This document shows, piece by piece, positions 1 through 64,000 of a DNA stretch of 64,000 bases. The notes under the pieces were generated by a model. The model saw only the letters and a list, made by a program, of their open reading frames with translations, made no database searches and was not told where the DNA came from. This DNA comes from Faecalibacterium prausnitzii (lineage in GTDB: Bacteria; Bacillota; Clostridia; Oscillospirales; Ruminococcaceae). The stretch is from contig NZ_PXUP01000004.1 of the NCBI RefSeq assembly GCF_003324185.1, positions 1 to 64,000 on the forward strand, in the 5' to 3' direction. The first letter of the stretch is position 1. Each line of letters begins with the position of its first letter. The translations under genes and the position numbers were made by a program.

Positions 1-108
1 ACATCATGAGGACCAACCGTCTGTAAAATTTCCTGAATAAATCAGAATGACTCGTTAGTTTCGCAGCTTCCAGTTTGCTGCACTCATTATTTTTCTTTCT
101 TGTATAAA

Positions 109-151
109 CGGGATACCGGAGCGTCCACAGACGCTCCGGTATCCCGTTTTT
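109..151. terminator. Perfect 17-bp hairpin terminator
   Basis: Arms 109-125 and 130-146 are perfectly complementary around a CACA loop, and T5 follows on the plus strand. On the minus strand only a short T run follows, so it may also end the rhomboid gene transcript. The core ACCGGAGCGTC recurs in the hairpin at 23606-23643 and, more loosely, at 27638-27673. Confidence 0.8.
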
Positions 152-170
152 ATCTATAATTCTTCTCTTT

Positions 171-722
171 TTATTTACGGCTGCGCGCAGGGCGGCGGTG
201 GAGGGCACAGTAATAGCCGAAGGCGGTGCCGCACAAGCCGCCCACGATGTGCATAAAGTTTGCCACGTTATCGTGCACAAAGATGATATCATACACCTGC
301 TGGCCGAAATACAGCGCCGCTACCAGCAGCATAGTGACCGGGATGCCGCCGGAAAAGCCCGCCAACGAGGACAACATGATAAGCATGAACACGATGCCGG
401 ACGCACCCAGCAGCCCCGTGTGGGGGAACAGGATGCATTGCAGCACGCCGGTGACCAGCGCGGTAAACAAAATGCCCTTGAGCAGCGGGATGCTGCCGTA
501 TTTTTCCTCCATGGGCGGGCCCACTACCAACAGCAGCAGCATATTATTGAGAAAATGCTCCCAGTTTGCATGGCCCAGCACATGACCGAACAGCCGGACG
601 TAGCCCAGTGGGTCCCGCCACGAAGAGCGGTACACGCAGAACAGGTTCATGGTGCTCCAGCCGTTCGTCCAGCCGTCTGCCAGCAGCACCAGCATGGACA
701 GCAGAAAAAAGGTAAGGATCAC
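171..722 (-). CDS. Rhomboid family intramembrane serine protease
   Basis: This is a membrane protease of the rhomboid family, which cleaves transmembrane substrates inside the bilayer. The catalytic GxSG motif is visible as GASG at residues 106-109 (Ser108). The partner His is about residue 158 in a helix followed by GGLCG, and a HxNWEHFxxN motif lies at 51-60. About six hydrophobic segments are present. The open frame starts at GTG 722, which lacks a clear ribosome site. Codons upstream of it in the same frame encode KIKLKLELQYNSP, which looks like genuine N-terminal rhomboid sequence. It is separated from an ATG at 777 by what looks like one extra base in an A5 tract (760-764). The N-terminus is therefore either shorter than usual or frameshifted. 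Family assignment is firm; the start is not. Confidence 0.85.
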   Translation of the reverse strand: MILTFFLLSMLVLLADGWTNGWSTMNLFCVYRSSWRDPLGYVRLFGHVLGHANWEHFLNNMLLLLVVGPPMEEKYGSIPLLKGILFTALVTGVLQCILFPHTGLLGASGIVFMLIMLSSLAGFSGGIPVTMLLVAALYFGQQVYDIIFVHDNVANFMHIVGGLCGTAFGYYCALHRRPARSRK

Positions 723-799
723 CGGCGAGTTATACTGGAGCTCCAGCTTCAGCTTGATCTTTTTCGTAAACAGTCATTCCCTTCACAGTATTATTGGCG

Positions 800-1288
800 T
801 TATCCTCTGGTTTGCACCCAGTATGCGCCCATGCTCTGGCCGGGCTGGTTTGTTACCTCATCGTTGAGGTACGCCGCAAGGCCGCAGGCCGCAGGCTGCC
901 AGCTGAGCGCGGCTTCCACCGTGGGGTACTCCACCTCGGCGTACCAGAACGCTGTGGGCAAGCCCTCGTCCACATGGTTCACCTCCAGCACCGCGCCGTC
1001 CGGCAGGCGGTAGCTCCGGCGCACCTTTTTGATCAGAGGTTTACCAATGATCTTCTCTTCCAGCTGAGCAAACAGTTCTTTATCGATGCTGCGCTCGATC
1101 TCCTCCCGTGCCAAGCCCCCTGCGGACTTGAAGCAGAGGATATAGTCGGTGCTGCCGCCGGTCAGTGCTTCCTCCCGGATGCGCACCGTGGGCTGCACGC
1201 TGATATAGCCCTGCCGCATGGTAAATTCTTCCTCAAGGGGCAGCCCCTCCGGCCAGCCGGTCACCATCCATTTGCGTTCGATCTCCAT
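800..1288 (-). CDS. CYTH domain-containing protein
   Basis: The protein has 162 aa. The N-terminal EIERK (residues 2-6) is the ExExK signature of the CYTH fold (CyaB adenylate cyclase, thiamine triphosphatase, inorganic triphosphatase). Alternating acidic and basic strands follow (VRIREE, YILCFKSAG, EEIERSI, KVRRSYRL), forming the usual tunnel for triphosphate and divalent metal. ATG 1288 is chosen over the in-frame TTG at 1309 because GGAAGGA lies just upstream and the motif begins at residue 2. The substrate cannot be told from sequence; an inorganic or nucleoside triphosphate is the family norm. Confidence 0.85.
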   Translation of the reverse strand: MEIERKWMVTGWPEGLPLEEEFTMRQGYISVQPTVRIREEALTGGSTDYILCFKSAGGLAREEIERSIDKELFAQLEEKIIGKPLIKKVRRSYRLPDGAVLEVNHVDEGLPTAFWYAEVEYPTVEAALSWQPAACGLAAYLNDEVTNQPGQSMGAYWVQTRG

Positions 1289-1398
1289 AGCGTTCTCTTC
1301 CTTCCGCAAAATTTTGTATTTATTCTACCATATTTTTATGTTATGATAAAGAGCAGAACAAGCATCATTTTGCGCATTCTCAGTTGAAGGAGCATTTT

Positions 1399-2628
1399 AT
1401 GAAAAGCGAACGCACTTATCCTGTATATAAAGTCAACAAGCACGCCGAGGGTCTTTTGGTGGGCGGGCACCCCTGGGTGTACGAAAACGATATTCTGGAA
1501 GCCCCCGGCACCGCGCCGGAAAACGGCACGCTGGTGGATGTGGTCAGCCCCAAGGGCGCCTATCTCGGCACCGGTTTTCTCTCTCTGCAAAGCAAGATCC
1601 GGGTACGCCTTATTTCCCGCAACGCCAACGACACCTTTGACGCCGCCTTCTGGCGCCGCCGGGTGGAGTACGCATGGGCGTACCGCAAAACGGTGCTGGA
1701 GCCTGCCGACCTCTCTGCCTGCCGCTTCATCTTTGGCGAAGCAGACCAGTTCCCCGGTCTGACGGTAGACCGGTTCAACAATGTTCTGGTCACCCAGACC
1801 CTGAGCGTAGGCATGGAAAAGCTGAAGCCGGTGCTCTTCCCGCTTTTGGCTGAGGTGCTGCGGGCGGACGGACAGACCATTGACGGCATCTATGAGCGCA
1901 ACGACGAAGCCCTGCGCGCCAAGGAGGGGCTGGAACAAAACAAGGGCTGGTTCGCCCTGCCCGGCGAGAGCCACCCGGAAACCACCCAGACCGAGATCTG
2001 TGAAAACGGCGTGTACTACCATGTGGACTTTGAAAACGGGCAAAAGACCGGATTTTTCCTTGACCAGAAATATAACCGCCGGGCTGTGGCACGCCTTGCC
2101 GCCGGGCACACCGTGCTGGACTGCTTTACCCATACCGGCAGCTTTGCGTTGAACGCTGCCAAGGGCGGGGCTGCCCGGGTGACTGCTGCCGACATCAGCG
2201 CCGAGGCCATTGCCATGGCAAAGCGCAACGCCGAACGCAACGGCCTCGACAACATGGATTTCCTCTGCGAGGACACCTTTGCCCTGCTGCCCCGGCTGGA
2301 AAAAGAGGGCAGCCCCTACGACTTTATCATTCTGGATCCCCCTGCCTTTACCAAGGCGCGCCGCACGGTGGAGAATGCCATGCGCGGCTACAAGGAGATC
2401 AACTACCGCGCCATGAAGCTGTTGCCCCGGGGCGGGTATCTGGCCACTGCCAGCTGCTCCCACTTTGCTACCGAGGAGTTGTTCATCAAGATGCTGCGCG
2501 CTGCCGCCAAGGACGCTCACCGGCAGCTGCGGCAGATCGAGGTAAAGCAGCAGGCACCGGATCATCCCATTCTGTGGGGCGTGCCGGAGACGAACTACCT
2601 CAAGTTTTTCCTGTTTCAGGTCATCTGA
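1399..2628 (+). CDS. RlmI-like class I SAM-dependent rRNA methyltransferase
   Basis: The protein has 409 aa, the usual length of the RlmI/YccW group, which methylates C5 of a cytosine in 23S rRNA. The N-terminus is PUA-like (HPWVYENDI, about residues 25-33). A central linker domain follows, then a Rossmann methyltransferase fold. SAM motif I is VLDCFTHTGSFAL near residue 240, and the DPPAF motif (ILDPPAF, about 313-319) marks base methylation. Late in the protein ATASCSHF is present, as in cytosine-C5 enzymes of this group. GAAGGAG at about 1386 supports ATG 1399 rather than the upstream TTG. The exact target base is inferred from family. Confidence 0.88.
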   Translation: MKSERTYPVYKVNKHAEGLLVGGHPWVYENDILEAPGTAPENGTLVDVVSPKGAYLGTGFLSLQSKIRVRLISRNANDTFDAAFWRRRVEYAWAYRKTVLEPADLSACRFIFGEADQFPGLTVDRFNNVLVTQTLSVGMEKLKPVLFPLLAEVLRADGQTIDGIYERNDEALRAKEGLEQNKGWFALPGESHPETTQTEICENGVYYHVDFENGQKTGFFLDQKYNRRAVARLAAGHTVLDCFTHTGSFALNAAKGGAARVTAADISAEAIAMAKRNAERNGLDNMDFLCEDTFALLPRLEKEGSPYDFIILDPPAFTKARRTVENAMRGYKEINYRAMKLLPRGGYLATASCSHFATEELFIKMLRAAAKDAHRQLRQIEVKQQAPDHPILWGVPETNYLKFFLFQVI

Positions 2629-2781
2629 TGCTTTTACAATAAGAACAATTGCCGCGCGCTGCGCACCTTTCAGCCGGAGAAGGCCGTCCTGAAGGGGGCT
2701 TTTCCGATGCAAAAGTCATACCAATCGCGGTTATTCCAAAAATCCGAGATCGTGTTTGTACAGAATCGTCAGTTTTGTCAA

Positions 2782-2810
2782 TTGCCTTTTTTGCCCGCAA
2801 AGACTATAAT
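2782..2810 (+). promoter_or_regulatory. Predicted sigma-A promoter of glnN
   Basis: TTGCCT (2782-2787) and a perfect TATAAT (2805-2810) are separated by 17 bp. Transcription would start near 2817, just before the first leader hairpin. Confidence 0.65.
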
Positions 2811-2821
2811 CTTAGCCATAG

Positions 2822-2918
2822 ACAGCAACGGCGCTGTGGGTCACCTCCTGACTCGCAGCGCCGTTTTTGTTAAGATGTAAGCAAGCTTTGGGTTTCTGCA
2901 TTGCGGCAGACCCAAAGC
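2822..2918 (+). promoter_or_regulatory. Candidate ANTAR-responsive leader of glnN
   Basis: Two hairpins carry hexaloops with A at position 1 and G at position 4, the known recognition signature for ANTAR-domain antiterminators. The first (2822-2837) is ACAGC, loop AACGGC, GCTGT. The second (2885-2918) is an 8-bp stem, a 2-nt bulge and TCTGC, loop ATTGCG, GCAGA. The first hairpin shares its loop and 3' arm with the 5' arm of the terminator at 2827-2868, so the two folds exclude each other. A gene for an ANTAR protein lies 3.6 kb downstream. Unusually, the second hairpin lies downstream of the terminator, not upstream of it. Confidence 0.65.
2827..2868 (+). terminator. Attenuator terminator in glnN leader
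   Basis: Positions 2827-2843 pair with 2849-2865 in a continuous 17-pair stem (two G-U pairs) with loop CCTCC. The 3' arm runs into T5 (2864-2868). It sits about 10 nt after the predicted transcription start and about 90 nt before glnN, so it can only act as an attenuator of glnN. Confidence 0.8.
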
Positions 2919-2955
2919 GAAAGAAAAAAGTAAGATCAAGTAAGGAGTAGGATTT

Positions 2956-5043
<2,088 letters not shown>

Positions 5044-5126
5044 TAATCTCCTGACAGCGTAAAAAAATAAGCATCCGCCGGCTGCCGGATCAATTAGCCA
5101 TTCTCCTTTTCCTATTTCTTACACCA

Positions 5127-5175
5127 GCCCAAAGACCTGCTCCCTTTTTGAGGGCAGGCCTTTGGGCGTTTTATT
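5127..5175 (+). terminator. Terminator between glnN and glnA
   Basis: GCCCAAAG (5127-5134) pairs with CTTTGGGC (5160-5167). Inner stems CCTG/CAGG and CCCT/AGGG complete a long hairpin followed by GTTTTATTT. It lies 31 nt before the glnA start, so it may end glnN or attenuate glnA. I found no A1/G4 hexaloop here. Confidence 0.7.
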
Positions 5176-5205
5176 TGAAATGCAGTTTTTGTAAGGGGGT
5201 TATTT

Positions 5206-6525
5206 ATGAGCTATTCCACCCAACAGGATATTCTGGATTTCGTGGAGGACAACAACGTCAAATTTGTGCGCTTTGCCTTCTGTGATATTTTTGGCACCCA
5301 GAAGAACATTGCCGTGCTGGCTAGCAATCTGTCCAAGGCGCTGGAAGAGGGCGTGTGCTTTGACGGCAGTTCCATTGCGGGCTTTATGCACGTTGAGGAA
5401 AGCGACCTTGTACTGCGGCCGGATCTTTCCACCGTGACCATCCTGCCGTGGCGTCCCACCGAGGGCCGAGTGATGCAGTTCTTCTGCGATGTGGAAAAGC
5501 CGGACGGCGCAGCCTTTAGCGGCAACTGCCGTGGCTTTTTGCGGGATGTGAACCGCAAATTCAAAAAGCTGGGGCTTACCTGCAACGTGGGTACCGAGTG
5601 CGAGTTTTATCTGTTTGAAAAGGACGACCGTGGCCACCCTACCTGCATTCCCATTGACTTCGGCGGATATTTTGACGTTGCGCCGCTGGATGCGGGTGAA
5701 AATCTGCGCCGGGATATCTGCCTGACCATGGAGCAGATGGGTATGGCACCCCAGCACAGCCACCACGAAAGCGGCAACGGCCAGAACGAGATCGACTGCC
5801 GCTACGCTGGGCCGCTGAAAACCGCCGACAACGTGATGACCTTTAAGCAGATCGTCCGTGCCATTGCCATGCGCAATGGTCTGCACGCCAGCTTTCTGCC
5901 CAAACCCCTGCCCCAGCAGGCCGGCAGCGGGCTGCACATCAACCTCTCGCTTTACATGGACGGCAAAAACCTGTTTGAGGGCGATATTGCCCCGGACAGC
6001 GTAGCAGGCAGCTTTATGGCCGGTGTGCTGGCCCACAGCCGAGAACTGACCGCGTTCACCAATCCCCTGCCCAACAGCTACCAGCGCTTTGGCTGTGACG
6101 AAGCGCCCCGCTATGTGAGCTGGAGCCGTCAGAACCGCAGCCAGCTGGTGCGCATTCCCATGGTCAAGGGCGACAACTGCCGCATGGAGCTGCGCAGCCC
6201 GGACCCCGCCTGCAATCCGTATCTGGCCATTGGCCTGATCCTTGCCGCCGGATTGGACGGCATTGAGCAGCACATGGTCTTGCAGCCGCCGGTGAACCGC
6301 AACCTGTTCGATGCCGCCGAAGCCAAGGGACTGGGGCTTGAGACCCTGCCCGCCACCCTTGAGGAGGCGGTGCAGGTGGCCGAGGAGAGCGAGTTCTTGC
6401 GCCGGGTGCTGCCAGAGGGGCTTTCTAAACGCTATTTCTCGGAGGAGCTCAAGCGCTGCGCCGCACTGCGGAGTGCGCCTGACCGGGCCGAGCACGAGCG
6501 CGTCTACTATTTTAACGCCATCTGA
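5206..6525 (+). CDS. glnA: Type I glutamine synthetase
   Basis: A 439-aa GSI of the short alpha class typical of Firmicutes. Recognisable segments are FDGSSIAGF (Mn/glutamate site, near residue 50), GTECEFYLFE (about 130), NGQNEID (about 187), GSGLHINLSL (about 245) and the ATP/phosphate loop NSYQRF (about 289). It lacks the adenylylation-loop Tyr context of the beta class, so control would be by feedback and transcription. GTAAGGGGG precedes ATG 5206. It lies 162 bp after glnN with a terminator between, and 31 bp before the ANTAR regulator gene, so it probably forms a unit with that regulator. Why the cell has two synthetases cannot be read from sequence. Confidence 0.97.
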   Translation: MSYSTQQDILDFVEDNNVKFVRFAFCDIFGTQKNIAVLASNLSKALEEGVCFDGSSIAGFMHVEESDLVLRPDLSTVTILPWRPTEGRVMQFFCDVEKPDGAAFSGNCRGFLRDVNRKFKKLGLTCNVGTECEFYLFEKDDRGHPTCIPIDFGGYFDVAPLDAGENLRRDICLTMEQMGMAPQHSHHESGNGQNEIDCRYAGPLKTADNVMTFKQIVRAIAMRNGLHASFLPKPLPQQAGSGLHINLSLYMDGKNLFEGDIAPDSVAGSFMAGVLAHSRELTAFTNPLPNSYQRFGCDEAPRYVSWSRQNRSQLVRIPMVKGDNCRMELRSPDPACNPYLAIGLILAAGLDGIEQHMVLQPPVNRNLFDAAEAKGLGLETLPATLEEAVQVAEESEFLRRVLPEGLSKRYFSEELKRCAALRSAPDRAEHERVYYFNAI

Positions 6526-6556
6526 TCCCTGCCAGCGCAGGAGAAAGGAGTGCGGA

Positions 6557-7135
6557 ATGGGACGCGCACTGATCGTAAGCGCCGGTGCCAACTCCAACGA
6601 ATATATTGCCGCGCGGCTGTCCGAGATGGGTTACAGCCGCCCGGTGATCATTCCCAGCGGAGCCGAGGCACGGCGCAGAATGTCGGAATCTGATTTTGAG
6701 TTGATCGTGGTCAACGCTCCCCTGCCCGATGAGTTCGGGCACGAATTGTGCATCACCGCTGTGGAGCAGACTGATGCCGGTGTGGTCTTTCTGGTAAAGG
6801 CCGCACAGGCTGAGCAATTGCTTGCCCCCCTGAACGAGCAGGGGGTGCTGCTGCTGAGCAAACCCTTCACCACCCCGTTGTTTTTGCAGGCCATGCACAT
6901 GGCGGCTGCCGGCAACCACCGCTTGCAGCGTCTGCGGCAGGAGAACGCCCGCCTGCAGGACAAGATCGGGCAGCTGCGGCTGGTCAGCCGGGCAAAGTGC
7001 TGTCTGGTAGAGCACGCCCACATGACCGAGGCCGAAGCGCACCGCTACCTTGAAAAACAGGCTATGGACACCCGCCGCGACCGCGCCGAGGTGGCGCAGG
7101 AGGTGCTGGAGGAATACGCTGACAGAAGCGAATAA
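6557..7135 (+). CDS. ANTAR-domain antiterminator with atypical receiver domain
   Basis: A 192-aa protein. The N-terminal ~115 residues have a response-regulator-like fold (RALIVSA start, conserved Lys in LLLSKPF). The phospho-acceptor position in FELIVVNAPLPDE is Asn, not Asp, so phosphorylation is unlikely. A coiled-coil linker (LQRLRQENARLQDKI) leads to a C-terminal ANTAR helix bundle with the family pattern of Ala, Arg and aromatic residues (SRAKCCLVE, MTEAEAHRYLEKQAMDTR). ANTAR domains bind paired RNA hairpins with A1/G4 hexaloops and stop terminator formation. GAGAAAGGAG supports ATG 6557. Gene order and the glnN leader suggest it controls glutamine synthetase genes; the signal it senses is unknown. 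Confidence 0.88.
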   Translation: MGRALIVSAGANSNEYIAARLSEMGYSRPVIIPSGAEARRRMSESDFELIVVNAPLPDEFGHELCITAVEQTDAGVVFLVKAAQAEQLLAPLNEQGVLLLSKPFTTPLFLQAMHMAAAGNHRLQRLRQENARLQDKIGQLRLVSRAKCCLVEHAHMTEAEAHRYLEKQAMDTRRDRAEVAQEVLEEYADRSE

Positions 7136-7234
7136 AAAGCAGGGCTTCGCCCCGCACCCGCAGGGAAAGGGGTGCGCCGGGAGCGTGCCTTTTATGGGAA
7201 AGTTTTATTCTACAACAAAGGAAGGTATATTTTT

Positions 7235-8866
<1,632 letters not shown>

Positions 8867-8881
8867 TAGCATAATATAACG

Positions 8882-8919
8882 GCAAGGCCGCAGCACAAAA
8901 TACCGTGCTGCGGCCTTGC
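8882..8919. terminator. Bidirectional terminator after pyrG
   Basis: A 15-bp perfect stem (8882-8896 with 8905-8919) with an 8-nt loop, followed by TTTAT on the plus strand. It separates convergent pyrG and the diguanylate cyclase gene. Confidence 0.85.
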
Positions 8920-8935
8920 TTTATGTAAGACGATT

Positions 8936-10789
8936 TTAAATGCCTTCCGCGCCGTCCTGTCTGGCGTGGTTTGCCTGCTTATTCTCGTACATCCGCTGGT
9001 CGGCGATATAGCGCACCTGCTGCACGTCCACGCTTTCGGCGGGGTACAGGGCGTAGCCGCAGCTGGCACCCACGCTCACGGTATTGCCGTCAATCTCGTA
9101 GGGCACAGCGACCATCTCACAGATCAGGTTCATCTTGCTGGCGCAGGCCTCCGACTCCATCGGGCCGAGCAGCAGCAGCGCGAACTCGTCACCGCCCAGA
9201 CGGAAGGCGTAGTCCCGGCTGCGGATGCAGCCCTGAAGCCGCTGGGAAACGCCCTTCAGCAGCTTATCGCCCACATCATGGCCGTAGGTATCGTTGACCG
9301 GCTTGAAGCGATCCAAGTCCATATAAAATAGCGCAAAAGGCTGGCTGTGCTGCTCCAGCACCGTCAGTACCCGGTCGAAGTAGCGCTTGTTCAGCAGACC
9401 GGTCAGGCCATCGGTGTTGGCAAGGCTTTGCAGCAGGTGCTGCTTGCCCATATCCTGCACGATCATCATCACACGGGTCAGGCGATTTTCCTTCCACGCC
9501 ATGGGAACGACCGTCATCATGAAAAATGCGCTTTTATCGCGGGCGGCATATTCCAGCTTGAGGGAGTCGTTGTCCGTTTTGATGAGCCTGCGCAGGTTTT
9601 CCGGGGCCAGCATCTGGGGGATCTTGGCGTTTTCGCTGTCGGTCAGAACTACATACTTGCGCGATATTTGCTCCAGCATCTGCTGGTAAGAGCCCTCCGG
9701 TTGGTACAGCGGCTCTCCGCGCCGCTCGTGATACTGGTAGCGGTCGCGGTCCAGATCGCACACTGCAAAACGCTCCACAACGCGCACCATGCCCTCGAAC
9801 ATCATATCGCTCTTTTCCCGGCAGCGCTCCAGCTCCCGGCGGCGGTTGCGCTCTGCGTCACGCTGGATCTTTATCACGCCTGCCATGATCAGAAGCCCCA
9901 GCAGTGCAATGACCAGAATGGTAGCCACCTGCACCCGGCGCATCCCGGCATCCACCACCCCGGTGGGCACGATACCGATGATGCTCCAATCCATGAGCCC
10001 CAGCGGCTGATAGATCAGGTAATATTTCTGCCCGTTCATGGTGAACAGCACACAGCCCTCGCCGCCCTGCGGCAGGGTCTGCACCATGGTGTCAAAGTAA
10101 GGCTGATCCACGCTGGCGTTCTGCTGTAAGTAATCAAACAGGTTGGTCATCTGCTCGGTGATCTCGGTCTTTGTCTCGGTGGAAAGCACCACATCGCCGT
10201 TTGAGCGCACGATATAGCAATCGCTCTGTCCCTCATAGACCATGCTGCCCAGCAGCTTTTCCAGCACGGCGTTGTCGTAGCTGACCACCAGCGCCGTATA
10301 GGTAGTGCCGTCCAACTGCAGCGGCTGCTCCATTGGGATGGCAAACAGGATCTTGCGGATGCCCTGACTGGAGATATAGCTGGAGATCACTGGCTTGTTT
10401 TCGGTATACAGCTTTTCAAAAGTCGCCTTCATGTACATAGCTGTGCCCTGCCGCCCGGCGGTGGTCCAGAACTCGCACTGCTCGTTGAACAGATAAAAAT
10501 CCGTATATTGCCAGGTAGCCTTTTGGGCGATATACTCCTGCCACTGCCCCTCCTGCTCTCCCAGCTCCGCAAGGGTGCCCAGGTAGCTGTCCCAGTCGTT
10601 CAGGATGTTCCAGTTGCGCTGCGCAAACATGGTAAAGGTCTTGGCAGACTGCCCATAGGTGGAAAGCAGGTTTGCCGTGCTTTCCTGATAGATCTGCTTC
10701 TGGGTATAGGCACTGTAAGCAAGGATGCCAACCAGCAGCGCCAGCAGCATCCCTGCTATGAGCAGTATATTTTTTCGTTTGTTCTTCAT
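8936..10789 (-). CDS. Membrane-bound diguanylate cyclase with periplasmic sensor and PAS-like domain
   Basis: A 617-aa enzyme predicted to make cyclic di-GMP. An N-terminal membrane segment (about residues 7-26) is followed by a ~260-residue extracytoplasmic region resembling a Cache sensor, then a second membrane segment near residue 300. A PAS-like region follows, and a C-terminal GGDEF domain contains RLGGDEFALL, with RSRD (RxxD inhibitory-site pattern) just before it. The active-site motif is intact and no EAL domain is seen. ATG 10789 follows a GGGGGAAT ribosome site; the longer open frame upstream has none. The last codons lie in a DNA word (8933-8951) shared with the intergenic elements at 21989 and 27581. 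Confidence 0.92.
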   Translation of the reverse strand: MKNKRKNILLIAGMLLALLVGILAYSAYTQKQIYQESTANLLSTYGQSAKTFTMFAQRNWNILNDWDSYLGTLAELGEQEGQWQEYIAQKATWQYTDFYLFNEQCEFWTTAGRQGTAMYMKATFEKLYTENKPVISSYISSQGIRKILFAIPMEQPLQLDGTTYTALVVSYDNAVLEKLLGSMVYEGQSDCYIVRSNGDVVLSTETKTEITEQMTNLFDYLQQNASVDQPYFDTMVQTLPQGGEGCVLFTMNGQKYYLIYQPLGLMDWSIIGIVPTGVVDAGMRRVQVATILVIALLGLLIMAGVIKIQRDAERNRRRELERCREKSDMMFEGMVRVVERFAVCDLDRDRYQYHERRGEPLYQPEGSYQQMLEQISRKYVVLTDSENAKIPQMLAPENLRRLIKTDNDSLKLEYAARDKSAFFMMTVVPMAWKENRLTRVMMIVQDMGKQHLLQSLANTDGLTGLLNKRYFDRVLTVLEQHSQPFALFYMDLDRFKPVNDTYGHDVGDKLLKGVSQRLQGCIRSRDYAFRLGGDEFALLLLGPMESEACASKMNLICEMVAVPYEIDGNTVSVGASCGYALYPAESVDVQQVRYIADQRMYENKQANHARQDGAEGI

Positions 10790-11047
10790 AAGGTCAATTC
10801 CCCCCGACTGCCCCGCAGCCAAACCCCTTCACAATACGTTCTTCCAAAGGCTTTATGCCAAAGCGCTGTGCACAAAGTTCCGCAAAAGTGCACAAGTGCC
10901 GCGTGTCAGCGCCCGTATAAACCGACACGATCTCTAATAACATTATATCATTCCGCAAAAAAGCCTGTCAACACATCCATGGGGCGATTCGTGTCATTTC
11001 AAAGGCGATTCACGCAGAGTTGCCCTGCTTTTGCCGCTCAAAAAGGC

Positions 11048-11103
11048 AAAAAAAAGACCCGCAGGCCGCGCCTGAAGCTTCAGGGCCGCTGCGGGTCTTT
11101 TTT
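11048..11103 (-). terminator. Terminator after tRNA-Leu(UAG)
   Basis: AGACCCGCAG (11055-11064) pairs with CTGCGGGTCT (11089-11098), with further inner pairing CCTGAA/TTCAGG. A-rich and T-rich flanks make it suitable in both directions. Apart from this hairpin I see nothing in the 10790-11047 gap. Confidence 0.8.
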
Positions 11104-11105
11104 GC

Positions 11106-11188
11106 TGGTGCAGAAGAAGGGACTTGAACCCTCACTCACTGGGAACTGGTGCCTAAAACCAGCGTGTCTGCCATTCCACCACTTCTGC
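11106..11188 (-). tRNA. tRNA-Leu, anticodon UAG
   Basis: An 83-nt type II tRNA with acceptor GCAGAAG/CTTCTGC and encoded CCA. The anticodon stem CTGGT/ACCAG encloses loop TTTAGGC (anticodon TAG), followed by a long variable arm and the T-arm GGGTTCAAGTCCC. It reads CUA and other CUN leucine codons. Confidence 0.95.
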
Positions 11189-11193
11189 TCATA

Positions 11194-11223
11194 GAAAAAA
11201 GGCAAGTCAAAAACCGACTTGCC
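11194..11223 (-). terminator. Terminator between the two tRNA-Leu genes
   Basis: GGCAAGTC (11201-11208) pairs with GACTTGCC (11216-11223). On the minus strand it is followed by a T6 run, and it lies exactly between tRNA-Leu(GAG) and tRNA-Leu(UAG), so it should limit read-through. Confidence 0.65.
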
Positions 11224-11226
11224 TTC

Positions 11227-11310
11227 TGGTGCGAGGGAGGGGACTCGAACCCCCAAGGATAAACCACACGCACCTCAAACGTGCGCGTCTGCCAGTTCCG
11301 CCACCCTCGC
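11227..11310 (-). tRNA. tRNA-Leu, anticodon GAG
   Basis: An 84-nt type II tRNA with acceptor GCGAGGG/CCCTCGC and encoded CCA. The anticodon stem CACGT/GCGTG (closing U-G pair) encloses loop TTGAGGT, giving anticodon GAG, followed by a long variable arm and GGGTTCGAGTCCC. It reads CUC and CUU codons. Confidence 0.94.
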
Positions 11311-11556
11311 ATACCTGTTATACAGTTCTCCGGTTTTTGAGGTAGAAAACCGTTGGTGCGGACTGCTTGGATATAGTAACATATTTCCGGCCATTCGTCA
11401 AGTGGTTTCTTTGTTTCTCATAAGTTTTTTTATGCTTCATATCTATAATAGCAGCGCAGCGCGCGCAAAAGCAGCCTTGCGGGCAATTGCACAGGTCATT
11501 TGTACGCGGAAAGTGTGCCTGCGGCGCTGCGCCCAGAGCAAAGGAGGGGTTTGTAT

Positions 11557-12408
11557 ATGAAGCAATTTGTGCAGCGCGCCGGCGGGCGCATCGGGCTATG
11601 GGGCGGGCTGCTGGCGGCTGCGTTGGCAGCGTTTGCGGCGGGGTGGCTGGTGCCGGCACGCGCGCCGGTGGGCTGCAAGCTGAACGAGCTGACCGCCGCG
11701 CCGGACTTTTCGCCCTTTTCCCCTGCCGCACCGGCGGTGGCTGCATCCGATGCCGGTACGCCCGCTGCCCCTTCCCTGCCGGAAAAATGGGTCTGCCTGA
11801 CCTTTGACGACGGCCCCAGCAAGACTACCCCGGAGGTGCTGGCGGCGCTGGATGCCGCCGGGGTGCACGGCACCTTTTTTGTAGTGGCCACCGGCTACAA
11901 CGAGAAATATCTGCCCCTGCTCACACAGGCTGCTGCCGCCGGGCATCAGATCGCGCTGCACTCTGCCTCCCACGAATACAGCGACATCTACCGCAGCAGC
12001 GCCGCCTACTGGAAGGACATTGCCCTGCTGAAACAGCGCATTGCGCCCTATGTGGACGCTGAGAGCATCCGGTACCTGCGCTTTCCCGGCGGCAGCACCA
12101 ATACCGTGAGCCGCCGCTACGGCGGCAAGGGGCTGATGCCGCAGCTGAAGGCCGAGGTAGAGCAGCGCGGCTGGCAGTGGGTGGACTGGAACGTCTGCGC
12201 CGAGGACGCCGTGGGCGGGCACCCCAGTGCGGATACCATCTACCGCAACGTGGTGCGGGAGACCGGCGAGCAGACCCATTGCGTGGTGCTGATGCACGAT
12301 TCTGCCACCACCCGCACCACCGCCGAAGCGCTGCCGGACATCATCCGGTGGTATACAGACAACGGCTACACCTTTTTGACCGTAGCCGAGGCGCTGCCGC
12401 TGGGGTAG
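11557..12408 (+). CDS. Polysaccharide deacetylase (NodB/PgdA-like)
   Basis: A 283-aa membrane-anchored or secreted enzyme predicted to deacetylate N-acetyl sugars of peptidoglycan or another glycan. A single N-terminal hydrophobic helix (about residues 12-31) is followed by a Ser/Pro/Ala-rich linker and a NodB domain. Motif 1 is LTFDDGPS (catalytic Asp and metal Asp). Motif 2 is HSASHEYSD with metal-binding HxxxH. Motif 3 is RFPGGS, and the late motifs include DWN and MHDS. AAAGGAGGGG at 11540 supports ATG 11557. Its stop is 6 bp from the end of the convergent MerR gene, with no terminator between. Confidence 0.93.
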   Translation: MKQFVQRAGGRIGLWGGLLAAALAAFAAGWLVPARAPVGCKLNELTAAPDFSPFSPAAPAVAASDAGTPAAPSLPEKWVCLTFDDGPSKTTPEVLAALDAAGVHGTFFVVATGYNEKYLPLLTQAAAAGHQIALHSASHEYSDIYRSSAAYWKDIALLKQRIAPYVDAESIRYLRFPGGSTNTVSRRYGGKGLMPQLKAEVEQRGWQWVDWNVCAEDAVGGHPSADTIYRNVVRETGEQTHCVVLMHDSATTRTTAEALPDIIRWYTDNGYTFLTVAEALPLG

Positions 12409-12414
12409 TGCACC

Positions 12415-13260
12415 TTACAGCCATTTTTCAAAGCAGCGTCCCAGCAGTACCCCGGCAGAGGCCAGCACCGCCAGCCAGAGCCAGCCTGCGCCGCCGGTCA
12501 CCACCCACCCCGCCGCCAGAATGGCGGCAAAGGTACATACCGGCGGCACAGCGAGGCGCAGGATATGCAGCAGCTTCTCCCGCTGTGGCGGCAGTCCGGT
12601 GTCCAGCTGCTCGGGATGCACAGCATCGCAGCAGATCTCGTCCCGGTACTTGCCCGGGTTGCGGTAGGCCTTATACGCGATGTCGTCCAGCAAAAACTCC
12701 GGATACATTCCCTCTTTGGTCAGGGTGAACTGCATCCCCTTTTCCTCTGCATAGGCCTGCAAAGCCGCCGTAAACTCCTGCGGGGTGTTGATGCTGCCCT
12801 GCGGGATAAAGAAAAAGTGCTTCTGGTGCTGCACCTGCGCCAGCGTGCAGTAATCCTGCAGCCAGCCGAAGAAGAAGCCCTGCTGCGGGGCGGGGCTTTC
12901 CATGCGGGTCAGGCAGGCGTCCACGTCCAGCGTGTCCGTCTGCGGAGCCTGCCGGGCAAGGTCGGCGCAAAACTGCATGGCTGCCGCCAGCTGCGCCGCC
13001 TGCTGCTCCAGCACGGTCTGCTGGGCTTGCAGCGCCTGTTGCAGGGGCTGTTCCCCGCGCAGTACCGCCTTGATGGTAGGCAGCGGCACATCCAGCATCC
13101 GCAGCATACGGATAAGTTTAAGCGTGCGGACATCCCCGGCGGTGTAATCGCGGTAGTCATTGCCCTGCCTACGTGCCGGTGTGAGAAGCCCTTCTTTTTC
13201 ATAAAAGCGAATGTTCGGGGCGGACACGCCGCTTTGTTCGGAAGCCTGTTTGATGTTCAT
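12415..13260 (-). CDS. MerR family transcriptional regulator with C-terminal membrane segments
   Basis: A 281-aa protein. The N-terminal MerR winged helix is clear (IKQASEQSGVSAPNIRFYEKEGLL, given here only as its span 3-26), followed by a RDYTAGD wing and a glutamine-rich dimerisation coil (about 80-120). The rest has no recognised ligand domain. It ends in two hydrophobic helices (about 235-275), which would put the regulator at the membrane. GGAGGTGAAG precedes ATG 13260. The promoter just upstream has the 19-bp spacer and dyad typical of MerR targets, so autoregulation is likely. The effector is unknown. Confidence 0.88.
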   Translation of the reverse strand: MNIKQASEQSGVSAPNIRFYEKEGLLTPARRQGNDYRDYTAGDVRTLKLIRMLRMLDVPLPTIKAVLRGEQPLQQALQAQQTVLEQQAAQLAAAMQFCADLARQAPQTDTLDVDACLTRMESPAPQQGFFFGWLQDYCTLAQVQHQKHFFFIPQGSINTPQEFTAALQAYAEEKGMQFTLTKEGMYPEFLLDDIAYKAYRNPGKYRDEICCDAVHPEQLDTGLPPQREKLLHILRLAVPPVCTFAAILAAGWVVTGGAGWLWLAVLASAGVLLGRCFEKWL

Positions 13261-13279
13261 TTGCTTCACCTCCGCCCTT

Positions 13280-13310
13280 ACATTACACCTTAAAGCCGGT
13301 TGAAGGTCAA
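13280..13310 (-). promoter_or_regulatory. MerR-type promoter and operator
   Basis: On the minus strand, -35 TTGACC (13305-13310) and -10 TAATGT (13280-13285) are separated by 19 bp. The spacer holds the dyad ACCTT...AAGGT. A long spacer with a dyad between the boxes is the hallmark of MerR-activated promoters. Confidence 0.75.
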
Positions 13311-13321
13311 GGGTTTTGCGC

Positions 13322-13367
13322 AAAAAACCGAGCCGCCGCACAAAAATGTGCAGGCAGCTCGGTTTTT
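13322..13367. terminator. Terminator after the M18 aminopeptidase gene
   Basis: AAAAACCGAGC pairs with GCTCGGTTTTT (13357-13367), with inner GCAC/GTGC. It closes the minus-strand operon ending at 13397. Confidence 0.85.
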
Positions 13368-13396
13368 CAATGCAAAATATCCGTCAGCGCGGGGGA

Positions 13397-14800
13397 TCAG
13401 TCCGCAGACTGGCAGAACACAGAGAAGGTGCGGTAAGCCATGTACAGGTCGGTCTTATGGATGACCTCGAAGGGAGAGTGCATGGACAGCACAGGCACAC
13501 CCATATCCAGCACCTTGATGCCGCGGTTTGCCACATACTTGGCAATGGTGCCGCCGCCGCCCAAATCCAGACGACCCATCTCGCCGATCTGCCATGCCAC
13601 GTTGTTGGCATCCAGCATCCGGGTGATGTCGCCCAGCAGCTCGGCGTTGGCGTCGCTGGCAGAGCTCTTGCCGCGGCTGCCGGTGTACTTGAAGATGGCA
13701 ATGCCGCGGCCGGCGTAGGTGCCGTTCTGCTTCTCAAAGGCGCTTGCCCAAGAGGGGTCGTAGGCGGCGGTCACGTCCGCAGACAGGCACACGCTGTTGC
13801 GGAAGGCGAGAATGTCGTCCTGACCGGCAGCACGGCAGAGCAGCTGCATAAAGTGGAACACATACATACTCTGCATACCGGTCACACCGTCGGAACCGAT
13901 CTCTTCCTTATCGGTCAGCACGCAGATGGTGGTGTGCACGGGGTCCTTGGTTTCGATCTCGGCCAGCAGTGCGGGGTAAGCATCCACGCGGTCATCGTGG
14001 CCGTAGGCACCGATCATGGAGCGGTCAAAGCCCACATCGCGTGCCTTGGCAGCGGGCACCACCTCAATCTCGGCGCGGGTGAAGTCGCGCTCAGTGATGC
14101 CGTACTTCTGGTTCAGCAGGATGAGGGTGTTCAGCTTGACAGCCTCCTTGACGTCCTCTTCCTCCACGGTGTCAGAGCCGATGAGCACGTTCAGCTCCTC
14201 GCCCTTGATGCCCTCGCTGAGCTTGCGCTCGTTCTGCTCAGCACCCAGATGGGGCAGCAGGTCGGTGATGCAGAACACGGGATCGTTTTCGTCCTCACCG
14301 ATGGCAAAGTTGACGCTGGAGCCGTCGGCGCGGGTGAACACGCCGTGGATGGCCAGCGGGATGGTAGCCCACTGGTACTTGCGTATACCGCCGTAGTAGT
14401 GGGTGCGGAAGTAGCTCATGTGGTCAGACTCGTACAGGGGGTTGGGACGCAGGTCCAGACGGGGGCAGTCGATGTGGGCGATGACCAGACGGAAGCCCTC
14501 TTCATAGGGCTTCTGACCGATGGTAGCCGCCACAACAGCCTTGTTCTCCTGAATGAAGTAGACCTTCTCGCCGGGGGCGTAGGCCTTTTTAGGCTCAAAG
14601 GCCTTGTAGCCGGCAGCCAGCAGCATCTGCTCGCTGACAACGGCAGCCTCGCGCTCGGTCTTGGCGCTGTCCATAAATTTCTTGTAGCCCTCGGCAAAGG
14701 CAGCAGCCTTTTCCTTTACGTCTGCCTGCTTGTCGGCAGCGTATTCGGGGGTGTAGAGCAGCTTTTCAGCGTACTCTTTTGCAGTAAGTTTCTCACTCAT
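13397..14800 (-). CDS. M18 family aminopeptidase
   Basis: A 467-aa cytosolic zinc aminopeptidase of the aspartyl aminopeptidase (M18) family. Metal-site motifs are visible: VIAHIDCPRLDLR (first His-Asp, near residue 95), DKEEIGSDGVTGMQ (Glu base and metal Glu, near 295) and a late LSMHSPFEVIH (C-terminal His). ATG 14800 follows AAGGAG, whereas the longer upstream frame has no ribosome site. It starts 25 bp after the lytic transglycosylase gene and is the last gene of a probable six-gene minus-strand operon. Confidence 0.94.
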   Translation of the reverse strand: MSEKLTAKEYAEKLLYTPEYAADKQADVKEKAAAFAEGYKKFMDSAKTEREAAVVSEQMLLAAGYKAFEPKKAYAPGEKVYFIQENKAVVAATIGQKPYEEGFRLVIAHIDCPRLDLRPNPLYESDHMSYFRTHYYGGIRKYQWATIPLAIHGVFTRADGSSVNFAIGEDENDPVFCITDLLPHLGAEQNERKLSEGIKGEELNVLIGSDTVEEEDVKEAVKLNTLILLNQKYGITERDFTRAEIEVVPAAKARDVGFDRSMIGAYGHDDRVDAYPALLAEIETKDPVHTTICVLTDKEEIGSDGVTGMQSMYVFHFMQLLCRAAGQDDILAFRNSVCLSADVTAAYDPSWASAFEKQNGTYAGRGIAIFKYTGSRGKSSASDANAELLGDITRMLDANNVAWQIGEMGRLDLGGGGTIAKYVANRGIKVLDMGVPVLSMHSPFEVIHKTDLYMAYRTFSVFCQSAD

Positions 14801-14825
14801 GATTTTTTTGCTCCTTAACTTTTTA

Positions 14826-15491
14826 TCATTGACCTGCGTACAGACGCTGATAGGCCTGGTAGCAGGCGGTGATCTTGTTGACGTAGTGGTGCATCTGGTT
14901 ATAAGGGAAGCCCTGCAGCGTTTCCCCATCTGCCGAGTGTTCCTCTATTTGCAGCAGCTGATCCACTGTGCCCCAGCCGCTGTGGTAGGCCGCCGCCGCC
15001 GTGGATACATCCCCTTTGTAGCGCACCATGCAAAGGTGCAGGTAGTAACACCCAAAGCGAATGGCGGTATCGGGGTCGTACAGGTCGGCAAAGGTCAGCG
15101 GCTCCTCCGGGGCAATTTTGCTGCGCATCCAGAGAAAGGTCTCCTCAGTCATCTGCATCAAGCCCCGGGCATCCACACTGGAGGTAGCCTGCGGGTCGAA
15201 GCCGCTTTCGGTGCGGATAAAGGCGTAGACCAGCAGCGGATCCAACTCATAGGCTGCTGCCCATTTTTCCACCAGCTGCTCGTACTTGCGGGGGTACAAA
15301 AGCTGCTCTGCCCGGTTGCACAAAGGCGGCACCACGCACACCGTAAGCACCACTGCCAAGCACAAAGCGACCAGCCGCAGCACCATCCGGCGGCGGCGCT
15401 GCTGTTTGCGGTGACGCAGTTTTTCCCGCGCGGCGCGGCGCTCCCGGGCGGCGATGGGGTCGTAGGCTTTTTCATAATTTTGTTCGTTCAA
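14826..15491 (-). CDS. Lytic transglycosylase (SLT domain)
   Basis: A 221-aa peptidoglycan lytic transglycosylase. The N-terminus is highly basic (RHRKQQRRRR) followed by a single hydrophobic anchor at about residues 36-56. The Slt70-like catalytic domain includes IRTESGFDPQATSSVDARG (catalytic Glu) and GLMQMTEETF, then AAAAYHSGWG, all hallmarks of the GH23 fold. Its ATG overlaps the coaE stop by 4 nt, indicating coupled translation. Confidence 0.92.
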   Translation of the reverse strand: MNEQNYEKAYDPIAARERRAAREKLRHRKQQRRRRMVLRLVALCLAVVLTVCVVPPLCNRAEQLLYPRKYEQLVEKWAAAYELDPLLVYAFIRTESGFDPQATSSVDARGLMQMTEETFLWMRSKIAPEEPLTFADLYDPDTAIRFGCYYLHLCMVRYKGDVSTAAAAYHSGWGTVDQLLQIEEHSADGETLQGFPYNQMHHYVNKITACYQAYQRLYAGQ

Positions 15492-16105
15492 AGCGCTGCC
15501 GTCACGCCCCCTTCTGCCTGCAGCCGCTCACACAGGCGGGCGGCTGCGGCTTGCAGCGCCTCCAACCCGGCGTCGTTGTGCAGGGTGTAGTCTGCCTGTG
15601 CGGTCAGGGTTTGTTCCGGGGTCTGAGCGTTCAGGCGGCGGGCAGCCATCTCCGGCGAGATACCGTCCCGCGCCACGATGCGCGCCACACTGGTCTCAAA
15701 GGGCGCAGTGACCACGCACAGGCGGTCACATTCAGCCTGTGCCGCAGTACCCACGATGACCGCACCGTCCAGCACAAAAAGAGGTGCTCCGGCGACCTGC
15801 GCCGCCTGCTTTGCGGCGCGGATGCGTGCCACGATGGCGGGGTGGGTCAGACTGTCCAGCGCGGCCTTGCCCTCCGGGGTGGCAAAGGCGCGGTCAGCCA
15901 GCAGACGGCGGTCCAGCGTGCCGTCCGGCTTTAAAATATCCCCGCCGAACCGCGCCGCCAGCTGCGGCAGCAGCGGCGAGCCGGGCAGTAAAATTTCCCG
16001 GCTGAGCTGATCGGCGTCGGCCAGCGGCACGCCATGGGCGGCAAATACCGCTGTGACCGTGGACTTGCCGCAGCCGCTGCGCCCTGTGATGCCTAAGGTG
16101 ATCAT
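15488..16105 (-). CDS. coaE: Dephospho-CoA kinase
   Basis: A 205-aa enzyme for the last step of coenzyme A synthesis. The Walker A loop is GITGRSGCGKST (residues 5-16). It is followed by DADQLSREIL, in which the Asp is the catalytic base, and later LTHPAIVARI and a GAVIVGTA segment. The length matches the family. It overlaps the upstream Sua5 gene and the downstream transglycosylase gene by 4 nt each, so it sits inside a tight operon. Confidence 0.95.
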   Translation of the reverse strand: MITLGITGRSGCGKSTVTAVFAAHGVPLADADQLSREILLPGSPLLPQLAARFGGDILKPDGTLDRRLLADRAFATPEGKAALDSLTHPAIVARIRAAKQAAQVAGAPLFVLDGAVIVGTAAQAECDRLCVVTAPFETSVARIVARDGISPEMAARRLNAQTPEQTLTAQADYTLHNDAGLEALQAAAARLCERLQAEGGVTAAL

Positions 16106-17136
16106 AGATCGATCACCCGGAAGGCGGCGGCGCGGATCAGGCGGTTGTACACTGCCATGGACAGGCCGTCCTTCTGCGGGCAGCGGGCGTAGACTACGCC
16201 ATCGCCCTGCTCATCCAGCGCCCGCAGGGAGCGGAAGATGTGCTTTGCCTGATCAGCACCGTCCCCCTCGCGGCCGTATTCCACGCAGGGCACATCCAGC
16301 TTTGCGCTTTCGCCGGTAAAGCACAGGCAGCTGGGGTTCTCGTCTTTATGGGCGTCCACATAGGCCTTGAACTGCGCAAAGGTACCGTTGAGCAAGGTCA
16401 CATCGGCCTTGGGGGCGTAGTGCTTATACTTCATGCCCGGGCTGCGCACCACAGCACCCTCCGGCAGCTTTTCCAGAATGGCCTTGGACACCTCTACCTC
16501 TTCGCCGAGGGCGCGTTCCAAGTCCTCCAGCGTGATGTGGCCGGGGCGGAACAGGGTGGGCTTCTCCCCCACCACCGACACCACGGTGCTTTCCACACCC
16601 ACATCGCACTCGCCGCCGTCCAAAATCAGCGGCAGGCGGCCATCCATATCGGTGAACACATCCTGTGCGTTGGTGGGGCTGGGCTTGCCGGAAAGGTTGG
16701 CGCTGGGGGCGGCAAAGGCGCAGCCGCTCTGCTGGATGACCGCCCGCGCTACCGGGTGGCTGGGCATACGAATGCCCACAGTATCCAGTCCGGCGCAGCA
16801 CTCATCCGCCACCTCCGGCCCGCGCGGCATGATGATAGTCAGTGGGCCGGGGCAGAAGGCTGCCATCAGCAGCTGGGCACGCTCCGGCACCTCGCTGACA
16901 AGACCCGGCAGCATCTCCGGCCCGGTGACGTGGACGATAAGGGGGTTATCCTGCGGGCGCCCCTTGGCCACAAAGATATCGCGCACCGCCGCACCGTTGC
17001 GGGCATCGGCGGCAATGCCGTAGACCGTTTCTGTTGGCAGGGCCACAAGCTGACCCTGCCGCAGCAGCTGCGCGGCCTCGGCTACGCCTGCTTCATCGGC
17101 AGGCAAAACTCTGGTTTTGATTTCCATACGAATCAT
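16102..17136 (-). CDS. ywlC: L-threonylcarbamoyladenylate synthase (Sua5/YwlC type)
   Basis: A 344-aa enzyme that makes threonylcarbamoyl-AMP for the t6A37 tRNA modification. The N-terminal YrdC domain shows ALPTETVYGIAADA (about 33-46), KGRPQDNPL, and SANLSGKPSPT. The C-terminal Sua5 domain follows a PGMKYKHYAP linker. The length is that of the two-domain Sua5 form. Two ATGs (17136 and 17127) are possible, with a weak AGAAAGAACG upstream. It lies 71 bp after prfA and overlaps coaE by 4 nt. Confidence 0.94.
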   Translation of the reverse strand: MIRMEIKTRVLPADEAGVAEAAQLLRQGQLVALPTETVYGIAADARNGAAVRDIFVAKGRPQDNPLIVHVTGPEMLPGLVSEVPERAQLLMAAFCPGPLTIIMPRGPEVADECCAGLDTVGIRMPSHPVARAVIQQSGCAFAAPSANLSGKPSPTNAQDVFTDMDGRLPLILDGGECDVGVESTVVSVVGEKPTLFRPGHITLEDLERALGEEVEVSKAILEKLPEGAVVRSPGMKYKHYAPKADVTLLNGTFAQFKAYVDAHKDENPSCLCFTGESAKLDVPCVEYGREGDGADQAKHIFRSLRALDEQGDGVVYARCPQKDGLSMAVYNRLIRAAAFRVIDL

Positions 17137-17207
17137 CGTTCTTTCTATCTGTAAAGTATATTTGCTTGGCAGTCGTTTGGATGGTTTTGCACCCGCAAAA
17201 CCGGGTT

Positions 17208-18293
17208 TTACCCGCCCAGCCTTTGCAGCTTTTCAGTCTGCTCGCGGGTGGCAAGAGCGTCAATGACCTCGTCCAGATTGCCGTCCATGATCTTTTCCAG
17301 ATTGTGGACGGTCAGGCCGATGCGGTGGTCGGTGCAGCGGTCCTGCGGGAAGTTGTAGGTGCGAATCTTCTCACTGCGGTCTCCGGTGCCCACCTGCCCC
17401 TGACGCTGGGCGTTGATGGCATCCTGCTGCTCCTTCTGCTTTTGTGCAAGGAGGCGGCTGCGCAGGATTTCCAGCGCTTTATCCTTGTTCTGGAACTGGC
17501 TGCGCTCGTTCTGGCACTCCACCACCGTACCTGTGGGGATATGGGTCACGCGGATGGCACTGGAGGTCTTGTTGATGTGCTGACCGCCCGCACCGGAGGA
17601 GCGGAAGGTATCAATGCGCAGGTCCTTCATATCCAGCGCAAAGTCCACCTCCTCTGCCTGCGGCATTACCGCCACGGTGGCGGTGGAGGTGTGGATGCGG
17701 CCTTGGGTCTCGGTCTCCGGCACCCGCTGCACCCGGTGCACCCCGCTCTCATACTTGAGACGGTTATATGCACCTACGCCATCCACTGAGACGATGGCTT
17801 CCTTTACGCCGCCAAGTTCGGTCTCGTTCAGGTTGAGCAGTTCCAGCGTCCAACCACGGTTCTGGGCGTACATGGTGTACATGCGCAGCAGGCTGTGGGC
17901 AAACAGGGCGGCTTCCTCGCCGCCGGCACCGCTGCGGATCTCCATGATGACGTTTTTGCCGTCGTTCACGTCCTTGGGCAGCAGCAAAATTTTGAGATTA
18001 TTTTCCAGCTTTGCCACATCTTGACTTTTTTCGCCGATTTCCTGCTGTATCATCTGCTTGAAGTCCGGGTCCAGTGAACCGGGCTCCTCCAGCAGGGCTT
18101 TGGCCTGCGCCAGATGATCCAGCGCGGTCTGCCAGTCCCGGTAAGCCTCCACCACCGGCTCTGTATCGTGGTACTCCCGCATCAGCTTGCGGAACAGCGC
18201 CGGGTCGGCGGCGGTATCGGGCTGGTTCAGCCGCATGGAAAGTTCCTCAAAGCGGCGGCAGACCGCATCCATCCGGGAAGAAATATCTTGCAT
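17208..18293 (-). CDS. prfA: Peptide chain release factor 1
   Basis: A 361-aa class I release factor reading UAA and UAG. The catalytic GGQ lies in GSGAGGQHINKT (about 229-240), and the family anticodon-recognition region is upstream of it. The length is standard. It follows a DUF951 gene by 50 bp and precedes the Sua5 gene. A pairing of prfA with translation-related genes is common in this phylum. Confidence 0.97.
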   Translation of the reverse strand: MQDISSRMDAVCRRFEELSMRLNQPDTAADPALFRKLMREYHDTEPVVEAYRDWQTALDHLAQAKALLEEPGSLDPDFKQMIQQEIGEKSQDVAKLENNLKILLLPKDVNDGKNVIMEIRSGAGGEEAALFAHSLLRMYTMYAQNRGWTLELLNLNETELGGVKEAIVSVDGVGAYNRLKYESGVHRVQRVPETETQGRIHTSTATVAVMPQAEEVDFALDMKDLRIDTFRSSGAGGQHINKTSSAIRVTHIPTGTVVECQNERSQFQNKDKALEILRSRLLAQKQKEQQDAINAQRQGQVGTGDRSEKIRTYNFPQDRCTDHRIGLTVHNLEKIMDGNLDEVIDALATREQTEKLQRLGG

Positions 18294-18343
18294 CCTTGCA
18301 GTTCTCCTTACAAATTCGTTCCGGTTCGGGTGCGTTGGCTGCG

Positions 18344-18535
18344 CTACTGCGCACTGCCGGGCTTTACCACCTTTTTGATGTTCTTTTCAATTTTGGCGCG
18401 GGGCAGCATGACCTCGCGTCCGCAGCCGGTGCAGCGGATCTTAAAATCCATGCCCACCCGCAGCACCTCGAAGCTGGATGCTCCGCAGGGGTGCTTTTTG
18501 CGGGTGAGGATGGTATCTCCCACAGCGACGTCCAT
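18344..18535 (-). CDS. DUF951 family zinc-ribbon-like protein
   Basis: A 63-aa basic protein of unknown function. Two pairs of cysteines (KKHPCG and IRCTGCGREVMLPR) suggest a small metal-binding domain. The order DVAVGD, then KKHPCG, then RCTGCGR matches the DUF951 pattern seen widely in Firmicutes. GGGAGAGG stands 10 nt before ATG 18535. A longer upstream frame has no ribosome site and was not used. It heads the prfA operon. Confidence 0.82.
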   Translation of the reverse strand: MDVAVGDTILTRKKHPCGASSFEVLRVGMDFKIRCTGCGREVMLPRAKIEKNIKKVVKPGSAQ

Positions 18536-18631
18536 ATTTATCCGACCTCTCCCTTCTTTTCTGCCGCGCAGATGCCCGGCAGAGCCAGTGTGTGCCGCCG
18601 CCCGCTGAGCGGGTGCTGCGCATACAGATAT

Positions 18632-18660
18632 AGTATAATGCAAAGCCGCACAAAATGCAA
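18632..18660 (-). promoter_or_regulatory. Predicted promoter of the DUF951-prfA operon
   Basis: On the minus strand TTGCAT (18655-18660) and TATACT (18632-18637) are 17 bp apart. The same stretch reads TATAAT on the plus strand and could also serve the divergent S1-domain gene, though its -35 is poor. Confidence 0.5.
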
Positions 18661-18736
18661 ATATCTGCGCACACTGCTGCATATCGTTGTAGCATCGCAC
18701 AGAGACCCGAAAACCATATAGAAAGAGGAATGAAAC

Positions 18737-19672
18737 ATGATGCAAGCTTATCGTACCGAAAACAGTTACCGTTCTGCCGCCCGTCTGTCCCCTGCCGAGC
18801 TGCGGGCTGCCATGGCCAGCGGCGAGATTTTACAGGCCACTGCCCTTGCCTTTGACACCCGGCGGCAGCTGCGGTTTGAGCTGGGCGGCGTAAAGGCAGT
18901 GATGCCCTTTGCCCAGTGCGCAGACGGTGCCGAGGCAGGTACCGTGCGGGATATTGCGGTGCTGACCCGGGTGGGACGCCCCACCTGTTTTGTCATCGAG
19001 GGGCTGGACACGGACGAGGACGGCGCGCCCTGCTACCGGCTTTCCCGCGCCGAGGCGCAGCGGCTGTGCAAGGCAGAGTATCTGGACACCCTTTCGCCCG
19101 GGGATATCCTGCCCTGTACCGTGACCCACATCGAGCCGTTTGGTGCGTTTTGTGACGTGGGCTGCGGCATCAGTGCCCTGCTGCCCATCGACTGTATGTC
19201 GGTAAGCCGCATCTCCTCCCCTGCCGACCGGGTCAGCGTAGGGCAGCAGATTTTGTGTGCCATCAAGAACCGGGACGCGCAGGGGCGCTTTGTGCTGACT
19301 ATCCGGGAGCTGCTGGGCACATGGGCAGAGAACGCCGCCCGGTTCACCGTAGGCGAAACGGTGGTGGGCATCGTGCGCAGCGTGGAGGAATACGGCACCT
19401 TTGTGGAGATTGCGCCGAACCTTGCCGGGCTTGCGGAGAGCTGCACCGGCCTTACGCCCGGGCAGGCGGTAAGTGTCTACATCAAAAACATTCTGCCGGA
19501 AAAGATGAAGATCAAGCTGGTCATCGTGAACCACGCCCTGAGCCAGCCCCACCGGTTTGAGCTGCGGTACTTCATCACCGAGGGACATCTGGACAGGTGG
19601 GTGTACTCCACACCGGAATGTCCCAAGCGCATTGAGACAGATTTTGCCGTTGCGGCTTGCAATCCGGGCTGA
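18737..19672 (+). CDS. S1 RNA-binding domain protein
   Basis: A 311-aa cytoplasmic protein with two S1-type OB folds. The first is at about residues 118-193 (GDILPCTVTHIEPFGAFCDV, SVGQQILCAIKN) and the second at about 205-270 (GETVVGIVRSVEEYGTFVEI). The N-terminal ~110 residues are a separate domain. It is shorter than ribosomal protein S1 and unlike RNase or PNPase S1 fusions, so it is best called an S1-like RNA-binding protein of unknown target. GAAAGAGGA lies upstream of ATG 18737, and a second ATG follows directly. Confidence 0.85.
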   Translation: MMQAYRTENSYRSAARLSPAELRAAMASGEILQATALAFDTRRQLRFELGGVKAVMPFAQCADGAEAGTVRDIAVLTRVGRPTCFVIEGLDTDEDGAPCYRLSRAEAQRLCKAEYLDTLSPGDILPCTVTHIEPFGAFCDVGCGISALLPIDCMSVSRISSPADRVSVGQQILCAIKNRDAQGRFVLTIRELLGTWAENAARFTVGETVVGIVRSVEEYGTFVEIAPNLAGLAESCTGLTPGQAVSVYIKNILPEKMKIKLVIVNHALSQPHRFELRYFITEGHLDRWVYSTPECPKRIETDFAVAACNPG

Positions 19673-19780
19673 AAGCCTTTATACTAATAGAAAGAGTTTT
19701 TGTCTGCCCGCTGCCCGCCCTTTTGGCAGCGGCGCAGACCTTTGATACCATGTGAAAGCGCAAGGGGGATGTAAGGAACG

Positions 19781-20332
19781 ATGAGCGCCAATGATGCTTT
19801 TACCGCCGGTGTCCGTCCCGGCGGCCTGACCAGCAGCACCGAGATCCGGCTGCTGCTGTGCTATCTGGTGAAAAACGCCGGTCCCATTACCCGGCAGGAG
19901 ATCGAGAACGCCCTGATGGAGGAAGCCCTTGTCAATTATTTTGAGATTGGCTCCTGTCTGGACGATATCACAAAACAGGCGCTGGTCACCCTGACCGGCG
20001 ACAGCTACACCATTACCGATAAAGGTCGCAAGGTGGCGCAGGAGCTGGCCTACGACCTGCCCCGCAGCGTGCGGGAGCGGGCAGTGGCTGCTGTACTGCG
20101 CTGCCAAACATGGGCCCGCAAGGAGGCCAAGTACAGCGCCCGCATCACCGAAAAGGCCGACGGCCACTGCACCGTGCGCTGCACCGTAAAGGGGCTGGAC
20201 AGCGAACTGTTCTGTCTGGAACTGGGTGCGCCCGACCGGCTGAGCGCCGAGCTGGTGAAAAAGCAGTTCATCCTGAAGGGCAACGAGATCTATCAGCTGC
20301 TGATCAACAAGCTGACCGAGGAAGAAAAATAA
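19781..20332 (+). CDS. DUF4364 family winged-helix protein
   Basis: A 183-aa protein matching the DUF4364 pattern found across Clostridia. The N-terminal ~80 residues look like a winged helix (TEIRLLLCYLVKNAGPITR, then DITKQALVTL and YTITDKGRK), followed by a C-terminal beta domain with a short helix at the end. DNA binding is inferred and its targets are unknown. It has its own strong downstream terminator and stands alone on the plus strand between the S1 gene and spoIVA. Confidence 0.82.
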   Translation: MSANDAFTAGVRPGGLTSSTEIRLLLCYLVKNAGPITRQEIENALMEEALVNYFEIGSCLDDITKQALVTLTGDSYTITDKGRKVAQELAYDLPRSVRERAVAAVLRCQTWARKEAKYSARITEKADGHCTVRCTVKGLDSELFCLELGAPDRLSAELVKKQFILKGNEIYQLLINKLTEEEK

Positions 20333-20343
20333 GACAGAATGAT

Positions 20344-20388
20344 CCCCGCCCGCTGTAAGTAGAACTTACGACGGGCGGGGATTTTTTT
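20344..20388 (+). terminator. Terminator after DUF4364 gene
   Basis: CCCCGCCCG (20344-20352) pairs with CGGGCGGGG (20372-20380), with inner TAAGT/ACTTA and T7 after the stem. Confidence 0.88.
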
Positions 20389-20398
20389 CAGATACGCC

Positions 20399-21892
20399 CT
20401 AGATCAGGATACAGATCAGTCCAGTGCAGCCCTCGTTGATGACCCGCTCCAGCGTTTCCTGCAGGCGGGTGCGGGCTTCCTGCGGGATGTGCAGCAGCTT
20501 GTTCTGCAAACCGTCGTTCACCAGCTCGTGCAGGCTTTTGCCGAAAATGTTGGACTCCCACAGCTGCACCGGGTCGTCCGCAAAGTCGGCCAGCAGGCTC
20601 TGCACCAAGTCCTCGCTCTGCTTCTCGGTGCCCACGATGGGGCTCAGTTCTGTATGGATAGTGGCCTTCATCATCTGGATAGAGGGCGCACAGGCTTGCA
20701 GCCGCACCCCGCAGCGCCCATCCTGATGCACGATCTCCGGCGGCTCCAGATGCAGCTCATCGATGGAGGGCATCACGATGCCGTAGCCGGTGGCTTCCAC
20801 CTGCTCCAAGGCGCTGCGCACCTTCTCGTAGGCGCGCTTTGCCCGGGCCAGCTCCATGATGCAGGGCATCAACCCGGCCTCGTCCCCGATGTCCAGCCCG
20901 GTCTGCTCGCTGAGCACCTGATAAAAGATCTCCGGCTTCAGCTCCACACTCACCCGCACACTGCCGGCGGCAAGGTCTGCCCCCGCCACTGCCGAGCGCT
21001 GCACGGCATCGCATTCCAGCGCAGGGGCGTCCGTTCCAGTGGGCAGATCCTTCATGCGGGACACCCGCTCTGCCAGCTGCATGGCGGCTGCGTATACCTG
21101 CGTTTGCAGCCAATGCCCGGGCTCCAGCATGGTCACCCAGCGGGGCAGGGCAAAATCCAGCTCCTGCACCGGAAATTCATACAGCACCCGCCGTAAAATC
21201 TCCCCCAGCATGGCGGCATCCAAGTCCACACAGCTTACCGGCAGCACGGTGCGGTGGTAGTCCCGCGCCATTCCCTCGGCCAGCTGCCGGGTCTCCGGCG
21301 CGTCCGGGTGGGTGCTGTTGAGCAGGATGATATAGGGCTTGCCCAGCGCTTCCAACTCGGTGACGACCCGCTTTTCTGCCTCTGCGTAGCCTGCCCGGGG
21401 GATATCGCTGACCGAACCGTCCGTAGTGACCACCACCCCGATGGTGGAGTGCTCACAGATCACCTTGCGGGTGCCGGTCTCTGCGGCAAGATCAAAGGGC
21501 ACCTCCTGCTCAAACCACGGGCTTTTGACCATGCGGGGCTTTGCGTCCTCCTCGTGCCCCATAGCGCCCTCCACCATGTAGCCCACACAGTCGATCAGCC
21601 GCACCCGGCACGCCCCGCCGCCCTCCAGCTGCAAGGGCACGGCGGTCTCCGGGATGAATTTCGGCTCGGTGGTCATGATGGTGCGCCCCGCTGCCGACTG
21701 CGGCAGCTCGTCCCGGGCACGTTCCCGGGCAGCGGCAGAGCCGGACATGGCGGGCAGCACCAGCTGCTCCATGAACCGCTTGATAAAGGTGGATTTGCCG
21801 CTGCGCACCGGCCCCACCACACCGATGTAGATATCCCCGCCGGTGCGTGCGCCGATCTCGCGACAGATGCTGTTCTGTTCCTGTTTCTCCAA
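20399..21892 (-). CDS. spoIVA: Stage IV sporulation protein A (SpoIVA)
   Basis: A 497-aa match to SpoIVA, the ATPase that polymerises into the basement layer of the endospore coat. The N-terminal P-loop reads GVVGPVRSGKSTFI, followed by IDCVGYMVEGAMGH and CEHSTIGVVVTTDGS, then ILLNSTHPDAP. Length and segment order match family members, and the C-terminus ends in the short hydrophobic VINEGCTGLICILI expected for membrane-surface targeting. The start is TTG 21892 behind GGGGAG. It is a single gene facing a plus-strand terminator. In a lineage often described as non-sporing this is notable. Confidence 0.94.
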   Translation of the reverse strand: MEKQEQNSICREIGARTGGDIYIGVVGPVRSGKSTFIKRFMEQLVLPAMSGSAAARERARDELPQSAAGRTIMTTEPKFIPETAVPLQLEGGGACRVRLIDCVGYMVEGAMGHEEDAKPRMVKSPWFEQEVPFDLAAETGTRKVICEHSTIGVVVTTDGSVSDIPRAGYAEAEKRVVTELEALGKPYIILLNSTHPDAPETRQLAEGMARDYHRTVLPVSCVDLDAAMLGEILRRVLYEFPVQELDFALPRWVTMLEPGHWLQTQVYAAAMQLAERVSRMKDLPTGTDAPALECDAVQRSAVAGADLAAGSVRVSVELKPEIFYQVLSEQTGLDIGDEAGLMPCIMELARAKRAYEKVRSALEQVEATGYGIVMPSIDELHLEPPEIVHQDGRCGVRLQACAPSIQMMKATIHTELSPIVGTEKQSEDLVQSLLADFADDPVQLWESNIFGKSLHELVNDGLQNKLLHIPQEARTRLQETLERVINEGCTGLICILI

Positions 21893-21988
21893 GGTCCTTC
21901 TCCCCTTCCTGTTGCGCTGCGCACCGCGCCCGTAGGGGTGGGTGTGCTCGTTGTATCGTATGAAAAGGGAGCGCTTATTATGCCGGGA

Positions 21989-22032
21989 CGATCTTAAATG
22001 CCCTCCGCTTTGCTCTGGGCATAATCTGCGGA
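21989..22032. repeat. Intergenic element with crossed complementary arms, copy 1
   Basis: ATGCCC (21998-22003) pairs with GGGCAT (22017-22022), while TCCGC (22004-22008) pairs with GCGGA (22028-22032). The order is A B A' B', which would give an H-type pseudoknot in RNA and not a simple hairpin. A near-identical copy lies at 27581-27625 with different loop bases. On the plus strand T/A-rich sequence follows. No gene overlaps it. Confidence 0.55.
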
Positions 22033-22051
22033 AAAATTATTTTATATAATT

Positions 22052-22087
22052 GCAATTGAGGAAAATCCGCAGACTTTCCTCAATTGC
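22052..22087. repeat. 13-bp palindromic hairpin downstream of spoIVA promoter region
   Basis: GCAATTGAGGAAA (22052-22064) pairs with TTTCCTCAATTGC (22075-22087). Its loop contains TCCGCAGA (22066-22073), complementary to TCTGCGGA (22025-22032) in the preceding crossed-arm element, so alternative folds are possible. CTTTTC follows on the plus strand, so it may be a terminator. Confidence 0.5.
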
Positions 22088-22102
22088 CTTTTCACGGGAC
22101 TC

Positions 22103-22138
22103 AAAAAAAGAGCTGCCATGCAAACACACAGCAGCTCT
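22103..22138 (-). terminator. Terminator after aspS
   Basis: AGAGCTGC (22109-22116) pairs with GCAGCTCT (22131-22138). On the minus strand a T7 run follows, 19 bp after the aspS stop. Confidence 0.8.
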
Positions 22139-22156
22139 CAGAAAGGTTTTATAAAA

Positions 22157-23491
22157 TCACGGGGTCAGGCGGTTGGGGCCGCGGAACAGGAACTCGGCGT
22201 CCTTGATGCTCAGGCCGCACAGCAGCATGGTCAGGCGGTCGATGCCCAGACCAAAGCCGCCGTGGGGCGGGCAGCCGTACTGGAAGAACTCCAGATAGAA
22301 CTTGACGTCCTCGGCCAGACCCTTCTCCTCAGCCTGCTTCTTCAGCACCTCGTAGCGATGCTCGCGCTGGGCACCGGTGGTGATCTCCACACCGCGCCAG
22401 ATCAGGTCGTAGCCCTGCGGCACGCCGTTCTCGTCGCGCATATGGTAGAAAGCGCGCTTCTCGGCAGAGTAATCGGTGATGAACAGGAACTCGTGGCCGT
22501 AGTGCTTCTTGACCCAGTCGTAGCTCAGGCGCTCGGCCTCGGTGGTCAGATCACCCTTCTCGCTCTCGTCCACGGTGTAGCCGAACTCTTCCTCCAGAGC
22601 CTTATACAGGTCTGCCAGCTTGACCACCGGGAACGGCGTGGTGGGCACGATGACTTCCAGTCCGAACAACTCCTTGATCTGGTCGCCGTAGCTGTCCTTA
22701 ACGGCCTGCAGACCGGCGGTCAGCAGTTCCTCTTCCATCTTCATCACGTCTTTGAAGGAGGTGATGTAGCTGAACTCCAGATCGAAGCCGGAGAACTCAG
22801 TAGCGTGCTTGTTGGTGTAGCTCTTCTCAGCGCGGAACACAGGACCGGTCTCGAAGATACGCTCAAAGCCGGCAGCCATGGCCATCTGCTTATAGAACTG
22901 GGGGCTCTGTGCCAGATAAGCGTTGCGGTCGAAGTAGTCCACCTTGAACACCTCAGAGCCGCTCTCGCTGGCAGCAGCGATCAGCTTGGGGGTGTGGATC
23001 TCGATGAAGTTGCGGTCCAGCAGGAACTTGCGCATGGCGTTGACGAAGCAGCTCTGTGCCTTGAACATCAGCTGGTTCTCGTCGGTGCGCAGGTCGATCC
23101 AGCGGTAGTCGATGCGCTGGTCGATGCTGGAGCGCTCCACAGCCTTCTTTTTCTTAGTGGCTGCGATTTCCTTGCGGACGATGGGCAGTGCATTGGCGGT
23201 GCTCTCCACCTCGATGCTCTCGGGGATCATCTCCACGCCGCCCATCTTGACGTAGTCGTTCTCCATCACCTTGCCGGTAACGGTGATGACAGAGTCCGGT
23301 GTGAGCTGGTCGATGGTATCCACCAGCTCGGGGTGGTCGGCCTTCTCCACCGTGATCTGCAGCTTGCCGGTAATATCCTTCAGCACGATAAATGCCATAT
23401 ACTTGCTGTTGCGCAGGTTCTCGATAAAGCCCTGCACCTTCACCGTGCCGCCGATGGCCTTTTGAGCCTCATTGATATAGGTGCGTTCCAT
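22157..23491 (-). CDS. aspS: Aspartyl-tRNA synthetase, archaeal/short type
   Basis: A 444-aa class IIb synthetase. The N-terminal OB fold (about 15-100) binds the anticodon. The catalytic core has motif 2 FRAEKSYTNKHATEF (about 218-232) and motif 3 GFGLGIDRL near the C-terminus. It lacks the large GAD insertion of the usual ~590-aa bacterial AspRS, so it is the archaeal-like form, which in other bacteria is often non-discriminating and charges tRNA-Asn for amidation. That function is inference. AAAGGAGG lies about 11 nt before ATG 23491. Confidence 0.92.
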   Translation of the reverse strand: MERTYINEAQKAIGGTVKVQGFIENLRNSKYMAFIVLKDITGKLQITVEKADHPELVDTIDQLTPDSVITVTGKVMENDYVKMGGVEMIPESIEVESTANALPIVRKEIAATKKKKAVERSSIDQRIDYRWIDLRTDENQLMFKAQSCFVNAMRKFLLDRNFIEIHTPKLIAAASESGSEVFKVDYFDRNAYLAQSPQFYKQMAMAAGFERIFETGPVFRAEKSYTNKHATEFSGFDLEFSYITSFKDVMKMEEELLTAGLQAVKDSYGDQIKELFGLEVIVPTTPFPVVKLADLYKALEEEFGYTVDESEKGDLTTEAERLSYDWVKKHYGHEFLFITDYSAEKRAFYHMRDENGVPQGYDLIWRGVEITTGAQREHRYEVLKKQAEEKGLAEDVKFYLEFFQYGCPPHGGFGLGIDRLTMLLCGLSIKDAEFLFRGPNRLTP

Positions 23492-23530
23492 AATACAGGA
23501 ATCCTCCTTTAACGTCTTGTGTACTGTTTT

Positions 23531-23558
23531 ATTATACGCTTTTCAGGGGATAAATCAA
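23531..23558 (-). promoter_or_regulatory. Predicted aspS promoter
   Basis: On the minus strand TTGATT (23553-23558) and TATAAT (23531-23536) are separated by 16 bp, about 40 nt upstream of aspS. Confidence 0.6.
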
Positions 23559-23605
23559 GAGATATGCCAATTTCAGCCGGTCTGTGCTGTGCTTTCTGTA
23601 AAAAT

Positions 23606-23643
23606 GGAGACACCGGAGCGTCAGCCAAGGCTCCGGTGTCTCC
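23606..23643 (-). terminator. Terminator after the sugar transferase gene
   Basis: Perfect 14-bp stem (23606-23619 with 23630-23643), followed on the minus strand by ATTTTTAC, 10 bp after the upstream gene. It shares the ACCGGAGCGTC core with the hairpin at 109-146. Confidence 0.8.
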
Positions 23644-23653
23644 ATATAATAGA

Positions 23654-24262
23654 TCATTTTTCGTCATGCAGGGTGCCGGTGCCGCCCTCCACCACGCCGT
23701 CATGCTTGAGCACGGCGGTAATGGTGCCAAAGAAGCACTTCACATCCAGCCCAAAGCTGATGTGCTCCACATACCAGCCGTCCAGCTTTGCCTTTTCGGC
23801 AATTTCCAGTTCGTCCCGGCCGTGGATCTGCGCCCATCCGGTCAGCCCCGGGCGCACATCGTTTGCGCCGTACTTGTCCCGCTCAGCCAACAGGTCGTAC
23901 TGGTTCCACAGCGCCGGGCGCGGCCCGATGACTGCCATATCCCCCACAAGGATGTTCCACAGCTGCGGCAGCTCGTCCAGACTGGTCTTGCGCAGAAAGC
24001 GCCCCATGCGGGTGATATACTGCTCCGGGTCGTGCAGCAGATGGGTAGGCATATCGTGCGGGGTGTCGATGCGCATGGTGCGGAACTTGAGGATCTGGAA
24101 ATGCCGCTTGCCGATGCCTACCCGCTTCTGCCGAAAAAACACCGGCCCGGGCGAGTCCAGCTTGATGGCAACAGCCAAAAGCAGCAACAGCCACGAAAGG
24201 CACAGGATGCCGCAGGCCGACAGCAAAATATCCAGCAGCCGTTTGATCCGATTTCGATACAT
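23654..24262 (-). CDS. Undecaprenyl-phosphate sugar phosphotransferase
   Basis: A 202-aa bacterial sugar transferase (monotopic phosphoglycosyl transferase) that loads the first sugar phosphate on the lipid carrier for a surface glycan. An N-terminal membrane helix (about 12-33) is followed by DSPGPVFFRQKRVG, FKFRTM-like [22 protein letters not shown] and GPRPAL, all family hallmarks, with catalytic Asp-Glu in SLDELPQ. It is much like the one at 59757-60431 but stands alone, far from any glycosyltransferase cluster, so its partner pathway is unclear. The start at ATG 24262 follows GGAGGAAG. Confidence 0.93.
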   Translation of the reverse strand: MYRNRIKRLLDILLSACGILCLSWLLLLLAVAIKLDSPGPVFFRQKRVGIGKRHFQILKFRTMRIDTPHDMPTHLLHDPEQYITRMGRFLRKTSLDELPQLWNILVGDMAVIGPRPALWNQYDLLAERDKYGANDVRPGLTGWAQIHGRDELEIAEKAKLDGWYVEHISFGLDVKCFFGTITAVLKHDGVVEGGTGTLHDEK

Positions 24263-24391
24263 AAATAAAACTTCCTCCGTTTTCTACGGGTGTACCGCTT
24301 TATTATAGCAGTATGGGCAGCATTTTTCAATTGCAGGCTGTGCCCGGCGGCTGATATTTGGCGATTTTGGAGGAAGTGGACGCTTTACCTC

Positions 24392-24420
24392 TTGTTTTTT
24401 ACCTAATATCGCGCTATAAT
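24392..24420 (+). promoter_or_regulatory. Predicted promoter of MATE transporter gene
   Basis: TTGTTT (24392-24397), a 17-bp spacer and a perfect TATAAT (24415-24420), 48 bp upstream of the gene. Confidence 0.6.
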
Positions 24421-24468
24421 AGGCAATTGCTATGTCAATTCAGGTTTATTATAGGAGGTAGATAACTC

Positions 24469-25830
24469 ATGGCTACGACCAGCCGTTCCGCAGACCTGAC
24501 CAGCGGGCCCATGCTGCAAAAGATCATTTTGTTTTCCGTGCCGCTGGCGGCATCCAGCATTCTGCAATTGCTGTTCAACGCCGCCGACGTTGTGGTGGTG
24601 GGGCGCTTTGCGGGCAGCACGGCGCTGGCCGCTGTTGGCTCCAACGGCGCGTTGATCAACCTGCTGGTCAACCTGTTCGTCGGGCTTTCGCTGGGTGCCA
24701 ATGTGGTGGCAGCCCGGTGCTTTGGCGCCCGGGACGAAAAAGGCGTGCAGGACACGGTACACACTGCCGTAGCGCTGGGTTTAGTCAGCGGCGTATTGCT
24801 GGCAGTGGTGGGCTTTTGCGCCGCGCGCGGCCTGCTGGAGCTGATGAGCTGCCCGGAGGATGTGATCGGCCTTTCTGCCCTGTACCTGAAGATTTATTTT
24901 ATCGGCATGCCCATGACCATGCTGTACAACTTCAGCAGTGCGCTGCTGCGGGCCGTGGGCGACACCAAGCGCCCGCTGTACTGTCTGGCCGCTGCCGGTA
25001 TCATCAACGTGGTGCTGAATCTGGTCTTTGTCATCGGCTTTTCCATGAGCGTGGCGGGCGTGGCACTGGCCACCATCATCAGCCAGACCGTGTCTGCACT
25101 ACTGGTGACCGGGATGCTTGTCCGGGAGAAGGGCGCGCTGCGGCTGGACCTGCGGCGGCTGGCCTTCCACGCCGGGACGCTGAAGCAGATTTTGCTCATC
25201 GGCCTGCCTGCCGGGCTGCAGAGCACGGTGTTCAGCCTTTCCAATGTGGTCATCCAGTCCTCCATCAACTCCTTCGGCTCCATGGTTGTGGCGGGCAACT
25301 CTGCCTCCTCCAATCTGGAGGGCTTTGTGTACACCGCCATGAACGCCTTTGCACAGGCCGCTGTCACCTTTACCAGCCAGAATATCGGCGCGCGTAAGTA
25401 CCACAACCTTGACCGGGTGATCCGCAACTGTCTGCTGTGTGCGGTGGTCACCGGCCTTGTGCTGGGCGGCGGCGCAGCACTGGCGGGGCACCAGCTGCTG
25501 CGCTTCTACTCCTCGGACACTGCGGTCATCGCCACCGGTGCCGAGCGGCTGCGCCTGATTTGCGGCTTCTATCTGCTGTGCGGCATCATGGACGTGCTGG
25601 CCAGCAGCCTGCGCGGGCTGGGCTACAGCGTGCTGCCCATGGTGGTAAGCCTTGTGGGTGTGTGCGTGCTGCGGCTGGTGTGGATCGCCACTATTTTCCA
25701 GCTGAACCGCACCCCTTTTATGCTGTACATCAGCTACCCCATCAGCTGGGCACTGACCGCACTGGTGCATCTGGCCTGCCTGCTTGTGGTGCGGCGGCAT
25801 CTGCGCCAGAAGCAGCAGCAGACGGTATAA
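24469..25830 (+). CDS. MATE family efflux transporter
   Basis: A 453-aa membrane protein of the MATE (NorM/DinF) type with twelve predicted helices in two similar halves. Family features are FSVPLAASSILQLLFNAADVVVVG near the start (spanning about residues 23-46), the SLGANVVAARCFGARDE segment, and in the second half NSFGSMVVAGN with FTSQNIGARK. It probably exports cationic drugs or metabolites by Na+ or H+ antiport. The ribosome site TAGGAGG and a good promoter are upstream, and a strong bidirectional terminator is downstream. The substrate is not predictable. Confidence 0.94.
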   Translation: MATTSRSADLTSGPMLQKIILFSVPLAASSILQLLFNAADVVVVGRFAGSTALAAVGSNGALINLLVNLFVGLSLGANVVAARCFGARDEKGVQDTVHTAVALGLVSGVLLAVVGFCAARGLLELMSCPEDVIGLSALYLKIYFIGMPMTMLYNFSSALLRAVGDTKRPLYCLAAAGIINVVLNLVFVIGFSMSVAGVALATIISQTVSALLVTGMLVREKGALRLDLRRLAFHAGTLKQILLIGLPAGLQSTVFSLSNVVIQSSINSFGSMVVAGNSASSNLEGFVYTAMNAFAQAAVTFTSQNIGARKYHNLDRVIRNCLLCAVVTGLVLGGGAALAGHQLLRFYSSDTAVIATGAERLRLICGFYLLCGIMDVLASSLRGLGYSVLPMVVSLVGVCVLRLVWIATIFQLNRTPFMLYISYPISWALTALVHLACLLVVRRHLRQKQQQTV

Positions 25831-25847
25831 ATCCTTTTTGCATAAAA

Positions 25848-25890
25848 GCAGCGCCGGACAGACTTTTTTGGTCTGTCCGGCGCTGCTTTT
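25848..25890. terminator. Bidirectional terminator between MATE and ZIP genes
   Basis: Perfect 16-bp stem (25848-25863 with 25871-25886) with a T-rich loop and TTTTA after it, between convergent genes. Confidence 0.9.
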
Positions 25891-25896
25891 ACTATA

Positions 25897-26643
25897 TCAC
25901 AGGGCCACATCCAGTGCCATCATCAGCGCAAACCCCAGCACGATGCTGATGACACCGGCCACTTCATCCGGTTCCACCGCCTCAGGGATCATCTCCTGTG
26001 CGGTCACACACACCATACAGCCCGCCGCCGCGCTCATGAGCCACGGCAGCGCTGCGCCTACCCACTCGGCCAGCACAAAGGCCAGCACCGCGCCCAGGGG
26101 CTCCACCAGTCCGGAGGCCGCCCCGGCGGCAAAGGACTGCCCCCGGGTGCGCCCGCTCTGGGTCAGCGGCAGACTGACCGCCGCCCCCTCCGGGATATTC
26201 TGCAAGCCGATACCTAGGCTCAGTGCCAGCGCGCCGCTTACAGCGTCCGCGTCCCCGTGCAGCGCCAGCGCCGCAGCCAGCCCCACCACCATGCCTTCCG
26301 GCAGGTTATGCAGGGTGACCGCCAGCACCATGCGCCCGCAATGCCCGGGGCCGCCAGCCAGCAGCTGCCCGGCGGCATCCTCCAGCCGTAAAAGCCCCAC
26401 AGCGCCTAAAATAAGCCCCAGTGCCGGGGGCACCCATGCCGCCCTGCCCTGCGACCGGGCAATGGCCGGCAGCAGCAGGCTCCACACGCTGGCCGCCAGC
26501 ATGATACCCGCCGCCATTCCGCACAAAATGCGCCGGGTAGCCGGCCTTGTCTGCCTGCGCAGCAAAAACACCCCTGCTGCTCCCAGCGCGGTACACGCCG
26601 CCGGGAACAGCCAGACACAAAGTGTGAAAACGATCCGGTTCAA
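25897..26643 (-). CDS. ZIP family metal transporter
   Basis: A 248-aa membrane protein with about eight helices. The two metal-path motifs are VTLHNLPEGM (helix 4) and GLQNIPEGAAV (helix 5), as in ZIP zinc and iron importers. Start choice: the frame extends to a TTG at 26676, but a TTG at 26643 has an AAAGGGGG ribosome site 8 nt upstream, inside the longer version's coding sequence. TTG 26643 is therefore preferred, giving MNRIVFTL. A small acidic protein gene lies 53 bp upstream on the same strand. Confidence 0.9.
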   Translation of the reverse strand: MNRIVFTLCVWLFPAACTALGAAGVFLLRRQTRPATRRILCGMAAGIMLAASVWSLLLPAIARSQGRAAWVPPALGLILGAVGLLRLEDAAGQLLAGGPGHCGRMVLAVTLHNLPEGMVVGLAAALALHGDADAVSGALALSLGIGLQNIPEGAAVSLPLTQSGRTRGQSFAAGAASGLVEPLGAVLAFVLAEWVGAALPWLMSAAAGCMVCVTAQEMIPEAVEPDEVAGVISIVLGFALMMALDVAL

Positions 26644-26696
26644 GCCGCATTCCCCCTTTGCCCTTTGTATGCACAAACGGGCAAAAGGGTGCAGGC

Positions 26697-26861
26697 TCAG
26701 AAATCGTCCTCAGTGCTGTCGCAGCTGCCTGCATCGCAGTCTGCGTCATCGGACGCAAAGCTGTCAGTGCTGTCCGCGTTGAAATTGCGCTCGAACGCGG
26801 TCATGTACTGGGCATAGCCCTCGTCGCCGGTGCCAAAGTAGCCAAAATCAAAGTCTTTCAT
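26697..26861 (-). CDS. Small acidic protein (54 aa) upstream of ZIP transporter
   Basis: A short gene of 54 codons beginning MKDFDFGYFGTGDEGYAQYM. GGAGGG lies 9 nt before ATG 26861. The N-terminal half has the FGYFGTGxxGYxxYMxAFxRNF-like pattern that I recall from small conserved proteins of Clostridia. The C-terminal half is rich in Asp, Ser and Cys (three Cys in the last ~15 residues) and might bind metal. It is in the same orientation as, and 53 bp before, the ZIP gene. No function is known to me. Confidence 0.7.
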   Translation of the reverse strand: MKDFDFGYFGTGDEGYAQYMTAFERNFNADSTDSFASDDADCDAGSCDSTEDDF

Positions 26862-27125
26862 TGTAGTACCCTCCATAAATTTTCTTGTCGTTCAGCCTTC
26901 CGGGGGATGTCCGTCCCTCGTTGTGTCTCTATTATCCACATTTACAGTACAATAAAAAGGATTTTATGAGTATTTTTCAAATTTTTCTGTTTTTGTGCTT
27001 CCCGCCCGGCGGTACAGGCTCTATCCCGCGCTTTATTTTTGCCAAAAAGTCTTTTACTTTTGGCGAAACTTTATGACAACTATGTAGATTCTTTACATGG
27101 ATTATAACTTTCGACCAAAATCCTC
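26862..27125. other. Intergenic region without recognisable gene
   Basis: An AT-rich gap between divergent genes. GCCAAAA (27041-27047) and TTTTGGC (27058-27064) form a weak hairpin. I see no open frame with a ribosome site. Confidence 0.5.
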
Positions 27126-27153
27126 TTGATTTTTTTCAAAAACGGATTAGAAT
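27126..27153 (+). promoter_or_regulatory. Predicted promoter of the Ser/Ala/Glu lipoprotein gene
   Basis: TTGATT (27126-27131) and TAGAAT (27148-27153) with a 16-bp spacer, about 70 bp upstream of the gene. Confidence 0.5.
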
Positions 27154-27225
27154 ATAGCATCGCAGTGAGGCGCTACCGAAAGCCCGCTGCCAAACATTTA
27201 CAAGAAGACTAAGGAGATCATTGAT

Positions 27226-27495
27226 ATGAAACTCAAGAATATTTGCATCGCTGTTGTTGCTCTGGCTCTGGCTGCTGGCATGACCGCTTGCGGTGGTTCT
27301 GCTTCTAGCGCTGCTGCTTCCTCCACCTCTGAGGCTGCTTCCGCAAGCACCACCGCTGTTTCCGAGGCTGCTTCTTCTGAGGCTGCTTCCAGCGAGGCCG
27401 CTTCCTCTGAGGCTGCATCTTCCGAGGCTGCTTCCTCTGAGGCTGCTGTCAGCGAGGCTGCTTCTTCTGAGGCTGCTTCCACCACTGCCGCCTAA
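27226..27495 (+). CDS. Low-complexity lipoprotein made only of a Ser/Ala/Glu linker
   Basis: An 89-aa protein. A signal peptide with lipobox LAAGMTAC (Cys22) predicts export and lipidation. Everything after the cysteine is low complexity: a Ser/Ala stretch, then seven or more copies of the SEAAS unit, ending STTAA. No folded domain is present. Similar linkers join the lipid anchor to the ligand domain in solute-binding lipoproteins of gut Firmicutes, so this resembles the anchor and stalk alone. The start has AAGGAGATCATTGAT before ATG, the promoter is good and a strong terminator follows, so it looks expressed on purpose and not a truncated remnant. Function unknown. Confidence 0.82.
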   Translation: MKLKNICIAVVALALAAGMTACGGSASSAAASSTSEAASASTTAVSEAASSEAASSEAASSEAASSEAASSEAAVSEAASSEAASTTAA

Positions 27496-27528
27496 GTTTA
27501 ACGCGCACAGCGTACATAACAGGATAGC

Positions 27529-27568
27529 AAAAGGCCGCTGCACATTGATTTCGTGCAGCGGCCTTTTT
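27529..27568 (+). terminator. Terminator after the lipoprotein gene
   Basis: AAAAGGCCGCTGCAC (27529-27543) pairs with GTGCAGCGGCCTTTT (27553-27567) and ends in T5. Confidence 0.9.
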
Positions 27569-27580
27569 GGTTGCGCAGAA

Positions 27581-27625
27581 AGATTTTAAATGCCCTCCGC
27601 GTGCGCTATGGGCATAACCAGCGGA
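27581..27625. repeat. Intergenic element with crossed complementary arms, copy 2
   Basis: ATGCCC (27590-27595) pairs with GGGCAT (27610-27615) and TCCGC (27596-27600) with GCGGA (27621-27625), in A B A' B' order. Arms are identical to copy 1 at 21989-22032. The loop is 9 nt instead of 8 with different bases, and the 5-nt linker differs. ATGATTTTTTTC follows. Confidence 0.55.
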
Positions 27626-27637
27626 ATGATTTTTTTC

Positions 27638-27673
27638 GGGAAACCGGGTCGTCTGCGGACGCCCCGGTATCCC
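27638..27673. repeat. Palindrome related to the ACCGGAGCGTC hairpins
   Basis: GGGAAACCGGG (27638-27648) pairs with CCCGGTATCCC (27663-27673) except for one A-A mismatch, with inner GTC/GAC. ATTTTAT follows on the plus strand. It is a diverged member of the hairpin family at 109-146 and 23606-23643. Confidence 0.5.
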
Positions 27674-27681
27674 ATTTTATG

Positions 27682-27718
27682 AAAAAAGACCGCCGCACAA
27701 AGCCATGTACAGCAGTCT
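27682..27718 (-). terminator. Terminator of the thioesterase-chromate-LOG operon
   Basis: AGACCGCCG (27687-27695) pairs with CAGCAGTCT (27710-27718) using two G-U pairs in the minus-strand RNA, followed by T6. Confidence 0.7.
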
Positions 27719-27748
27719 CCTTACGTTTGAGAAGTAAGCTTTCCAATA

Positions 27749-28282
27749 TCATTTTTCAAGGATCGCGCGGATTTGAGCAAGGTCGGCGGCAAAGGTGATA
27801 TTCCGCTGCCGCGCCGGAGTAGAAAGCCCCATGGTGATCATCTGCTGCAAAAGCTGATGCAGGGGCTGGTAGTAGCCGTTCAGGTCGTAGAGGATGCAGG
27901 GCGCGTCCAGCTGCCCCAGCGACAGCTTGCTGATGACCTCGGTGATCTCCTCCAGCGTACCGGTGCCGCCTGGAAACGCGATAAAGGCATCCCCCAGCTC
28001 GATCATTTTGGTCTTGCGGGAGGGGATGTCCTCGGTCACGATCAACTCGGTCAGTCCCTCATGCTGCAGCTCTGCGTCCAGAAAGCACTTGGGTTCTACG
28101 CCGGTCACCCGGCCGCCTGCGGCCAGCACACTGTCGGCCAAAAGCCCCATCAGGCCGCTTTTGCTGCCGCCGTACACCAGCGCGTTGCCGCTTTCGCCGA
28201 TCCAGCGCCCCAGCTGCTGCACAGCCTGCGGCAGTGCAGGGTCGGTACCAAGGTTTGCCCCCAGATACACGGTAATGTTCAT
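27749..28282 (-). CDS. LOG family protein (TIGR00730)
   Basis: A 177-aa Rossmann-fold protein. The PGGxGTxxE signature is present as FPGGTGTLEEITE (about 102-114), with upstream VYGGSKSGLMG and RKTKMIELGDAF, as in cytokinin-activating LOG enzymes that release a nucleobase from a nucleoside monophosphate. In bacteria without cytokinins the substrate is uncertain. It is the last gene of a four-gene minus-strand operon, 22 bp after a chromate-transporter subunit gene. Confidence 0.9.
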   Translation of the reverse strand: MNITVYLGANLGTDPALPQAVQQLGRWIGESGNALVYGGSKSGLMGLLADSVLAAGGRVTGVEPKCFLDAELQHEGLTELIVTEDIPSRKTKMIELGDAFIAFPGGTGTLEEITEVISKLSLGQLDAPCILYDLNGYYQPLHQLLQQMITMGLSTPARQRNITFAADLAQIRAILEK

Positions 28283-28304
28283 TTTGTCAACCTCTCCTTC
28301 CGGG

Positions 28305-28877
28305 TCAGATGCTCCACAGCACCGCGCCCAGCACCGCAGAAAGTAAGATCATCCCGATGGGGGACGGCGCTTTCTGCGTTTTCTTTTTATAGGCAAAATG
28401 CAGAATGCCCAGCAGGGCAAACACCGCCAGTGCACGCATATCCGGAGCAAAGCCGCCGACAAGGGTGGTAAAGCCGCCCAGCGTGGAAAGCCCCATGGTG
28501 CAGGCGGTGGCCAGGATCATAGCCACCACGCAGGGACGTACCCCAGCCAAAAAGGCGTTGACCCCGGCGTACTTCATCAGGCTGTGCAGCGCCGCTGCAA
28601 TGAGCAGAATGATGACAAAAGAGGGCAACACCACCCCCACCGTTGCCACAAAGGAGCCTGCCAGCCCCGCCTGCGAAGCGCCGATAAAGGTGGCCATGTT
28701 CACCGCCAGCGGGCCGGGCGTAGACTCTGACACTGCGATAAAGCTGAGAAATTCGCTCTCGGTCAGCCAGCAGTGCCCCAGCACCGTTTCCCGTACCAGC
28801 GAGATCATGCCGTAGCCGCCGCCAAAGGACACTGCACCGATGACAAGGAAATTCCAGAACAGCTCCAACAAGATCAT
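28305..28877 (-). CDS. Chromate transporter (CHR) half protein, second subunit
   Basis: A 190-aa membrane protein equal to one CHR domain. The GAVSFGGGYGMISLV start motif and STPGPLAVNMATFIG are the CHR signatures. The preceding gene encodes the other half, and the two form a short-chain CHR pair thought to work as a heterodimer. ATG 28877 overlaps the upstream stop in ATGA, so translation is coupled; a longer upstream frame is a shadow. The family exports chromate in some bacteria; the physiological substrate here is unknown. Confidence 0.92.
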   Translation of the reverse strand: MILLELFWNFLVIGAVSFGGGYGMISLVRETVLGHCWLTESEFLSFIAVSESTPGPLAVNMATFIGASQAGLAGSFVATVGVVLPSFVIILLIAAALHSLMKYAGVNAFLAGVRPCVVAMILATACTMGLSTLGGFTTLVGGFAPDMRALAVFALLGILHFAYKKKTQKAPSPIGMILLSAVLGAVLWSI

Positions 28878-29449
28878 TTTGTGCCGCCTTTCTTCCCCCG
28901 CCCTATCGCGTAGGCCAGCACCCCGGCTGCGCCGCAAAGCAAAATGCAGCAGATGGAGGAAAATTTTACCGCCAGCATAGAGCAGCCCACCATGGCCGCC
29001 AGCACCACCGCCACCACTGCCGTGTTGAAGGGGGTGCGCTGCAAGTTTTTGAGCATCTTGACCCCTGCGGATAAGATCAGGTAGATGACACAGGCCTGAA
29101 TGCCCTTGAAGGCATTCGCTACCACCGTCAGCTGCAAAAAGCGGTCGAAGAAGAGCGAAATAAGGTAGATGACTGCAAAGGACGGCAGGCACACTGCCAG
29201 AGTGGAAGCCGCCGCACCGGCAACACCAGCCAGCTTATAGCCGATGTAGGTGGCGCTGTTCACCGCCACAGGGCCGGGGGTGGACTCGGCAATAGCGACC
29301 ATATCCAGAAACTCCTCCCGGGTGAGCCAGCGCTTTTTTTCTACAAATTCGTGTTCCAGCAGCGCCACCATGGCGTAGCCGCCGCCAAAAGTAAAGGCAC
29401 CGATCTTGAAAAAGGTGCCGAACAGTTCCCTCGTCTTGGACATAGGCAT
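28874..29449 (-). CDS. Chromate transporter (CHR) half protein, first subunit
   Basis: A 191-aa single-CHR membrane protein. IGAFTFGGGYAMVALLE and AESTPGPVAVNSATYIG are the family motifs. The Pro-Gly-Pro and the FGGGY match the partner gene at 28305-28877. GGAGGA lies just before the start; ATG 29449 and ATG 29443 are both possible. It begins 15 bp after the thioesterase gene and overlaps its partner by 4 nt. Confidence 0.92.
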   Translation of the reverse strand: MPMSKTRELFGTFFKIGAFTFGGGYAMVALLEHEFVEKKRWLTREEFLDMVAIAESTPGPVAVNSATYIGYKLAGVAGAAASTLAVCLPSFAVIYLISLFFDRFLQLTVVANAFKGIQACVIYLILSAGVKMLKNLQRTPFNTAVVAVVLAAMVGCSMLAVKFSSICCILLCGAAGVLAYAIGRGKKGGTK

Positions 29450-29464
29450 TTTTCCTCCGGGCAC

Positions 29465-30202
29465 TTACTGTTTGACCGGCTCCAGTTCCAGATAGCACTC
29501 GAAAGCCGTTTTGTCCGCGTGCTTGGCAATAAAGTACCAGCCATCATCCGAGGGGGTGTAGAAAACCTCCACCTGCTGCCCCATGGGGACTTCGCGGTGG
29601 TAATTGATGGAGGCGAACTTCACAACATGATCGCGCATGATCTCCAGCGGCAGCGCGTCACAGACGATATCCAGATAAAAAGCGTTATTGATGTGGTAGT
29701 GCAGGTCGCACTGGGAGTAGCGCGCCGTAAACAGGCCGGCGCTGGTCAGGCTGTCCCGGCGCTTATGCAGCAAAAGGGGCAGTTTCTCTTCCACCGTCTC
29801 GTTCCAGTATCCCTCTACCGTCCAGCCCGGCTGGCGCAGGATGTGCCCATCCTCAAGGCTGGACATGATCCAGCGGCTGTCCACCATGGCTACTTCCTGC
29901 CCGGCTTCGTCCGTAAGGGTGGTGACGCGCTTGATGGAGCCGCGGAGAGCCTTTTCTGAGCGGGAGCAAAGGGTCAAAGTCTCGCCCCGGCGGGGCACAC
30001 GGTTAAACCGCAGCGCCTGCTTGCCCACCAGAAACGCTACGCCGTGATCCTCAAAAAACTTATCGTCCATGCCAAAGTGGCGGGCATGCATGGAAGAGAT
30101 CTGCTCCACATAGCGCAGCAGGGCGCTGGCCTTGAGCAGGCTGTGGCAGTCTGCGTCGGCATTTTCTACCACGGCAGTACCTTGATAATAAAATTGTTCC
30201 AT
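29465..30202 (-). CDS. Acyl-ACP thioesterase
   Basis: A 245-aa protein with two tandem hot-dog folds, like bacterial FatA/FatB-type acyl-ACP thioesterases, which release free fatty acids from acyl carrier protein. The first fold has the helix LLRYVEQISSMHARHFG, and the second begins YSQCDLHYHINNAFYLDIVCD, where the Asp, Asn and His positions match the catalytic region. It heads the operon with the CHR pair and LOG, an association with no obvious common theme. Confidence 0.9.
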   Translation of the reverse strand: MEQFYYQGTAVVENADADCHSLLKASALLRYVEQISSMHARHFGMDDKFFEDHGVAFLVGKQALRFNRVPRRGETLTLCSRSEKALRGSIKRVTTLTDEAGQEVAMVDSRWIMSSLEDGHILRQPGWTVEGYWNETVEEKLPLLLHKRRDSLTSAGLFTARYSQCDLHYHINNAFYLDIVCDALPLEIMRDHVVKFASINYHREVPMGQQVEVFYTPSDDGWYFIAKHADKTAFECYLELEPVKQ

Positions 30203-30221
30203 AGTCTTTCCCTCCTATCGG

Positions 30222-30258
30222 AAAAAGGCCGCCGCACCACGTCCGGGACGGCAGCCTT
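30222..30258 (-). terminator. Terminator of the potABCD operon
   Basis: AAGGCCGCCG (30225-30234) pairs with CGGCAGCCTT (30249-30258), one G-U pair in the minus-strand RNA, followed by T5. Confidence 0.75.
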
Positions 30259-30269
30259 GGTTGAAACGA

Positions 30270-31502
30270 TCAATACTGATTGCGGGTCTTTCTGCGCACT
30301 TTGCGCCAGATATTGAAGCAGGCCAGCGCCAGCATGGCCAGCAGCAGCAGCAAAAACAGGTAGCTGCCGCCGCCCTCGTCGTAGCTCTTCATCTCGCTCC
30401 ACTTCAGATCCAGTTCGCTGTTCACCTCATCGCTCAGGGCGGTGAACACCTTCTCGCGGGCGGCGTCCTCCTCAGACGGATAGGCGATCTCACTGGTCTT
30501 CAGATCCTCGTCCAGCACCTCCCAAACATCGTGCATGGGGGTGGTGTAGCCGATGTACTCGCTGTTGGCCTTGCCGATATCGGTCTCGCACATGAAGTTG
30601 ATGAACATCTCGGCGGCCTCTTTGTGCTCGCTGGCAGCAGGCACAGCCATGCAGTCCACCGAAAGCACACTGCCCTCCTCCGGGAACACCCAAGCCAGAT
30701 CCGGGTTATCGTCGATCATGGTAATGGCATCGCCGGAGTAGTACACGCCGATGGCCGCCTCGCCGCCGATCATCTTATCAAAGATCTCGTCCATGACGTA
30801 GGCCTGCACCAGCGGCTTCTGTGCCTTGAGCTCCTCTACCACCTCGTCCACCTCTTCCGGGGTGGCGGGGTTGATGCTGTGGCCGCTCTTGAACGCGGCG
30901 ATGGCGTAGGCATCGCGGCTGTTGTTGAACATCAGAATGTTGCCCGCATACTGCTCATCCCACAGGTCTGCCCAGCAGGTAGGGGCTTCGTCCACCATAG
31001 TGGTGTTGTAGATGATGCCGGTGGTGCACAGCATATAGGGTACGGTGTAGGCGTTCTGCGGGTCGTAATCCGGGTTGCGATAGCCCATATCGATCTTCTG
31101 GAAATTGGGGATATTCTCGTAGTCAAGGGGTGCAAGCATCCCCTCGTTGATCATCTTTGCCACCATGTAGTCGGAGGGGATGATCACATCGTAGTTGGCT
31201 GCGCCGGACTTGAGCTTGGCGTACAGGGACTCGTTGGAGTCGAAGGTGGTGTAGTTCACCTTGATGCCGGTCAGCTTTTCAAAGGCAGCAACCACGTCCA
31301 CACTGTCGTCCGAGCCGTTGGAGATGTACTCGCCCCAGTTATAGACATTCAGGGTGACGTTCTGCCCCTTGAAGCGGGTCCAGTCGTAAGCGTCCGACAC
31401 CGAGACGTCCTCGGTCACCTCAATAGTACCGGCGGCAAGCACCGGCAGTGCGGCGCACAGCGCCACAGCCAGCGTCAGCAGCAATGCAGCAATGCGTTTC
31501 AT
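30270..31502 (-). CDS. potD: Spermidine/putrescine ABC transporter substrate-binding protein with C-terminal membrane anchor
   Basis: A 410-aa PotD-type binding protein. The signal peptide (about 1-24, ending LPVLAAG) has no lipobox cysteine. The mature domain shows NVYNWGEYI, NYDVIIPSDYMVAKM and VFPEEGSVLSVDCMAVP, typical of polyamine-binding proteins. Unusually, it ends in a hydrophobic helix (about 380-398) followed by a basic tail (RKVRRKTRNQY), so it is anchored by its C-terminus and not by lipid. Its start overlaps the potC stop by 4 nt. Specificity is inferred from operon and family. Confidence 0.94.
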   Translation of the reverse strand: MKRIAALLLTLAVALCAALPVLAAGTIEVTEDVSVSDAYDWTRFKGQNVTLNVYNWGEYISNGSDDSVDVVAAFEKLTGIKVNYTTFDSNESLYAKLKSGAANYDVIIPSDYMVAKMINEGMLAPLDYENIPNFQKIDMGYRNPDYDPQNAYTVPYMLCTTGIIYNTTMVDEAPTCWADLWDEQYAGNILMFNNSRDAYAIAAFKSGHSINPATPEEVDEVVEELKAQKPLVQAYVMDEIFDKMIGGEAAIGVYYSGDAITMIDDNPDLAWVFPEEGSVLSVDCMAVPAASEHKEAAEMFINFMCETDIGKANSEYIGYTTPMHDVWEVLDEDLKTSEIAYPSEEDAAREKVFTALSDEVNSELDLKWSEMKSYDEGGGSYLFLLLLLAMLALACFNIWRKVRRKTRNQY

Positions 31503-32347
31503 CGTGCGCCCTCCTTTCGCAGCGTTTTCTGATCCCGGCGGTAGCTGCGGCTCTCCATGGCATTGGACACCAGAATGACGCTGAGGATGACCACGAACAT
31601 GATGGTGGACAACGCGTAGATCTCCGGGCTGACCTTTTTACGGGTCATGGAGTAGATGGCAATGGGCAGGGTCTCCACGGTGCCGCAGTTGAAGTAGGAG
31701 ATCATGAAATCGTCGATGGAATAGGTCAGGCAGATGAGGAAGGCAGAAAGGATGGCGGGGCTGATCTCCGGCAGAATGACCTTGAAGAAGGCCTGCCGGG
31801 GGTCGCAGCCAAGATCCAGCGCTGCCTCGTACAGCTTGATATCCAGCTGCTTGAGCTTGGGGCTTACGTTAAAGATAACGTAAGGCACGTTGAACGCGAT
31901 ATGCGCAATGAGCAGCGTGGGCAGACCCATGATGTTGTCCGGCAGCCATGCGGACTGCGTGGCAAAGCGCTGGTAGGCCACGAACAGCAGCATCAGGGAG
32001 ATGCCGGTGATGATCTCCGGGTTGACCACCGGGATATAAGTGATGTTGGTCACCAGCAGGCGGCTTTTGCGGCTCATGGAGGCAATGCCAAGGCTGGCTG
32101 CCGTGCCCAGCACCGTGGCGATGATGGCAGACAGGATGGCCACCTCAACGGACACCCACAGCGCGTGGAGGATGGACGCATTCGTGAACAGGCTGCGGTA
32201 CCATTTAAAGGTAAAGCCTGTAAACAGCGAATAGCCCTTGCTCTGGTTGAAGCTGAACACGATCATGTAGGCAATGGGCAGGTACATGAAGCAGAAGAAC
32301 AGGATGATGTAGACCCGCTGCATCAGGCGCAGATGTTTTGTTTTCAT
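31499..32347 (-). CDS. potC: Spermidine/putrescine ABC transporter permease
   Basis: A 282-aa inner-membrane permease with about six helices and the cytoplasmic EAA loop (EAALDLGCDPRQAFFKVILP) that contacts the ATPase. It overlaps the potB stop in TGATG and the potD start in ATGA. The order potA-potB-potC-potD is standard. Confidence 0.95.
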   Translation of the reverse strand: MKTKHLRLMQRVYIILFFCFMYLPIAYMIVFSFNQSKGYSLFTGFTFKWYRSLFTNASILHALWVSVEVAILSAIIATVLGTAASLGIASMSRKSRLLVTNITYIPVVNPEIITGISLMLLFVAYQRFATQSAWLPDNIMGLPTLLIAHIAFNVPYVIFNVSPKLKQLDIKLYEAALDLGCDPRQAFFKVILPEISPAILSAFLICLTYSIDDFMISYFNCGTVETLPIAIYSMTRKKVSPEIYALSTIMFVVILSVILVSNAMESRSYRRDQKTLRKEGAR

Positions 32348-33162
32348 CAGGATACGCCCTCCATTTCATCCTCGTCAAAGCTGGATGTAAAGCTCATGCA
32401 CAGCAGTACGATGATCATCAGCACAAGGCTCATGGCAGAGCCGACGTTCAGGTTGTAGCTGTTGCCCAAGAACTGCATCTCGATCAAGTCACCGATCAGC
32501 AGATTAGAGCCGCCGCCCAGCATACGGCTGATGACAAAGGTAGACACTGCAGGCACGAACACCATGGTGATGCCGGTGCTGATGCCCGGCACGCTCATGG
32601 GGATGAGCACCCGCACAAGGGTCTTGGTGGTGTTGGCACCAAGATCCTGCGCAGCTTCCACAAGGCTCTGGTCGATCTTGGTCATGCTGGTGTACAGCGG
32701 CAGGATCATGTAGGGCACATAGTTATACACCATGCCCAGCACTACCGCACCGGAGGTGTTGAGCATGGTATAGGGGCCAAGGCCGATAAAGCCCAGCAGG
32801 GTGTTCACCGGGCCATTGACGCTGAGCAGACCCATCCATGCGTAGGTACGCAGCAAAAAGTTCATCCACATGGGCAGCATGACCAGCATAAGCATGATGT
32901 GCTGCTTGTTCACCCGCAACCGGGACAGAAAATAGCCCACCGGGAAGGCGATGACAAGGCAGATAACCGTGGCAATAAGCGCCAGCAGCAGACTGCGGGC
33001 AAACACCGAGCCGTAGCCGCTGATGGAGGTGAGGTTATTCAGGGTAAAGTTGCCCTCGGCATCGGTCATGGCATAGTACACCACAATGAACAGAGGCACA
33101 ACGGTAAACAGCACCATCCATACAAAGTACGGATAGGCCAGCTTTTTATCATAGATCTTCAT
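32347..33162 (-). CDS. potB: Spermidine/putrescine ABC transporter permease
   Basis: A 271-aa permease with about six helices and an EAA loop (EAAQDLGANTTKTLVRVLIP). It starts 6 bp after potA and shares one base with potC. The start is ATG 33162 (MKIYDKKLAYP). Confidence 0.95.
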   Translation of the reverse strand: MKIYDKKLAYPYFVWMVLFTVVPLFIVVYYAMTDAEGNFTLNNLTSISGYGSVFARSLLLALIATVICLVIAFPVGYFLSRLRVNKQHIMLMLVMLPMWMNFLLRTYAWMGLLSVNGPVNTLLGFIGLGPYTMLNTSGAVVLGMVYNYVPYMILPLYTSMTKIDQSLVEAAQDLGANTTKTLVRVLIPMSVPGISTGITMVFVPAVSTFVISRMLGGGSNLLIGDLIEMQFLGNSYNLNVGSAMSLVLMIIVLLCMSFTSSFDEDEMEGVS

Positions 33163-33168
33163 GGCACA

Positions 33169-34215
33169 TCACCCCTCGCTCCGCGCCATGATATGGATCT
33201 CGTTGGGGCCGATGCGCATACCGATGGTCTCGCCGGGGGTGCAGGCACGGGTGGAGTGGATCAGCCACTCGCGGCCTTCGCACTCCACGTGCATCTCAAA
33301 GTGCACGCCCTTGAAGATGACATCATTCACCACGCCCACAAGCTGACCCTCCACAGGGGATACCACCTCGATATCCTCCGGGCGCACCACCACCTGCACG
33401 CTCTGCTCCCGGGCAAAGCCGCGGTCCACGCAGGGGAAATCCACGCCGGAGAAGGACACCAGAAAGTCCTTGTGCATCACGCCGTCCACGATGTTGGAAT
33501 CGCCGATAAAGTCTGCCACAAAGGCATTTTTCGGCTCGTTGTAGATATCCTCCGGGGTGCCGATCTGCTGCACCTTGCCGCCGTTCATAACCACGACGGT
33601 ATCGGACATGGTAAGCGCTTCCTCCTGATCGTGGGTGACATAGATAAAGGTGATGTTCATCTCGCGCTGCAACCGCTTGAGCTCCAGCTGCATCTCCTTG
33701 CGCAGCTTCAGGTCCAGCGCACCCAGCGGCTCGTCCAGCAGCAGGATCTCCGGCTCGTTGACCAGACTGCGGGCAATGGCCACGCGCTGCTGCTGACCGC
33801 CGGACATCTGGCTGATGCTGCGGCGCTCGAAGCCCTTTAAGCCCACGACCTCCAGCATATCGCGCACCTTGCGACGGATGGTGTCCTCGTCCAGTTTTTT
33901 GAGCCGCAGACCAAAGGCCACGTTCTCGAACACGTTCAGGTGCGGGAACAGCGCGTATTTCTGGAACACGGTATTCACCGGGCGCTTGTAGGGCGGCACA
34001 CCGGTAATGTCCTCCCCTTTCAGCAGCACCTTGCCGGCGTTTGGCTCCAGAAAGCCTGCGATCAGGCGCAGGGTGGTGGTTTTGCCGCAGCCGGAGGAAC
34101 CGAGCAGCGTCACGAACTCCTTATCATGGATATCCAGATTCAGCCCATCCAGAATGCGCTGTCCATCAAATTCCACTACGATATCCCGCAGTGAAACGAC
34201 CACCGAGTTGTCCAT
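33169..34215 (-). CDS. potA: Spermidine/putrescine ABC transporter ATP-binding protein
   Basis: A 348-aa ATPase. Walker A is LLGSSGCGKTTT (about 37-48), the signature is QMSGGQQQRVAIAR, Walker B is ILLLDEPLGALD, and the H-loop His is in YVTHDQEEAL. The C-terminal TOBE region (about 270-345) is typical of PotA. AAGGAGG stands 12 nt before ATG 34215; the longer open frame upstream lies within the leader RNA. Expression probably depends on the structured leader at 34248-34341. Confidence 0.96.
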   Translation of the reverse strand: MDNSVVVSLRDIVVEFDGQRILDGLNLDIHDKEFVTLLGSSGCGKTTTLRLIAGFLEPNAGKVLLKGEDITGVPPYKRPVNTVFQKYALFPHLNVFENVAFGLRLKKLDEDTIRRKVRDMLEVVGLKGFERRSISQMSGGQQQRVAIARSLVNEPEILLLDEPLGALDLKLRKEMQLELKRLQREMNITFIYVTHDQEEALTMSDTVVVMNGGKVQQIGTPEDIYNEPKNAFVADFIGDSNIVDGVMHKDFLVSFSGVDFPCVDRGFAREQSVQVVVRPEDIEVVSPVEGQLVGVVNDVIFKGVHFEMHVECEGREWLIHSTRACTPGETIGMRIGPNEIHIMARSEG

Positions 34216-34247
34216 TTTATATGTTATCCTCCTTGTTCTCAGATACG

Positions 34248-34341
34248 AAAAAAGACAGGGAACCTGCCCCATCTTTTTTGCGTATAAGGGGTGCTCCGCC
34301 CCGCACAGAAGCATGATCTTGCGCGGCGGACTTACCCTGTC
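34248..34341 (-). promoter_or_regulatory. Structured attenuator leader of potABCD (riboswitch candidate)
   Basis: The transcript should begin near 34342. P1 pairs GACAGGG (34341-34335) with CCCTGTC (34260-34254) and encloses the leader. P2 pairs TCCGCC (34330-34325) with GGCGGA (34300-34295) and extends through GCGCA/TGTGC (34324-34320 with 34307-34303). A terminator hairpin (34279-34248) ends in T6 and uses the 3' arm of P1, so P1 and the terminator exclude each other. This is the layout of a riboswitch or similar attenuator. I recognise no known class. Confidence 0.55.
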
Positions 34342-34348
34342 ACGGTTT

Positions 34349-34377
34349 ATAATAAACAATCACAGTCGGATTGTCAA
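34349..34377 (-). promoter_or_regulatory. Promoter of potABCD
   Basis: On the minus strand a perfect TTGACA (34372-34377), a 17-bp spacer and TATTAT (34349-34354). Confidence 0.8.
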
Positions 34378-34417
34378 TCACTCTGCCGATGTTTGCCGCA
34401 ACTTTATAAAAAGCTGC

Positions 34418-34456
34418 AAAAAAATATACGCTGCACCTTGGTTTCGGTGCAGCGTA
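34418..34456 (-). terminator. Terminator of the GldA/F/G-like ABC operon
   Basis: TACGCTGCACC (34427-34437) pairs with GGTGCAGCGTA (34446-34456), followed on the minus strand by a T7 run. Confidence 0.85.
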
Positions 34457-34465
34457 CAAAAACAA

Positions 34466-35443
34466 TCATTCCTGCGTTTTCAGGTCGTTTTCCGTCAGCA
34501 GAAGCGCCTGCACAGTGCTTGTATCCACTGTGTATACCGAGGTATCCCCTTCCACCTGCAGATACCACCCGTCCGTACCGCAGGCGTAGGCCAGCTGCAC
34601 GGTGGAGCCGTCCTCGCTGGTGACTACGGCGGTGAATACCGGTGCATCAAAACCGCAGGCGGCAAGGTCTGCGTCCGTAGTCTGAGCGGTGGCATAGGTG
34701 CACAGAGCAGACAGCAGGCCTTGCACCTTATCCTGTGCAAGGCCTGCGGCGGGGTCAGAGGCCAGCCGCCACACCGTCTCGTAGGCAGTGGAAGAAGCGC
34801 TGTCAGCGCTTTCGGTCGTCTCACTGACGGCGTTCAGGGTGACGGAGGTGCCATCTGCCAGCGTATAGGCTACCTGCGTAATGGCCGAAGCGGTGAGTCC
34901 GGTGGGGCAGAAGCTGCCGAAGAGCCCGGCCTTATCCAGCTGGAAGCAGGCGGCTTTGTTGCCGCTGACGGTGTAGATGGCATCGTCCCCGGCTTTTTGC
35001 ACATAGAGATCCCCGGTGACCGGGTTTTCTGCCCCGAAGGTCAGGGTAGTGCTCTGCCCTGCCGCCGTGACCGTGACCGTGAGCTGCGGGCTGTCCAGCC
35101 CGTAGTCCTCCCCTGCCTGCGGTGTCAGGCTGCGCTTGGCATTCAGCGCCATCAGGGCGGTGCGCATGGTGTTGCAGGCGCTCTCGTCCAGATGATAGGC
35201 GGGGTCCTGTGCCAGCTGCCAGCTGCCGCCGGAATATTGCAGGGTGTAGGTCTGGCCGTCGAAGGTGTATTCGATCTGCTCTAAGTCCTCAGCGGCAAAG
35301 CTGGAAAGCGGGATGCTGCCCTCGGCGGCGGCACTGGCGGCCTGCTCGGCCTTGGCGTTGCTGCGGATCACCGCCCACAGTGCCGCGCCCAGCAGCACTG
35401 CCGCTGCCAGCAACGCCAGCAGGACACGCTGTTTTGTTTTCAT
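34466..35443 (-). CDS. DUF4340 domain-containing protein of an ABC export operon
   Basis: A 325-aa protein with one N-terminal membrane helix (about 6-27) and a large extracytoplasmic part. Repeated segments of the type IEYTFDGQTYTLQY, WQLAQDPAYHLDE and YGLDSPQLTVTVTAAG resemble the DUF4340 repeats found beside GldG-like genes. ATG 35443 follows AAGGAG; a longer frame upstream runs into the previous gene. It is the last gene of a four-gene operon with an ABC ATPase, a permease and a GldG-like protein. Its role in the complex is unknown. Confidence 0.85.
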   Translation of the reverse strand: MKTKQRVLLALLAAAVLLGAALWAVIRSNAKAEQAASAAAEGSIPLSSFAAEDLEQIEYTFDGQTYTLQYSGGSWQLAQDPAYHLDESACNTMRTALMALNAKRSLTPQAGEDYGLDSPQLTVTVTAAGQSTTLTFGAENPVTGDLYVQKAGDDAIYTVSGNKAACFQLDKAGLFGSFCPTGLTASAITQVAYTLADGTSVTLNAVSETTESADSASSTAYETVWRLASDPAAGLAQDKVQGLLSALCTYATAQTTDADLAACGFDAPVFTAVVTSEDGSTVQLAYACGTDGWYLQVEGDTSVYTVDTSTVQALLLTENDLKTQE

Positions 35444-35453
35444 GGCGGTCTCC

Positions 35454-36887
35454 TTATCTGCGGCGGCGCAGCAGCACCACCACTGCCCCGGCAATGAGCA
35501 CCGCCGCCGGGAGCACGAACACAAAGGTCAGCCCCAGTGCAGCGGCGGTAGAGCCTGCCACCGTGATGGGCTCGGCTTCCAGTGCCTTGGTGTCCACAAG
35601 GATATCCTGCCCCACCAGAGAAGCGGCGCAGCCCTGCAAAAAGGTCAGATTGCCGGGCATGGACTGATAAAGCTGCTCGTTATCCATATTGGGGCAGCCG
35701 ATCCAGAGGACCTCGGCGCCGGTGTCCTCGTTCCGCGCCCAGACGGCCAGCGCAAAGGGGCCATCTGCGTTCCCGTCCTCCCGCTCCATGGTGGTAAGGT
35801 CGTTGATGTCGGTTTTGGCATAGGCAGCGGAGGAGCTGTTCAGCAGCGGCTCGGCGGTGACATCCTCGGTCTCAGTGACTGTGATGCCCTGCGCCACCGA
35901 CAGCATGACATGGGTGCTGGTATTCACACCGTTCAGCGCGGTGCTCTCGGTGGGCGTGCCGTAGTCCGGCAGCAGCGACCATGCAGAGTTATACAGTGCC
36001 TTGCTGCTGTCGCCCTCCACCACCATGCCCTCTGCGCGGGCAAGGCCGAACTGCGCCAGCACGGCGTCTAGCTGTGGGGTCTGGGCGTAGACGCTGCTGG
36101 TCAGCAGCAGCTTGCCGCCCGCCGCCAGATAATCTTGCAGCTGGCTGATCTCATCCACAAGGCTGTCCCCTGCGGAAAAATCGGTGGTGGGTGCGTTGAT
36201 GATGAGCAGATCGCAGTCCTCCGGGATGGTGCTTGTGAGCAGATCCAGCGGCTGGGCGTCGATATTCTGGGCGTCCAGCGCATCGGTCAGGGAGTCGGTC
36301 AGGGTCTGCTCGCCGTGGTTGGTGGTATAGTAGGCGTGGCTCTGCCCGGCTGCGGTAAGCTTATAAATGGCAGAGGTGATCTGCTTTTCGCCGCCAAAGG
36401 TCACGCTGGCAGAGCCGGTGGTGTAGTAGTCGGTATAATCGTACTCGTACAGGTCGGCGGCATCCAGTACGGTGCTGTTCTCCCCGCAGGTGACGATCAG
36501 ACTGCCGGTGGAAACATTCTCTGCGCCATACTTTGCGGCAAAGGTTGGGTACAGGGTGGGGTCCTTCTGTTCCCAGCTCAGGTGCCCGCTCTCGGCGGCG
36601 TAGTGATCCAGCAGCTTTGTGATGATGGTATCCTCGCTGCCGGTTTCACAGAGGTAATAGATGTGCACATCCTTTTCCAGCCCCTCCACCAGCGCTTTGG
36701 TGCTGTCGCTCAGGGTGTACATTTTGGCCTCGGAGAGGTCGAACTCGGTATATTTTGCAGGGATGGCCCGCACCAGCAGGTTGAGCAGCACCGCCAGCAC
36801 CAGCAATGCCGCCAGCATGGCGGTGGACAGCAGCCCGCTGCGGAACACCCTGCCCTTTTGGGAGGCTGCGTTCTTGTTCCATTTCAT
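35454..36887 (-). CDS. GldG-like ABC transporter auxiliary protein
   Basis: A 477-aa protein with N- and C-terminal membrane helices (about 17-39 and 448-472) and a large extracytoplasmic domain. The domain has the flavodoxin-like pattern of the GldG/IFT family (FDLSEAKMYTLSDSTKALV, HIYYLCETGSEDTIITKLL, DLLIINAPTTDFS). In gliding bacteria GldG works with GldA and GldF; outside Bacteroidota the substrate of these exporters is unknown. It lies 15 bp after the permease gene and 10 bp before the DUF4340 gene. Confidence 0.88.
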   Translation of the reverse strand: MKWNKNAASQKGRVFRSGLLSTAMLAALLVLAVLLNLLVRAIPAKYTEFDLSEAKMYTLSDSTKALVEGLEKDVHIYYLCETGSEDTIITKLLDHYAAESGHLSWEQKDPTLYPTFAAKYGAENVSTGSLIVTCGENSTVLDAADLYEYDYTDYYTTGSASVTFGGEKQITSAIYKLTAAGQSHAYYTTNHGEQTLTDSLTDALDAQNIDAQPLDLLTSTIPEDCDLLIINAPTTDFSAGDSLVDEISQLQDYLAAGGKLLLTSSVYAQTPQLDAVLAQFGLARAEGMVVEGDSSKALYNSAWSLLPDYGTPTESTALNGVNTSTHVMLSVAQGITVTETEDVTAEPLLNSSSAAYAKTDINDLTTMEREDGNADGPFALAVWARNEDTGAEVLWIGCPNMDNEQLYQSMPGNLTFLQGCAASLVGQDILVDTKALEAEPITVAGSTAAALGLTFVFVLPAAVLIAGAVVVLLRRRR

Positions 36888-36902
36888 CGTTGTGGCCTCC
36901 TC

Positions 36903-37775
36903 TCAGTTCCAGCGGCGCTTTTCCAAGCCCTGTGCGGTGAAAAACAGGAACACCGCCGCCACGGTCAGGTAGTAGACCAGTGTGGGAATGGAAAAGCTGC
37001 TGTTGACAAATTCTTCAAAGGGGGTAAACAGGCACAGTGCGCTGAGCACTGCGCTGAAAGCCTCGGTCAGCCAGCTGCTCTTGAGCAGAAACAGTGCCGT
37101 AAGCGCCACGCAGCACCCCGCAAAGGAAAGGCAGCCCAGCGTGAAGCTTTTGCTGCGCAGCCCTGCCACCACGCTGAGCACAGCGGCAATGGCCGTGAAC
37201 AGTGCCAGCGCTACTGCACTGCCGGTGGTGAACATGGTGCGCAGGCTGGGCATCATATAAGCCAGCAGCAGCGCCGCCACGCCGGACACGGCGGCGATAA
37301 TCTGGTTTTCGGTCAGGCTGGAAAGGAACACCCCGATGGCAATGGCGGCGCAGCCCATGAGGTAATAGCACAGCAGGGCGGAAAAATTGGCCAGCGTGCT
37401 GGTGCCGGTAGCGCCCAGCGCCTTCAGCACAAGGATCATGCCCGCATCCATAAGGCAGGGCAGCGCAAAAATGACGCAAAGGGCAAAATATTTGCCCAGC
37501 ACGATGCCGCCCACCGACACCGGGCTTGTGAGCAGCAGCTGGTCGGTGCGGCTGTGACGCTCCTCCGCAAAGGAACGCATGGTGAGCACCGGGATGTAGA
37601 GCAGCAGCACAAAAATGGTGCGGTACAGCGTGTAGTAGCCAAAATCCGGCAGACCATAGCCCAGATTCAGCGCCACAAAATAGATAGCCGTAGCCGCCAG
37701 CATAAAGGCGGTAAGCACCGCACCGATCATGCCGTGAAAGCAGCTGCGGAGTTCTCGTTTAAAGATGGCCAGCAT
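36903..37775 (-). CDS. ABC-2 type permease (GldF-like)
   Basis: A 290-aa membrane protein with six or more helices starting after MLAIFKRELRSCFH, a typical ABC-2 N-terminus. It contains the MRSFAEERHSRTDQLLLTSPV segment common to GldF/NosY-type permeases. It starts 1 bp after the ATPase gene, so the two are co-translated. Confidence 0.9.
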   Translation of the reverse strand: MLAIFKRELRSCFHGMIGAVLTAFMLAATAIYFVALNLGYGLPDFGYYTLYRTIFVLLLYIPVLTMRSFAEERHSRTDQLLLTSPVSVGGIVLGKYFALCVIFALPCLMDAGMILVLKALGATGTSTLANFSALLCYYLMGCAAIAIGVFLSSLTENQIIAAVSGVAALLLAYMMPSLRTMFTTGSAVALALFTAIAAVLSVVAGLRSKSFTLGCLSFAGCCVALTALFLLKSSWLTEAFSAVLSALCLFTPFEEFVNSSFSIPTLVYYLTVAAVFLFFTAQGLEKRRWN

Positions 37776-37776
37776 C

Positions 37777-38745
37777 TCAATTCTCCTCCCCTTCTGCCGG
37801 GGTGTTCTGCTCCGGCGTTTTTTCGGTCAGCGCTAGGAATACCTCCTCAAGGCTGCGGTTCTCGGCGGCAAGCGCCAGCACGGTGCACCCGGCCTCGGTC
37901 AGTGCCCGGGACACAGCGGCGCGGCGGTCAGCGGCGTCCTCGCTCTCGGCGGTAAAGGTGACCTGACCGTCCGCGGCGCTTTCCAGTTCTACCTTGCAGA
38001 TGCCCGGCACGCTGCGCACAGCGGCCAGCACGGTGTCGGGCTCGCCCTGCGCGGTGGCACGCAGGCGGCTGCCCGGGTTCAGGGTCTCGCCCAGCTCCTC
38101 CGGGCTGCCTACCGCCACTAGACGGCCTTTAGAGAGGATAAGCACCTGCTGGCATACCGCCTGCACCTCGCTGAGGATGTGGCTGGACAGGATGACCGTG
38201 TGCGCCTTGCCCAGCTCCCGGATGAGGTTGCGGATCTCGATGACCTGCGCGGGGTCCAGCCCTACGGTGGGTTCATCCAGAATGATAAGCTGCGGGCTGC
38301 CCAGCAGCGCCTGCGCGATGCCCACCCGCTGACGATAGCCCTTGGACAGGCTGCGGATGACCCGGGGCAGCACTTCTTCCAGCCCGGTGCGGTGGGCAGC
38401 GGCCAGCACCTGCTGTTTGCGCTGTGCACGCTTGACTCCCTTGAGCTCTGCCACAAAGTCCAGATACTCCTGCACAGTCATTTCCGGGTAGAGCGGCGGC
38501 TGCTCCGGCAGATAGCCTACACAGGCCTTAGCCTGCTGCGCCTGCTCAGGCAGACGGAAGCCGGCTACCTTTACCTCGCCCTCGGTGGGCGCCAGATAGC
38601 CGGTGAGGATATTCATAATGGTGGATTTGCCCGCGCCGTTTGGCCCCAGCAGGCCGTAGATCTGGCCGTCCGGCACCGTAAACGAGAGATCCTGCACGGC
38701 AGGGCGGCTGCCGTAGGACTTGCTCAGGTGAGAAACTTCGATCAC
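37777..38745 (-). CDS. ABC transporter ATP-binding protein (GldA-like)
   Basis: A 322-aa ATPase. Walker A is GLLGPNGAGKSTI (about 33-45), the signature region LSKGYRQRVGIAQAL, Walker B LIILDEPTVGLDP, and H-loop ILSSHILSE. The C-terminal ~90 residues have the ferredoxin-like extension seen in exporter ATPases of this group. It is the first gene of the operon. The product exported cannot be predicted. Confidence 0.93.
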   Translation of the reverse strand: MIEVSHLSKSYGSRPAVQDLSFTVPDGQIYGLLGPNGAGKSTIMNILTGYLAPTEGEVKVAGFRLPEQAQQAKACVGYLPEQPPLYPEMTVQEYLDFVAELKGVKRAQRKQQVLAAAHRTGLEEVLPRVIRSLSKGYRQRVGIAQALLGSPQLIILDEPTVGLDPAQVIEIRNLIRELGKAHTVILSSHILSEVQAVCQQVLILSKGRLVAVGSPEELGETLNPGSRLRATAQGEPDTVLAAVRSVPGICKVELESAADGQVTFTAESEDAADRRAAVSRALTEAGCTVLALAAENRSLEEVFLALTEKTPEQNTPAEGEEN

Positions 38746-38897
38746 AGCAAACTCTCCTTTTATTTCAGAAGCTGTTTTGTGGAAAGCGGCGTAGAACCAG
38801 CGCTTTCCGGTTTGGAACTGCTTTAGTTTAGATGGAAAATGTGTTTAAATTAAGACAATCCTGTGTGGGAAAACGAAATATTTGCCACCGCAAAACG

Positions 38898-38928
38898 CAA
38901 AAATGCCGCCTCCCGAAGGAAGCGGCAT
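38898..38928 (-). terminator. Terminator after rpmE
   Basis: ATGCCGC (38903-38909) pairs with GCGGCAT (38922-38928); on the minus strand T5 follows. Confidence 0.8.
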
Positions 38929-38942
38929 GAGATAGCCTATAA

Positions 38943-39143
38943 TTACTTACGGCCGAAACGCTTGTTGAAGCGCTCAACACGTCCGCCGGTGTCAACCAGC
39001 TTCTGCTTGCCAGTGTAGAAAGGATGGCACTTGGAGCAAACTTCGACGTGGATCTCGGGCTTGGTGGAACGAGTCTTGATGACATTACCGCAAGCGCAGG
39101 TAATAGTGCAGTCAACGTAGTTCGGATGGATACCCTGTTTCAT
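38943..39143 (-). CDS. rpmE: 50S ribosomal protein L31 (zinc-binding type)
   Basis: A 66-aa ribosomal protein. It carries the cysteine set of the Zn form: CTITCACG and [19 protein letters not shown] stands 6 nt before ATG 39143; an in-frame GTG three codons earlier lies inside the ribosome site and was rejected. It is monocistronic with its own terminator. Confidence 0.96.
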
Positions 39144-39304
39144 TCTTTTCACCTCAATTCTGGTTCTGACGTATTGGGGCCATATTTAATGTATGTGCCC
39201 ATCACAACCTTCAATATCGGCTACCCCGTCGAGCGGCCTTGGAAACGATTGCCTTACTATTATAGCACGAATCGGCCAGAATGCAAGAGGGAAATTTAAG
39301 TTTT

Positions 39305-39592
39305 TTACAGCTTTTGCAGCGTCCAGCCTTTTTTTGCTGCCAGTTGCTCCAGCTCCCGGTAAGAAAGCCTCAGCTGCGCAATGTTGAAGCCCGGCAGCTC
39401 CGCAAGGCAGCCGCCGTCCTGTGCCCGGTGCAGCAGTTTGCGCACCGGCAGTTCCGGTTCGCCGTCCAGCGTATCCAGCCCGGCCACATATTCTCCGCAC
39501 CGGGGCAGTGGCTGCTGCCAGTCGATAGTTTTGCAGACCCTTGCAAGCGTAAGGTGGTTGCAGGTCACCGTCTGCCGGAATTCCAGTTTCAT
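39305..39592 (-). CDS. Hypothetical protein divergent from an XRE regulator
   Basis: A 95-aa protein I do not recognise, starting MKLEFRQTVTCNHLTLARV. It is mixed in composition, with a predicted C-terminal helix (SYRELEQLAAKKGWTL). AAGGGGAG lies upstream of ATG 39592. It is divergent from the XRE gene at 39731 across a 138-bp AT-rich gap holding a direct repeat, so the two may share control. A toxin-antitoxin role is possible but nothing in the sequence proves it. Confidence 0.6.
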   Translation of the reverse strand: MKLEFRQTVTCNHLTLARVCKTIDWQQPLPRCGEYVAGLDTLDGEPELPVRKLLHRAQDGGCLAELPGFNIAQLRLSYRELEQLAAKKGWTLQKL

Positions 39593-39647
39593 GATGCTCT
39601 CCCCTTTTGCGCCGGAGATTCACAGCTGTTCCCGGCGCGATACTATG

Positions 39648-39687
39648 ATATAACATTTTGTTTTATATGTCAATATAACATTTCGTT
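39648..39687. promoter_or_regulatory. Direct repeat, candidate XRE operator
   Basis: ATATAACATTTTGTT (39648-39662) and ATATAACATTTCGTT (39673-39687) differ by one base and are offset by 25 bp. Each contains the inverted half-sites AAC/GTT. They lie between the divergent XRE and hypothetical genes. Confidence 0.5.
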
Positions 39688-39730
39688 GTGCCTATACTTT
39701 ACCTTAAATAAAGCCTTTGAGGTAAATACC

Positions 39731-39955
39731 ATGTATCAACGTATCCGGGATCTGCGGGAGGATCGTGATCTGCTGCAAAAGGATGTTGCGGCGTATCTGA
39801 AATGCACACAGGTCTGCTACTCCAATTACGAGACCGGCAAGCGGGATATCCCCACCGAGGTGCTGATCCAGCTTGCCGGTCTCTACCATACCAGTACCGA
39901 TTATATTCTCGGCCTTACGGACGACAGCGCCCCTTCCATTCCCCGTAAAGCGTAA
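39731..39955 (+). CDS. XRE family helix-turn-helix regulator
   Basis: A 74-aa single-domain Cro/CI-type DNA-binding protein. Helices 2-3 read LLQKDVAAYLKCTQVCYSNYE, spanning about residues 15-35, followed by GKRDIPTEVLIQLAGLYHTSTDYILGLTD, a pattern very common in small Firmicutes repressors. A similar protein is encoded at 63623. It is divergent from 39305-39592, and the upstream direct repeat may be its operator. Confidence 0.88.
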   Translation: MYQRIRDLREDRDLLQKDVAAYLKCTQVCYSNYETGKRDIPTEVLIQLAGLYHTSTDYILGLTDDSAPSIPRKA

Positions 39956-40836
39956 AACTGCCCCCAAAACAGCGCGATTTGATGCGAGCTACTTTGGGGG
40001 CAGTCTGTTTGATATAAAAATATTTCACCATAGCCCCGCATAGAAAGGTTCTTGTAAACGCGTCCATACGGGATTATCTGTGCAAGAATGATTTCTCTCG
40101 TCTCTCCAAAGCTTCCAGAAAGCAGAGCAAAAAGAAAGTCCAACAATCATTCGAGTCAACGAACAATTCTGAGATTTTCAATGTCTCCGGCGGGGCAACC
40201 CCATACTCTGCCTTCAGAAAGGGATTTTAAGTCCCTCGTGTCTGCCAGCCTTCGGCAAAGTCGATTTTCGTTCGTTGTATCGTTTGATTTCTCATTGCGA
40301 GAGAGATTTTTCCTTCGCGAGCGAGAGGGATTCGCACTTTTTTGATAAGATGATAGTATCACATTTTCCGCCCTATGTCAATCATGTAAAATTGTTTCAT
40401 CTTGTCATGCTTGATCTTCGGAGCGTCCGGGACCCGGGGCTTCCGCCGGGAGCGTTCGCCCTGCCCAGATGCGCTCCTCAGGGTGGGTGTGATGAGGGGT
40501 TGGATGAGGGGTTGATAGGTGTATTGATGGACGGAATTGAATGATGTGTTATTGCTAATTTTTTGAAGAGGACTTTTGAAGCGATTGGGGTTGTTTTGAT
40601 GTGCTGACAGATTTGATTACTTCTTATCTGTGATGTTCATTGCTGTTTATTTGCTCAGTCCCTACTTTGCCTGTGCTCTCCCCTGCCCTTCTTTTACTAT
40701 AATTTCACCGGATGTGATTTTGGACTATGGAATAAAAACAGGTATATTATTGTTCGATACAAAACAATTATTCTATTATAAAACCGCATGGATGAGATTT
40801 TGTAACTACACACACACGGTTTAAGGTTTTGAATGA
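39956..40836. other. Gene-poor transition between core chromosome and AT-rich island
   Basis: No convincing gene is seen over about 880 bases. The stretch contains a tRNA-Leu-like fragment (40190-40256), a GC-rich patch near 40430-40520 that is not clearly coding, and AT-rich DNA beyond 40540. Composition changes from GC-rich to AT-rich here, which suggests the left junction of inserted DNA. Confidence 0.5.
40190..40256 (-). pseudogene. tRNA-Leu(UAA)-like remnant
   Basis: On the minus strand GCCGAAG, GGCAGACACG and the anticodon stem-loop AGGGACTTAAAATCCCT (40236-40220; anticodon TAA) match a leucine tRNA. The D-arm is shortened by several bases, and the usual T-arm GTTCRA and a matching acceptor 3' end are missing. 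It looks like a degenerate or chimeric tRNA copy, such as is left at attachment sites. Confidence 0.45.
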
Positions 40837-40929
40837 TTATTTTAGGTTTGTACGGGTCACGTCCGTGCTCACGCCGCTAGCTAGTAGCTTTTTCAGCACG
40901 TCCTCTGCTTTGGCTTTTTTCGAATGTGA
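40837..40929 (-). pseudogene. Short in-frame coding-like remnant after abiH
   Basis: Directly after the abiH stop TAA, the same frame stays open for about 29 more codons, encoding a charged helix (KKAKAEDVLKKLLASG, then VSTDVTRTNLK) and ending at TAA (40837-40839). No start codon or ribosome site precedes it. It resembles the C-terminal tail of another protein, joined at the island edge. Origin unknown. Confidence 0.35.
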
Positions 40930-42183
40930 TTACTTTTTCCATTTAGAGATACAGTCGTCTATACTTGGATATAATTCGTAGTTACTACAGCCCAGTTCTT
41001 TCATCACGATTTCTTTCCACTTCTTATCCATATCTCCAAAATAAGAAATATGCCACTTTGCATCTTCTGTTCTGGGAGCAACCTTTACAGAATCTAATTC
41101 CTTCTTTGTAGGTTTACCAAGCATCTTCAGAAATTCTTTTCTATATCGCTCGTTTCTCACACATTGTTCTCTTTGAAGCCTTCTTTCCATGGCATCTTTA
41201 GCGCTTTCACTCGCTGTATTGTGATATCCAATCTCATCAATTACGAACTGCATTCTCTGCGTCAGTTCATATAGTTCGTCCCCTGTCTCAAGTACATTTG
41301 ATTTTTCTTCAGCATTGTCTACAGACGGAACTTTACTGCTTCTCATCAGAAAATCAAAATACTCAATATCCACAGGACTCATCGACTGTCCCAAGACATA
41401 GATATTTTTAATTTCCTCACATATTACGCCATTCATTGCTAAGAAACAGCACAGAATCTGAATATTGTTCTGACAGTGCTTATCTGTTTCATATAGAATT
41501 TTATCTACAAGGTGTAATCCAAAAAAGCGTCCGCCTATTTTCGCAAGCATCGGCTCAGGTTCTTGCGGATGCCGATTATGTCCAAAAACAATGGATTTCT
41601 TGTCTGTTGCCTCCCCATGTATATGGATTTCTCTCATTTCATTGACGCCAAAGCGTTTCTGAAGAGTATCGGTATAATTAAAATTAATGAACACGCAATT
41701 ATCTCCAAAGCAATATCCTGCATCCTCCTCTGTAATAGAAATTGTTGCAATCCATCCACAAAAAGCCTCTGTTAAAATTCTTTTTGCATTGCGAATCGAC
41801 CTCCGCATATCTTTTAGATTCCTTCTCTCTTTTCCAAAGAAAAGATTGATTCGTTCTGTATCGATATTAGCCAATGAGCTTTCAAAGTTATTCCAAAATT
41901 CATTATCGAGTTCGCCCGGATCAAATGGATCTCCGTAAATCAATTCTACATCCGAGCATTCTTTGACCGTACCGTCTGAACTGATATACTTGCGCTTTCT
42001 GATATGAAGTTTTTTTAAAATCTCATTCAAGTGTTCATGGTAATACGTCTGAAAATCCGCATAAGATGTATTCAGTCCTTGCCACCTGTCAAACCCGTTT
42101 CCAATAATTATAATTGTATCTATTGTGGGTGTAGGAAGTTTTTTAGTAGGTTTTTTCTTTTTTCTAAAAATCATCTCATTCAC
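40930..42183 (-). CDS. AbiH family abortive-infection protein
   Basis: A 417-aa protein with the AbiH signature set: IIIIGNGFD (residues 24-32), WxxGLNTSYxDF, FINFNYTDTLQ (about 164-174), EIHIHGEATDKK and IVFGHNR, and later VLGQSMSPVDIEYF. AbiH was first found as a lactococcal phage abortive-infection factor; its biochemical activity is not settled. Composition is AT-rich, unlike the core genes. The start may be GTG 42183 or ATG 42174, each with a weak ribosome site. It lies 228 bp after a DUF4062 gene on the same strand, within a likely defence island. Confidence 0.88.
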   Translation of the reverse strand: MNEMIFRKKKKPTKKLPTPTIDTIIIIGNGFDRWQGLNTSYADFQTYYHEHLNEILKKLHIRKRKYISSDGTVKECSDVELIYGDPFDPGELDNEFWNNFESSLANIDTERINLFFGKERRNLKDMRRSIRNAKRILTEAFCGWIATISITEEDAGYCFGDNCVFINFNYTDTLQKRFGVNEMREIHIHGEATDKKSIVFGHNRHPQEPEPMLAKIGGRFFGLHLVDKILYETDKHCQNNIQILCCFLAMNGVICEEIKNIYVLGQSMSPVDIEYFDFLMRSSKVPSVDNAEEKSNVLETGDELYELTQRMQFVIDEIGYHNTASESAKDAMERRLQREQCVRNERYRKEFLKMLGKPTKKELDSVKVAPRTEDAKWHISYFGDMDKKWKEIVMKELGCSNYELYPSIDDCISKWKK

Positions 42184-42411
42184 TTCTTTCTTAACTGCGT
42201 TTCATTCTTATCCTTTTCCAAAAAAACACAGGGTCAAATCCAAAATATTTAATAAAATGATCAAGTTTTTGTTTTCCTGATAGTTTATTGTATCGTGTTT
42301 GTCGGATTAGCCCACCATGTATTGTCTTTCGTTCTTGGCATAGACGGTAGCCTCTTTTCTCTTTATAGTTCGTTGATTATATTATTGTATAGTTATGAAT
42401 ACCAGTTCTTC

Positions 42412-43716
42412 TCATTCAACTTCTACAGTAATATCCTGCTTAATTACCTCAGCATATTCATTACAGATTATTTCACATTTAACAGTAAACTGCCCCGCCC
42501 GTGTTGGTAAAACACACACGCCATAAATGCAATCAGTATCTTTATGCCTTACTTCATTTTTGTCAAACAGAATCTCACCCGGCAAAATGGACACCACCTC
42601 ATTCATATCCGCAGGATCCATCAAATCAGCTATATCTTCTACTGTAATGAGTTCATCTAATGAGATAAATTTATTGTCATTTTCTTTAACACTTGCAATA
42701 TTCTTTGGATTTTCAAATCTTTTTCTCCAATTTCTATAAGCATCTTTTTCAAAGTGAATTGCCTCTTCATCACGATATTCAAGGAGTTCCCTTTCCGACA
42801 GGACCATCAAGTCATTTGGAAATGATAGTTTAACTCGTACTCCAGTGGCACGAGCATCTCCATCATTATGAACCCGAAAATATACAACAAAGCTATTCTC
42901 ATAGACATAACGCAACAGCCTCACTTCATCCTTGCTTTCATGAACCCATCGTCCTGCCCAGTCCTTATAATCGAGACCATTTTTTACATCTGTTGTAATA
43001 ATCGGTACAACTGTAAAATGTATTCCATTTGATGTCAGCCTTGTTCCTTCGTCATATATTTTTCCGTCTTCGTCACGCCCCGGTTGGATATCGACCCACA
43101 AATTGGGTTTTCTAAAGTTTTCCTTTTTCAAATCTGCATTTAGTGCTTCAAGTGTATGTACACGCTCCGTCAATCGCAATATCTCCGCATGGCTCTTATC
43201 AATATCAAAATCTGTAGTTCTAACCCAGCCAGGTCTTCTACCTCTTGTAACAGATTTGGATATTGATTGCGAAATCAACGACTCTAAATTATCTTTGTTT
43301 TTCCAGAATTTCACATAGCGACCTGAATTCTTAACTTTTTCCTTGAAAACATCCAACTTTTCTTTCTTTAACGGATCACTTTCATACTTGTCCGGTGCCA
43401 TACTCACACTTTTTTCAATAATAAAGGCTAAAACTGGAATGCCTTGTGATACAGCATAATCAAACTCTTTTTCTGTATAACTCCCCCCTGTCGTTTCCTC
43501 AATTGAGCCATATCTATTTCCAATTATCAAAATATAGTAATCAGAAGAATCAATAGCTTCTTTAATTATTTGCCATTGATCATCATCTGCTGCACTAAAC
43601 ATCTCCATCCCAATTGGAAACTGATTCATTGTTAAAATCGCGTGAATTGCAACATCACGTTCTTCCTTTAAATCCTCATATGTCGATGAAACAAAAAATT
43701 GGTATTTCTTTTCCAA
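42412..43716 (-). CDS. DUF4062 domain-containing protein
   Basis: A 434-aa protein. The N-terminal ~100 residues are DUF4062, a TIR-like fold: KYQFFVSSTYEDLKEERDVA, then DSSDYYILIIGNRYGS, then SYTEKEFDYAVSQGIPVLAFI. A coiled-coil region (about 190-205) and a C-terminal beta-rich domain follow, the latter resembling an immunoglobulin-like or sensor module. DUF4062 often occurs in stand-alone or STAND-ATPase defence proteins. The start is TTG 43716 with GGAGG 9 nt upstream. It is AT-rich and flanked by AbiH and AlbA_2 genes. Confidence 0.85.
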   Translation of the reverse strand: MEKKYQFFVSSTYEDLKEERDVAIHAILTMNQFPIGMEMFSAADDDQWQIIKEAIDSSDYYILIIGNRYGSIEETTGGSYTEKEFDYAVSQGIPVLAFIIEKSVSMAPDKYESDPLKKEKLDVFKEKVKNSGRYVKFWKNKDNLESLISQSISKSVTRGRRPGWVRTTDFDIDKSHAEILRLTERVHTLEALNADLKKENFRKPNLWVDIQPGRDEDGKIYDEGTRLTSNGIHFTVVPIITTDVKNGLDYKDWAGRWVHESKDEVRLLRYVYENSFVVYFRVHNDGDARATGVRVKLSFPNDLMVLSERELLEYRDEEAIHFEKDAYRNWRKRFENPKNIASVKENDNKFISLDELITVEDIADLMDPADMNEVVSILPGEILFDKNEVRHKDTDCIYGVCVLPTRAGQFTVKCEIICNEYAEVIKQDITVEVE

Positions 43717-44032
43717 AAGTATTAACCTCCGCTCTTTTTCGCATTTCTACGAATTATGCCTACAAGTGCAATCACAGTCTACTGACCATTAAGACGAGGT
43801 ATAAAGCTTTAAAAAGACTATATTTCCTATACATTATAGCCCAAACACAATAGGCTGTTTCTTTTTTTGCAATCCCTACATCTTTTAGGTAGTACCCATT
43901 CACGATTTTTAGGTACACCTGTCGACTTGACGAAATAACAGCCTCTTGTCCGTAGTCAACACAACTCCTTCTAATTTCATCATTTTCATTCAGACATTCA
44001 CTTCACAATCCTCTTATATTCACCAATTACTT
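43717..44032. other. AT-rich gap with a 93-bp inverted-end segment
   Basis: No gene is seen. AGGCTGTT (43852-43859) and AACAGCCT (43937-43944) form inverted ends of a 93-bp segment, which may be a small non-autonomous element or a terminator structure for the AlbA_2 transcript. Confidence 0.35.
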
Positions 44033-45211
44033 TTACTTCCGTATTCCCAGCGCGTACTTCGTCATTCTAACGCTGTCTTCTTTTCCCCTTGCAAGCTGCT
44101 CATCATCCAAAATATTACGGATTTCAATTGGTGCACACACAATTTCGTTTCTATCAACCTTGGTCGGCGCATTCATTCCAAACCGATTCATCTCATCATT
44201 CCATAGACCCTTGCACCCGTAGATTGAAACGCAAACATACATCGGAACCGCACGATTCAGCTTCTTATACATTTCAGCAGTATCATCAAGCAGTTTTTGT
44301 AATTCCTCCCAAAATTCAAGTGTATTCAACCAGCGTTCTATTTTTAAATGTGAATCATTTTTATTTGTTTCAAACACATACAGATTCATTCTCAATTCAA
44401 CTGTACCATTGTTGAATATCTGAAGATGCTCATCATCATATTCTTCGTATTTATAATTTGGAAAATATACGCCGTCCACATTGGGAACTGGTCGATCTTG
44501 TACGATTCCATTAAATAGACTTTCAAATATCAGTTTCCGGTTTCTGGCAAGATCATACATTGAAAGAGCATCGCTTTGATTTTTGAAAGTAGCCGGAATC
44601 AAATGCACAAGAGCAAATGGGTGCGCTGTTTCTCCCTTATAATCATTTAATCGCGATTTTCTAAAAGATTTAATATCCTCTGCCAACATTGCTGCATTTA
44701 AAAAAGCACTTTGCATTTCTGTATAACTCATCGCCTGTTTTTTATTCCCATGCCTTATATAGAAGTGGAAATCTCCTTCCGGTTCTTCCGTAATGTACGG
44801 CTTATATAATCCACGTTGGATATGCAGAATTACTACATATTTTTCGTCATTCAGCCTTACAAAGGTAAATTCCACTTCCGGCATCACAGGTCGTATAGCC
44901 TGCAATTCGTTTCTTCGATCCAGTTCAAAACGATCTGGATTAGATAGCGCAATCCCTACCAATGCCCCTGCCATACCAGCATCTTCTCCGATACCATAGA
45001 AGATATATCCACCGTCTGCGTTTGCAAAAGAACACACATCGCTTCTAAATTCGGCTTGTTTTTCCTTCTTTTTGTTTTTATCTTCACATTTAAACGGTGC
45101 AAAATCAACCTTATAGTCAATAAAATTGTTTTCCCGATACGCATCATTATGAAGGAGTACTTTCAGGTCTTCTTCTGTCCAGTCTTGAAAATTTTTATTA
45201 TTTATTTTCAT
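44033..45211 (-). CDS. Schlafen AlbA_2 domain protein
   Basis: A 392-aa protein. The N-terminal AlbA_2 (Schlafen-like, divergent AAA_4) domain is seen in WTEEDLKVLLHNDAYRENNFIDYK, spanning residues 12-35, followed by SDVCSFANADGGYIFYGIGED and IRPVMPEVEFTFVRL. The C-terminal ~200 residues are not recognised. Such proteins act as nucleic-acid-binding or nuclease-like parts of defence and regulatory systems. GGAGAATTATCC precedes ATG 45211. It is the first gene of the AT-rich minus-strand island. Confidence 0.85.
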   Translation of the reverse strand: MKINNKNFQDWTEEDLKVLLHNDAYRENNFIDYKVDFAPFKCEDKNKKKEKQAEFRSDVCSFANADGGYIFYGIGEDAGMAGALVGIALSNPDRFELDRRNELQAIRPVMPEVEFTFVRLNDEKYVVILHIQRGLYKPYITEEPEGDFHFYIRHGNKKQAMSYTEMQSAFLNAAMLAEDIKSFRKSRLNDYKGETAHPFALVHLIPATFKNQSDALSMYDLARNRKLIFESLFNGIVQDRPVPNVDGVYFPNYKYEEYDDEHLQIFNNGTVELRMNLYVFETNKNDSHLKIERWLNTLEFWEELQKLLDDTAEMYKKLNRAVPMYVCVSIYGCKGLWNDEMNRFGMNAPTKVDRNEIVCAPIEIRNILDDEQLARGKEDSVRMTKYALGIRK

Positions 45212-45540
45212 GGATAATTCTCCGTTAAATCAACTCATATGTTATTGCCTACAATCTATAAAGAAACATTTTTAACTTCCTCATTTTGTAATCTTTATAT
45301 ACTTTTGTCCAAAACACTCCCGCCTTTATAGCCCTCAGAATATCGTTTTTACGCTCTTTCGCTTCTTACATCCAGCTACTATATCAAACATTGCATGCAG
45401 TCACTACGTAAGGGCACGAAAAGTTTCAAATATTAAAGCCGTGAGAGTTTTCCCACGGCTCAAATATAATCCTTTAAAAATTAGTTTTCAAGGGCGCAAG
45501 TGAAATATACATCAACCTATATATTGTATCAAGGTTGCGT
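45212..45540. other. Intergenic region holding the terminator of the polysaccharide cluster
   Basis: AGCCGTG (45437-45443) pairs with CACGGCT (45454-45460) and on the minus strand is followed by TTAATATTT, which would end glmM and the cluster. The rest is AT-rich without an evident gene. Confidence 0.6.
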
Positions 45541-46926
45541 TCAGTCAGCGTAGCCCTTGTTCTTGATGACCTCCACGACCTGAGAGACATACTTCTGGCA
45601 GGTATCATGGTCAGGGGCTTCCACCATCACGCGAACGACAGGCTCGGTGCCAGACTCACGCACCAGAATGCGGCCGGTATCGCCCAAAGCCTCGGCCACT
45701 GCCTTGACGGCCTCCTGCACTGCCGGGTCGTTCTGCGCAGCCTTTTTATCGGTGACGCGGACATTCTCCAGAACCTGCGGATAGATCTTCAGCGGCTCAG
45801 CCAGCTTGCTCATGGGCAGTTTTTTTGCCAGCATGACCTCCATCATCTTCAGGCTGGTCAGGATGCCATCGCCGGTGCTTGCGTACTTGCTGAAGATAAT
45901 ATGACCGCTCTGCTCACCGCCAATACGGCAGCCGTTTTTCGCCATGTACTCATAGACGTACTTATCGCCCACAGCAGTTTTAGCGTAGCCGATCCCCTGC
46001 TCATCAAAAGCCTTGTACAGACCAAAGTTGGACATAACCGTGGTGACCACGGTATTGGTCAGGAGTTTTCCACGCTCCTTCATGTAGCAACCATAGATGT
46101 ACAGGATATGGTCACCAGTGATGACATTGCCCTTCTCGTCCACGCACAGGCAGCGGTCAGCGTCGCCATCGAAGGCAAAGCCGACATCCAGACCGTTCTC
46201 TACCACGAACTTCTGCAGACCCTCAATATGAGTAGAGCCAGCATTGTTGTTGATGTTCAGACCATTCGGCTTGTTGTTGATGACGTAGGTATCCGCACCC
46301 AGAGCATCAAAAACAGACTTAGCGATATTCCAGCTTGCACCGTTGGCGCAGTCCAGACCAACCTTCACGCCCTTGAAGGAGTAGATGCCCAGGCTGATCA
46401 GGTAGCCCATGTAGCGGTTACGGCCTGCCACATAGTCCACGGTGCAGCCGATATGCTCACGGTGAGCGAAGGGCAGCTCCGGCCAGTCCTTGTCGAACAC
46501 ATGGAGTTTTCCGTCGATGTAATCCTCGACTAACAGTAAGATTTCCTCCGGCATCTTTTCGCCGTAGCAGTCGATCAGCTTGATGCCGTTATCGTAGTAT
46601 GGATTGTGGCTGGCAGAGATCATGATACCGCAGTCAAAGTCATCCACGCGGGCGATATAAGCCACGGAAGGGGTGGTCGTGACGTGCAGCAGGTAGGCGT
46701 CTGCGCCGGAAGCAGTCAGGCCTGCGACCAAACTGTACTCGAACATATAGGAGCTGCGACGGGTATCCTTGCCAATGACGATGCGGGCGGGCTCGTTGTT
46801 GCCGTTGCGCTCACGCAGTGCGTTGTAGTACCAGCCCAGAAAACGGCCAACCTTGTAGGCATGGTCGGCGGTCAGATCAATACCAGCTTCACCACGGAAG
46901 CCATCGGTCCCAAAATACTTTCCCAT
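45541..46926 (-). CDS. glmM: Phosphoglucosamine mutase
   Basis: A 461-aa alpha-D-phosphohexomutase. The start FGTDGFRGEAG, the catalytic serine loop MISASHNPYYDNGIK (phospho-Ser), the metal loop FDGDADRCL and the sugar-recognition GGEQSGH all fit, with the phosphate-binding RESGTEPVVRVMVE at the C-terminus. It converts GlcN-6-P to GlcN-1-P, feeding UDP-GlcNAc, the substrate of WecB upstream. ATG 46926 is preferred over an in-frame TTG. It is GC-rich like the core genome and closes the cluster. Confidence 0.92.
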   Translation of the reverse strand: MGKYFGTDGFRGEAGIDLTADHAYKVGRFLGWYYNALRERNGNNEPARIVIGKDTRRSSYMFEYSLVAGLTASGADAYLLHVTTTPSVAYIARVDDFDCGIMISASHNPYYDNGIKLIDCYGEKMPEEILLLVEDYIDGKLHVFDKDWPELPFAHREHIGCTVDYVAGRNRYMGYLISLGIYSFKGVKVGLDCANGASWNIAKSVFDALGADTYVINNKPNGLNINNNAGSTHIEGLQKFVVENGLDVGFAFDGDADRCLCVDEKGNVITGDHILYIYGCYMKERGKLLTNTVVTTVMSNFGLYKAFDEQGIGYAKTAVGDKYVYEYMAKNGCRIGGEQSGHIIFSKYASTGDGILTSLKMMEVMLAKKLPMSKLAEPLKIYPQVLENVRVTDKKAAQNDPAVQEAVKAVAEALGDTGRILVRESGTEPVVRVMVEAPDHDTCQKYVSQVVEVIKNKGYAD

Positions 46927-47061
46927 TATAGTTTTTTCCTCATCCAAAGAGTGAATTAATGAGTATATGCTTTAGCCGAGAAAAGTTCTCGTTGCCTGCT
47001 GCTCACCACGAAGAGGTAGCACACTTAAGCAGCACAGCCATGCTGACGCATGGCCGCAATC

Positions 47062-48159
47062 TTAGAGTTTTTCTGCCAAAATATCCGCAATTCGCTCACA
47101 AGCATGTCCATCGCCATACGGATTGCTTGCCTTGCTCATTGCCTCGTACTCATCCTTATCAGACAGCAGACGGCTGAACTCTTTATAAATCGTTTCTTCT
47201 TCCGTGCCAACCAACTTCAGCGTACCCGCTGCAATACCTTCCGGACGCTCCGTGGTATCACGCATAACCAGAACCGGTTTACCCAAAGAAGGAGCCTCCT
47301 CCTGAATTCCACCCGAATCCGTCAGAATCAGATAGCTACGGCTCAGGAAGTTGTGGAAATCCAGAACATCCAGCGGTTCAATAATGTGAATGCGATCGTC
47401 ATTTCCCAGATACTCATTTGCGGTTTCGCGCACAGCAGGATTCATGTGAATGGGATAGATTGCCTTAACATCAGGATGCTCATCCATCACACGGCGGATT
47501 GCCTTAAACATGTGACACATCGGCTCACCGAGATTCTCACGGCGATGTGCAGTAATCATGATCAAACGGCTGTCCTTTGCCCATTCCAGTTCAGGGTGCG
47601 TATAGTTTTCCCGCACAGTGGTCTTCAAAGCATCAATAGCCGTGTTTCCGGTAACATAGATGCTGGCAGGATCTTTGCCCTCTTTCAGCAGATTCTGCTT
47701 AGAAAGCTCTGTGGGAGCAAAGTTGAATTTACTGATAATGGAAACCGCCTGACGGTTGAACTCTTCCGGATACGGGCTGTAGATATTGTAGGTTCGCAGA
47801 CCAGCTTCTACATGGCCTACAGGAATCTGCATATAGAAGCAAGCTAATGCAGTCACGAAGGTCGTGGAGGTATCGCCGTGTACCAATACTACATCAGGTT
47901 TTTCCTTTTCCAGAACAGCCTTGATGCTATTCAGAATATTGGTAGTTACATCAAACAGAGTCTGCTTATCCTTCATAATGGACAGATCATAATCTGGGGT
48001 AACATCAAATGCCTCAAGAACCATATCCAGCATCTGACGATGCTGTCCGGTCACGCAAACAACAGTTTCCAGTTCTTTGCGTTTCTTCAGTTCATTGACA
48101 AGCGGACACATTTTAATTGCTTCCGGTCTTGTACCAAAGACCAACATTACTTTTTTCAT
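47062..48159 (-). CDS. wecB: UDP-N-acetylglucosamine 2-epimerase (non-hydrolysing)
   Basis: A 365-aa enzyme making UDP-ManNAc. Visible motifs are FGTRPEAIKMCPL (start), VHGDTSTTF, GHVEAGLRT, ITAHRREN and SDSGGIQEEAPSLGKPVLVMR. Length and order are typical. Its start overlaps the flippase stop by 4 nt. UDP-ManNAc would be one building block of the cluster's glycan. Confidence 0.95.
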   Translation of the reverse strand: MKKVMLVFGTRPEAIKMCPLVNELKKRKELETVVCVTGQHRQMLDMVLEAFDVTPDYDLSIMKDKQTLFDVTTNILNSIKAVLEKEKPDVVLVHGDTSTTFVTALACFYMQIPVGHVEAGLRTYNIYSPYPEEFNRQAVSIISKFNFAPTELSKQNLLKEGKDPASIYVTGNTAIDALKTTVRENYTHPELEWAKDSRLIMITAHRRENLGEPMCHMFKAIRRVMDEHPDVKAIYPIHMNPAVRETANEYLGNDDRIHIIEPLDVLDFHNFLSRSYLILTDSGGIQEEAPSLGKPVLVMRDTTERPEGIAAGTLKLVGTEEETIYKEFSRLLSDKDEYEAMSKASNPYGDGHACERIADILAEKL

Positions 48160-49418
48160 ATCTTCTCTTCTTCCTTGGTTTTTAATTTTTTTATTTTAAG
48201 TATTAGCATCAACGTCAAACCTGCTTCACCGATAGCAGCTGCACTGGAAACACCATAGACACCAAAGGCGAAGCCTAATGTAACATTCAGAAGCACCGTG
48301 ACAACTGCACTCAAAGAGAATGCCTGGCTATACTCTTTTTGATGTCCACTTGCCACAAGAAATTGAATTCCCAGAAAGTTGTTTGTAATTGACAATATCA
48401 TCCAAATGACCAAAGGGATAATTATATTAGAATACTCTGTGTAAGCTGCACCAAAGGCAATAGAAATCAAAAAGTCACGCAGCAAAATAATCAGAAATCC
48501 ACCTATTGCAAAAAGACCTACGATACATATTGCTGCCTGCTTAACCGTTTGACATCCCTTTTGGAACGATTCCGAGAATTTCACACTGATATGTGGATAA
48601 AGTGCTTGGCTAACCGGACTGAAAAACAAAATCATAATATAGGGAATCTTATATATTGCAGAATAAATGCCCACAATGCTTGAAACAGCAACCGTCCCAA
48701 GAACAGTGACTCCTACACTACTAAAAATTTTAGACATTGCCTGAGAAATAAACAAATACCAACCATCTTTTATTTCATCAATAGCTTCCTTAAATTTGCA
48801 AAGCCTTACCTTCAATCCATACTTTTTTCTTGACAATGCCAAACCTAAAACAGCAGAAAAAATAAATGTTACCGAATAGCAAAAGCAATACAAATATAAA
48901 TGAGCTTCTGTTTTAACAACCAAGAAAACCAGAATCACTGAAATCAAGCGAGACACTGCATTGATTATGGTAATCAGCTTCATGTCCTGTTTTCCTTGAA
49001 AAAGCCAGGTCAACTGGAATGCAACGCCAATAATCACAAGAAACAGAATATTCATACTTACAAACTGTTGCACACCAACATGTGTTACATAAGCAAGAAC
49101 ATTCATTCCCAAATAGGAAACTGCCAGCAATAAAAGTCTTGCGCTTATTATTCTACTATATAAGTTTTGTAAATTATTATCTCCTTCGATAGATACCTTT
49201 CTTGCTCCCGTAAAACCAAAACCATATTCTACAATAACCTGAAAATAAGTCACCCAGTTCAGAGATAATGAAAAAACACCATAGTTGGATGTGCCCAAAA
49301 CTCTTGTAATGTACGGAAGTGTCAGCAATGGTACAACCGTGTTAAAAATCTGAAGAATGAACAACCACATTCCATTTTGGAAGAGTTTGGTGCCCAACAT
49401 TTTTTTAATTTTATCCAT
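48156..49418 (-). CDS. Polysaccharide flippase (Wzx-like)
   Basis: A 420-aa membrane protein with 12-14 predicted helices, belonging to the oligosaccharide/lipid flippase superfamily that moves lipid-linked repeat units across the membrane. The N-terminal FQNGMWLFILQIFNTVVPLLTLPYITRVLG region (residues 13-42) is typical. It is AT-rich and overlaps wecB by 4 nt; it lies directly after the FrhB-like gene. Confidence 0.93.
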   Translation of the reverse strand: MDKIKKMLGTKLFQNGMWLFILQIFNTVVPLLTLPYITRVLGTSNYGVFSLSLNWVTYFQVIVEYGFGFTGARKVSIEGDNNLQNLYSRIISARLLLLAVSYLGMNVLAYVTHVGVQQFVSMNILFLVIIGVAFQLTWLFQGKQDMKLITIINAVSRLISVILVFLVVKTEAHLYLYCFCYSVTFIFSAVLGLALSRKKYGLKVRLCKFKEAIDEIKDGWYLFISQAMSKIFSSVGVTVLGTVAVSSIVGIYSAIYKIPYIMILFFSPVSQALYPHISVKFSESFQKGCQTVKQAAICIVGLFAIGGFLIILLRDFLISIAFGAAYTEYSNIIIPLVIWMILSITNNFLGIQFLVASGHQKEYSQAFSLSAVVTVLLNVTLGFAFGVYGVSSAAAIGEAGLTLMLILKIKKLKTKEEEKI

Positions 49419-50603
49419 TTATCTTCTTCCCAATACTTTCTTCACACACATTTTCGCCGCATGAATAATTGGCCGTTTCAGTTTTTCCTTTCTAAACACA
49501 GAATCACACGCTTTGTCGAATCCTTTCTCCGGATACAATTCCACAAAGCGATTACGGTATGCGGATGGAGTGGATGGATTAGCAAGCTGATTTTCAAACT
49601 TCAGTGCTTCTTCAATGGGCCTTGAATCAATAGAAAGATATTTTTCATTCCCTAGCTGTGCAAGAAACTTCTGTCCCTTCTCTGAATTACAAAGCACACA
49701 AGAAACGCCTTGATATTTCATTTCTGCAAGATTTCCGTCAACAGAAGCCGCTCTACCGAGTCCGGTAAAGTCTCCAATGGTTAAATCGCCACATCTGTTA
49801 GGTCCCGCATACATACAACTATAACAATTGGGTCTGTAAATTGTTGCGTTGTGATATCCAATCTGGAAATTATCATTACTTTCTACATATTTATGATAGT
49901 TCTTTCCATTATAATCCACACTAAATACGAATTTGGATGTCATGAAACGTTCATCTCTGAATGATAGTCTGTCAATTTCAGCTCCACCATTGCATATGGT
50001 TTTAACATGCTCCTTAATGTAACTATCAGAAGGCACACCATGACAAATGATATCGATTGTAAACAGGTTCTCCGTGTTGACTCTTTTTATTTCTGCGTAT
50101 TTTTTTACTGCCGCTACCTGGCAAGGCAAACCAATAAAGACAAGCGGCTTTCCATTTTTTAAGATATCAGCGATATCTTCACTAATATTTCCCATAAAAG
50201 AAAATGTATACTTAGAATTCACAAATTGATGAATATCTTCTTCTGAAAATCCCAGTTTATACTTGGCCGTCAATTCTTTGTTATCAAAATACACACCCGC
50301 AAATGGGATATCGTTTTTCAGGCACCATCTATAAACTGCTTGCGCAACACCGCCAGAAGCGCTAGATTTCCGAATTGCCTTGTTTGTAGCATAACAGGAG
50401 TAACACCGCTTTGGTGTAATCTTTTCTATTTGATTAATTGCGGGACACGCTTTTTGGCATAAGCCACACTCTACACATTTACTGCTGTCGATCACCGGAT
50501 AAATATTGTTCAACGCATCTCGTGTAAACGTAACAGCTTTTTTCTTGCATGCCAATCTACAATTTCCGCAACCAGTACAGACATCTTTACTTGCTAGTTC
50601 CAT
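49419..50603 (-). CDS. FrhB-like 4Fe-4S protein of a polysaccharide cluster
   Basis: A 394-aa protein. Two N-terminal 4Fe-4S clusters are indicated by CTGCGNCRLAC and CVECGLCQKACP. The FrhB/FdhB-type domains follow (Coenzyme F420 hydrogenase/dehydrogenase beta subunit), with SSASGGVAQAVYR, IGLPCQVAAVKKY, DIICHGVPSDSYI and a late Cys-rich NCYSCMYAGPNRCGDLTIGDF. F420 is not expected in this organism, so the family name probably does not give the function. Such proteins often sit beside pyruvyl transferase-like genes in capsule loci. ATG 50603 follows GAGGAG. Confidence 0.9.
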   Translation of the reverse strand: MELASKDVCTGCGNCRLACKKKAVTFTRDALNNIYPVIDSSKCVECGLCQKACPAINQIEKITPKRCYSCYATNKAIRKSSASGGVAQAVYRWCLKNDIPFAGVYFDNKELTAKYKLGFSEEDIHQFVNSKYTFSFMGNISEDIADILKNGKPLVFIGLPCQVAAVKKYAEIKRVNTENLFTIDIICHGVPSDSYIKEHVKTICNGGAEIDRLSFRDERFMTSKFVFSVDYNGKNYHKYVESNDNFQIGYHNATIYRPNCYSCMYAGPNRCGDLTIGDFTGLGRAASVDGNLAEMKYQGVSCVLCNSEKGQKFLAQLGNEKYLSIDSRPIEEALKFENQLANPSTPSAYRNRFVELYPEKGFDKACDSVFRKEKLKRPIIHAAKMCVKKVLGRR

Positions 50604-50651
50604 TCTCTTTCTCCTCACCGCAACTTGCTTTCTCTAATATCACTTCTTGTT

Positions 50652-51854
50652 TTATTCGAACAGTTTTAGCCTTTTTTTATTGATTATCGGTAACTCGTCT
50701 TTTATCTTCGAAACATAATAAATCACACAGCAAATCAAAAGAATAAAAGCCTGATCCCTTCCTTCGACCTGAGCATGTAACATCAGCGTAGTCAGAAAAC
50801 CGCTTAGAACATTAGTGATAAGTATAGGGCACTCCCTCGACATTCTACTTGTTCTTATAAGAATAAAAATAAAAAAAGCAAGTAGAACTATACCTCCGGC
50901 CAACAAGAGTGTCAAATAAGTGTTATGTGGGTTTCCAGTATTAAACAATCCAGTAGTTGTTCTTTCTTTGACCATAAAATTAAAACTGTCATCATCCAGA
51001 TATCCATAACCAAACCAAGGTCGCTCTAATATCCACTTAAACGAAATTGACCAAAGCGTCGTTCTATAAGTTAATGTGGCGTTTCTACCCAATGCTTCAA
51101 AAATATTTACATAAAAATTGGATATTGACTGCATAATTACTACGGTAAAAAAGATAAATGCATTAAATATTATTGAAAATGTCGGAGTAAGAAACTTAAT
51201 ATCTTTTACTTCTAATATAAGCAAAAATGCAACAATAATTACAGCCATAAGCTTTGCAGTTGCAATATCACGTAAAAAAGCAAACAGAATTAGATTAAAT
51301 ATTGCAAATACTGGAATTTTATATTTTTTCCTATGATAAAAATTATATAGTACGCCAAACATTATGGATAAAATATATAGTCTAATTGTAGCATTATCTC
51401 CACCTAGCAAAAAAACTGAAGCCGCTCCCATCGCATCAACATACATGGAATTTGGAAATATAATTGCAGAAATAGTATTTAATACAGTACAAGCCAAACT
51501 AATTTTATATGCCCACTTAAAAAATTTTCCCCCATCGGATGTAACTCCAATCTTTACTGTACTCCACATGAGCAATATTCTAATTACTTCCTTTAAACAA
51601 TGTGTATATGAAGTCTTATTTATTATATTTATTGCTGTCATTAATACACAAAAAGCAATAATCAACTTATCATATCCACCAATTTTATATTCATTTCCTT
51701 GCAGTAGATATATTGCTATAAACAACTGAAGTAGCGAAAGTCCCAAATAGAACACTGCAAAAAGTCTGTCAACATACAATAGGCACTCGAACTTATAAAT
51801 CCAAAATATACCCAATATATAGCATAATGTGGTCAATCGAATTTTGCCCTTCAT
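50652..51854 (-). CDS. O-antigen ligase/polymerase-like membrane protein (Wzy-like)
   Basis: A 400-aa protein with about ten to twelve membrane helices. The ligase/polymerase pattern is seen in RPWFGYGYLDD and GNPHNTYLTLLLAGGIVLL (about 305-330), where the His is typical of the active loop. It would polymerise repeat units outside the membrane. GGGAGGCG precedes ATG 51854, chosen over an upstream in-frame start. Strongly AT-rich. Confidence 0.85.
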   Translation of the reverse strand: MKGKIRLTTLCYILGIFWIYKFECLLYVDRLFAVFYLGLSLLQLFIAIYLLQGNEYKIGGYDKLIIAFCVLMTAINIINKTSYTHCLKEVIRILLMWSTVKIGVTSDGGKFFKWAYKISLACTVLNTISAIIFPNSMYVDAMGAASVFLLGGDNATIRLYILSIMFGVLYNFYHRKKYKIPVFAIFNLILFAFLRDIATAKLMAVIIVAFLLILEVKDIKFLTPTFSIIFNAFIFFTVVIMQSISNFYVNIFEALGRNATLTYRTTLWSISFKWILERPWFGYGYLDDDSFNFMVKERTTTGLFNTGNPHNTYLTLLLAGGIVLLAFFIFILIRTSRMSRECPILITNVLSGFLTTLMLHAQVEGRDQAFILLICCVIYYVSKIKDELPIINKKRLKLFE

Positions 51855-51908
51855 TTTTTCGCCTCCCTTTATATCAGAAACAGTCATCCAAGCATAAGAA
51901 TATGTTGC

Positions 51909-53015
51909 TTATATGTTTTCTTTAATAATCCGTTTCATCAATGCTTCGTTATCTGTTCCCTGATAAAAATCATAGGCGTTTTTAGCATACAAATCATAGT
52001 TTTCTTCAATATCACGAATTGCACGCATCAAAGCATCTTTTTTCATGGGTACACAAACGCCAGCCTTGGCAGCCCCGATTGTATTAACCAGACCAGGAAC
52101 TTCATTTCCGATTGCAGGAATGCGCAGACCGGAGTATTCATAAATCTTATTGGGCGCACAAAATGCACGGTTCAGACTATTCCGATCGTCATAAAAAACA
52201 AAACCAATGGCAGCATAGCTAGTCACTTCCAGATGATATGGTGCAGGAATGTTCTTAATAAAAATACTCTTATCGTATTCTTTTTTAATATCTACAAAAA
52301 TATTTTCCGGATCCAGACCCATCAATACAAAGTAATAGCCAGTACCGGAATCGCGAATTGCCCTTGCCATCTCCAACATATAATCCCGGCTTTTCAAGAT
52401 TCCCTGATAGATAATAAATTTCTTATCCTGAACCAGTTCAATTGCTTTCTTGGTTGCTTCAATAGATGGAGTCTTGCGTCTTGCGTCTTGAAAATCGTAT
52501 GGTTTATTGGGCATAACATAAGGCAACTTCTTCAGACCATACCAGTTTCTCATAATAAAAGCTCTCGTTGTCTCGCAACAAACAATGAACTTTGCATCTC
52601 CTGTGAGCATACTAAAAAGCCTATTCTTAGTCTTATTGTCATCCAAGAGTTCCAAGGATGTCAGCGCGTAATTATATTCCTTCAACTTGCCCACCATCGG
52701 CATGGCAGTCTCTGCGGTTCCAAACCAAAACAGCGTTTGTGAAGCATCCTTTACAGTTTTCATTTTCTTTTTCACTGCAGAAGCAAACTGATACCAGTTA
52801 TTGAGTCTATCCAGTTTTCCGGGCAGTTTTCCACGCTGTTCGTGAAGATCAACACAAGGAATATTTTCTGCATCAAAAATTGCCAGCAGCTGCTTAGCGC
52901 AAGAGCCATACCATACTTCAACATCCACACCGTTCTTCTTCAACATACGAATTTGTGCAATGCAAGGGGGATAAATATGTAACTCAGATTTCACTATATA
53001 GATAACTTTTTTCAT
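51909..53015 (-). CDS. Glycosyltransferase family 4-like protein
   Basis: A 368-aa GT-B enzyme. It has a two-lobed pattern with the N-lobe IYIVKSELHIYPPCIAQIRML and the C-lobe KKFIIYQGILKSRDYMLEMARAI, then YYFVLMGLDPEN and a nucleotide-sugar region IYEYSGLRIPAIG. It would add one sugar to the lipid-linked repeat unit. It overlaps the next pyruvyl transferase-like gene by 4 nt. Donor and linkage unknown. Confidence 0.85.
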   Translation of the reverse strand: MKKVIYIVKSELHIYPPCIAQIRMLKKNGVDVEVWYGSCAKQLLAIFDAENIPCVDLHEQRGKLPGKLDRLNNWYQFASAVKKKMKTVKDASQTLFWFGTAETAMPMVGKLKEYNYALTSLELLDDNKTKNRLFSMLTGDAKFIVCCETTRAFIMRNWYGLKKLPYVMPNKPYDFQDARRKTPSIEATKKAIELVQDKKFIIYQGILKSRDYMLEMARAIRDSGTGYYFVLMGLDPENIFVDIKKEYDKSIFIKNIPAPYHLEVTSYAAIGFVFYDDRNSLNRAFCAPNKIYEYSGLRIPAIGNEVPGLVNTIGAAKAGVCVPMKKDALMRAIRDIEENYDLYAKNAYDFYQGTDNEALMKRIIKENI

Positions 53016-54136
53016 TTCACTACCCTCTCATTATCGATTGCACTTTGAAGAAATGCCTTTGATGCATCTGCAGCCGATCGAATTTTGGGGTCTACTTCTG
53101 TGTAATCAATCTCTTCTTTTGGAATAACTGGTGCATCACCATAAAAAATTCTACTCTCAAGGCCAATCAAGGTCAGATAATCCCGAATTCTGGAATCAGT
53201 GCTTTGCCTGTTATTGATCACGGAATACATGGGCTTGTTAAATATTGTAGAGAAAACCGTACCATGATATCCATCTGTCATGACAGCCGAAGCATGATAC
53301 ATATAATTCAAAAATTCTACCGGACTTGCATCATTGATAAAATTGCCACGGAAGGATTCTTTTTCCAAATGCATCCAAATATACTTAATTTTCAGTCCGC
53401 GCTCTTTTGCAATCTGCTCTGCAATTGCCATGTTCCGCTTGATAGGTTTCTTATCAATGAGATAGCAAAGCAGGTATTTTTCCTTAGCAAGTGGACTGCT
53501 CTTATCCACAAATGTTTCCCAATCTTCTCTTGTCAGTAAAAGGACAGGATCAACTGTGTCCACAACACTGTGCCCGCAAATTGCTTCTACTTTTTCTTTC
53601 GCGCCCTTTTCTCTCAAACCAACATACGGAAAATCCTTTGCATATTTAGAATATCCACGAATATCCTCCAAAGATGACTCTCCGATACTTACTGAATAGC
53701 CAATCTTTATCGCCTTCGTCTCAAATGGGAAAAAGAACATCTCGTCAAAATCAAAGATATGCGGATTCCACACCTGATCGCTGCCGGTGATAATGGCCCG
53801 ATACTGTTCCCGGTCCACCAATGCTTTTAGCTGCTCCACATTTACAACTTTTTCTGTATGCGGAATATAATTTTCTACAAAATCTGCAAACCCTTTTTCT
53901 TTCCTGAGCCTCTGCTTTACAAATGGCAGCAATACAACATTCACAATGACATTCTTGATTCCGTCTTTTTTATGAAAAACAGAATTGTTTTTCTCCTGAA
54001 CTCTGGAAATTGCATTCAGTACCGTTGCCTCGCAACCCACTTTCTCCAAATATTTTCTGAGGGCATAGCACTGTAGAACTGCTCCATAGTTTCTGGCGAA
54101 ATGATATGTAATGATTCCAACTTTTTCTTTACTCAT
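53012..54136 (-). CDS. Polysaccharide pyruvyl transferase family protein
   Basis: A 374-aa protein of the CsaB/WcaK-like family. Typical segments are GIITYHFARNYGAVLQCYALRKYL (residues 6-29), RAIITGSDQVWNPHIF (about 112-127), ILLLTREDWE and SAVMTDGYHGTVFSTIFNKP (about 288-307). The enzymes attach a ketal pyruvate to a sugar, but many members are uncharacterised. It is one of two such genes in this cluster, each accompanied by an FrhB-like gene. Confidence 0.9.
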   Translation of the reverse strand: MSKEKVGIITYHFARNYGAVLQCYALRKYLEKVGCEATVLNAISRVQEKNNSVFHKKDGIKNVIVNVVLLPFVKQRLRKEKGFADFVENYIPHTEKVVNVEQLKALVDREQYRAIITGSDQVWNPHIFDFDEMFFFPFETKAIKIGYSVSIGESSLEDIRGYSKYAKDFPYVGLREKGAKEKVEAICGHSVVDTVDPVLLLTREDWETFVDKSSPLAKEKYLLCYLIDKKPIKRNMAIAEQIAKERGLKIKYIWMHLEKESFRGNFINDASPVEFLNYMYHASAVMTDGYHGTVFSTIFNKPMYSVINNRQSTDSRIRDYLTLIGLESRIFYGDAPVIPKEEIDYTEVDPKIRSAADASKAFLQSAIDNERVVK

Positions 54137-54157
54137 ATATGACCCTCTATCTCTCTC

Positions 54158-55042
54158 CTATTTCTTTATTACACGCTTCGCTTTCTCCAACAAAATCGTA
54201 GGATTAAACTGATAATACAGCAAATCAATTACTTCAAGACTACCCATTTTATTGAGTGTATGTACACGTCGATAGTTTCTTTTACTATTTATGGTCATGT
54301 CAGAGACGGAATAAGTACCAATTTCTTTTTCCTGCAACGTCTCGCCATCAAAGGAATCTAATTTGCACAAATGTAAATACTCACCATATACTCTGCCGCA
54401 TTCCTGCAAAGCATGATAGATTCCATTATCATATTGAATAAAATTACCAGCCGGTCGCTTATCCACATAGTTTCCCTTAAGTGCAGCAAGTTCTGCCTTC
54501 CATGTATTTGTATCAATTTTGAACAACACATTCTTTTTTTCCGGAAGTTTCTGTCCAACAGCGTACATAATATTGTCCTCTGTCTTAACAAAGACGGTAT
54601 CCACAACCGCAATATCATCATACAGAACAGACTGCAGTTCCCATTTATAAGGGAAATCTACTGCTTTATAAAGTCGCAGCTGATTAGCTTCGCTGGTTTC
54701 CGGCATCATATAAATATCGTTTTTAAATTTAAAAGTATTAGGAAACGACATATGGAATGGTTCATTAATAATTTCTACAAATCCTTTATTATCCTGAAGG
54801 TCAATTACACCGATCGTTCCTTTTTCACCGTTAGCATCATCCATTATTTCTACAAAAATATATTCCCGACCCTTTTCAACAAAAGGAAAGGAATCCGCAT
54901 ACCAACGATGTAATGTTGGCTCCAACACTTCAAACGGCTGAGTATTATCAAAATGTGTAGCCTTATCATTAACATGCCGATAGCCAACTGCATAAGCTCC
55001 TTTATAGAAATTATGCAAAAACTTCTTTATTTTCTTTTTCAT
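54158..55042 (-). CDS. GINT1-like beta-propeller protein
   Basis: A 294-aa protein whose repeat-like segments (YADSFPFVEKGREYIFVEI, FPNTFKFKNDIYMMPETS, NQLRLYKAVDFPYKWE, RPAGNFIQYDNGIYHALQE) match the N-terminal domain of glucosamine inositolphosphorylceramide transferase and related GH43-like five-bladed propellers. In bacteria such domains occur in capsule loci, sometimes fused to formyl or glycosyl transferases. Here it stands alone. The first residues are basic (KKKIKKF). It overlaps the upstream glycosyltransferase gene by 4 nt. Its catalytic role is unclear. Confidence 0.75.
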   Translation of the reverse strand: MKKKIKKFLHNFYKGAYAVGYRHVNDKATHFDNTQPFEVLEPTLHRWYADSFPFVEKGREYIFVEIMDDANGEKGTIGVIDLQDNKGFVEIINEPFHMSFPNTFKFKNDIYMMPETSEANQLRLYKAVDFPYKWELQSVLYDDIAVVDTVFVKTEDNIMYAVGQKLPEKKNVLFKIDTNTWKAELAALKGNYVDKRPAGNFIQYDNGIYHALQECGRVYGEYLHLCKLDSFDGETLQEKEIGTYSVSDMTINSKRNYRRVHTLNKMGSLEVIDLLYYQFNPTILLEKAKRVIKK

Positions 55043-56283
55043 CTTTCCTGCTCCTCCATAAGAATACTATCATACAAGCGATTAACCTGTACAACATATG
55101 TTGCATAACTATAATCCGCACATTTGAAAGAGTCTCTTATGTTTTTTTGGAACCTATCTATAACCGTATCTTCCAATGAAATCCGAATTTTTTGTTTCAG
55201 AGCCTCTACATTACCTGTATCATAAATTAAACCATTTATGCCATCCGTAATAGTTTCCGTAGCGGAAGTACAATCTGTAACAATACACGGCAACCCTGCT
55301 GACAAGGCTTCTGGGATGGTCAATGGTGATCCCTCGTTACAGATAGATGGGAACACCAGAGCTCTGGCTGTCTGATAGTATTTTGTCAGCTGCACACTAT
55401 TAACCCAGCCGACAAACTCTATTTTAGGATATTTCTGCTTTAATGTATCAACCAACGGACCCACTCCCACAACTTGTCCGCGAATGTCGACGTTTTTCTG
55501 TACTTCTGTAATAGCTTTACAAAAATCCTCTACACCCTTTTCTTCTGATACTCTTCCCGCACAAAGATAAATATTGCTACAATGATGATTCATTACCATC
55601 TGATCTGATAAGTCGATGGGATTTCTCAAGTAATGAAATTTTGTCGACTTCAAATATGGCTGTGACAAAGTTAAAATTCTATTAGAGATATATGCAAAAT
55701 GAATGTCCTTAGCGTTTTTTACATATCGATTTTGAACTGACTGTCTCATACAGCGCCAAATTTTTTGAAAATAGGAACGTTTGTCACAATTACAGGATAT
55801 ACATTTCCAACTCAACGGCTCTAAATGACAAAGCTCTTTCTTCTGATAATTAAAAAAGCCTCCATTTGGACATACCGCAAAGTAGTCATGTAATGTAATG
55901 AGAACCGGAAAATGCATATTCTGAGCAACAGCAACAACAGATACTGATAAAGCTTTGCTCCACCCATGGATATGAATAACCGTATGCTTTGGATCTAAAT
56001 CCGATAACAATTTTGCGAATTCTGTTTTTGCCTGTCCATTCCAAATGCCATACAGACTTGCTTTAATTTTATTTTTATTACTAGCAATGTGTGGTGTATC
56101 AATGCAAACCACCTTGATAGCTTCGTTAGATTGCAGACATTCATCAACTTCTGCATTTGCGGCAAAATAAATCACTTTATTATCTGGATTCTTTGCCAAT
56201 TCAACTGCGCTTTGAATAGCAATTTTTGCAGCACCTCCGCTGATAACTGCCTTGTCATAAACCATTACAATTGTTTTTTTCAT
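55039..56283 (-). CDS. Glycosyltransferase family 4 protein
   Basis: A 414-aa GT4 enzyme. The C-terminal lobe carries IYLCAGRVSEEKGVEDFCKAI and the donor site FPSICNEGSPLTIPEALSAGLPCIVTD (spanning about 326-352) with the EX7E-type acidic residues. The N-lobe contains VIHIHGWSKALSV and a cysteine-rich stretch CISCNCDKRSYF, typical of a subgroup in capsule loci. It probably acts on the lipid-linked intermediate at the membrane. Confidence 0.9.
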   Translation of the reverse strand: MKKTIVMVYDKAVISGGAAKIAIQSAVELAKNPDNKVIYFAANAEVDECLQSNEAIKVVCIDTPHIASNKNKIKASLYGIWNGQAKTEFAKLLSDLDPKHTVIHIHGWSKALSVSVVAVAQNMHFPVLITLHDYFAVCPNGGFFNYQKKELCHLEPLSWKCISCNCDKRSYFQKIWRCMRQSVQNRYVKNAKDIHFAYISNRILTLSQPYLKSTKFHYLRNPIDLSDQMVMNHHCSNIYLCAGRVSEEKGVEDFCKAITEVQKNVDIRGQVVGVGPLVDTLKQKYPKIEFVGWVNSVQLTKYYQTARALVFPSICNEGSPLTIPEALSAGLPCIVTDCTSATETITDGINGLIYDTGNVEALKQKIRISLEDTVIDRFQKNIRDSFKCADYSYATYVVQVNRLYDSILMEEQER

Positions 56284-56299
56284 ATCTTCTCTCGTTGTT

Positions 56300-56863
56300 C
56301 TACAGTTTTTTTATGATACGATATTTCAGCCATTCTGGAATATGATTTTTAACAATGCTCTTTATAGTTTTTTGAGGAATCATCCTTTCAACAAGATCAC
56401 TCTCATTCAAGCTATATTTCATCTTACAGTTAGCATCTGTACTTTTAATAATACTGGAATTGCACGCAACAACGGTTTCATATTGAGATTTCTTCTTTCG
56501 AATTGCTGTGTCTGGAATATCTTCAAATAAATGCTTGCCTTTATCACTATATATCAAAACAGCAGATGCACCATACTTCGCATTAAAGTCAGGATGTGCT
56601 TTTTCAATTCCCCAAAAATCACACAGCAGTATATCTCCTGTGTGACCAGCACCTTTATATTTGCAGTGATAGCATGTATCTCTTAGTGTTTTTCCTTTCA
56701 AAAAAGCAGCATAAAACGGGTCTTCATTGGAATACTTATAATACTTTCTTCCAGTCATATCTTCAAATGCAAAAGTATAATGCTCTCCTTTTTTATGCTT
56801 CACTTTATTTCTGAATGTATAGTTTACAATTTTAGTATTATATTTTTTTTTCAAGCCAATCAA
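56300..56863 (-). CDS. C-terminal part of a frameshifted FrhB-like protein
   Basis: The open frame of 187 codons encodes the second half of an FrhB-like protein: DTCYHCKYKGAGHTGDILLCDFWG corresponds to NCYSCMYAGPNRCGDLTIGDF in the intact paralogue at 49419-50603. Its only upstream start is TTG 56863, without a ribosome site. It overlaps the N-terminal half, and the frames would join as DWLEKKYNTKIVNY if the A9 tract (56843-56851) were A8. It is therefore most likely not a separate gene. Confidence 0.7.
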   Translation of the reverse strand: MIGLKKKYNTKIVNYTFRNKVKHKKGEHYTFAFEDMTGRKYYKYSNEDPFYAAFLKGKTLRDTCYHCKYKGAGHTGDILLCDFWGIEKAHPDFNAKYGASAVLIYSDKGKHLFEDIPDTAIRKKKSQYETVVACNSSIIKSTDANCKMKYSLNESDLVERMIPQKTIKSIVKNHIPEWLKYRIIKKL

Positions 56864-57464
56864 TATATCTTATAAATAGTCCGGGAGCTGGAACACCGTG
56901 GCATGCCACTTCTACAGTATATAAAGAATCGAAACCCTTCCCCAAATAAGATTTAAGTCCTGCTATTTGGCATCCTGTTCCACTATATAAAACAGGCACA
57001 TTATTCTTCAATAAATCTTGTACCTCTTTAAATGTATCTGCTGTGTTCGATTGAATATATTTTGATTTTTGAATGCTGATCAGAGCATCTTTCTGAGTTA
57101 CCTTAATATGTTTTATATGGAAATCCTCATTCCATGTACAACCAAATACAACACCATTTTGAGATAGGATTTGTCCTGCTAGTAGCGCAAACACACCACC
57201 TGATGTACTTTCTATCAAGTTTTCTTTTTTAATATCTGTCGCTGCCCAAACTTCAATTACTTTGTTTTGAGAGTAAGACTTCTTTTTTTCTGGACATACA
57301 GCTACACACAGACCACATGACACACACCCGCCGCCAATCTGAGGAATCAGAAAGCCTCGATCATTTTCGACCATCCGGATACATTTTTTTGGACATTTCT
57401 GATAACAAGCACCACAACCATTGCAGGATTCTTCACTTATATTTTCTAAACTATGCTTCATCAC
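56838..57464 (-). CDS. N-terminal part of a frameshifted FrhB-like 4Fe-4S protein
   Basis: A 208-codon frame with two 4Fe-4S motifs (CNGCGACYQKCP, CVSCGLCVAVCP), STSGGVFALLAGQI, SGTGCQIAGLKSYL and ACHGVPAPGLF, matching the first half of the intact FrhB-like paralogue. It stops right after a run of nine A (56843-56851). Losing one A would continue into the 56300-56863 frame and give a ~395-aa protein of normal length. The cause may be phase variation, transcriptional slippage, mutation or assembly error. Its start overlaps the upstream pyruvyl transferase-like gene by 14 nt. Confidence 0.75.
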   Translation of the reverse strand: MMKHSLENISEESCNGCGACYQKCPKKCIRMVENDRGFLIPQIGGGCVSCGLCVAVCPEKKKSYSQNKVIEVWAATDIKKENLIESTSGGVFALLAGQILSQNGVVFGCTWNEDFHIKHIKVTQKDALISIQKSKYIQSNTADTFKEVQDLLKNNVPVLYSGTGCQIAGLKSYLGKGFDSLYTVEVACHGVPAPGLFIRYIDWLEKKI

Positions 57465-58578
57465 TCACACCTTTTAAGCATGTATTTAACCATTCTCTAG
57501 ACGCAGATGCATTTATTTTCATTCTCCTATGCAAGGCTTCCCAGTTAAAATCATGCTTTTTATCAATATCCTGAATTTCAGACACCATACAATCTTCACA
57601 CCCATATGTTTCCAGTAAAGTGTAAATTCTGGAATTTTGGGATTTAACACTCGCATCATCGAATCTTTTCGTTACATAAAAATCCTTTTTGAAAATAAGC
57701 GAAAAAATGCTGCCATGAAAAGAATCAGTAACTACTGCACATGAATTCTTAACCAGTCCAAGCCATTCACACGGACCAGCATTCTGAATAATTGTGCCGT
57801 TAAATTTATAGTGTTCTTTTTGAGTTGGAACCAAAACAAGTTCACAATTATATTTCTGAGCAACTCTATTTGCGATTTCTTCATAAGATTTCTTGCTTGA
57901 CAAAAAATAAGCAAAAACATATCGCCCATTTATGCGAGGACCAACAGCAAGCTCATTCCATTCCTCATATTCTAATAGAAGCGTTGGATCCACATTCATG
58001 GGCACATTTTTTCCTGTCAATGTTTTGACGATTTTTACGCCTGTCTTTTCACGGACGGAGATCTCAACAAATTTCTCCAGATACTCCCGAATAATTTTCA
58101 TCTTTTTACTAGGAATTTCACTGACACCAAAACTACAGGCATACGCATATCTGCGTTCATTCTCAGACAAAAAGTTGAAATAGTAAACTGGGTTTAGAAG
58201 CATTGGGGACCAAATTTGATCCGATCCGCATATATAAGCATCATATTTTCCTGATAATTCCGTCAATTCATTTGGTTTTGAATATTGTTTGGTTAGATTA
58301 AAGTTTTTACTCAGAAACTGTTCAAAGGCTTTATTCCTTTGGCATAACAATTCTGGCTGTCCCTGTTTTTTGCTCAAATACCCATCAAACTTTTCCTTAA
58401 ACAAAGAAAAAGAATTATGACATTTGATTAGATTCTTCGCTTTTTCTATCGCAGAAGGTTTATAGTTAATATTACTAACATCATATCCTTCTCTCTTTAA
58501 AAAACTCTGTAATGCATAGGCCTGTAGGAGGGTTCCATAATTTCCGTTATACAGCCAGGTCAATATTGCTATTTTCAT
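57451..58578 (-). CDS. Polysaccharide pyruvyl transferase family protein
   Basis: A 375-aa paralogue of 53012-54136: ILTWLYNGNYGTLLQAYALQSFL (residues 4-26), DAYICGSDQIWSPMLL and CAVVTDSFHGSIFSLIFKK are the matching segments. ATG 58578 is used because a conserved family N-terminus begins there; the upstream in-frame start would overlap the previous gene by about 70 nt. The ribosome site is weak, suggesting coupling to the gene 4 bp upstream. It overlaps the split FrhB gene by 14 nt, so the pair is translationally linked. Confidence 0.88.
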   Translation of the reverse strand: MKIAILTWLYNGNYGTLLQAYALQSFLKREGYDVSNINYKPSAIEKAKNLIKCHNSFSLFKEKFDGYLSKKQGQPELLCQRNKAFEQFLSKNFNLTKQYSKPNELTELSGKYDAYICGSDQIWSPMLLNPVYYFNFLSENERRYAYACSFGVSEIPSKKMKIIREYLEKFVEISVREKTGVKIVKTLTGKNVPMNVDPTLLLEYEEWNELAVGPRINGRYVFAYFLSSKKSYEEIANRVAQKYNCELVLVPTQKEHYKFNGTIIQNAGPCEWLGLVKNSCAVVTDSFHGSIFSLIFKKDFYVTKRFDDASVKSQNSRIYTLLETYGCEDCMVSEIQDIDKKHDFNWEALHRRMKINASASREWLNTCLKGVSDEA

Positions 58579-58582
58579 TATT

Positions 58583-59710
58583 TTAATCCATTTCTTTATC
58601 GAATAATTTGCTATGTTCTTCAGAAACCCTTCGCGCATTGAACCTATTATGCACATCTTCCAGACCTTGTGCTATTATCTTTTCCTTTAGATCTTTTTCT
58701 TTATAGATTCGTAGCACAGCTTTACTCGCTCCAGCGGCATCATCCACTTCAACCAGCAGACCGTTTTCTCCATCCTTGATTATATTGGGAATGGCATCCA
58801 CTCTGCTCGCTACAATGGGTTTACCTGCCATCATATATTCAGGAAGTGCTAGTCCGAAGCCCTCCCATCGGCTCAACAAACATGCAACATCAAAAAGCTC
58901 TACATAACTCATTGGGTTATCAACCCAGCCGGTAATATGTAAGCTGTCCGAGAATCCATTGTCTGCCGCATACTTTCTAATATCGGATTCCTGATCTCCG
59001 TTACCGACAATAATAAAGTGTGCATTGGGAACTTTTTCCTTCACCTGTTTTGCCATCTTAACAAAGACATCCGGTGCCTTTTGAGGACTTATTCGTCCAA
59101 CCATACCAACAACAAATGCGTTTTCTGGAATGTTCAGGTCTCCCCTTTTAACTGTACCATGCACACCATTTTCATAGGCCTCGATATCCACACCGTTAAA
59201 GATAACTTGCAGCTTTTCCTCTCTGCAAATCTTTTTATCCAATGCAGACTGCTTTTCCGCTTCTGAAATGCAGATAATCTTATCACAGAATGGAGCGGCA
59301 ATCTTTTCAATAGCTGTGTACATTGCCTTTTTCTTCGCAGAGCATCGCATGTTAAACGCCCATCCATGTGGGTTATATACACAACAATTTTTTATACCGA
59401 TATCAGCAACACGAGCAATGGCTCCAGCTTTACTAGAGTGAGCATAAACAATATCAGGGTTATACTTCTTTATCAGTGCTCTTACCTCTTTTATGGCCTT
59501 TAAGTCAGTCCTTCTAATAGCTCTGGTCATCTCAATTTGTTCAAAAGAATCAAGCAGTCCTTTGTAATCTTCCTCATGGAAATCCTGTGAGCAAACTAGT
59601 ATATTCTCGAACTTTTCTTTATCCAAATACTTGAGAAGCATTCGGATGTAACGGTCCACGCCGCCTGCAGCCTGCGCCACATGCAGTATTCTGATTTTAT
59701 TCTTCCTCAT
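58583..59710 (-). CDS. Glycosyltransferase family 4 protein
   Basis: A 375-aa GT4 enzyme. It begins with IRILHVAQAAGGVDRYI, the acceptor-lobe motif of EpsF/WbnK-like enzymes. The donor lobe has VGMVGRISPQKAPDVFVKM and LLSRWEGFGLALPEYMMAGKPIVAS (about 276-300) with the EX7E motif. It is the second gene of the cluster and so may add the second sugar to the lipid carrier. AT-rich relative to the gene before it. Confidence 0.92.
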   Translation of the reverse strand: MRKNKIRILHVAQAAGGVDRYIRMLLKYLDKEKFENILVCSQDFHEEDYKGLLDSFEQIEMTRAIRRTDLKAIKEVRALIKKYNPDIVYAHSSKAGAIARVADIGIKNCCVYNPHGWAFNMRCSAKKKAMYTAIEKIAAPFCDKIICISEAEKQSALDKKICREEKLQVIFNGVDIEAYENGVHGTVKRGDLNIPENAFVVGMVGRISPQKAPDVFVKMAKQVKEKVPNAHFIIVGNGDQESDIRKYAADNGFSDSLHITGWVDNPMSYVELFDVACLLSRWEGFGLALPEYMMAGKPIVASRVDAIPNIIKDGENGLLVEVDDAAGASKAVLRIYKEKDLKEKIIAQGLEDVHNRFNARRVSEEHSKLFDKEMD

Positions 59711-59756
59711 CCCTCAAACATTCCTCGTCACTTTTCCACAAGTCTATGTAAGCCTT

Positions 59757-60431
59757 TTACTCCCCACGCCCCAGCAGGCACACCTTAAACGTCTTAAAAA
59801 TAATTTTCCAGTCCACCCAGAAGCTGCGCTCCTTGACATACTTCACATCCAGATCCATCCACTCCTCAAAGGAGAGGTCGTTGCGGTGCGGGGCGATCTG
59901 CCAGTAGCAGCTCAGGCCGGGGGTCACATACAACCGCTGCTTTTCATAGTCGCCGTACTGTTCCACTTCGCGGGGAAGTGCCGGGCGGGGGCCAACGATG
60001 CTCATATCGCCCTTCAGGATGTTCCACAGCTGCGGCAGCTCATCGATACTGGTCTTGCGGATAAATTTACCCACACGGGTAATGCGGGGGTCGTCCTTGA
60101 TCTTGAACACAGGACCATCCATCTCGTTCTGATCCAGCAGATCGTCCAGCTTTGCCTCTGCGTTGGGGCACATGGAGCGGAACTTATAGAACTTAAAGGG
60201 CTTTCCGTTACGTCCGATGCGCTCCTGACTAAAAACAGGCCCTGCGGACGGGTCATCCACCACAATGGCGATGGCCGTAGCCAGCATGACAGGCGACAGC
60301 ACCACCAGTGCCACAGAAGATAAAATAATATCCTGCGTCCGACGCCCAATCCAGTACAGGCGATGGTCGCGCAGATTTTCCTTGCGGTTAACTTCAACTT
60401 CCTTATCGATTCCAACAGTATTCGTAGCCAT
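59757..60431 (-). CDS. Undecaprenyl-phosphate sugar phosphotransferase (initiating enzyme)
   Basis: A 224-aa monotopic phosphoglycosyl transferase. A membrane helix at about 33-56 is followed by [39 protein letters not shown] (catalytic Asp-Glu) and [10 protein letters not shown], ending with TPGLSCYWQ. It would start repeat-unit synthesis and is the first gene of the cluster. GAGGAGAAAA precedes ATG 60431. Unlike the AT-rich interior it is GC-rich, as is glmM at the other end. Confidence 0.94.
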
Positions 60432-60722
60432 TTTTTCTCCTCACATAAATCCTTGTCTATGCACTTCTTATCGTCATTCGTTTTATCGCAATTTTCAGAA
60501 ATAGTGCCCTATCAACACGGCATATTTGCGATATGCAGTTTGCGGATGCTGCTTGCGCCTTAAAAACACAAACTGCTATAAAGTAATCCCTTTAACTCAC
60601 ACCGTTCCCGCAAGCACCTTCCTTTTAGATAACCGTTCCTCTTTTCCTAAAACCGGCAGACCGTTATTCCTGATCTCCGGGTAAGCAAAAGCCCTCGGAC
60701 GACAGCTTCGCCCAAGGTCATT
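60432..60722 (-). promoter_or_regulatory. Upstream leader region of the polysaccharide cluster
   Basis: This ~290-nt region has no convincing gene. GCAGTTTG (60535-60542) and CAAACTGC (60569-60576) form an 8-bp hairpin in the probable leader RNA. Around 60689-60718 a weak G-U-containing hairpin with a T-rich 3' side may be a terminator for the small gene upstream. I found no promoter with good -35 and -10 boxes. Confidence 0.35.
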
Positions 60723-60962
60723 TCAACTGCAATGTGGCCGTAATGAAAGCCAGAACGTCATGCTGCAGCTCAAGCGCCGCATGCACATTGCTTCCAGTAT
60801 GCAATATTTCACATTTTTGTAGAACCTCAACAAGCCCACTTCATTTTCACCTTTGCGCATCACGCCAGCAAGGGAAACAGCAGTGGGCTTTTTATTTTGG
60901 TCTATCATTCGGGTTTCCTTATGATCTATCACATGATTATTCGCAAACAGACATAAGCCCAC
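60723..60962 (-). CDS. Possible small protein, unknown function
   Basis: A 79-codon frame starting at GTG 60962 with an excellent AAGGAGG eight bases upstream. The product begins MGLCLFANNHVIDHKETRM and contains several Cys and Met and a basic middle. I recognise no family. The strong ribosome site is the main support. It might instead be a remnant at the edge of the mobile region. Confidence 0.35.
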   Translation of the reverse strand: MGLCLFANNHVIDHKETRMIDQNKKPTAVSLAGVMRKGENEVGLLRFYKNVKYCILEAMCMRRLSCSMTFWLSLRPHCS

Positions 60963-61520
60963 AGGATTCACCTCCTTACCGCAATCAAGGCGTATCCTTC
61001 CATCTCAAAACGGAAGATACCAGTTCTTCTACGTGGCCGTCTGAATTCTTTTATTATTCTATCATGGTTATATCTGGGAATCAATAGAAATCCGAGGAAA
61101 TGTATCCATCCATGTTTTAGAAAAAAATGCGATTCAGCCAGAACTTTTTTGCACATTGCCCAGTTTCGCATGAAAGCTCCAGATGAAATCATCGATGGAC
61201 AAAATGTGTGGTCATATAGTTGTCCAAGGCGCTGGAGAGTGCAGTCAGGTGTGATAGCCGCTCCGATGTAATGACAGCCGTTAAATAGAACGCGCCCCTC
61301 GCGCGGAAAAGCCAGTTCATGCCGTCACATCAGTCAGGAGTTCTGACGAGGTATATCGCACAGTACTACACAATTTTTATCCTCTCCCCTGCTGCCCCTA
61401 TTTATATATAGGTACAATCAGCATCCCGTCACTGCAGCTACCACCCGCTCTAAATCGGGCTATTTGTTCGCGCAAAAAAGCCCCTGCCGATCACATTTCT
61501 GTGAAAGACAGAGGCCGATT
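60963..61520. other. Gap without supported genes
   Basis: About 560 bases between the small frame and the ribbon-helix-helix gene. A minus-strand frame at 60968-61192 lacks a ribosome site and family likeness. The only clear signal is the terminator at 61474-61515. Confidence 0.5.
61474..61515 (-). terminator. Terminator after the ribbon-helix-helix gene
   Basis: GCCCCTGCC (61480-61488) pairs with GACAGAGGC (61507-61515) using two G-U pairs in the minus-strand RNA, followed by T6. It begins just before the gene's stop codon. Confidence 0.65.
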
Positions 61521-61931
61521 TTACAGCAATGAATCCGTCATCGTCTGATAAACGCTGTCCGCATTTTGCTCTACGCTCTCATTTATAATCTGCACCAGCA
61601 TCTCCGAAAGCGCAGTTCGTTCGCCCGGAGCGGTGTTCAGCACGATATCCTGCAGAATGTCCCGCAAGATTTTTTCCCGGTCTGGGGAGATAAGACAACT
61701 CCGCTGTTCTAAGGAAAGGGAGCCCGTCTCCGGGTTTTTAATCACCCCGCCCCCTGTTGCGCCGGTTCTTGCGTAGAGGGTCTGCAAAACATACCCCTGC
61801 ACACTCATGTTTTCGGCTGCAGCAGACTGGCGGATTATTGCCCCCATCTCCTTGGAGGGTCGAATCATGATGTTGTCCTGGCGCCGATTATATTCTATAT
61901 TTGCCCTGCTGTGCGCTTCTTTTGTTGCCAT
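61521..61931 (-). CDS. Ribbon-helix-helix-type regulator
   Basis: A 136-aa protein. Residues ~10-50 (RRQDNIMIRPSKEMGAIIRQ, AAENMSVQGYVLQTL) match a ribbon-helix-helix DNA-binding fold as in Arc/CopG/MobC-like proteins. The C-terminal half is helical without a known domain. AGGTG lies 5 nt before ATG 61931, preferred to a start ten codons earlier. Three copies of a palindrome in the upstream gap are probable operators, so it likely represses itself and the divergent gene at 62127. Confidence 0.75.
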   Translation of the reverse strand: MATKEAHSRANIEYNRRQDNIMIRPSKEMGAIIRQSAAAENMSVQGYVLQTLYARTGATGGGVIKNPETGSLSLEQRSCLISPDREKILRDILQDIVLNTAPGERTALSEMLVQIINESVEQNADSVYQTMTDSLL

Positions 61932-61960
61932 AAATACACCTATTATAGTAAATTTTTGCA

Positions 61961-62056
61961 ATACCAGTTAATTGGTATCATTGTACATTTTCCGCAGAGA
62001 TAAACCAGTTAACGTTGTTTATTATGTCAATAGACGCAAGTCCAGTTAACTGGTAT
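61961..62056. promoter_or_regulatory. Three copies of an ACCAGTTAACTGGT-like operator
   Basis: Site 1 is ATACCAGTTAATTGGTAT (61961-61978). Site 2 is ACCAGTTAACGTTG (62004-62017), half-conserved. Site 3 is TCCAGTTAACTGGTAT (62041-62056), with a perfect 12-bp palindrome. Centres are about 41 and 37 bp apart, near whole turns of DNA. A TATAAT-like -10 for the regulator gene (61943-61948) lies next to site 1. Confidence 0.7.
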
Positions 62057-62126
62057 ACTCATGCCATCGGGAACACCGGTTCTCACATCCGACCATTCAC
62101 CCAACGATTTGAAGAGAGGTACACGC

Positions 62127-62402
62127 ATGAGTATCAACGTTTTACTGACCCTTGTCGAGCAGTACAAGGAGGCCGCCCAACTGATCGAGGCCGCACAGGC
62201 TGAACAGGAGCAGCTGAAGATCCAGATCCGCGAGGCACTGGCTGAGCGCTCCACCAACTATCTGGAAGTAGGCTGCCATAAAGTCCGCCTGTCTGATTTC
62301 TCCAGCACCCGACTGGACAGCAAAGCCATCAAGGCCGTAGCGCCCGACCTGTACGACCAGTACAGCAAAACGGTCACCGGCACCCGCCTGAGCATCACCT
62401 GA
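62127..62402 (+). CDS. Small phage-recombination-associated-like protein
   Basis: A 91-aa protein with an N-terminal helix and coiled coil (VEQYKEAAQLIEAAQAEQEQ) and a C-terminal segment FSSTRLDSKAIKAVAPDLY then DQYSKTVTGTRLSI. The last part resembles tails of small phage proteins encoded beside recombination nucleases (pattern F-D-x-K-x-x-K-x-x-x-P-x-L-Y). GAGAGGT precedes ATG 62127. It is under the triple operator and probably repressed by the divergent regulator. Function unknown. Confidence 0.65.
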   Translation: MSINVLLTLVEQYKEAAQLIEAAQAEQEQLKIQIREALAERSTNYLEVGCHKVRLSDFSSTRLDSKAIKAVAPDLYDQYSKTVTGTRLSIT

Positions 62403-62536
62403 AAAAGAAAAGCCCCATACAGCGCTCCCTGACCAAAGTTTGCGTTGTATAGAGCTGCCGTACACCCGCTGGGGCGGGCTACACCAATATTATACCTGTC
62501 CCGGCCTTTTTTATCAAGAGAAAGGTTCGAAAAATC

Positions 62537-63199
62537 ATGAAACAGACTGTCAAAACCTCCCGCGCTGCCGGTCAGCTGGAAAAGATGTTCCGCGAGCTCA
62601 ACAAGCACTACTTTGCAGGCAAACTGCCCGAGCCCATCATCAGCCTGAAAAAGCCCCCGTCCGCCTATGGTCATATCACCTGTTCCAAGGTCTGGCAGGC
62701 AGGCGGTGAAAACAAGTACGAGATCAATATTTCGTCGGCTACCCTTGACCGTCCTATCGAGGAGACCGCTTCCACCCTGCTGCATGAGATGGTGCATGAG
62801 TACTGCATGGAGACCGGTATCAAGGATACCAGCAACAACGGGGTCTATCACAACCGGCGCTTTAAAGAGCAGGCCGAGGCACACGGGCTGACTGTCGACC
62901 ACCACGAGAAATACGGCTGGACCATCACGAGCCCGTCCGAGGAGCTGTTGGACTTCATCATCTTTCAGGGCTGGCAGGACATCCAGATGGGTGAGCGGCT
63001 GGCGTGGTCGGATATGGCAGGCACCGGAGCAGGCAGCAAGGCACCTGGCAGCAGTCAGACCGGCGCACCCAAGCCTCCCAAGGCAAAGAGCAGCACCCGG
63101 CGGTGGGTATGTCCCAAGTGCGGTACCATCATCCGGAGCACCAAGGAAGTGCGGGTCATCTGTGCGGACTGCATGGAGCTGTTCGTGAAGGCTGACTAA
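62537..63199 (+). CDS. SprT-like zinc metalloprotease
   Basis: A 220-aa protein. The N-terminal SprT-like domain starts LEKMFRELNKHYFAGKLPEP and holds the zinc protease motif LLHEMVHEYCMETG (HExxH at about 92-96) and a third His in YHNRRFKEQA. A Pro/Lys/Gly-rich linker (about 158-185) leads to a C-terminal zinc ribbon (CPKCG and CADC). This layout is like SprT/Spartan proteins that degrade DNA-protein crosslinks, and copies are common in phages and integrative elements. AGAGAAAGG lies upstream. Confidence 0.87.
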   Translation: MKQTVKTSRAAGQLEKMFRELNKHYFAGKLPEPIISLKKPPSAYGHITCSKVWQAGGENKYEINISSATLDRPIEETASTLLHEMVHEYCMETGIKDTSNNGVYHNRRFKEQAEAHGLTVDHHEKYGWTITSPSEELLDFIIFQGWQDIQMGERLAWSDMAGTGAGSKAPGSSQTGAPKPPKAKSSTRRWVCPKCGTIIRSTKEVRVICADCMELFVKAD

Positions 63200-63268
63200 T
63201 CACAGCAAGACAGAGAGCGAGGGCACGAGTGAGAGTAGTGCTATATATAAAATTACAGGAGGCTCCTC

Positions 63269-63553
63269 ATGGATACTTATAAAATCGCTATTGACACCTT
63301 TCTTGCCGAGACATCCGAGTGCAAAGCCAGTGGGTGCGCCGTTTTTTTCGGGGCAGACATCGCATTTCAAGACATCCAGCTGCACACGCACCGGAACAAG
63401 TCAGAGCTGCATTTCATGGCCGGACACACCATGCTTTCCATCCCCCTTGCCAGCATCCTGAGTATCGAAAAGCTGGTATTGCGGGATATCCAGTCCATCG
63501 AGTATGAGATCATCACCAAAGAAGGCGGCACCATTACCCTTGACGTTGTTTAA
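63269..63553 (+). CDS. Hypothetical protein
   Basis: A 94-aa protein I do not recognise, beginning MDTYKIAIDTFLAETSECK. The second half is predicted beta-rich (AGHTMLSIPLASILSIEKL, YEIITKEGGTITLDV). ACAGGAGG stands upstream of ATG 63269. It lies between the SprT gene and an XRE gene, all in the same direction. Confidence 0.7.
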   Translation: MDTYKIAIDTFLAETSECKASGCAVFFGADIAFQDIQLHTHRNKSELHFMAGHTMLSIPLASILSIEKLVLRDIQSIEYEIITKEGGTITLDVV

Positions 63554-63622
63554 AAATGCACCCGTAAAGACAGAGATTCGCCGGGCTGTGAGAGGACGCC
63601 CATTATTTAAAGGAGAGCAGCC

Positions 63623-63823
63623 ATGACCATTATATCAGAACGTTTGCAGCACCTGCGCCTGACGCACGGCTATACCCAGACCGACCTTGCCCGAACTATG
63701 GGTGTGACCCGCCGGGCAGTCTACGCATGGGAGCACGACAAATGCCCCGAGATTCTCCATCTGATCCAGCTTGCCCAATTCTATCAGGTGTCGACCGATT
63801 ATCTGTTGGGGCTGACGGAGTGA
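63623..63823 (+). CDS. XRE family helix-turn-helix regulator
   Basis: A 66-aa single-domain repressor: RLTHGYTQTDLARTMGVTRR and AVYAWEHDKCPEILHLIQLA form the helix-turn-helix, ending STDYLLGLTE. It is like the XRE protein at 39731-39955 in its ending and length. AAAGGAGAG precedes ATG 63623. Beyond it to 64000 I see no gene. Confidence 0.88.
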   Translation: MTIISERLQHLRLTHGYTQTDLARTMGVTRRAVYAWEHDKCPEILHLIQLAQFYQVSTDYLLGLTE

Positions 63824-64000
63824 GGTGCTCCCCGCCACCGGAGGCCTTACCGGATACTTTTTGCCTGCTATAGTGCGGTCAACCATCAGTCCGCGCGACG
63901 GCAGCCACAACGCTCCATATTTTTAACAGCACACTTGTAAGTCCATCTTATCGGACGCATCGTTTGGTAAACTTTAGATACATCAAAACAAACACACTTC

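Follow-up and report, generated by a model that had tools for sequence, protein, structure and literature searches.

Defence hotspots as such are already known. Among individual effectors, the DUF4062 class was described under the name Swarozyc in a preprint of May 2026, in which the protection conferred by KpSwz is attributed to portal-triggered NAD+ depletion (PMC13174449). In S. thermophilus, AbiH inhibited Vansinderenvirus in a study that gives the mode of action of AbiH as unknown (PMC12322248), and work on SLFN13 assigns an acidic triad to residues E205, E210, and D248 (PMC5862951). For a bacterial HDV-like ribozyme, a metabolite-dependent role has been proposed in one example (PMC10919898).

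Relatives of all of these meet in one locus of Faecalibacterium prausnitzii, which we analyzed within a window of 64,000 nucleotides, the term denoting the whole stretch of DNA under study (Table 1). Three genes, all minus-strand entries in the open reading frame (ORF) list, encode an AbiH protein of 417 aa (P0001), a DUF4062 protein of 434 aa with a TTG start (P0002), and an SLFN/AlbA_2 protein of 392 aa (P0003), separated by intergenic gaps of 228 bp and 316 bp. An earlier note, written from the letters and their ORFs, had described an AT-rich, same-strand trio with exactly this spacing, and both the ORF coordinates and the base composition bear this out: GC content is 0.349–0.386 in four 1-kb steps (41–45 kb) versus 0.525–0.651 across the initial 39 kb (39 such steps). 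The families named there also held, as all three Pfam matches exceed the curated cut-offs: PF14253 for P0001 (E 1.3e-36, 127.5 bits vs. 30.9), PF13271 for P0002 (E 6e-28, 97.3 bits vs. 24.7), and PF04326 for P0003 (E 3.6e-17, 63.4 bits vs. 25.3). To the left lie ABC-transporter genes (names assigned by eye), among them a GldG-like gene with matches at E ≤ 1e-40 in 29 of the 31 genus genomes, and to the right polysaccharide-type genes (likewise named by eye), the first of which is a phosphosugar-mutase gene; the flanks thus agree with the core genes and capsule locus of the earlier description. The mutase gene is present in three copies of 97–100% identity in its own genome, so that a reading of the right flank as a single core glmM was not supported; a homologue of 45–46% identity (E ≤ 1e-100) occurs in 21 of the 31 genomes, the genome of the window not being among them.

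Table 1. Features of the cargo slot and its borders (coordinates within the window).
Feature	Position	Strand	Basis
Conserved block, MPRTKGSKN side of the slot	40095..40920	.	83.8% identical to L082 (G156)
Part of the conserved block	40415-40922		85% identical to L092 (G164)
3′ remnant of the MPRTKGSKN border gene	40852..40935	-	Match to the 108-aa border protein
AbiH family gene (P0001)	40930..42183	-	PF14253, PADLOC AbiH
MPRTKGSKN border gene, 5′ remnant comprising leader and first codons	42323..42399	-	DNA and tblastx matches
DUF4062 / TIR-like NADase-type gene (P0002)	42412..43716	-	PF13271, KpSwz match, predicted fold
SLFN_AlbA_2 gene (P0003)	44033..45211	-	PF04326; 66% identical, shortened homologue in L105
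Possible decayed HDV-like ribozyme, mutase gene to AlbA_2	45364..45434	-	Model R1, 8.7 bits, E 0.25
Terminator-like 11-pair hairpin downstream of the mutase gene	45436..45461	-	Hairpin scan
Phosphosugar-mutase-type gene (named by eye) bordering the slot on the right	45541..46947	-	
HDV-F-prausnitzii self-cleaving ribozyme before the mutase gene	46965..47033	-	RF02682, 64.5 bits vs. gathering score 44

Why these three genes stand side by side is, in our best reading, a matter of the place that holds them: They share one exchangeable cargo slot and do not form one machine. The slot is limited by the phosphosugar-mutase gene of the polysaccharide cluster on one side and by a small conserved gene, whose product contains the motif MPRTKGSKN, on the other. 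The latter is broken in the window. Its 3′ remnant corresponds to residues 77–104 of the border protein (64% identity, E 1.8e-4, one internal stop), and this stretch has DNA matches in eight other loci; its 5′ remnant matches the start of the border gene in L113 (74% of 78 DNA columns, E 1.3e-4) and, by tblastx, a site in L112 (E 0.001). The AbiH gene is consequently flanked on both sides by pieces of the border gene. In locus L092 of a congener (G164) both borders are as in the window and a different cargo lies between them, the match covering the mutase gene (45549–47003, 85%) and the part of the conserved block given in Table 1. The border gene is preceded by AbiH in L082, where DUF4062 and AlbA_2 are absent, by an AAA ATPase with PADLOC hits in L092, by a Pycsar TM protein and cyclase together with an AbiE pair in L104, by DUF4062 and a SEC-C protein with a Pycsar-type cyclase in L111, by RES and PLD proteins in L113, and in some other congeners by unnamed genes. 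VanZ-like and PEP-utiliser genes, which have no link to defence, occupy slots as well, and in L114 the slot is almost empty, a mutase fragment adjoining the border gene. These observations come from 21 of 58 border-gene matches, mostly the closest ones, L118 spanning just 2.2 kb and distant copies (most at ~45–59% identity) being represented by L092; the 10 kb taken around L104 and L105 contained no sugar-cluster genes. Cargo is probably exchanged via recombination within the shared borders, no exchange enzyme having been identified in the slot of the window.

The earlier note had left two possibilities side by side, separate systems in one hotspot or parts of one system, and a variable slot with defence-type genes among others in the matching places of congeners fits the former. 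That the three genes constitute one new three-gene defence system is suggested by their adjacency, their common strand, and the ties of every family to defence. The neighborhood search which the note had proposed nevertheless argues strongly against it: Profile searches detected neither AbiH nor AlbA_2 in any of 61 loci with DUF4062 relatives, some of which lie on contigs with less than 8 kb per side, the AlbA_2 profile being of limited sensitivity, and the trio members thus occurred together in 0/61. Family searches in 50 of the 61 genomes found AbiH in 6 and AlbA_2 in 25, these matches being placed relative to the loci through profiles only. Moreover, L082 holds AbiH without the other two, L111 holds DUF4062 without AbiH or AlbA_2, and the AlbA_2 homologue of G160, the genome of L111, sits on a separate contig. 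Because of the lack of co-occurrence in the 61 loci and the border-gene remnants around AbiH, we rejected the three-gene system, which we regard as highly improbable. Among 139 of the 224 ORFs within 5 kb of 29 DUF4062 relatives, each PADLOC family listed accounted for at most 3 ORFs and each Pfam family for at most 5 (first 25 families of the tallies); restriction-modification, mad, and caspase families occur there, and we claim no enrichment. The statement of the note that it knew of no described system with this set stands for the trio to the extent of our survey, but the DUF4062 effector class is described as Swarozyc in the preprint (PMC13174449).

P0002 shares with KpSwz (PDB 10wc) the TIR-like DUF4062 domain, the start of the stalk, and a conserved active-site Glu (PMC13174449). 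In a phmmer comparison its residues 2–189 match KpSwz with an E-value of 2.4e-43; the match ends at residue 189 of 434 and the AUX domain lies outside it. The AlphaFold model consists of a TIR/NDT fold (residues 3–161), a helix (172–199), and a beta-rich part (206–433), in keeping with the beta-rich C-terminal domain claimed before. A fold search with residues 3–161 returned DNPH1 (Z 14.1, rmsd 2.2, 123 aligned residues) as well as plant and SARM1 TIR domains (Z ~11–12). The TIR-like active-site Glu for which the note had suggested a check is E84, which is kept in all 30 sequences of an alignment built from 29 of the 61 loci, those matching most of the length of P0002. The KpSwz chain of the PDB has an Ala aligned with E84, in accordance with the E97A construct of that protein, and E84 is the predicted catalytic counterpart of KpSwz E97. 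By sequence and model, P0002 belongs with the TIR-like NADases of the Swarozyc class and is predicted to hydrolyze NAD+. The C-terminal domains differ: While that of KpSwz is an HTH/winged portal-binding domain (PMC13174449), that of P0002 is predicted to be beta-rich, and Foldseek with the whole model returned GH3, integrin, and other beta-sandwich entries at low TM-score. From this we conclude only that the part, as modeled within the whole protein, resembles a beta-sandwich, and we assign no fold to it, whether known or new. Since it is unlike the corresponding domain of KpSwz, the trigger of P0002 is probably a different one and may not be a portal; P0002 would then offer a second type of sensor for this new NADase family. 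In the mechanism we propose, a phage component would bind to the beta-rich domain, the signal would run via the helical stalk and rearrange the TIR-like domains, and the resulting hydrolysis of NAD+ would stop the infected cell. Searches for P0002 gave two weak matches in phage records and no relative in viral contigs.

For AbiH, a comparable outcome may be reached. P0001 has PF14253 and the PADLOC AbiH match (E 5.4e-18) in common with AbiH of lactic acid bacteria, the identity to plasmid proteins being ~24–28% among the 15 matches listed, and N169 and H189 are invariant in an 11-sequence alignment. We compared an AbiH profile (P0001, L082, L010, seven plasmid proteins, and eight of 12 AbiH matches outside its own genome; L128–L131, with an odd start or partial, were omitted) by hhalign with a SIR2 profile built from 12 of 22 matches. 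The alignments reached P-values of 5.4e-5 and 5.2e-6, scores of 42.0 and 48.9, and probabilities of 67% and 86%, whereas none of 59 column-shuffled controls scored above 17.5; a smaller, earlier comparison had given a probability of 18% and a P-value of 0.0014. The aligned region holds the Asn and His stretches whose Asn and His form the catalytic pair in SIR2. Relative to the SIR2-like NADases ThsA, DSR2, and KomC, the AbiH profile aligns at the NYD, HG, and later G-S-x-x-D/N stretches with very low identity (16% over 89 columns), and the N-terminal glycine motif (GNGFD) falls outside the local alignment. A profile search of the PDB yielded nothing significant, the best sirtuin being FAM118B with E-values of 0.63 and 1. 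Judged by these profiles, AbiH is probably a divergent SIR2-like NADase, whose predicted activity would lead to the same end as that of the DUF4062 protein. Among the papers listed for AbiH with SIR2 or NADases in the open-licence literature, absence from which does not mean absence from print, one deals with AbiH and draws no such link; the link would provide a mechanism for an abortive-infection protein whose mode of action is listed as unknown. P0001 had no relatives in either viral contigs or phage records.

P0003 has PF04326 in common with Schlafen/AlbA_2 proteins, the match lying over its N-terminal half; the C-terminal half had no Pfam match, and PADLOC did not match the protein. By eye, E27 and D32 are spaced like E205 and E210 of SLFN13, with E76/D77 further on; phmmer gave a weak match to SLFN12 (E 0.03), and a single-sequence structure model was unusable (mean pLDDT 35). 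P0003 is probably a Schlafen-type RNase, which is predicted to act on tRNA. Its residues 1–173 recur at 90% in one viral contig, and no relative was found in phage records.

Taken together, the trio likely fills an exchangeable slot where the polysaccharide cluster ends. Its three genes, whose activities are predicted, would act separately, and we favor reading them as independent abortive-infection genes. Part of this cargo might instead be decaying and without present function, as the broken border gene, the possible decay of a ribozyme ahead of AlbA_2, the shortened AlbA_2 homologue in L105, and promoter-like sites only about two standard deviations above shuffled sequences (26 vs. 17.7 ± 3.8) would suggest. 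The three ORFs are open across their family domains and the Glu of the DUF4062 protein is retained, which speaks against decay, a reading we consider unlikely. Somewhat less probable still is a role of the genes in polysaccharide regulation or stress, as a part of the sugar cluster at whose end they are located: Comparable places in congeners harbor Pycsar, AbiE, and AbiH genes, and DUF4062 relatives also occur outside such places, for instance next to nucleotidyltransferase, ThiF, Mov34, and restriction genes in L012 or, in L013, within a P2-like prophage. If the trio indeed serves phage defence, a hotspot at the end of gene clusters for surface polysaccharides, from which phage receptors may arise, would bring two layers of resistance to phages together at a single locus of a widespread commensal of the human gut.

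The ribozyme-headed cargo was unexpected and is the novel part of these findings. The title of Passalacqua 2017 reportedly suggests a ribozyme in front of a mutase gene, and the RF02682 copy of the window has the same setting. Beyond it, we located RF02682 ribozymes before AbiH, Pycsar, AlbA_2, SEC-C, RES, and other genes. All 21 Rfam-level copies have the start of a same-strand ORF within ~120 nt of their 3′ end, and under a strict choice of ORFs 17 of the 21 have such a follower versus 11% (any position) and 27% (intergenic) of random placements. The follower is clearly of defence type in four of 21 cases (AbiH, AlbA_2, PycTM, AAA ATPase), weakly or arguably so in three (L096, L102, and RES in L113), a sugar-type or border gene in five, and without family or with a SEC-C motif alone in nine; the placement is therefore not specific to defence. 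Since ribozymes precede unrelated genes, immune ones included, a metabolite-dependent role seems not to be general. Of 17 border-gene loci scored (L082, L092, L096, and L101–L114), four have no ribozyme (L108, L110, L112, and L114). In the window, Rfam and R1 scans revealed no intact copy before AbiH, DUF4062, or AlbA_2. The decayed candidate between the mutase gene and AlbA_2 is the second of 13 R1 hits, and Rfam does not return it at E ≤ 5; as the next hits, within genes, reach 6.3 and 6.2 bits, its score alone is not significant. The DNA flanking it aligns with L090 and L095 at the sites of intact ribozymes. The adjacent hairpin belongs to a class found 5 times versus 3.9 expected in shuffles, which is weak evidence by itself.

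An HDV-like ribozyme in front of a gene would free the mRNA of that gene from upstream transcription, its 5′ end being both defined and structured, and a gene that has just arrived could then function in any context. We tentatively propose, at somewhat less than even confidence, that gut Clostridia hold cassettes of a ribozyme and a cargo gene, several of them immune, which are inserted and swapped at the ends of polysaccharide clusters. The ribozyme would insulate naturally, as ribozyme insulators do in synthetic biology: It would sever the cargo mRNA from upstream transcription and provide it with a stable 5′ end. Its presence ahead of unrelated genes puts this role within direct reach of testing. 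Its DNA may double as homology for gene swaps: It is conserved over ~75 bp, and both copies have the same orientation in all five two-copy loci. A Blautia relative of the DUF4062 gene (L032) sits between two HDV-F-prausnitzii ribozymes.

The three neighbouring genes for an AbiH protein (P0001), a DUF4062 protein (P0002) and a Schlafen-type AlbA_2 protein (P0003) are cargo of an exchangeable slot, which lies between a phosphosugar-mutase gene and a border gene whose short conserved product starts with MPRTKGSKN and, in locus L082, ends with VLKKLLASGVSADEILEKLK. Their description in the earlier note as three same-strand ORFs of named families was borne out by ORF and Pfam analysis, with gaps of 228 and 316 bp, as was the AT-rich setting: the GC content is 0.349-0.386 here vs 0.525-0.651 in the 39 steps that make up the first 39 kb. 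The nearest congeners, G164 and G175, cease to be syntenic at 39956-39957, and pieces of the border gene flank the AbiH gene (3′ end at 40852-40935, 5′ end at 42323-42399). Congener G164 (locus L092) keeps both the mutase gene and the border block, with other cargo between them.

Features of the window and of related loci
Feature	Source	Position	Strand	Remarks
AbiH (P0001)	window	40930-42183	minus	Pfam E 1.3e-36
DUF4062 (P0002)	window	42412-43716	minus	Pfam E 6e-28
SLFN_AlbA_2 (P0003)	window	44033-45211	minus	PF04326, Pfam E 3.6e-17
HDV-F-prausnitzii ribozyme (RF02682)	window	46965-47033	minus	Rfam; upstream of mutase gene
HDV-like ribozymes	L032	7897-7976 and 9495-9580		either side of DUF4062 gene
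Cargo	L082			AbiH
Cargo	L104			Pycsar TM + cyclase (PADLOC PycC E 1.6e-92), AbiE pair
Cargo	L111			DUF4062, SEC-C, Pycsar-type cyclase
Cargo	L092			AAA ATPase
Cargo	L113			RES, PLD
Cargo	L096			weak PycTM match
Cargo	L105			AlbA_2 + caspase, farther from border gene

The border-gene family is represented by 58 matches, spread over 21 of the 31 genus genomes, and has no Pfam match above cut-off; its members (6484-6810 in L082) combine a basic start, a coiled-coil-like middle and a conserved tail, and many Faecalibacterium genomes hold several copies. We surveyed 21 of the 58 matches, assigning gene kinds mostly by eye: mutase or polysaccharide genes (by eye) occur in 15 loci (L082, L092, L096, L101-L103, L106-L114), are not found within 10 kb in L104 and L105, and are missing from L115-L117, while L118 is too short to judge. 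The tabulated cargo has defence-type matches. L103 (SEC-C), L102, L106 and L109 carry genes that lack a clear match of this type; L107, L108, L110, L112 and L114 show nothing that is clearly cargo, and L114 has a nearly empty slot, in which a mutase fragment adjoins the border gene.

The earlier note had left two readings of this cluster, parts of one system or separate systems in one hotspot. The co-occurrence search speaks against the former: none of 61 loci with DUF4062 relatives, obtained by scanning the GTDB collection with a DUF4062 alignment, contained a detectable AbiH or AlbA_2 gene. phmmer matched none of their ORFs to P0001 or P0003, and neither an AbiH profile built from 18 proteins nor an AlbA_2 profile of limited sensitivity, iterated from P0003, found any, several of the contigs being too short to cover 8 kb on each side. 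Family searches over 50 of the 61 genomes found AbiH in 6 and AlbA_2 in 25. Among 148 family genomes, that of the window included, few homologues pass E ≤ 1e-5 (three for P0002, four for P0003, two for P0001). Separate genes sharing one variable place fit the swapped cargo between the same borders in G164, and the three are most likely separate abortive-infection genes.

Residues 2-189 of P0002 match the structure of KpSwz (PDB 10wc; E 2.4e-43), the main protein of Swarozyc, which a preprint describes as a TIR-like NADase: set off by a phage portal, it halts infected cells via NAD+ depletion, and it bears a C-terminal domain of HTH/winged fold (PMC13174449). Across P0002 and the 29 relatives (of 61) aligned with it, the putative active-site Glu sought after the earlier note, E84, is kept in 30/30 sequences; two positions before it, at residue 82, E stands in 24 and Q in 6. 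E84 aligns opposite an Ala in the KpSwz PDB chain, in keeping with the use of an E97A construct for cryo-EM, so that E84 would correspond to E97 of KpSwz. Judged from sequence, the effector part of P0002 probably works the Swarozyc way. In the AlphaFold model (mean pLDDT 75.9, pTM 0.47), residues 3-161 adopt a TIR/NDT fold (DNPH1 at Z 14 and TIR domains at Z 11-12 in a fold search), followed by a helix (172-199) and a beta-rich remainder, as had been expected of the C-terminal domain. Because the HTH/winged domain of KpSwz has no sequence match in P0002, the trigger is probably a different one. P0002 has matches in 5 of 31 genus genomes, and a DUF4062 gene is also present in congener G162 (L021, F. 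prausnitzii APC923/61-1). A second DUF4062 gene of the own genome (L002, G000:C68:128799-129323) has another C-terminal part, and the much larger C-terminal parts of proteins of 749-762 aa (L034, L036, L049) could represent further sensor or effector types. One relative is an extra gene within a P2-like prophage cluster on a Salmonella plasmid record (L013, 7992-9335); P2-type phage families also lie near other relatives in a family tally that does not resolve loci. Another, on a Priestia megaterium plasmid (L012, 7995-9368), neighbours type I restriction genes and a nucleotidyltransferase, ThiF and Mov34 set that we take to be CBASS-like.

For AbiH, whose mode of action is stated as unknown in PMC12322248, the invariant features of 11 proteins include GNGFD, N169, Y170, H189, G190, G265 and D272. 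Compared as profiles, 18 AbiH and 12 SIR2-like proteins could be aligned across three SIR2 stretches, TTNYD, HG and G-S-x-x-D/N, at probabilities of 67% and 86% (P 5.4e-5 and 5.2e-6); the scores were 42.0 and 48.9, against a maximum of 17.5 for 59 column-shuffled controls, 12.5 for the reversed alignment and 15.3 for DUF4062. The result of a smaller initial comparison had been weak (probability 18%, P 0.0014), and no significant match came from searching the PDB with the AbiH profile. For one ORF of a relative (L131), the bit score is 31.1 with AbiH (cut-off 30.9); with SIR2_2 (cut-off 24.5) it is 23.4 in one scan and 24.8 in another. These similarities point to AbiH as a putative divergent SIR2-like NADase.

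P0003 has no Pfam match in its C-terminal half, and its correspondence to the Schlafen acidic triad was matched by eye only. Several Schlafen-linked prokaryotic systems are tRNA-cleaving anti-phage modules, according to PMC12839542. In a congener (L105), a shorter homologue of 66% identity, which lacks 14 residues as well as the C-terminal part, lies directly upstream of the caspase-family gene, ~7.4 kb before a border gene. On a viral contig (L011, 151-1167), a homologue of 90% identity ends at residue 173, where unrelated sequence and then phage-like genes follow, either a true fusion or an assembly chimera. Between the AlbA_2 and DUF4062 genes (~43850-43920, minus strand), the frame PKNREWVLPKRCRDCKKRNSLLC resembles by eye the zinc-ribbon-like AbiH start in L120 and is probably a gene remnant.

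An F. prausnitzii ribozyme near a phosphosugar-mutase-type gene is reportedly modulated by glucosamine 6-phosphate. Beyond the window's RF02682 copy, we found 20 more at the Rfam cut-off in 16 of 25 Faecalibacterium loci scanned (L082, L089, L090, L092, L095, L096, L101-L107, L109, L111, L113). All 21 have a same-strand ORF start (at least 80 aa) no more than about 120 nt from the 3′ end in a loose count without a null; under strict ORF choice, 17 precede a gene, vs 11% of random and 27% of random intergenic positions. The followers are clearly of defence type in four cases (AbiH L082, PycTM L104, AlbA_2 L105, ATPase L092), weakly or arguably so in three (L096, L102, RES L113), sugar-type or border genes in five (window, L101 twice, L109, L107), and genes with no family or just a SEC-C motif in nine (including L103 and L111). 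The ribozyme thus heads genes of many kinds beyond the sugar-mutase gene, which is new as far as the literature was searched; since the loci were picked around border and mutase genes, the counts describe followers there and not a genome-wide rate ahead of defence genes. Helix covariation comprised 36 cells changed on both sides vs 12.4 in shuffles (0/500 as high), and five pairs with two-sided changes, a number reached in 257/500 shuffles. Run over 42 sources (544,151 bases), a model built from the 21 copies returned these and two weaker ones in L092. The position of ribozymes at the head of cargo genes suggests that self-cleavage would free each cargo mRNA from transcription of the upstream cluster, and the repeated ribozyme DNA may contribute to cargo exchange.

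On 53 other loci (622,695 bases) the model gave only two matches, both in Blautia schinkii (L032): the first passes the Rfam cut-off and ends 24 nt upstream of a full-length DUF4062 relative, and the second, below the cut-off, lies behind that gene, 131 nt upstream of a RelA/SpoT-domain gene. A further 51 loci (354,121 bases) yielded L016 (same place as in L111), a weak match in L061, and L161, a viral-collection contig fetched by ribozyme pattern, in which the ribozyme is followed by a gene of 310 aa with no above-threshold Pfam match, and then by the MPRTKGSKN gene. In the window, the model scan found no ribozyme upstream of the DUF4062 and AbiH genes; the only trace near the three genes is a weak match at 45364-45434 (8.7 bits, E 0.25; the next ones 6.3 and 6.2 bits), the flank of which aligns with loci having intact ribozymes there.
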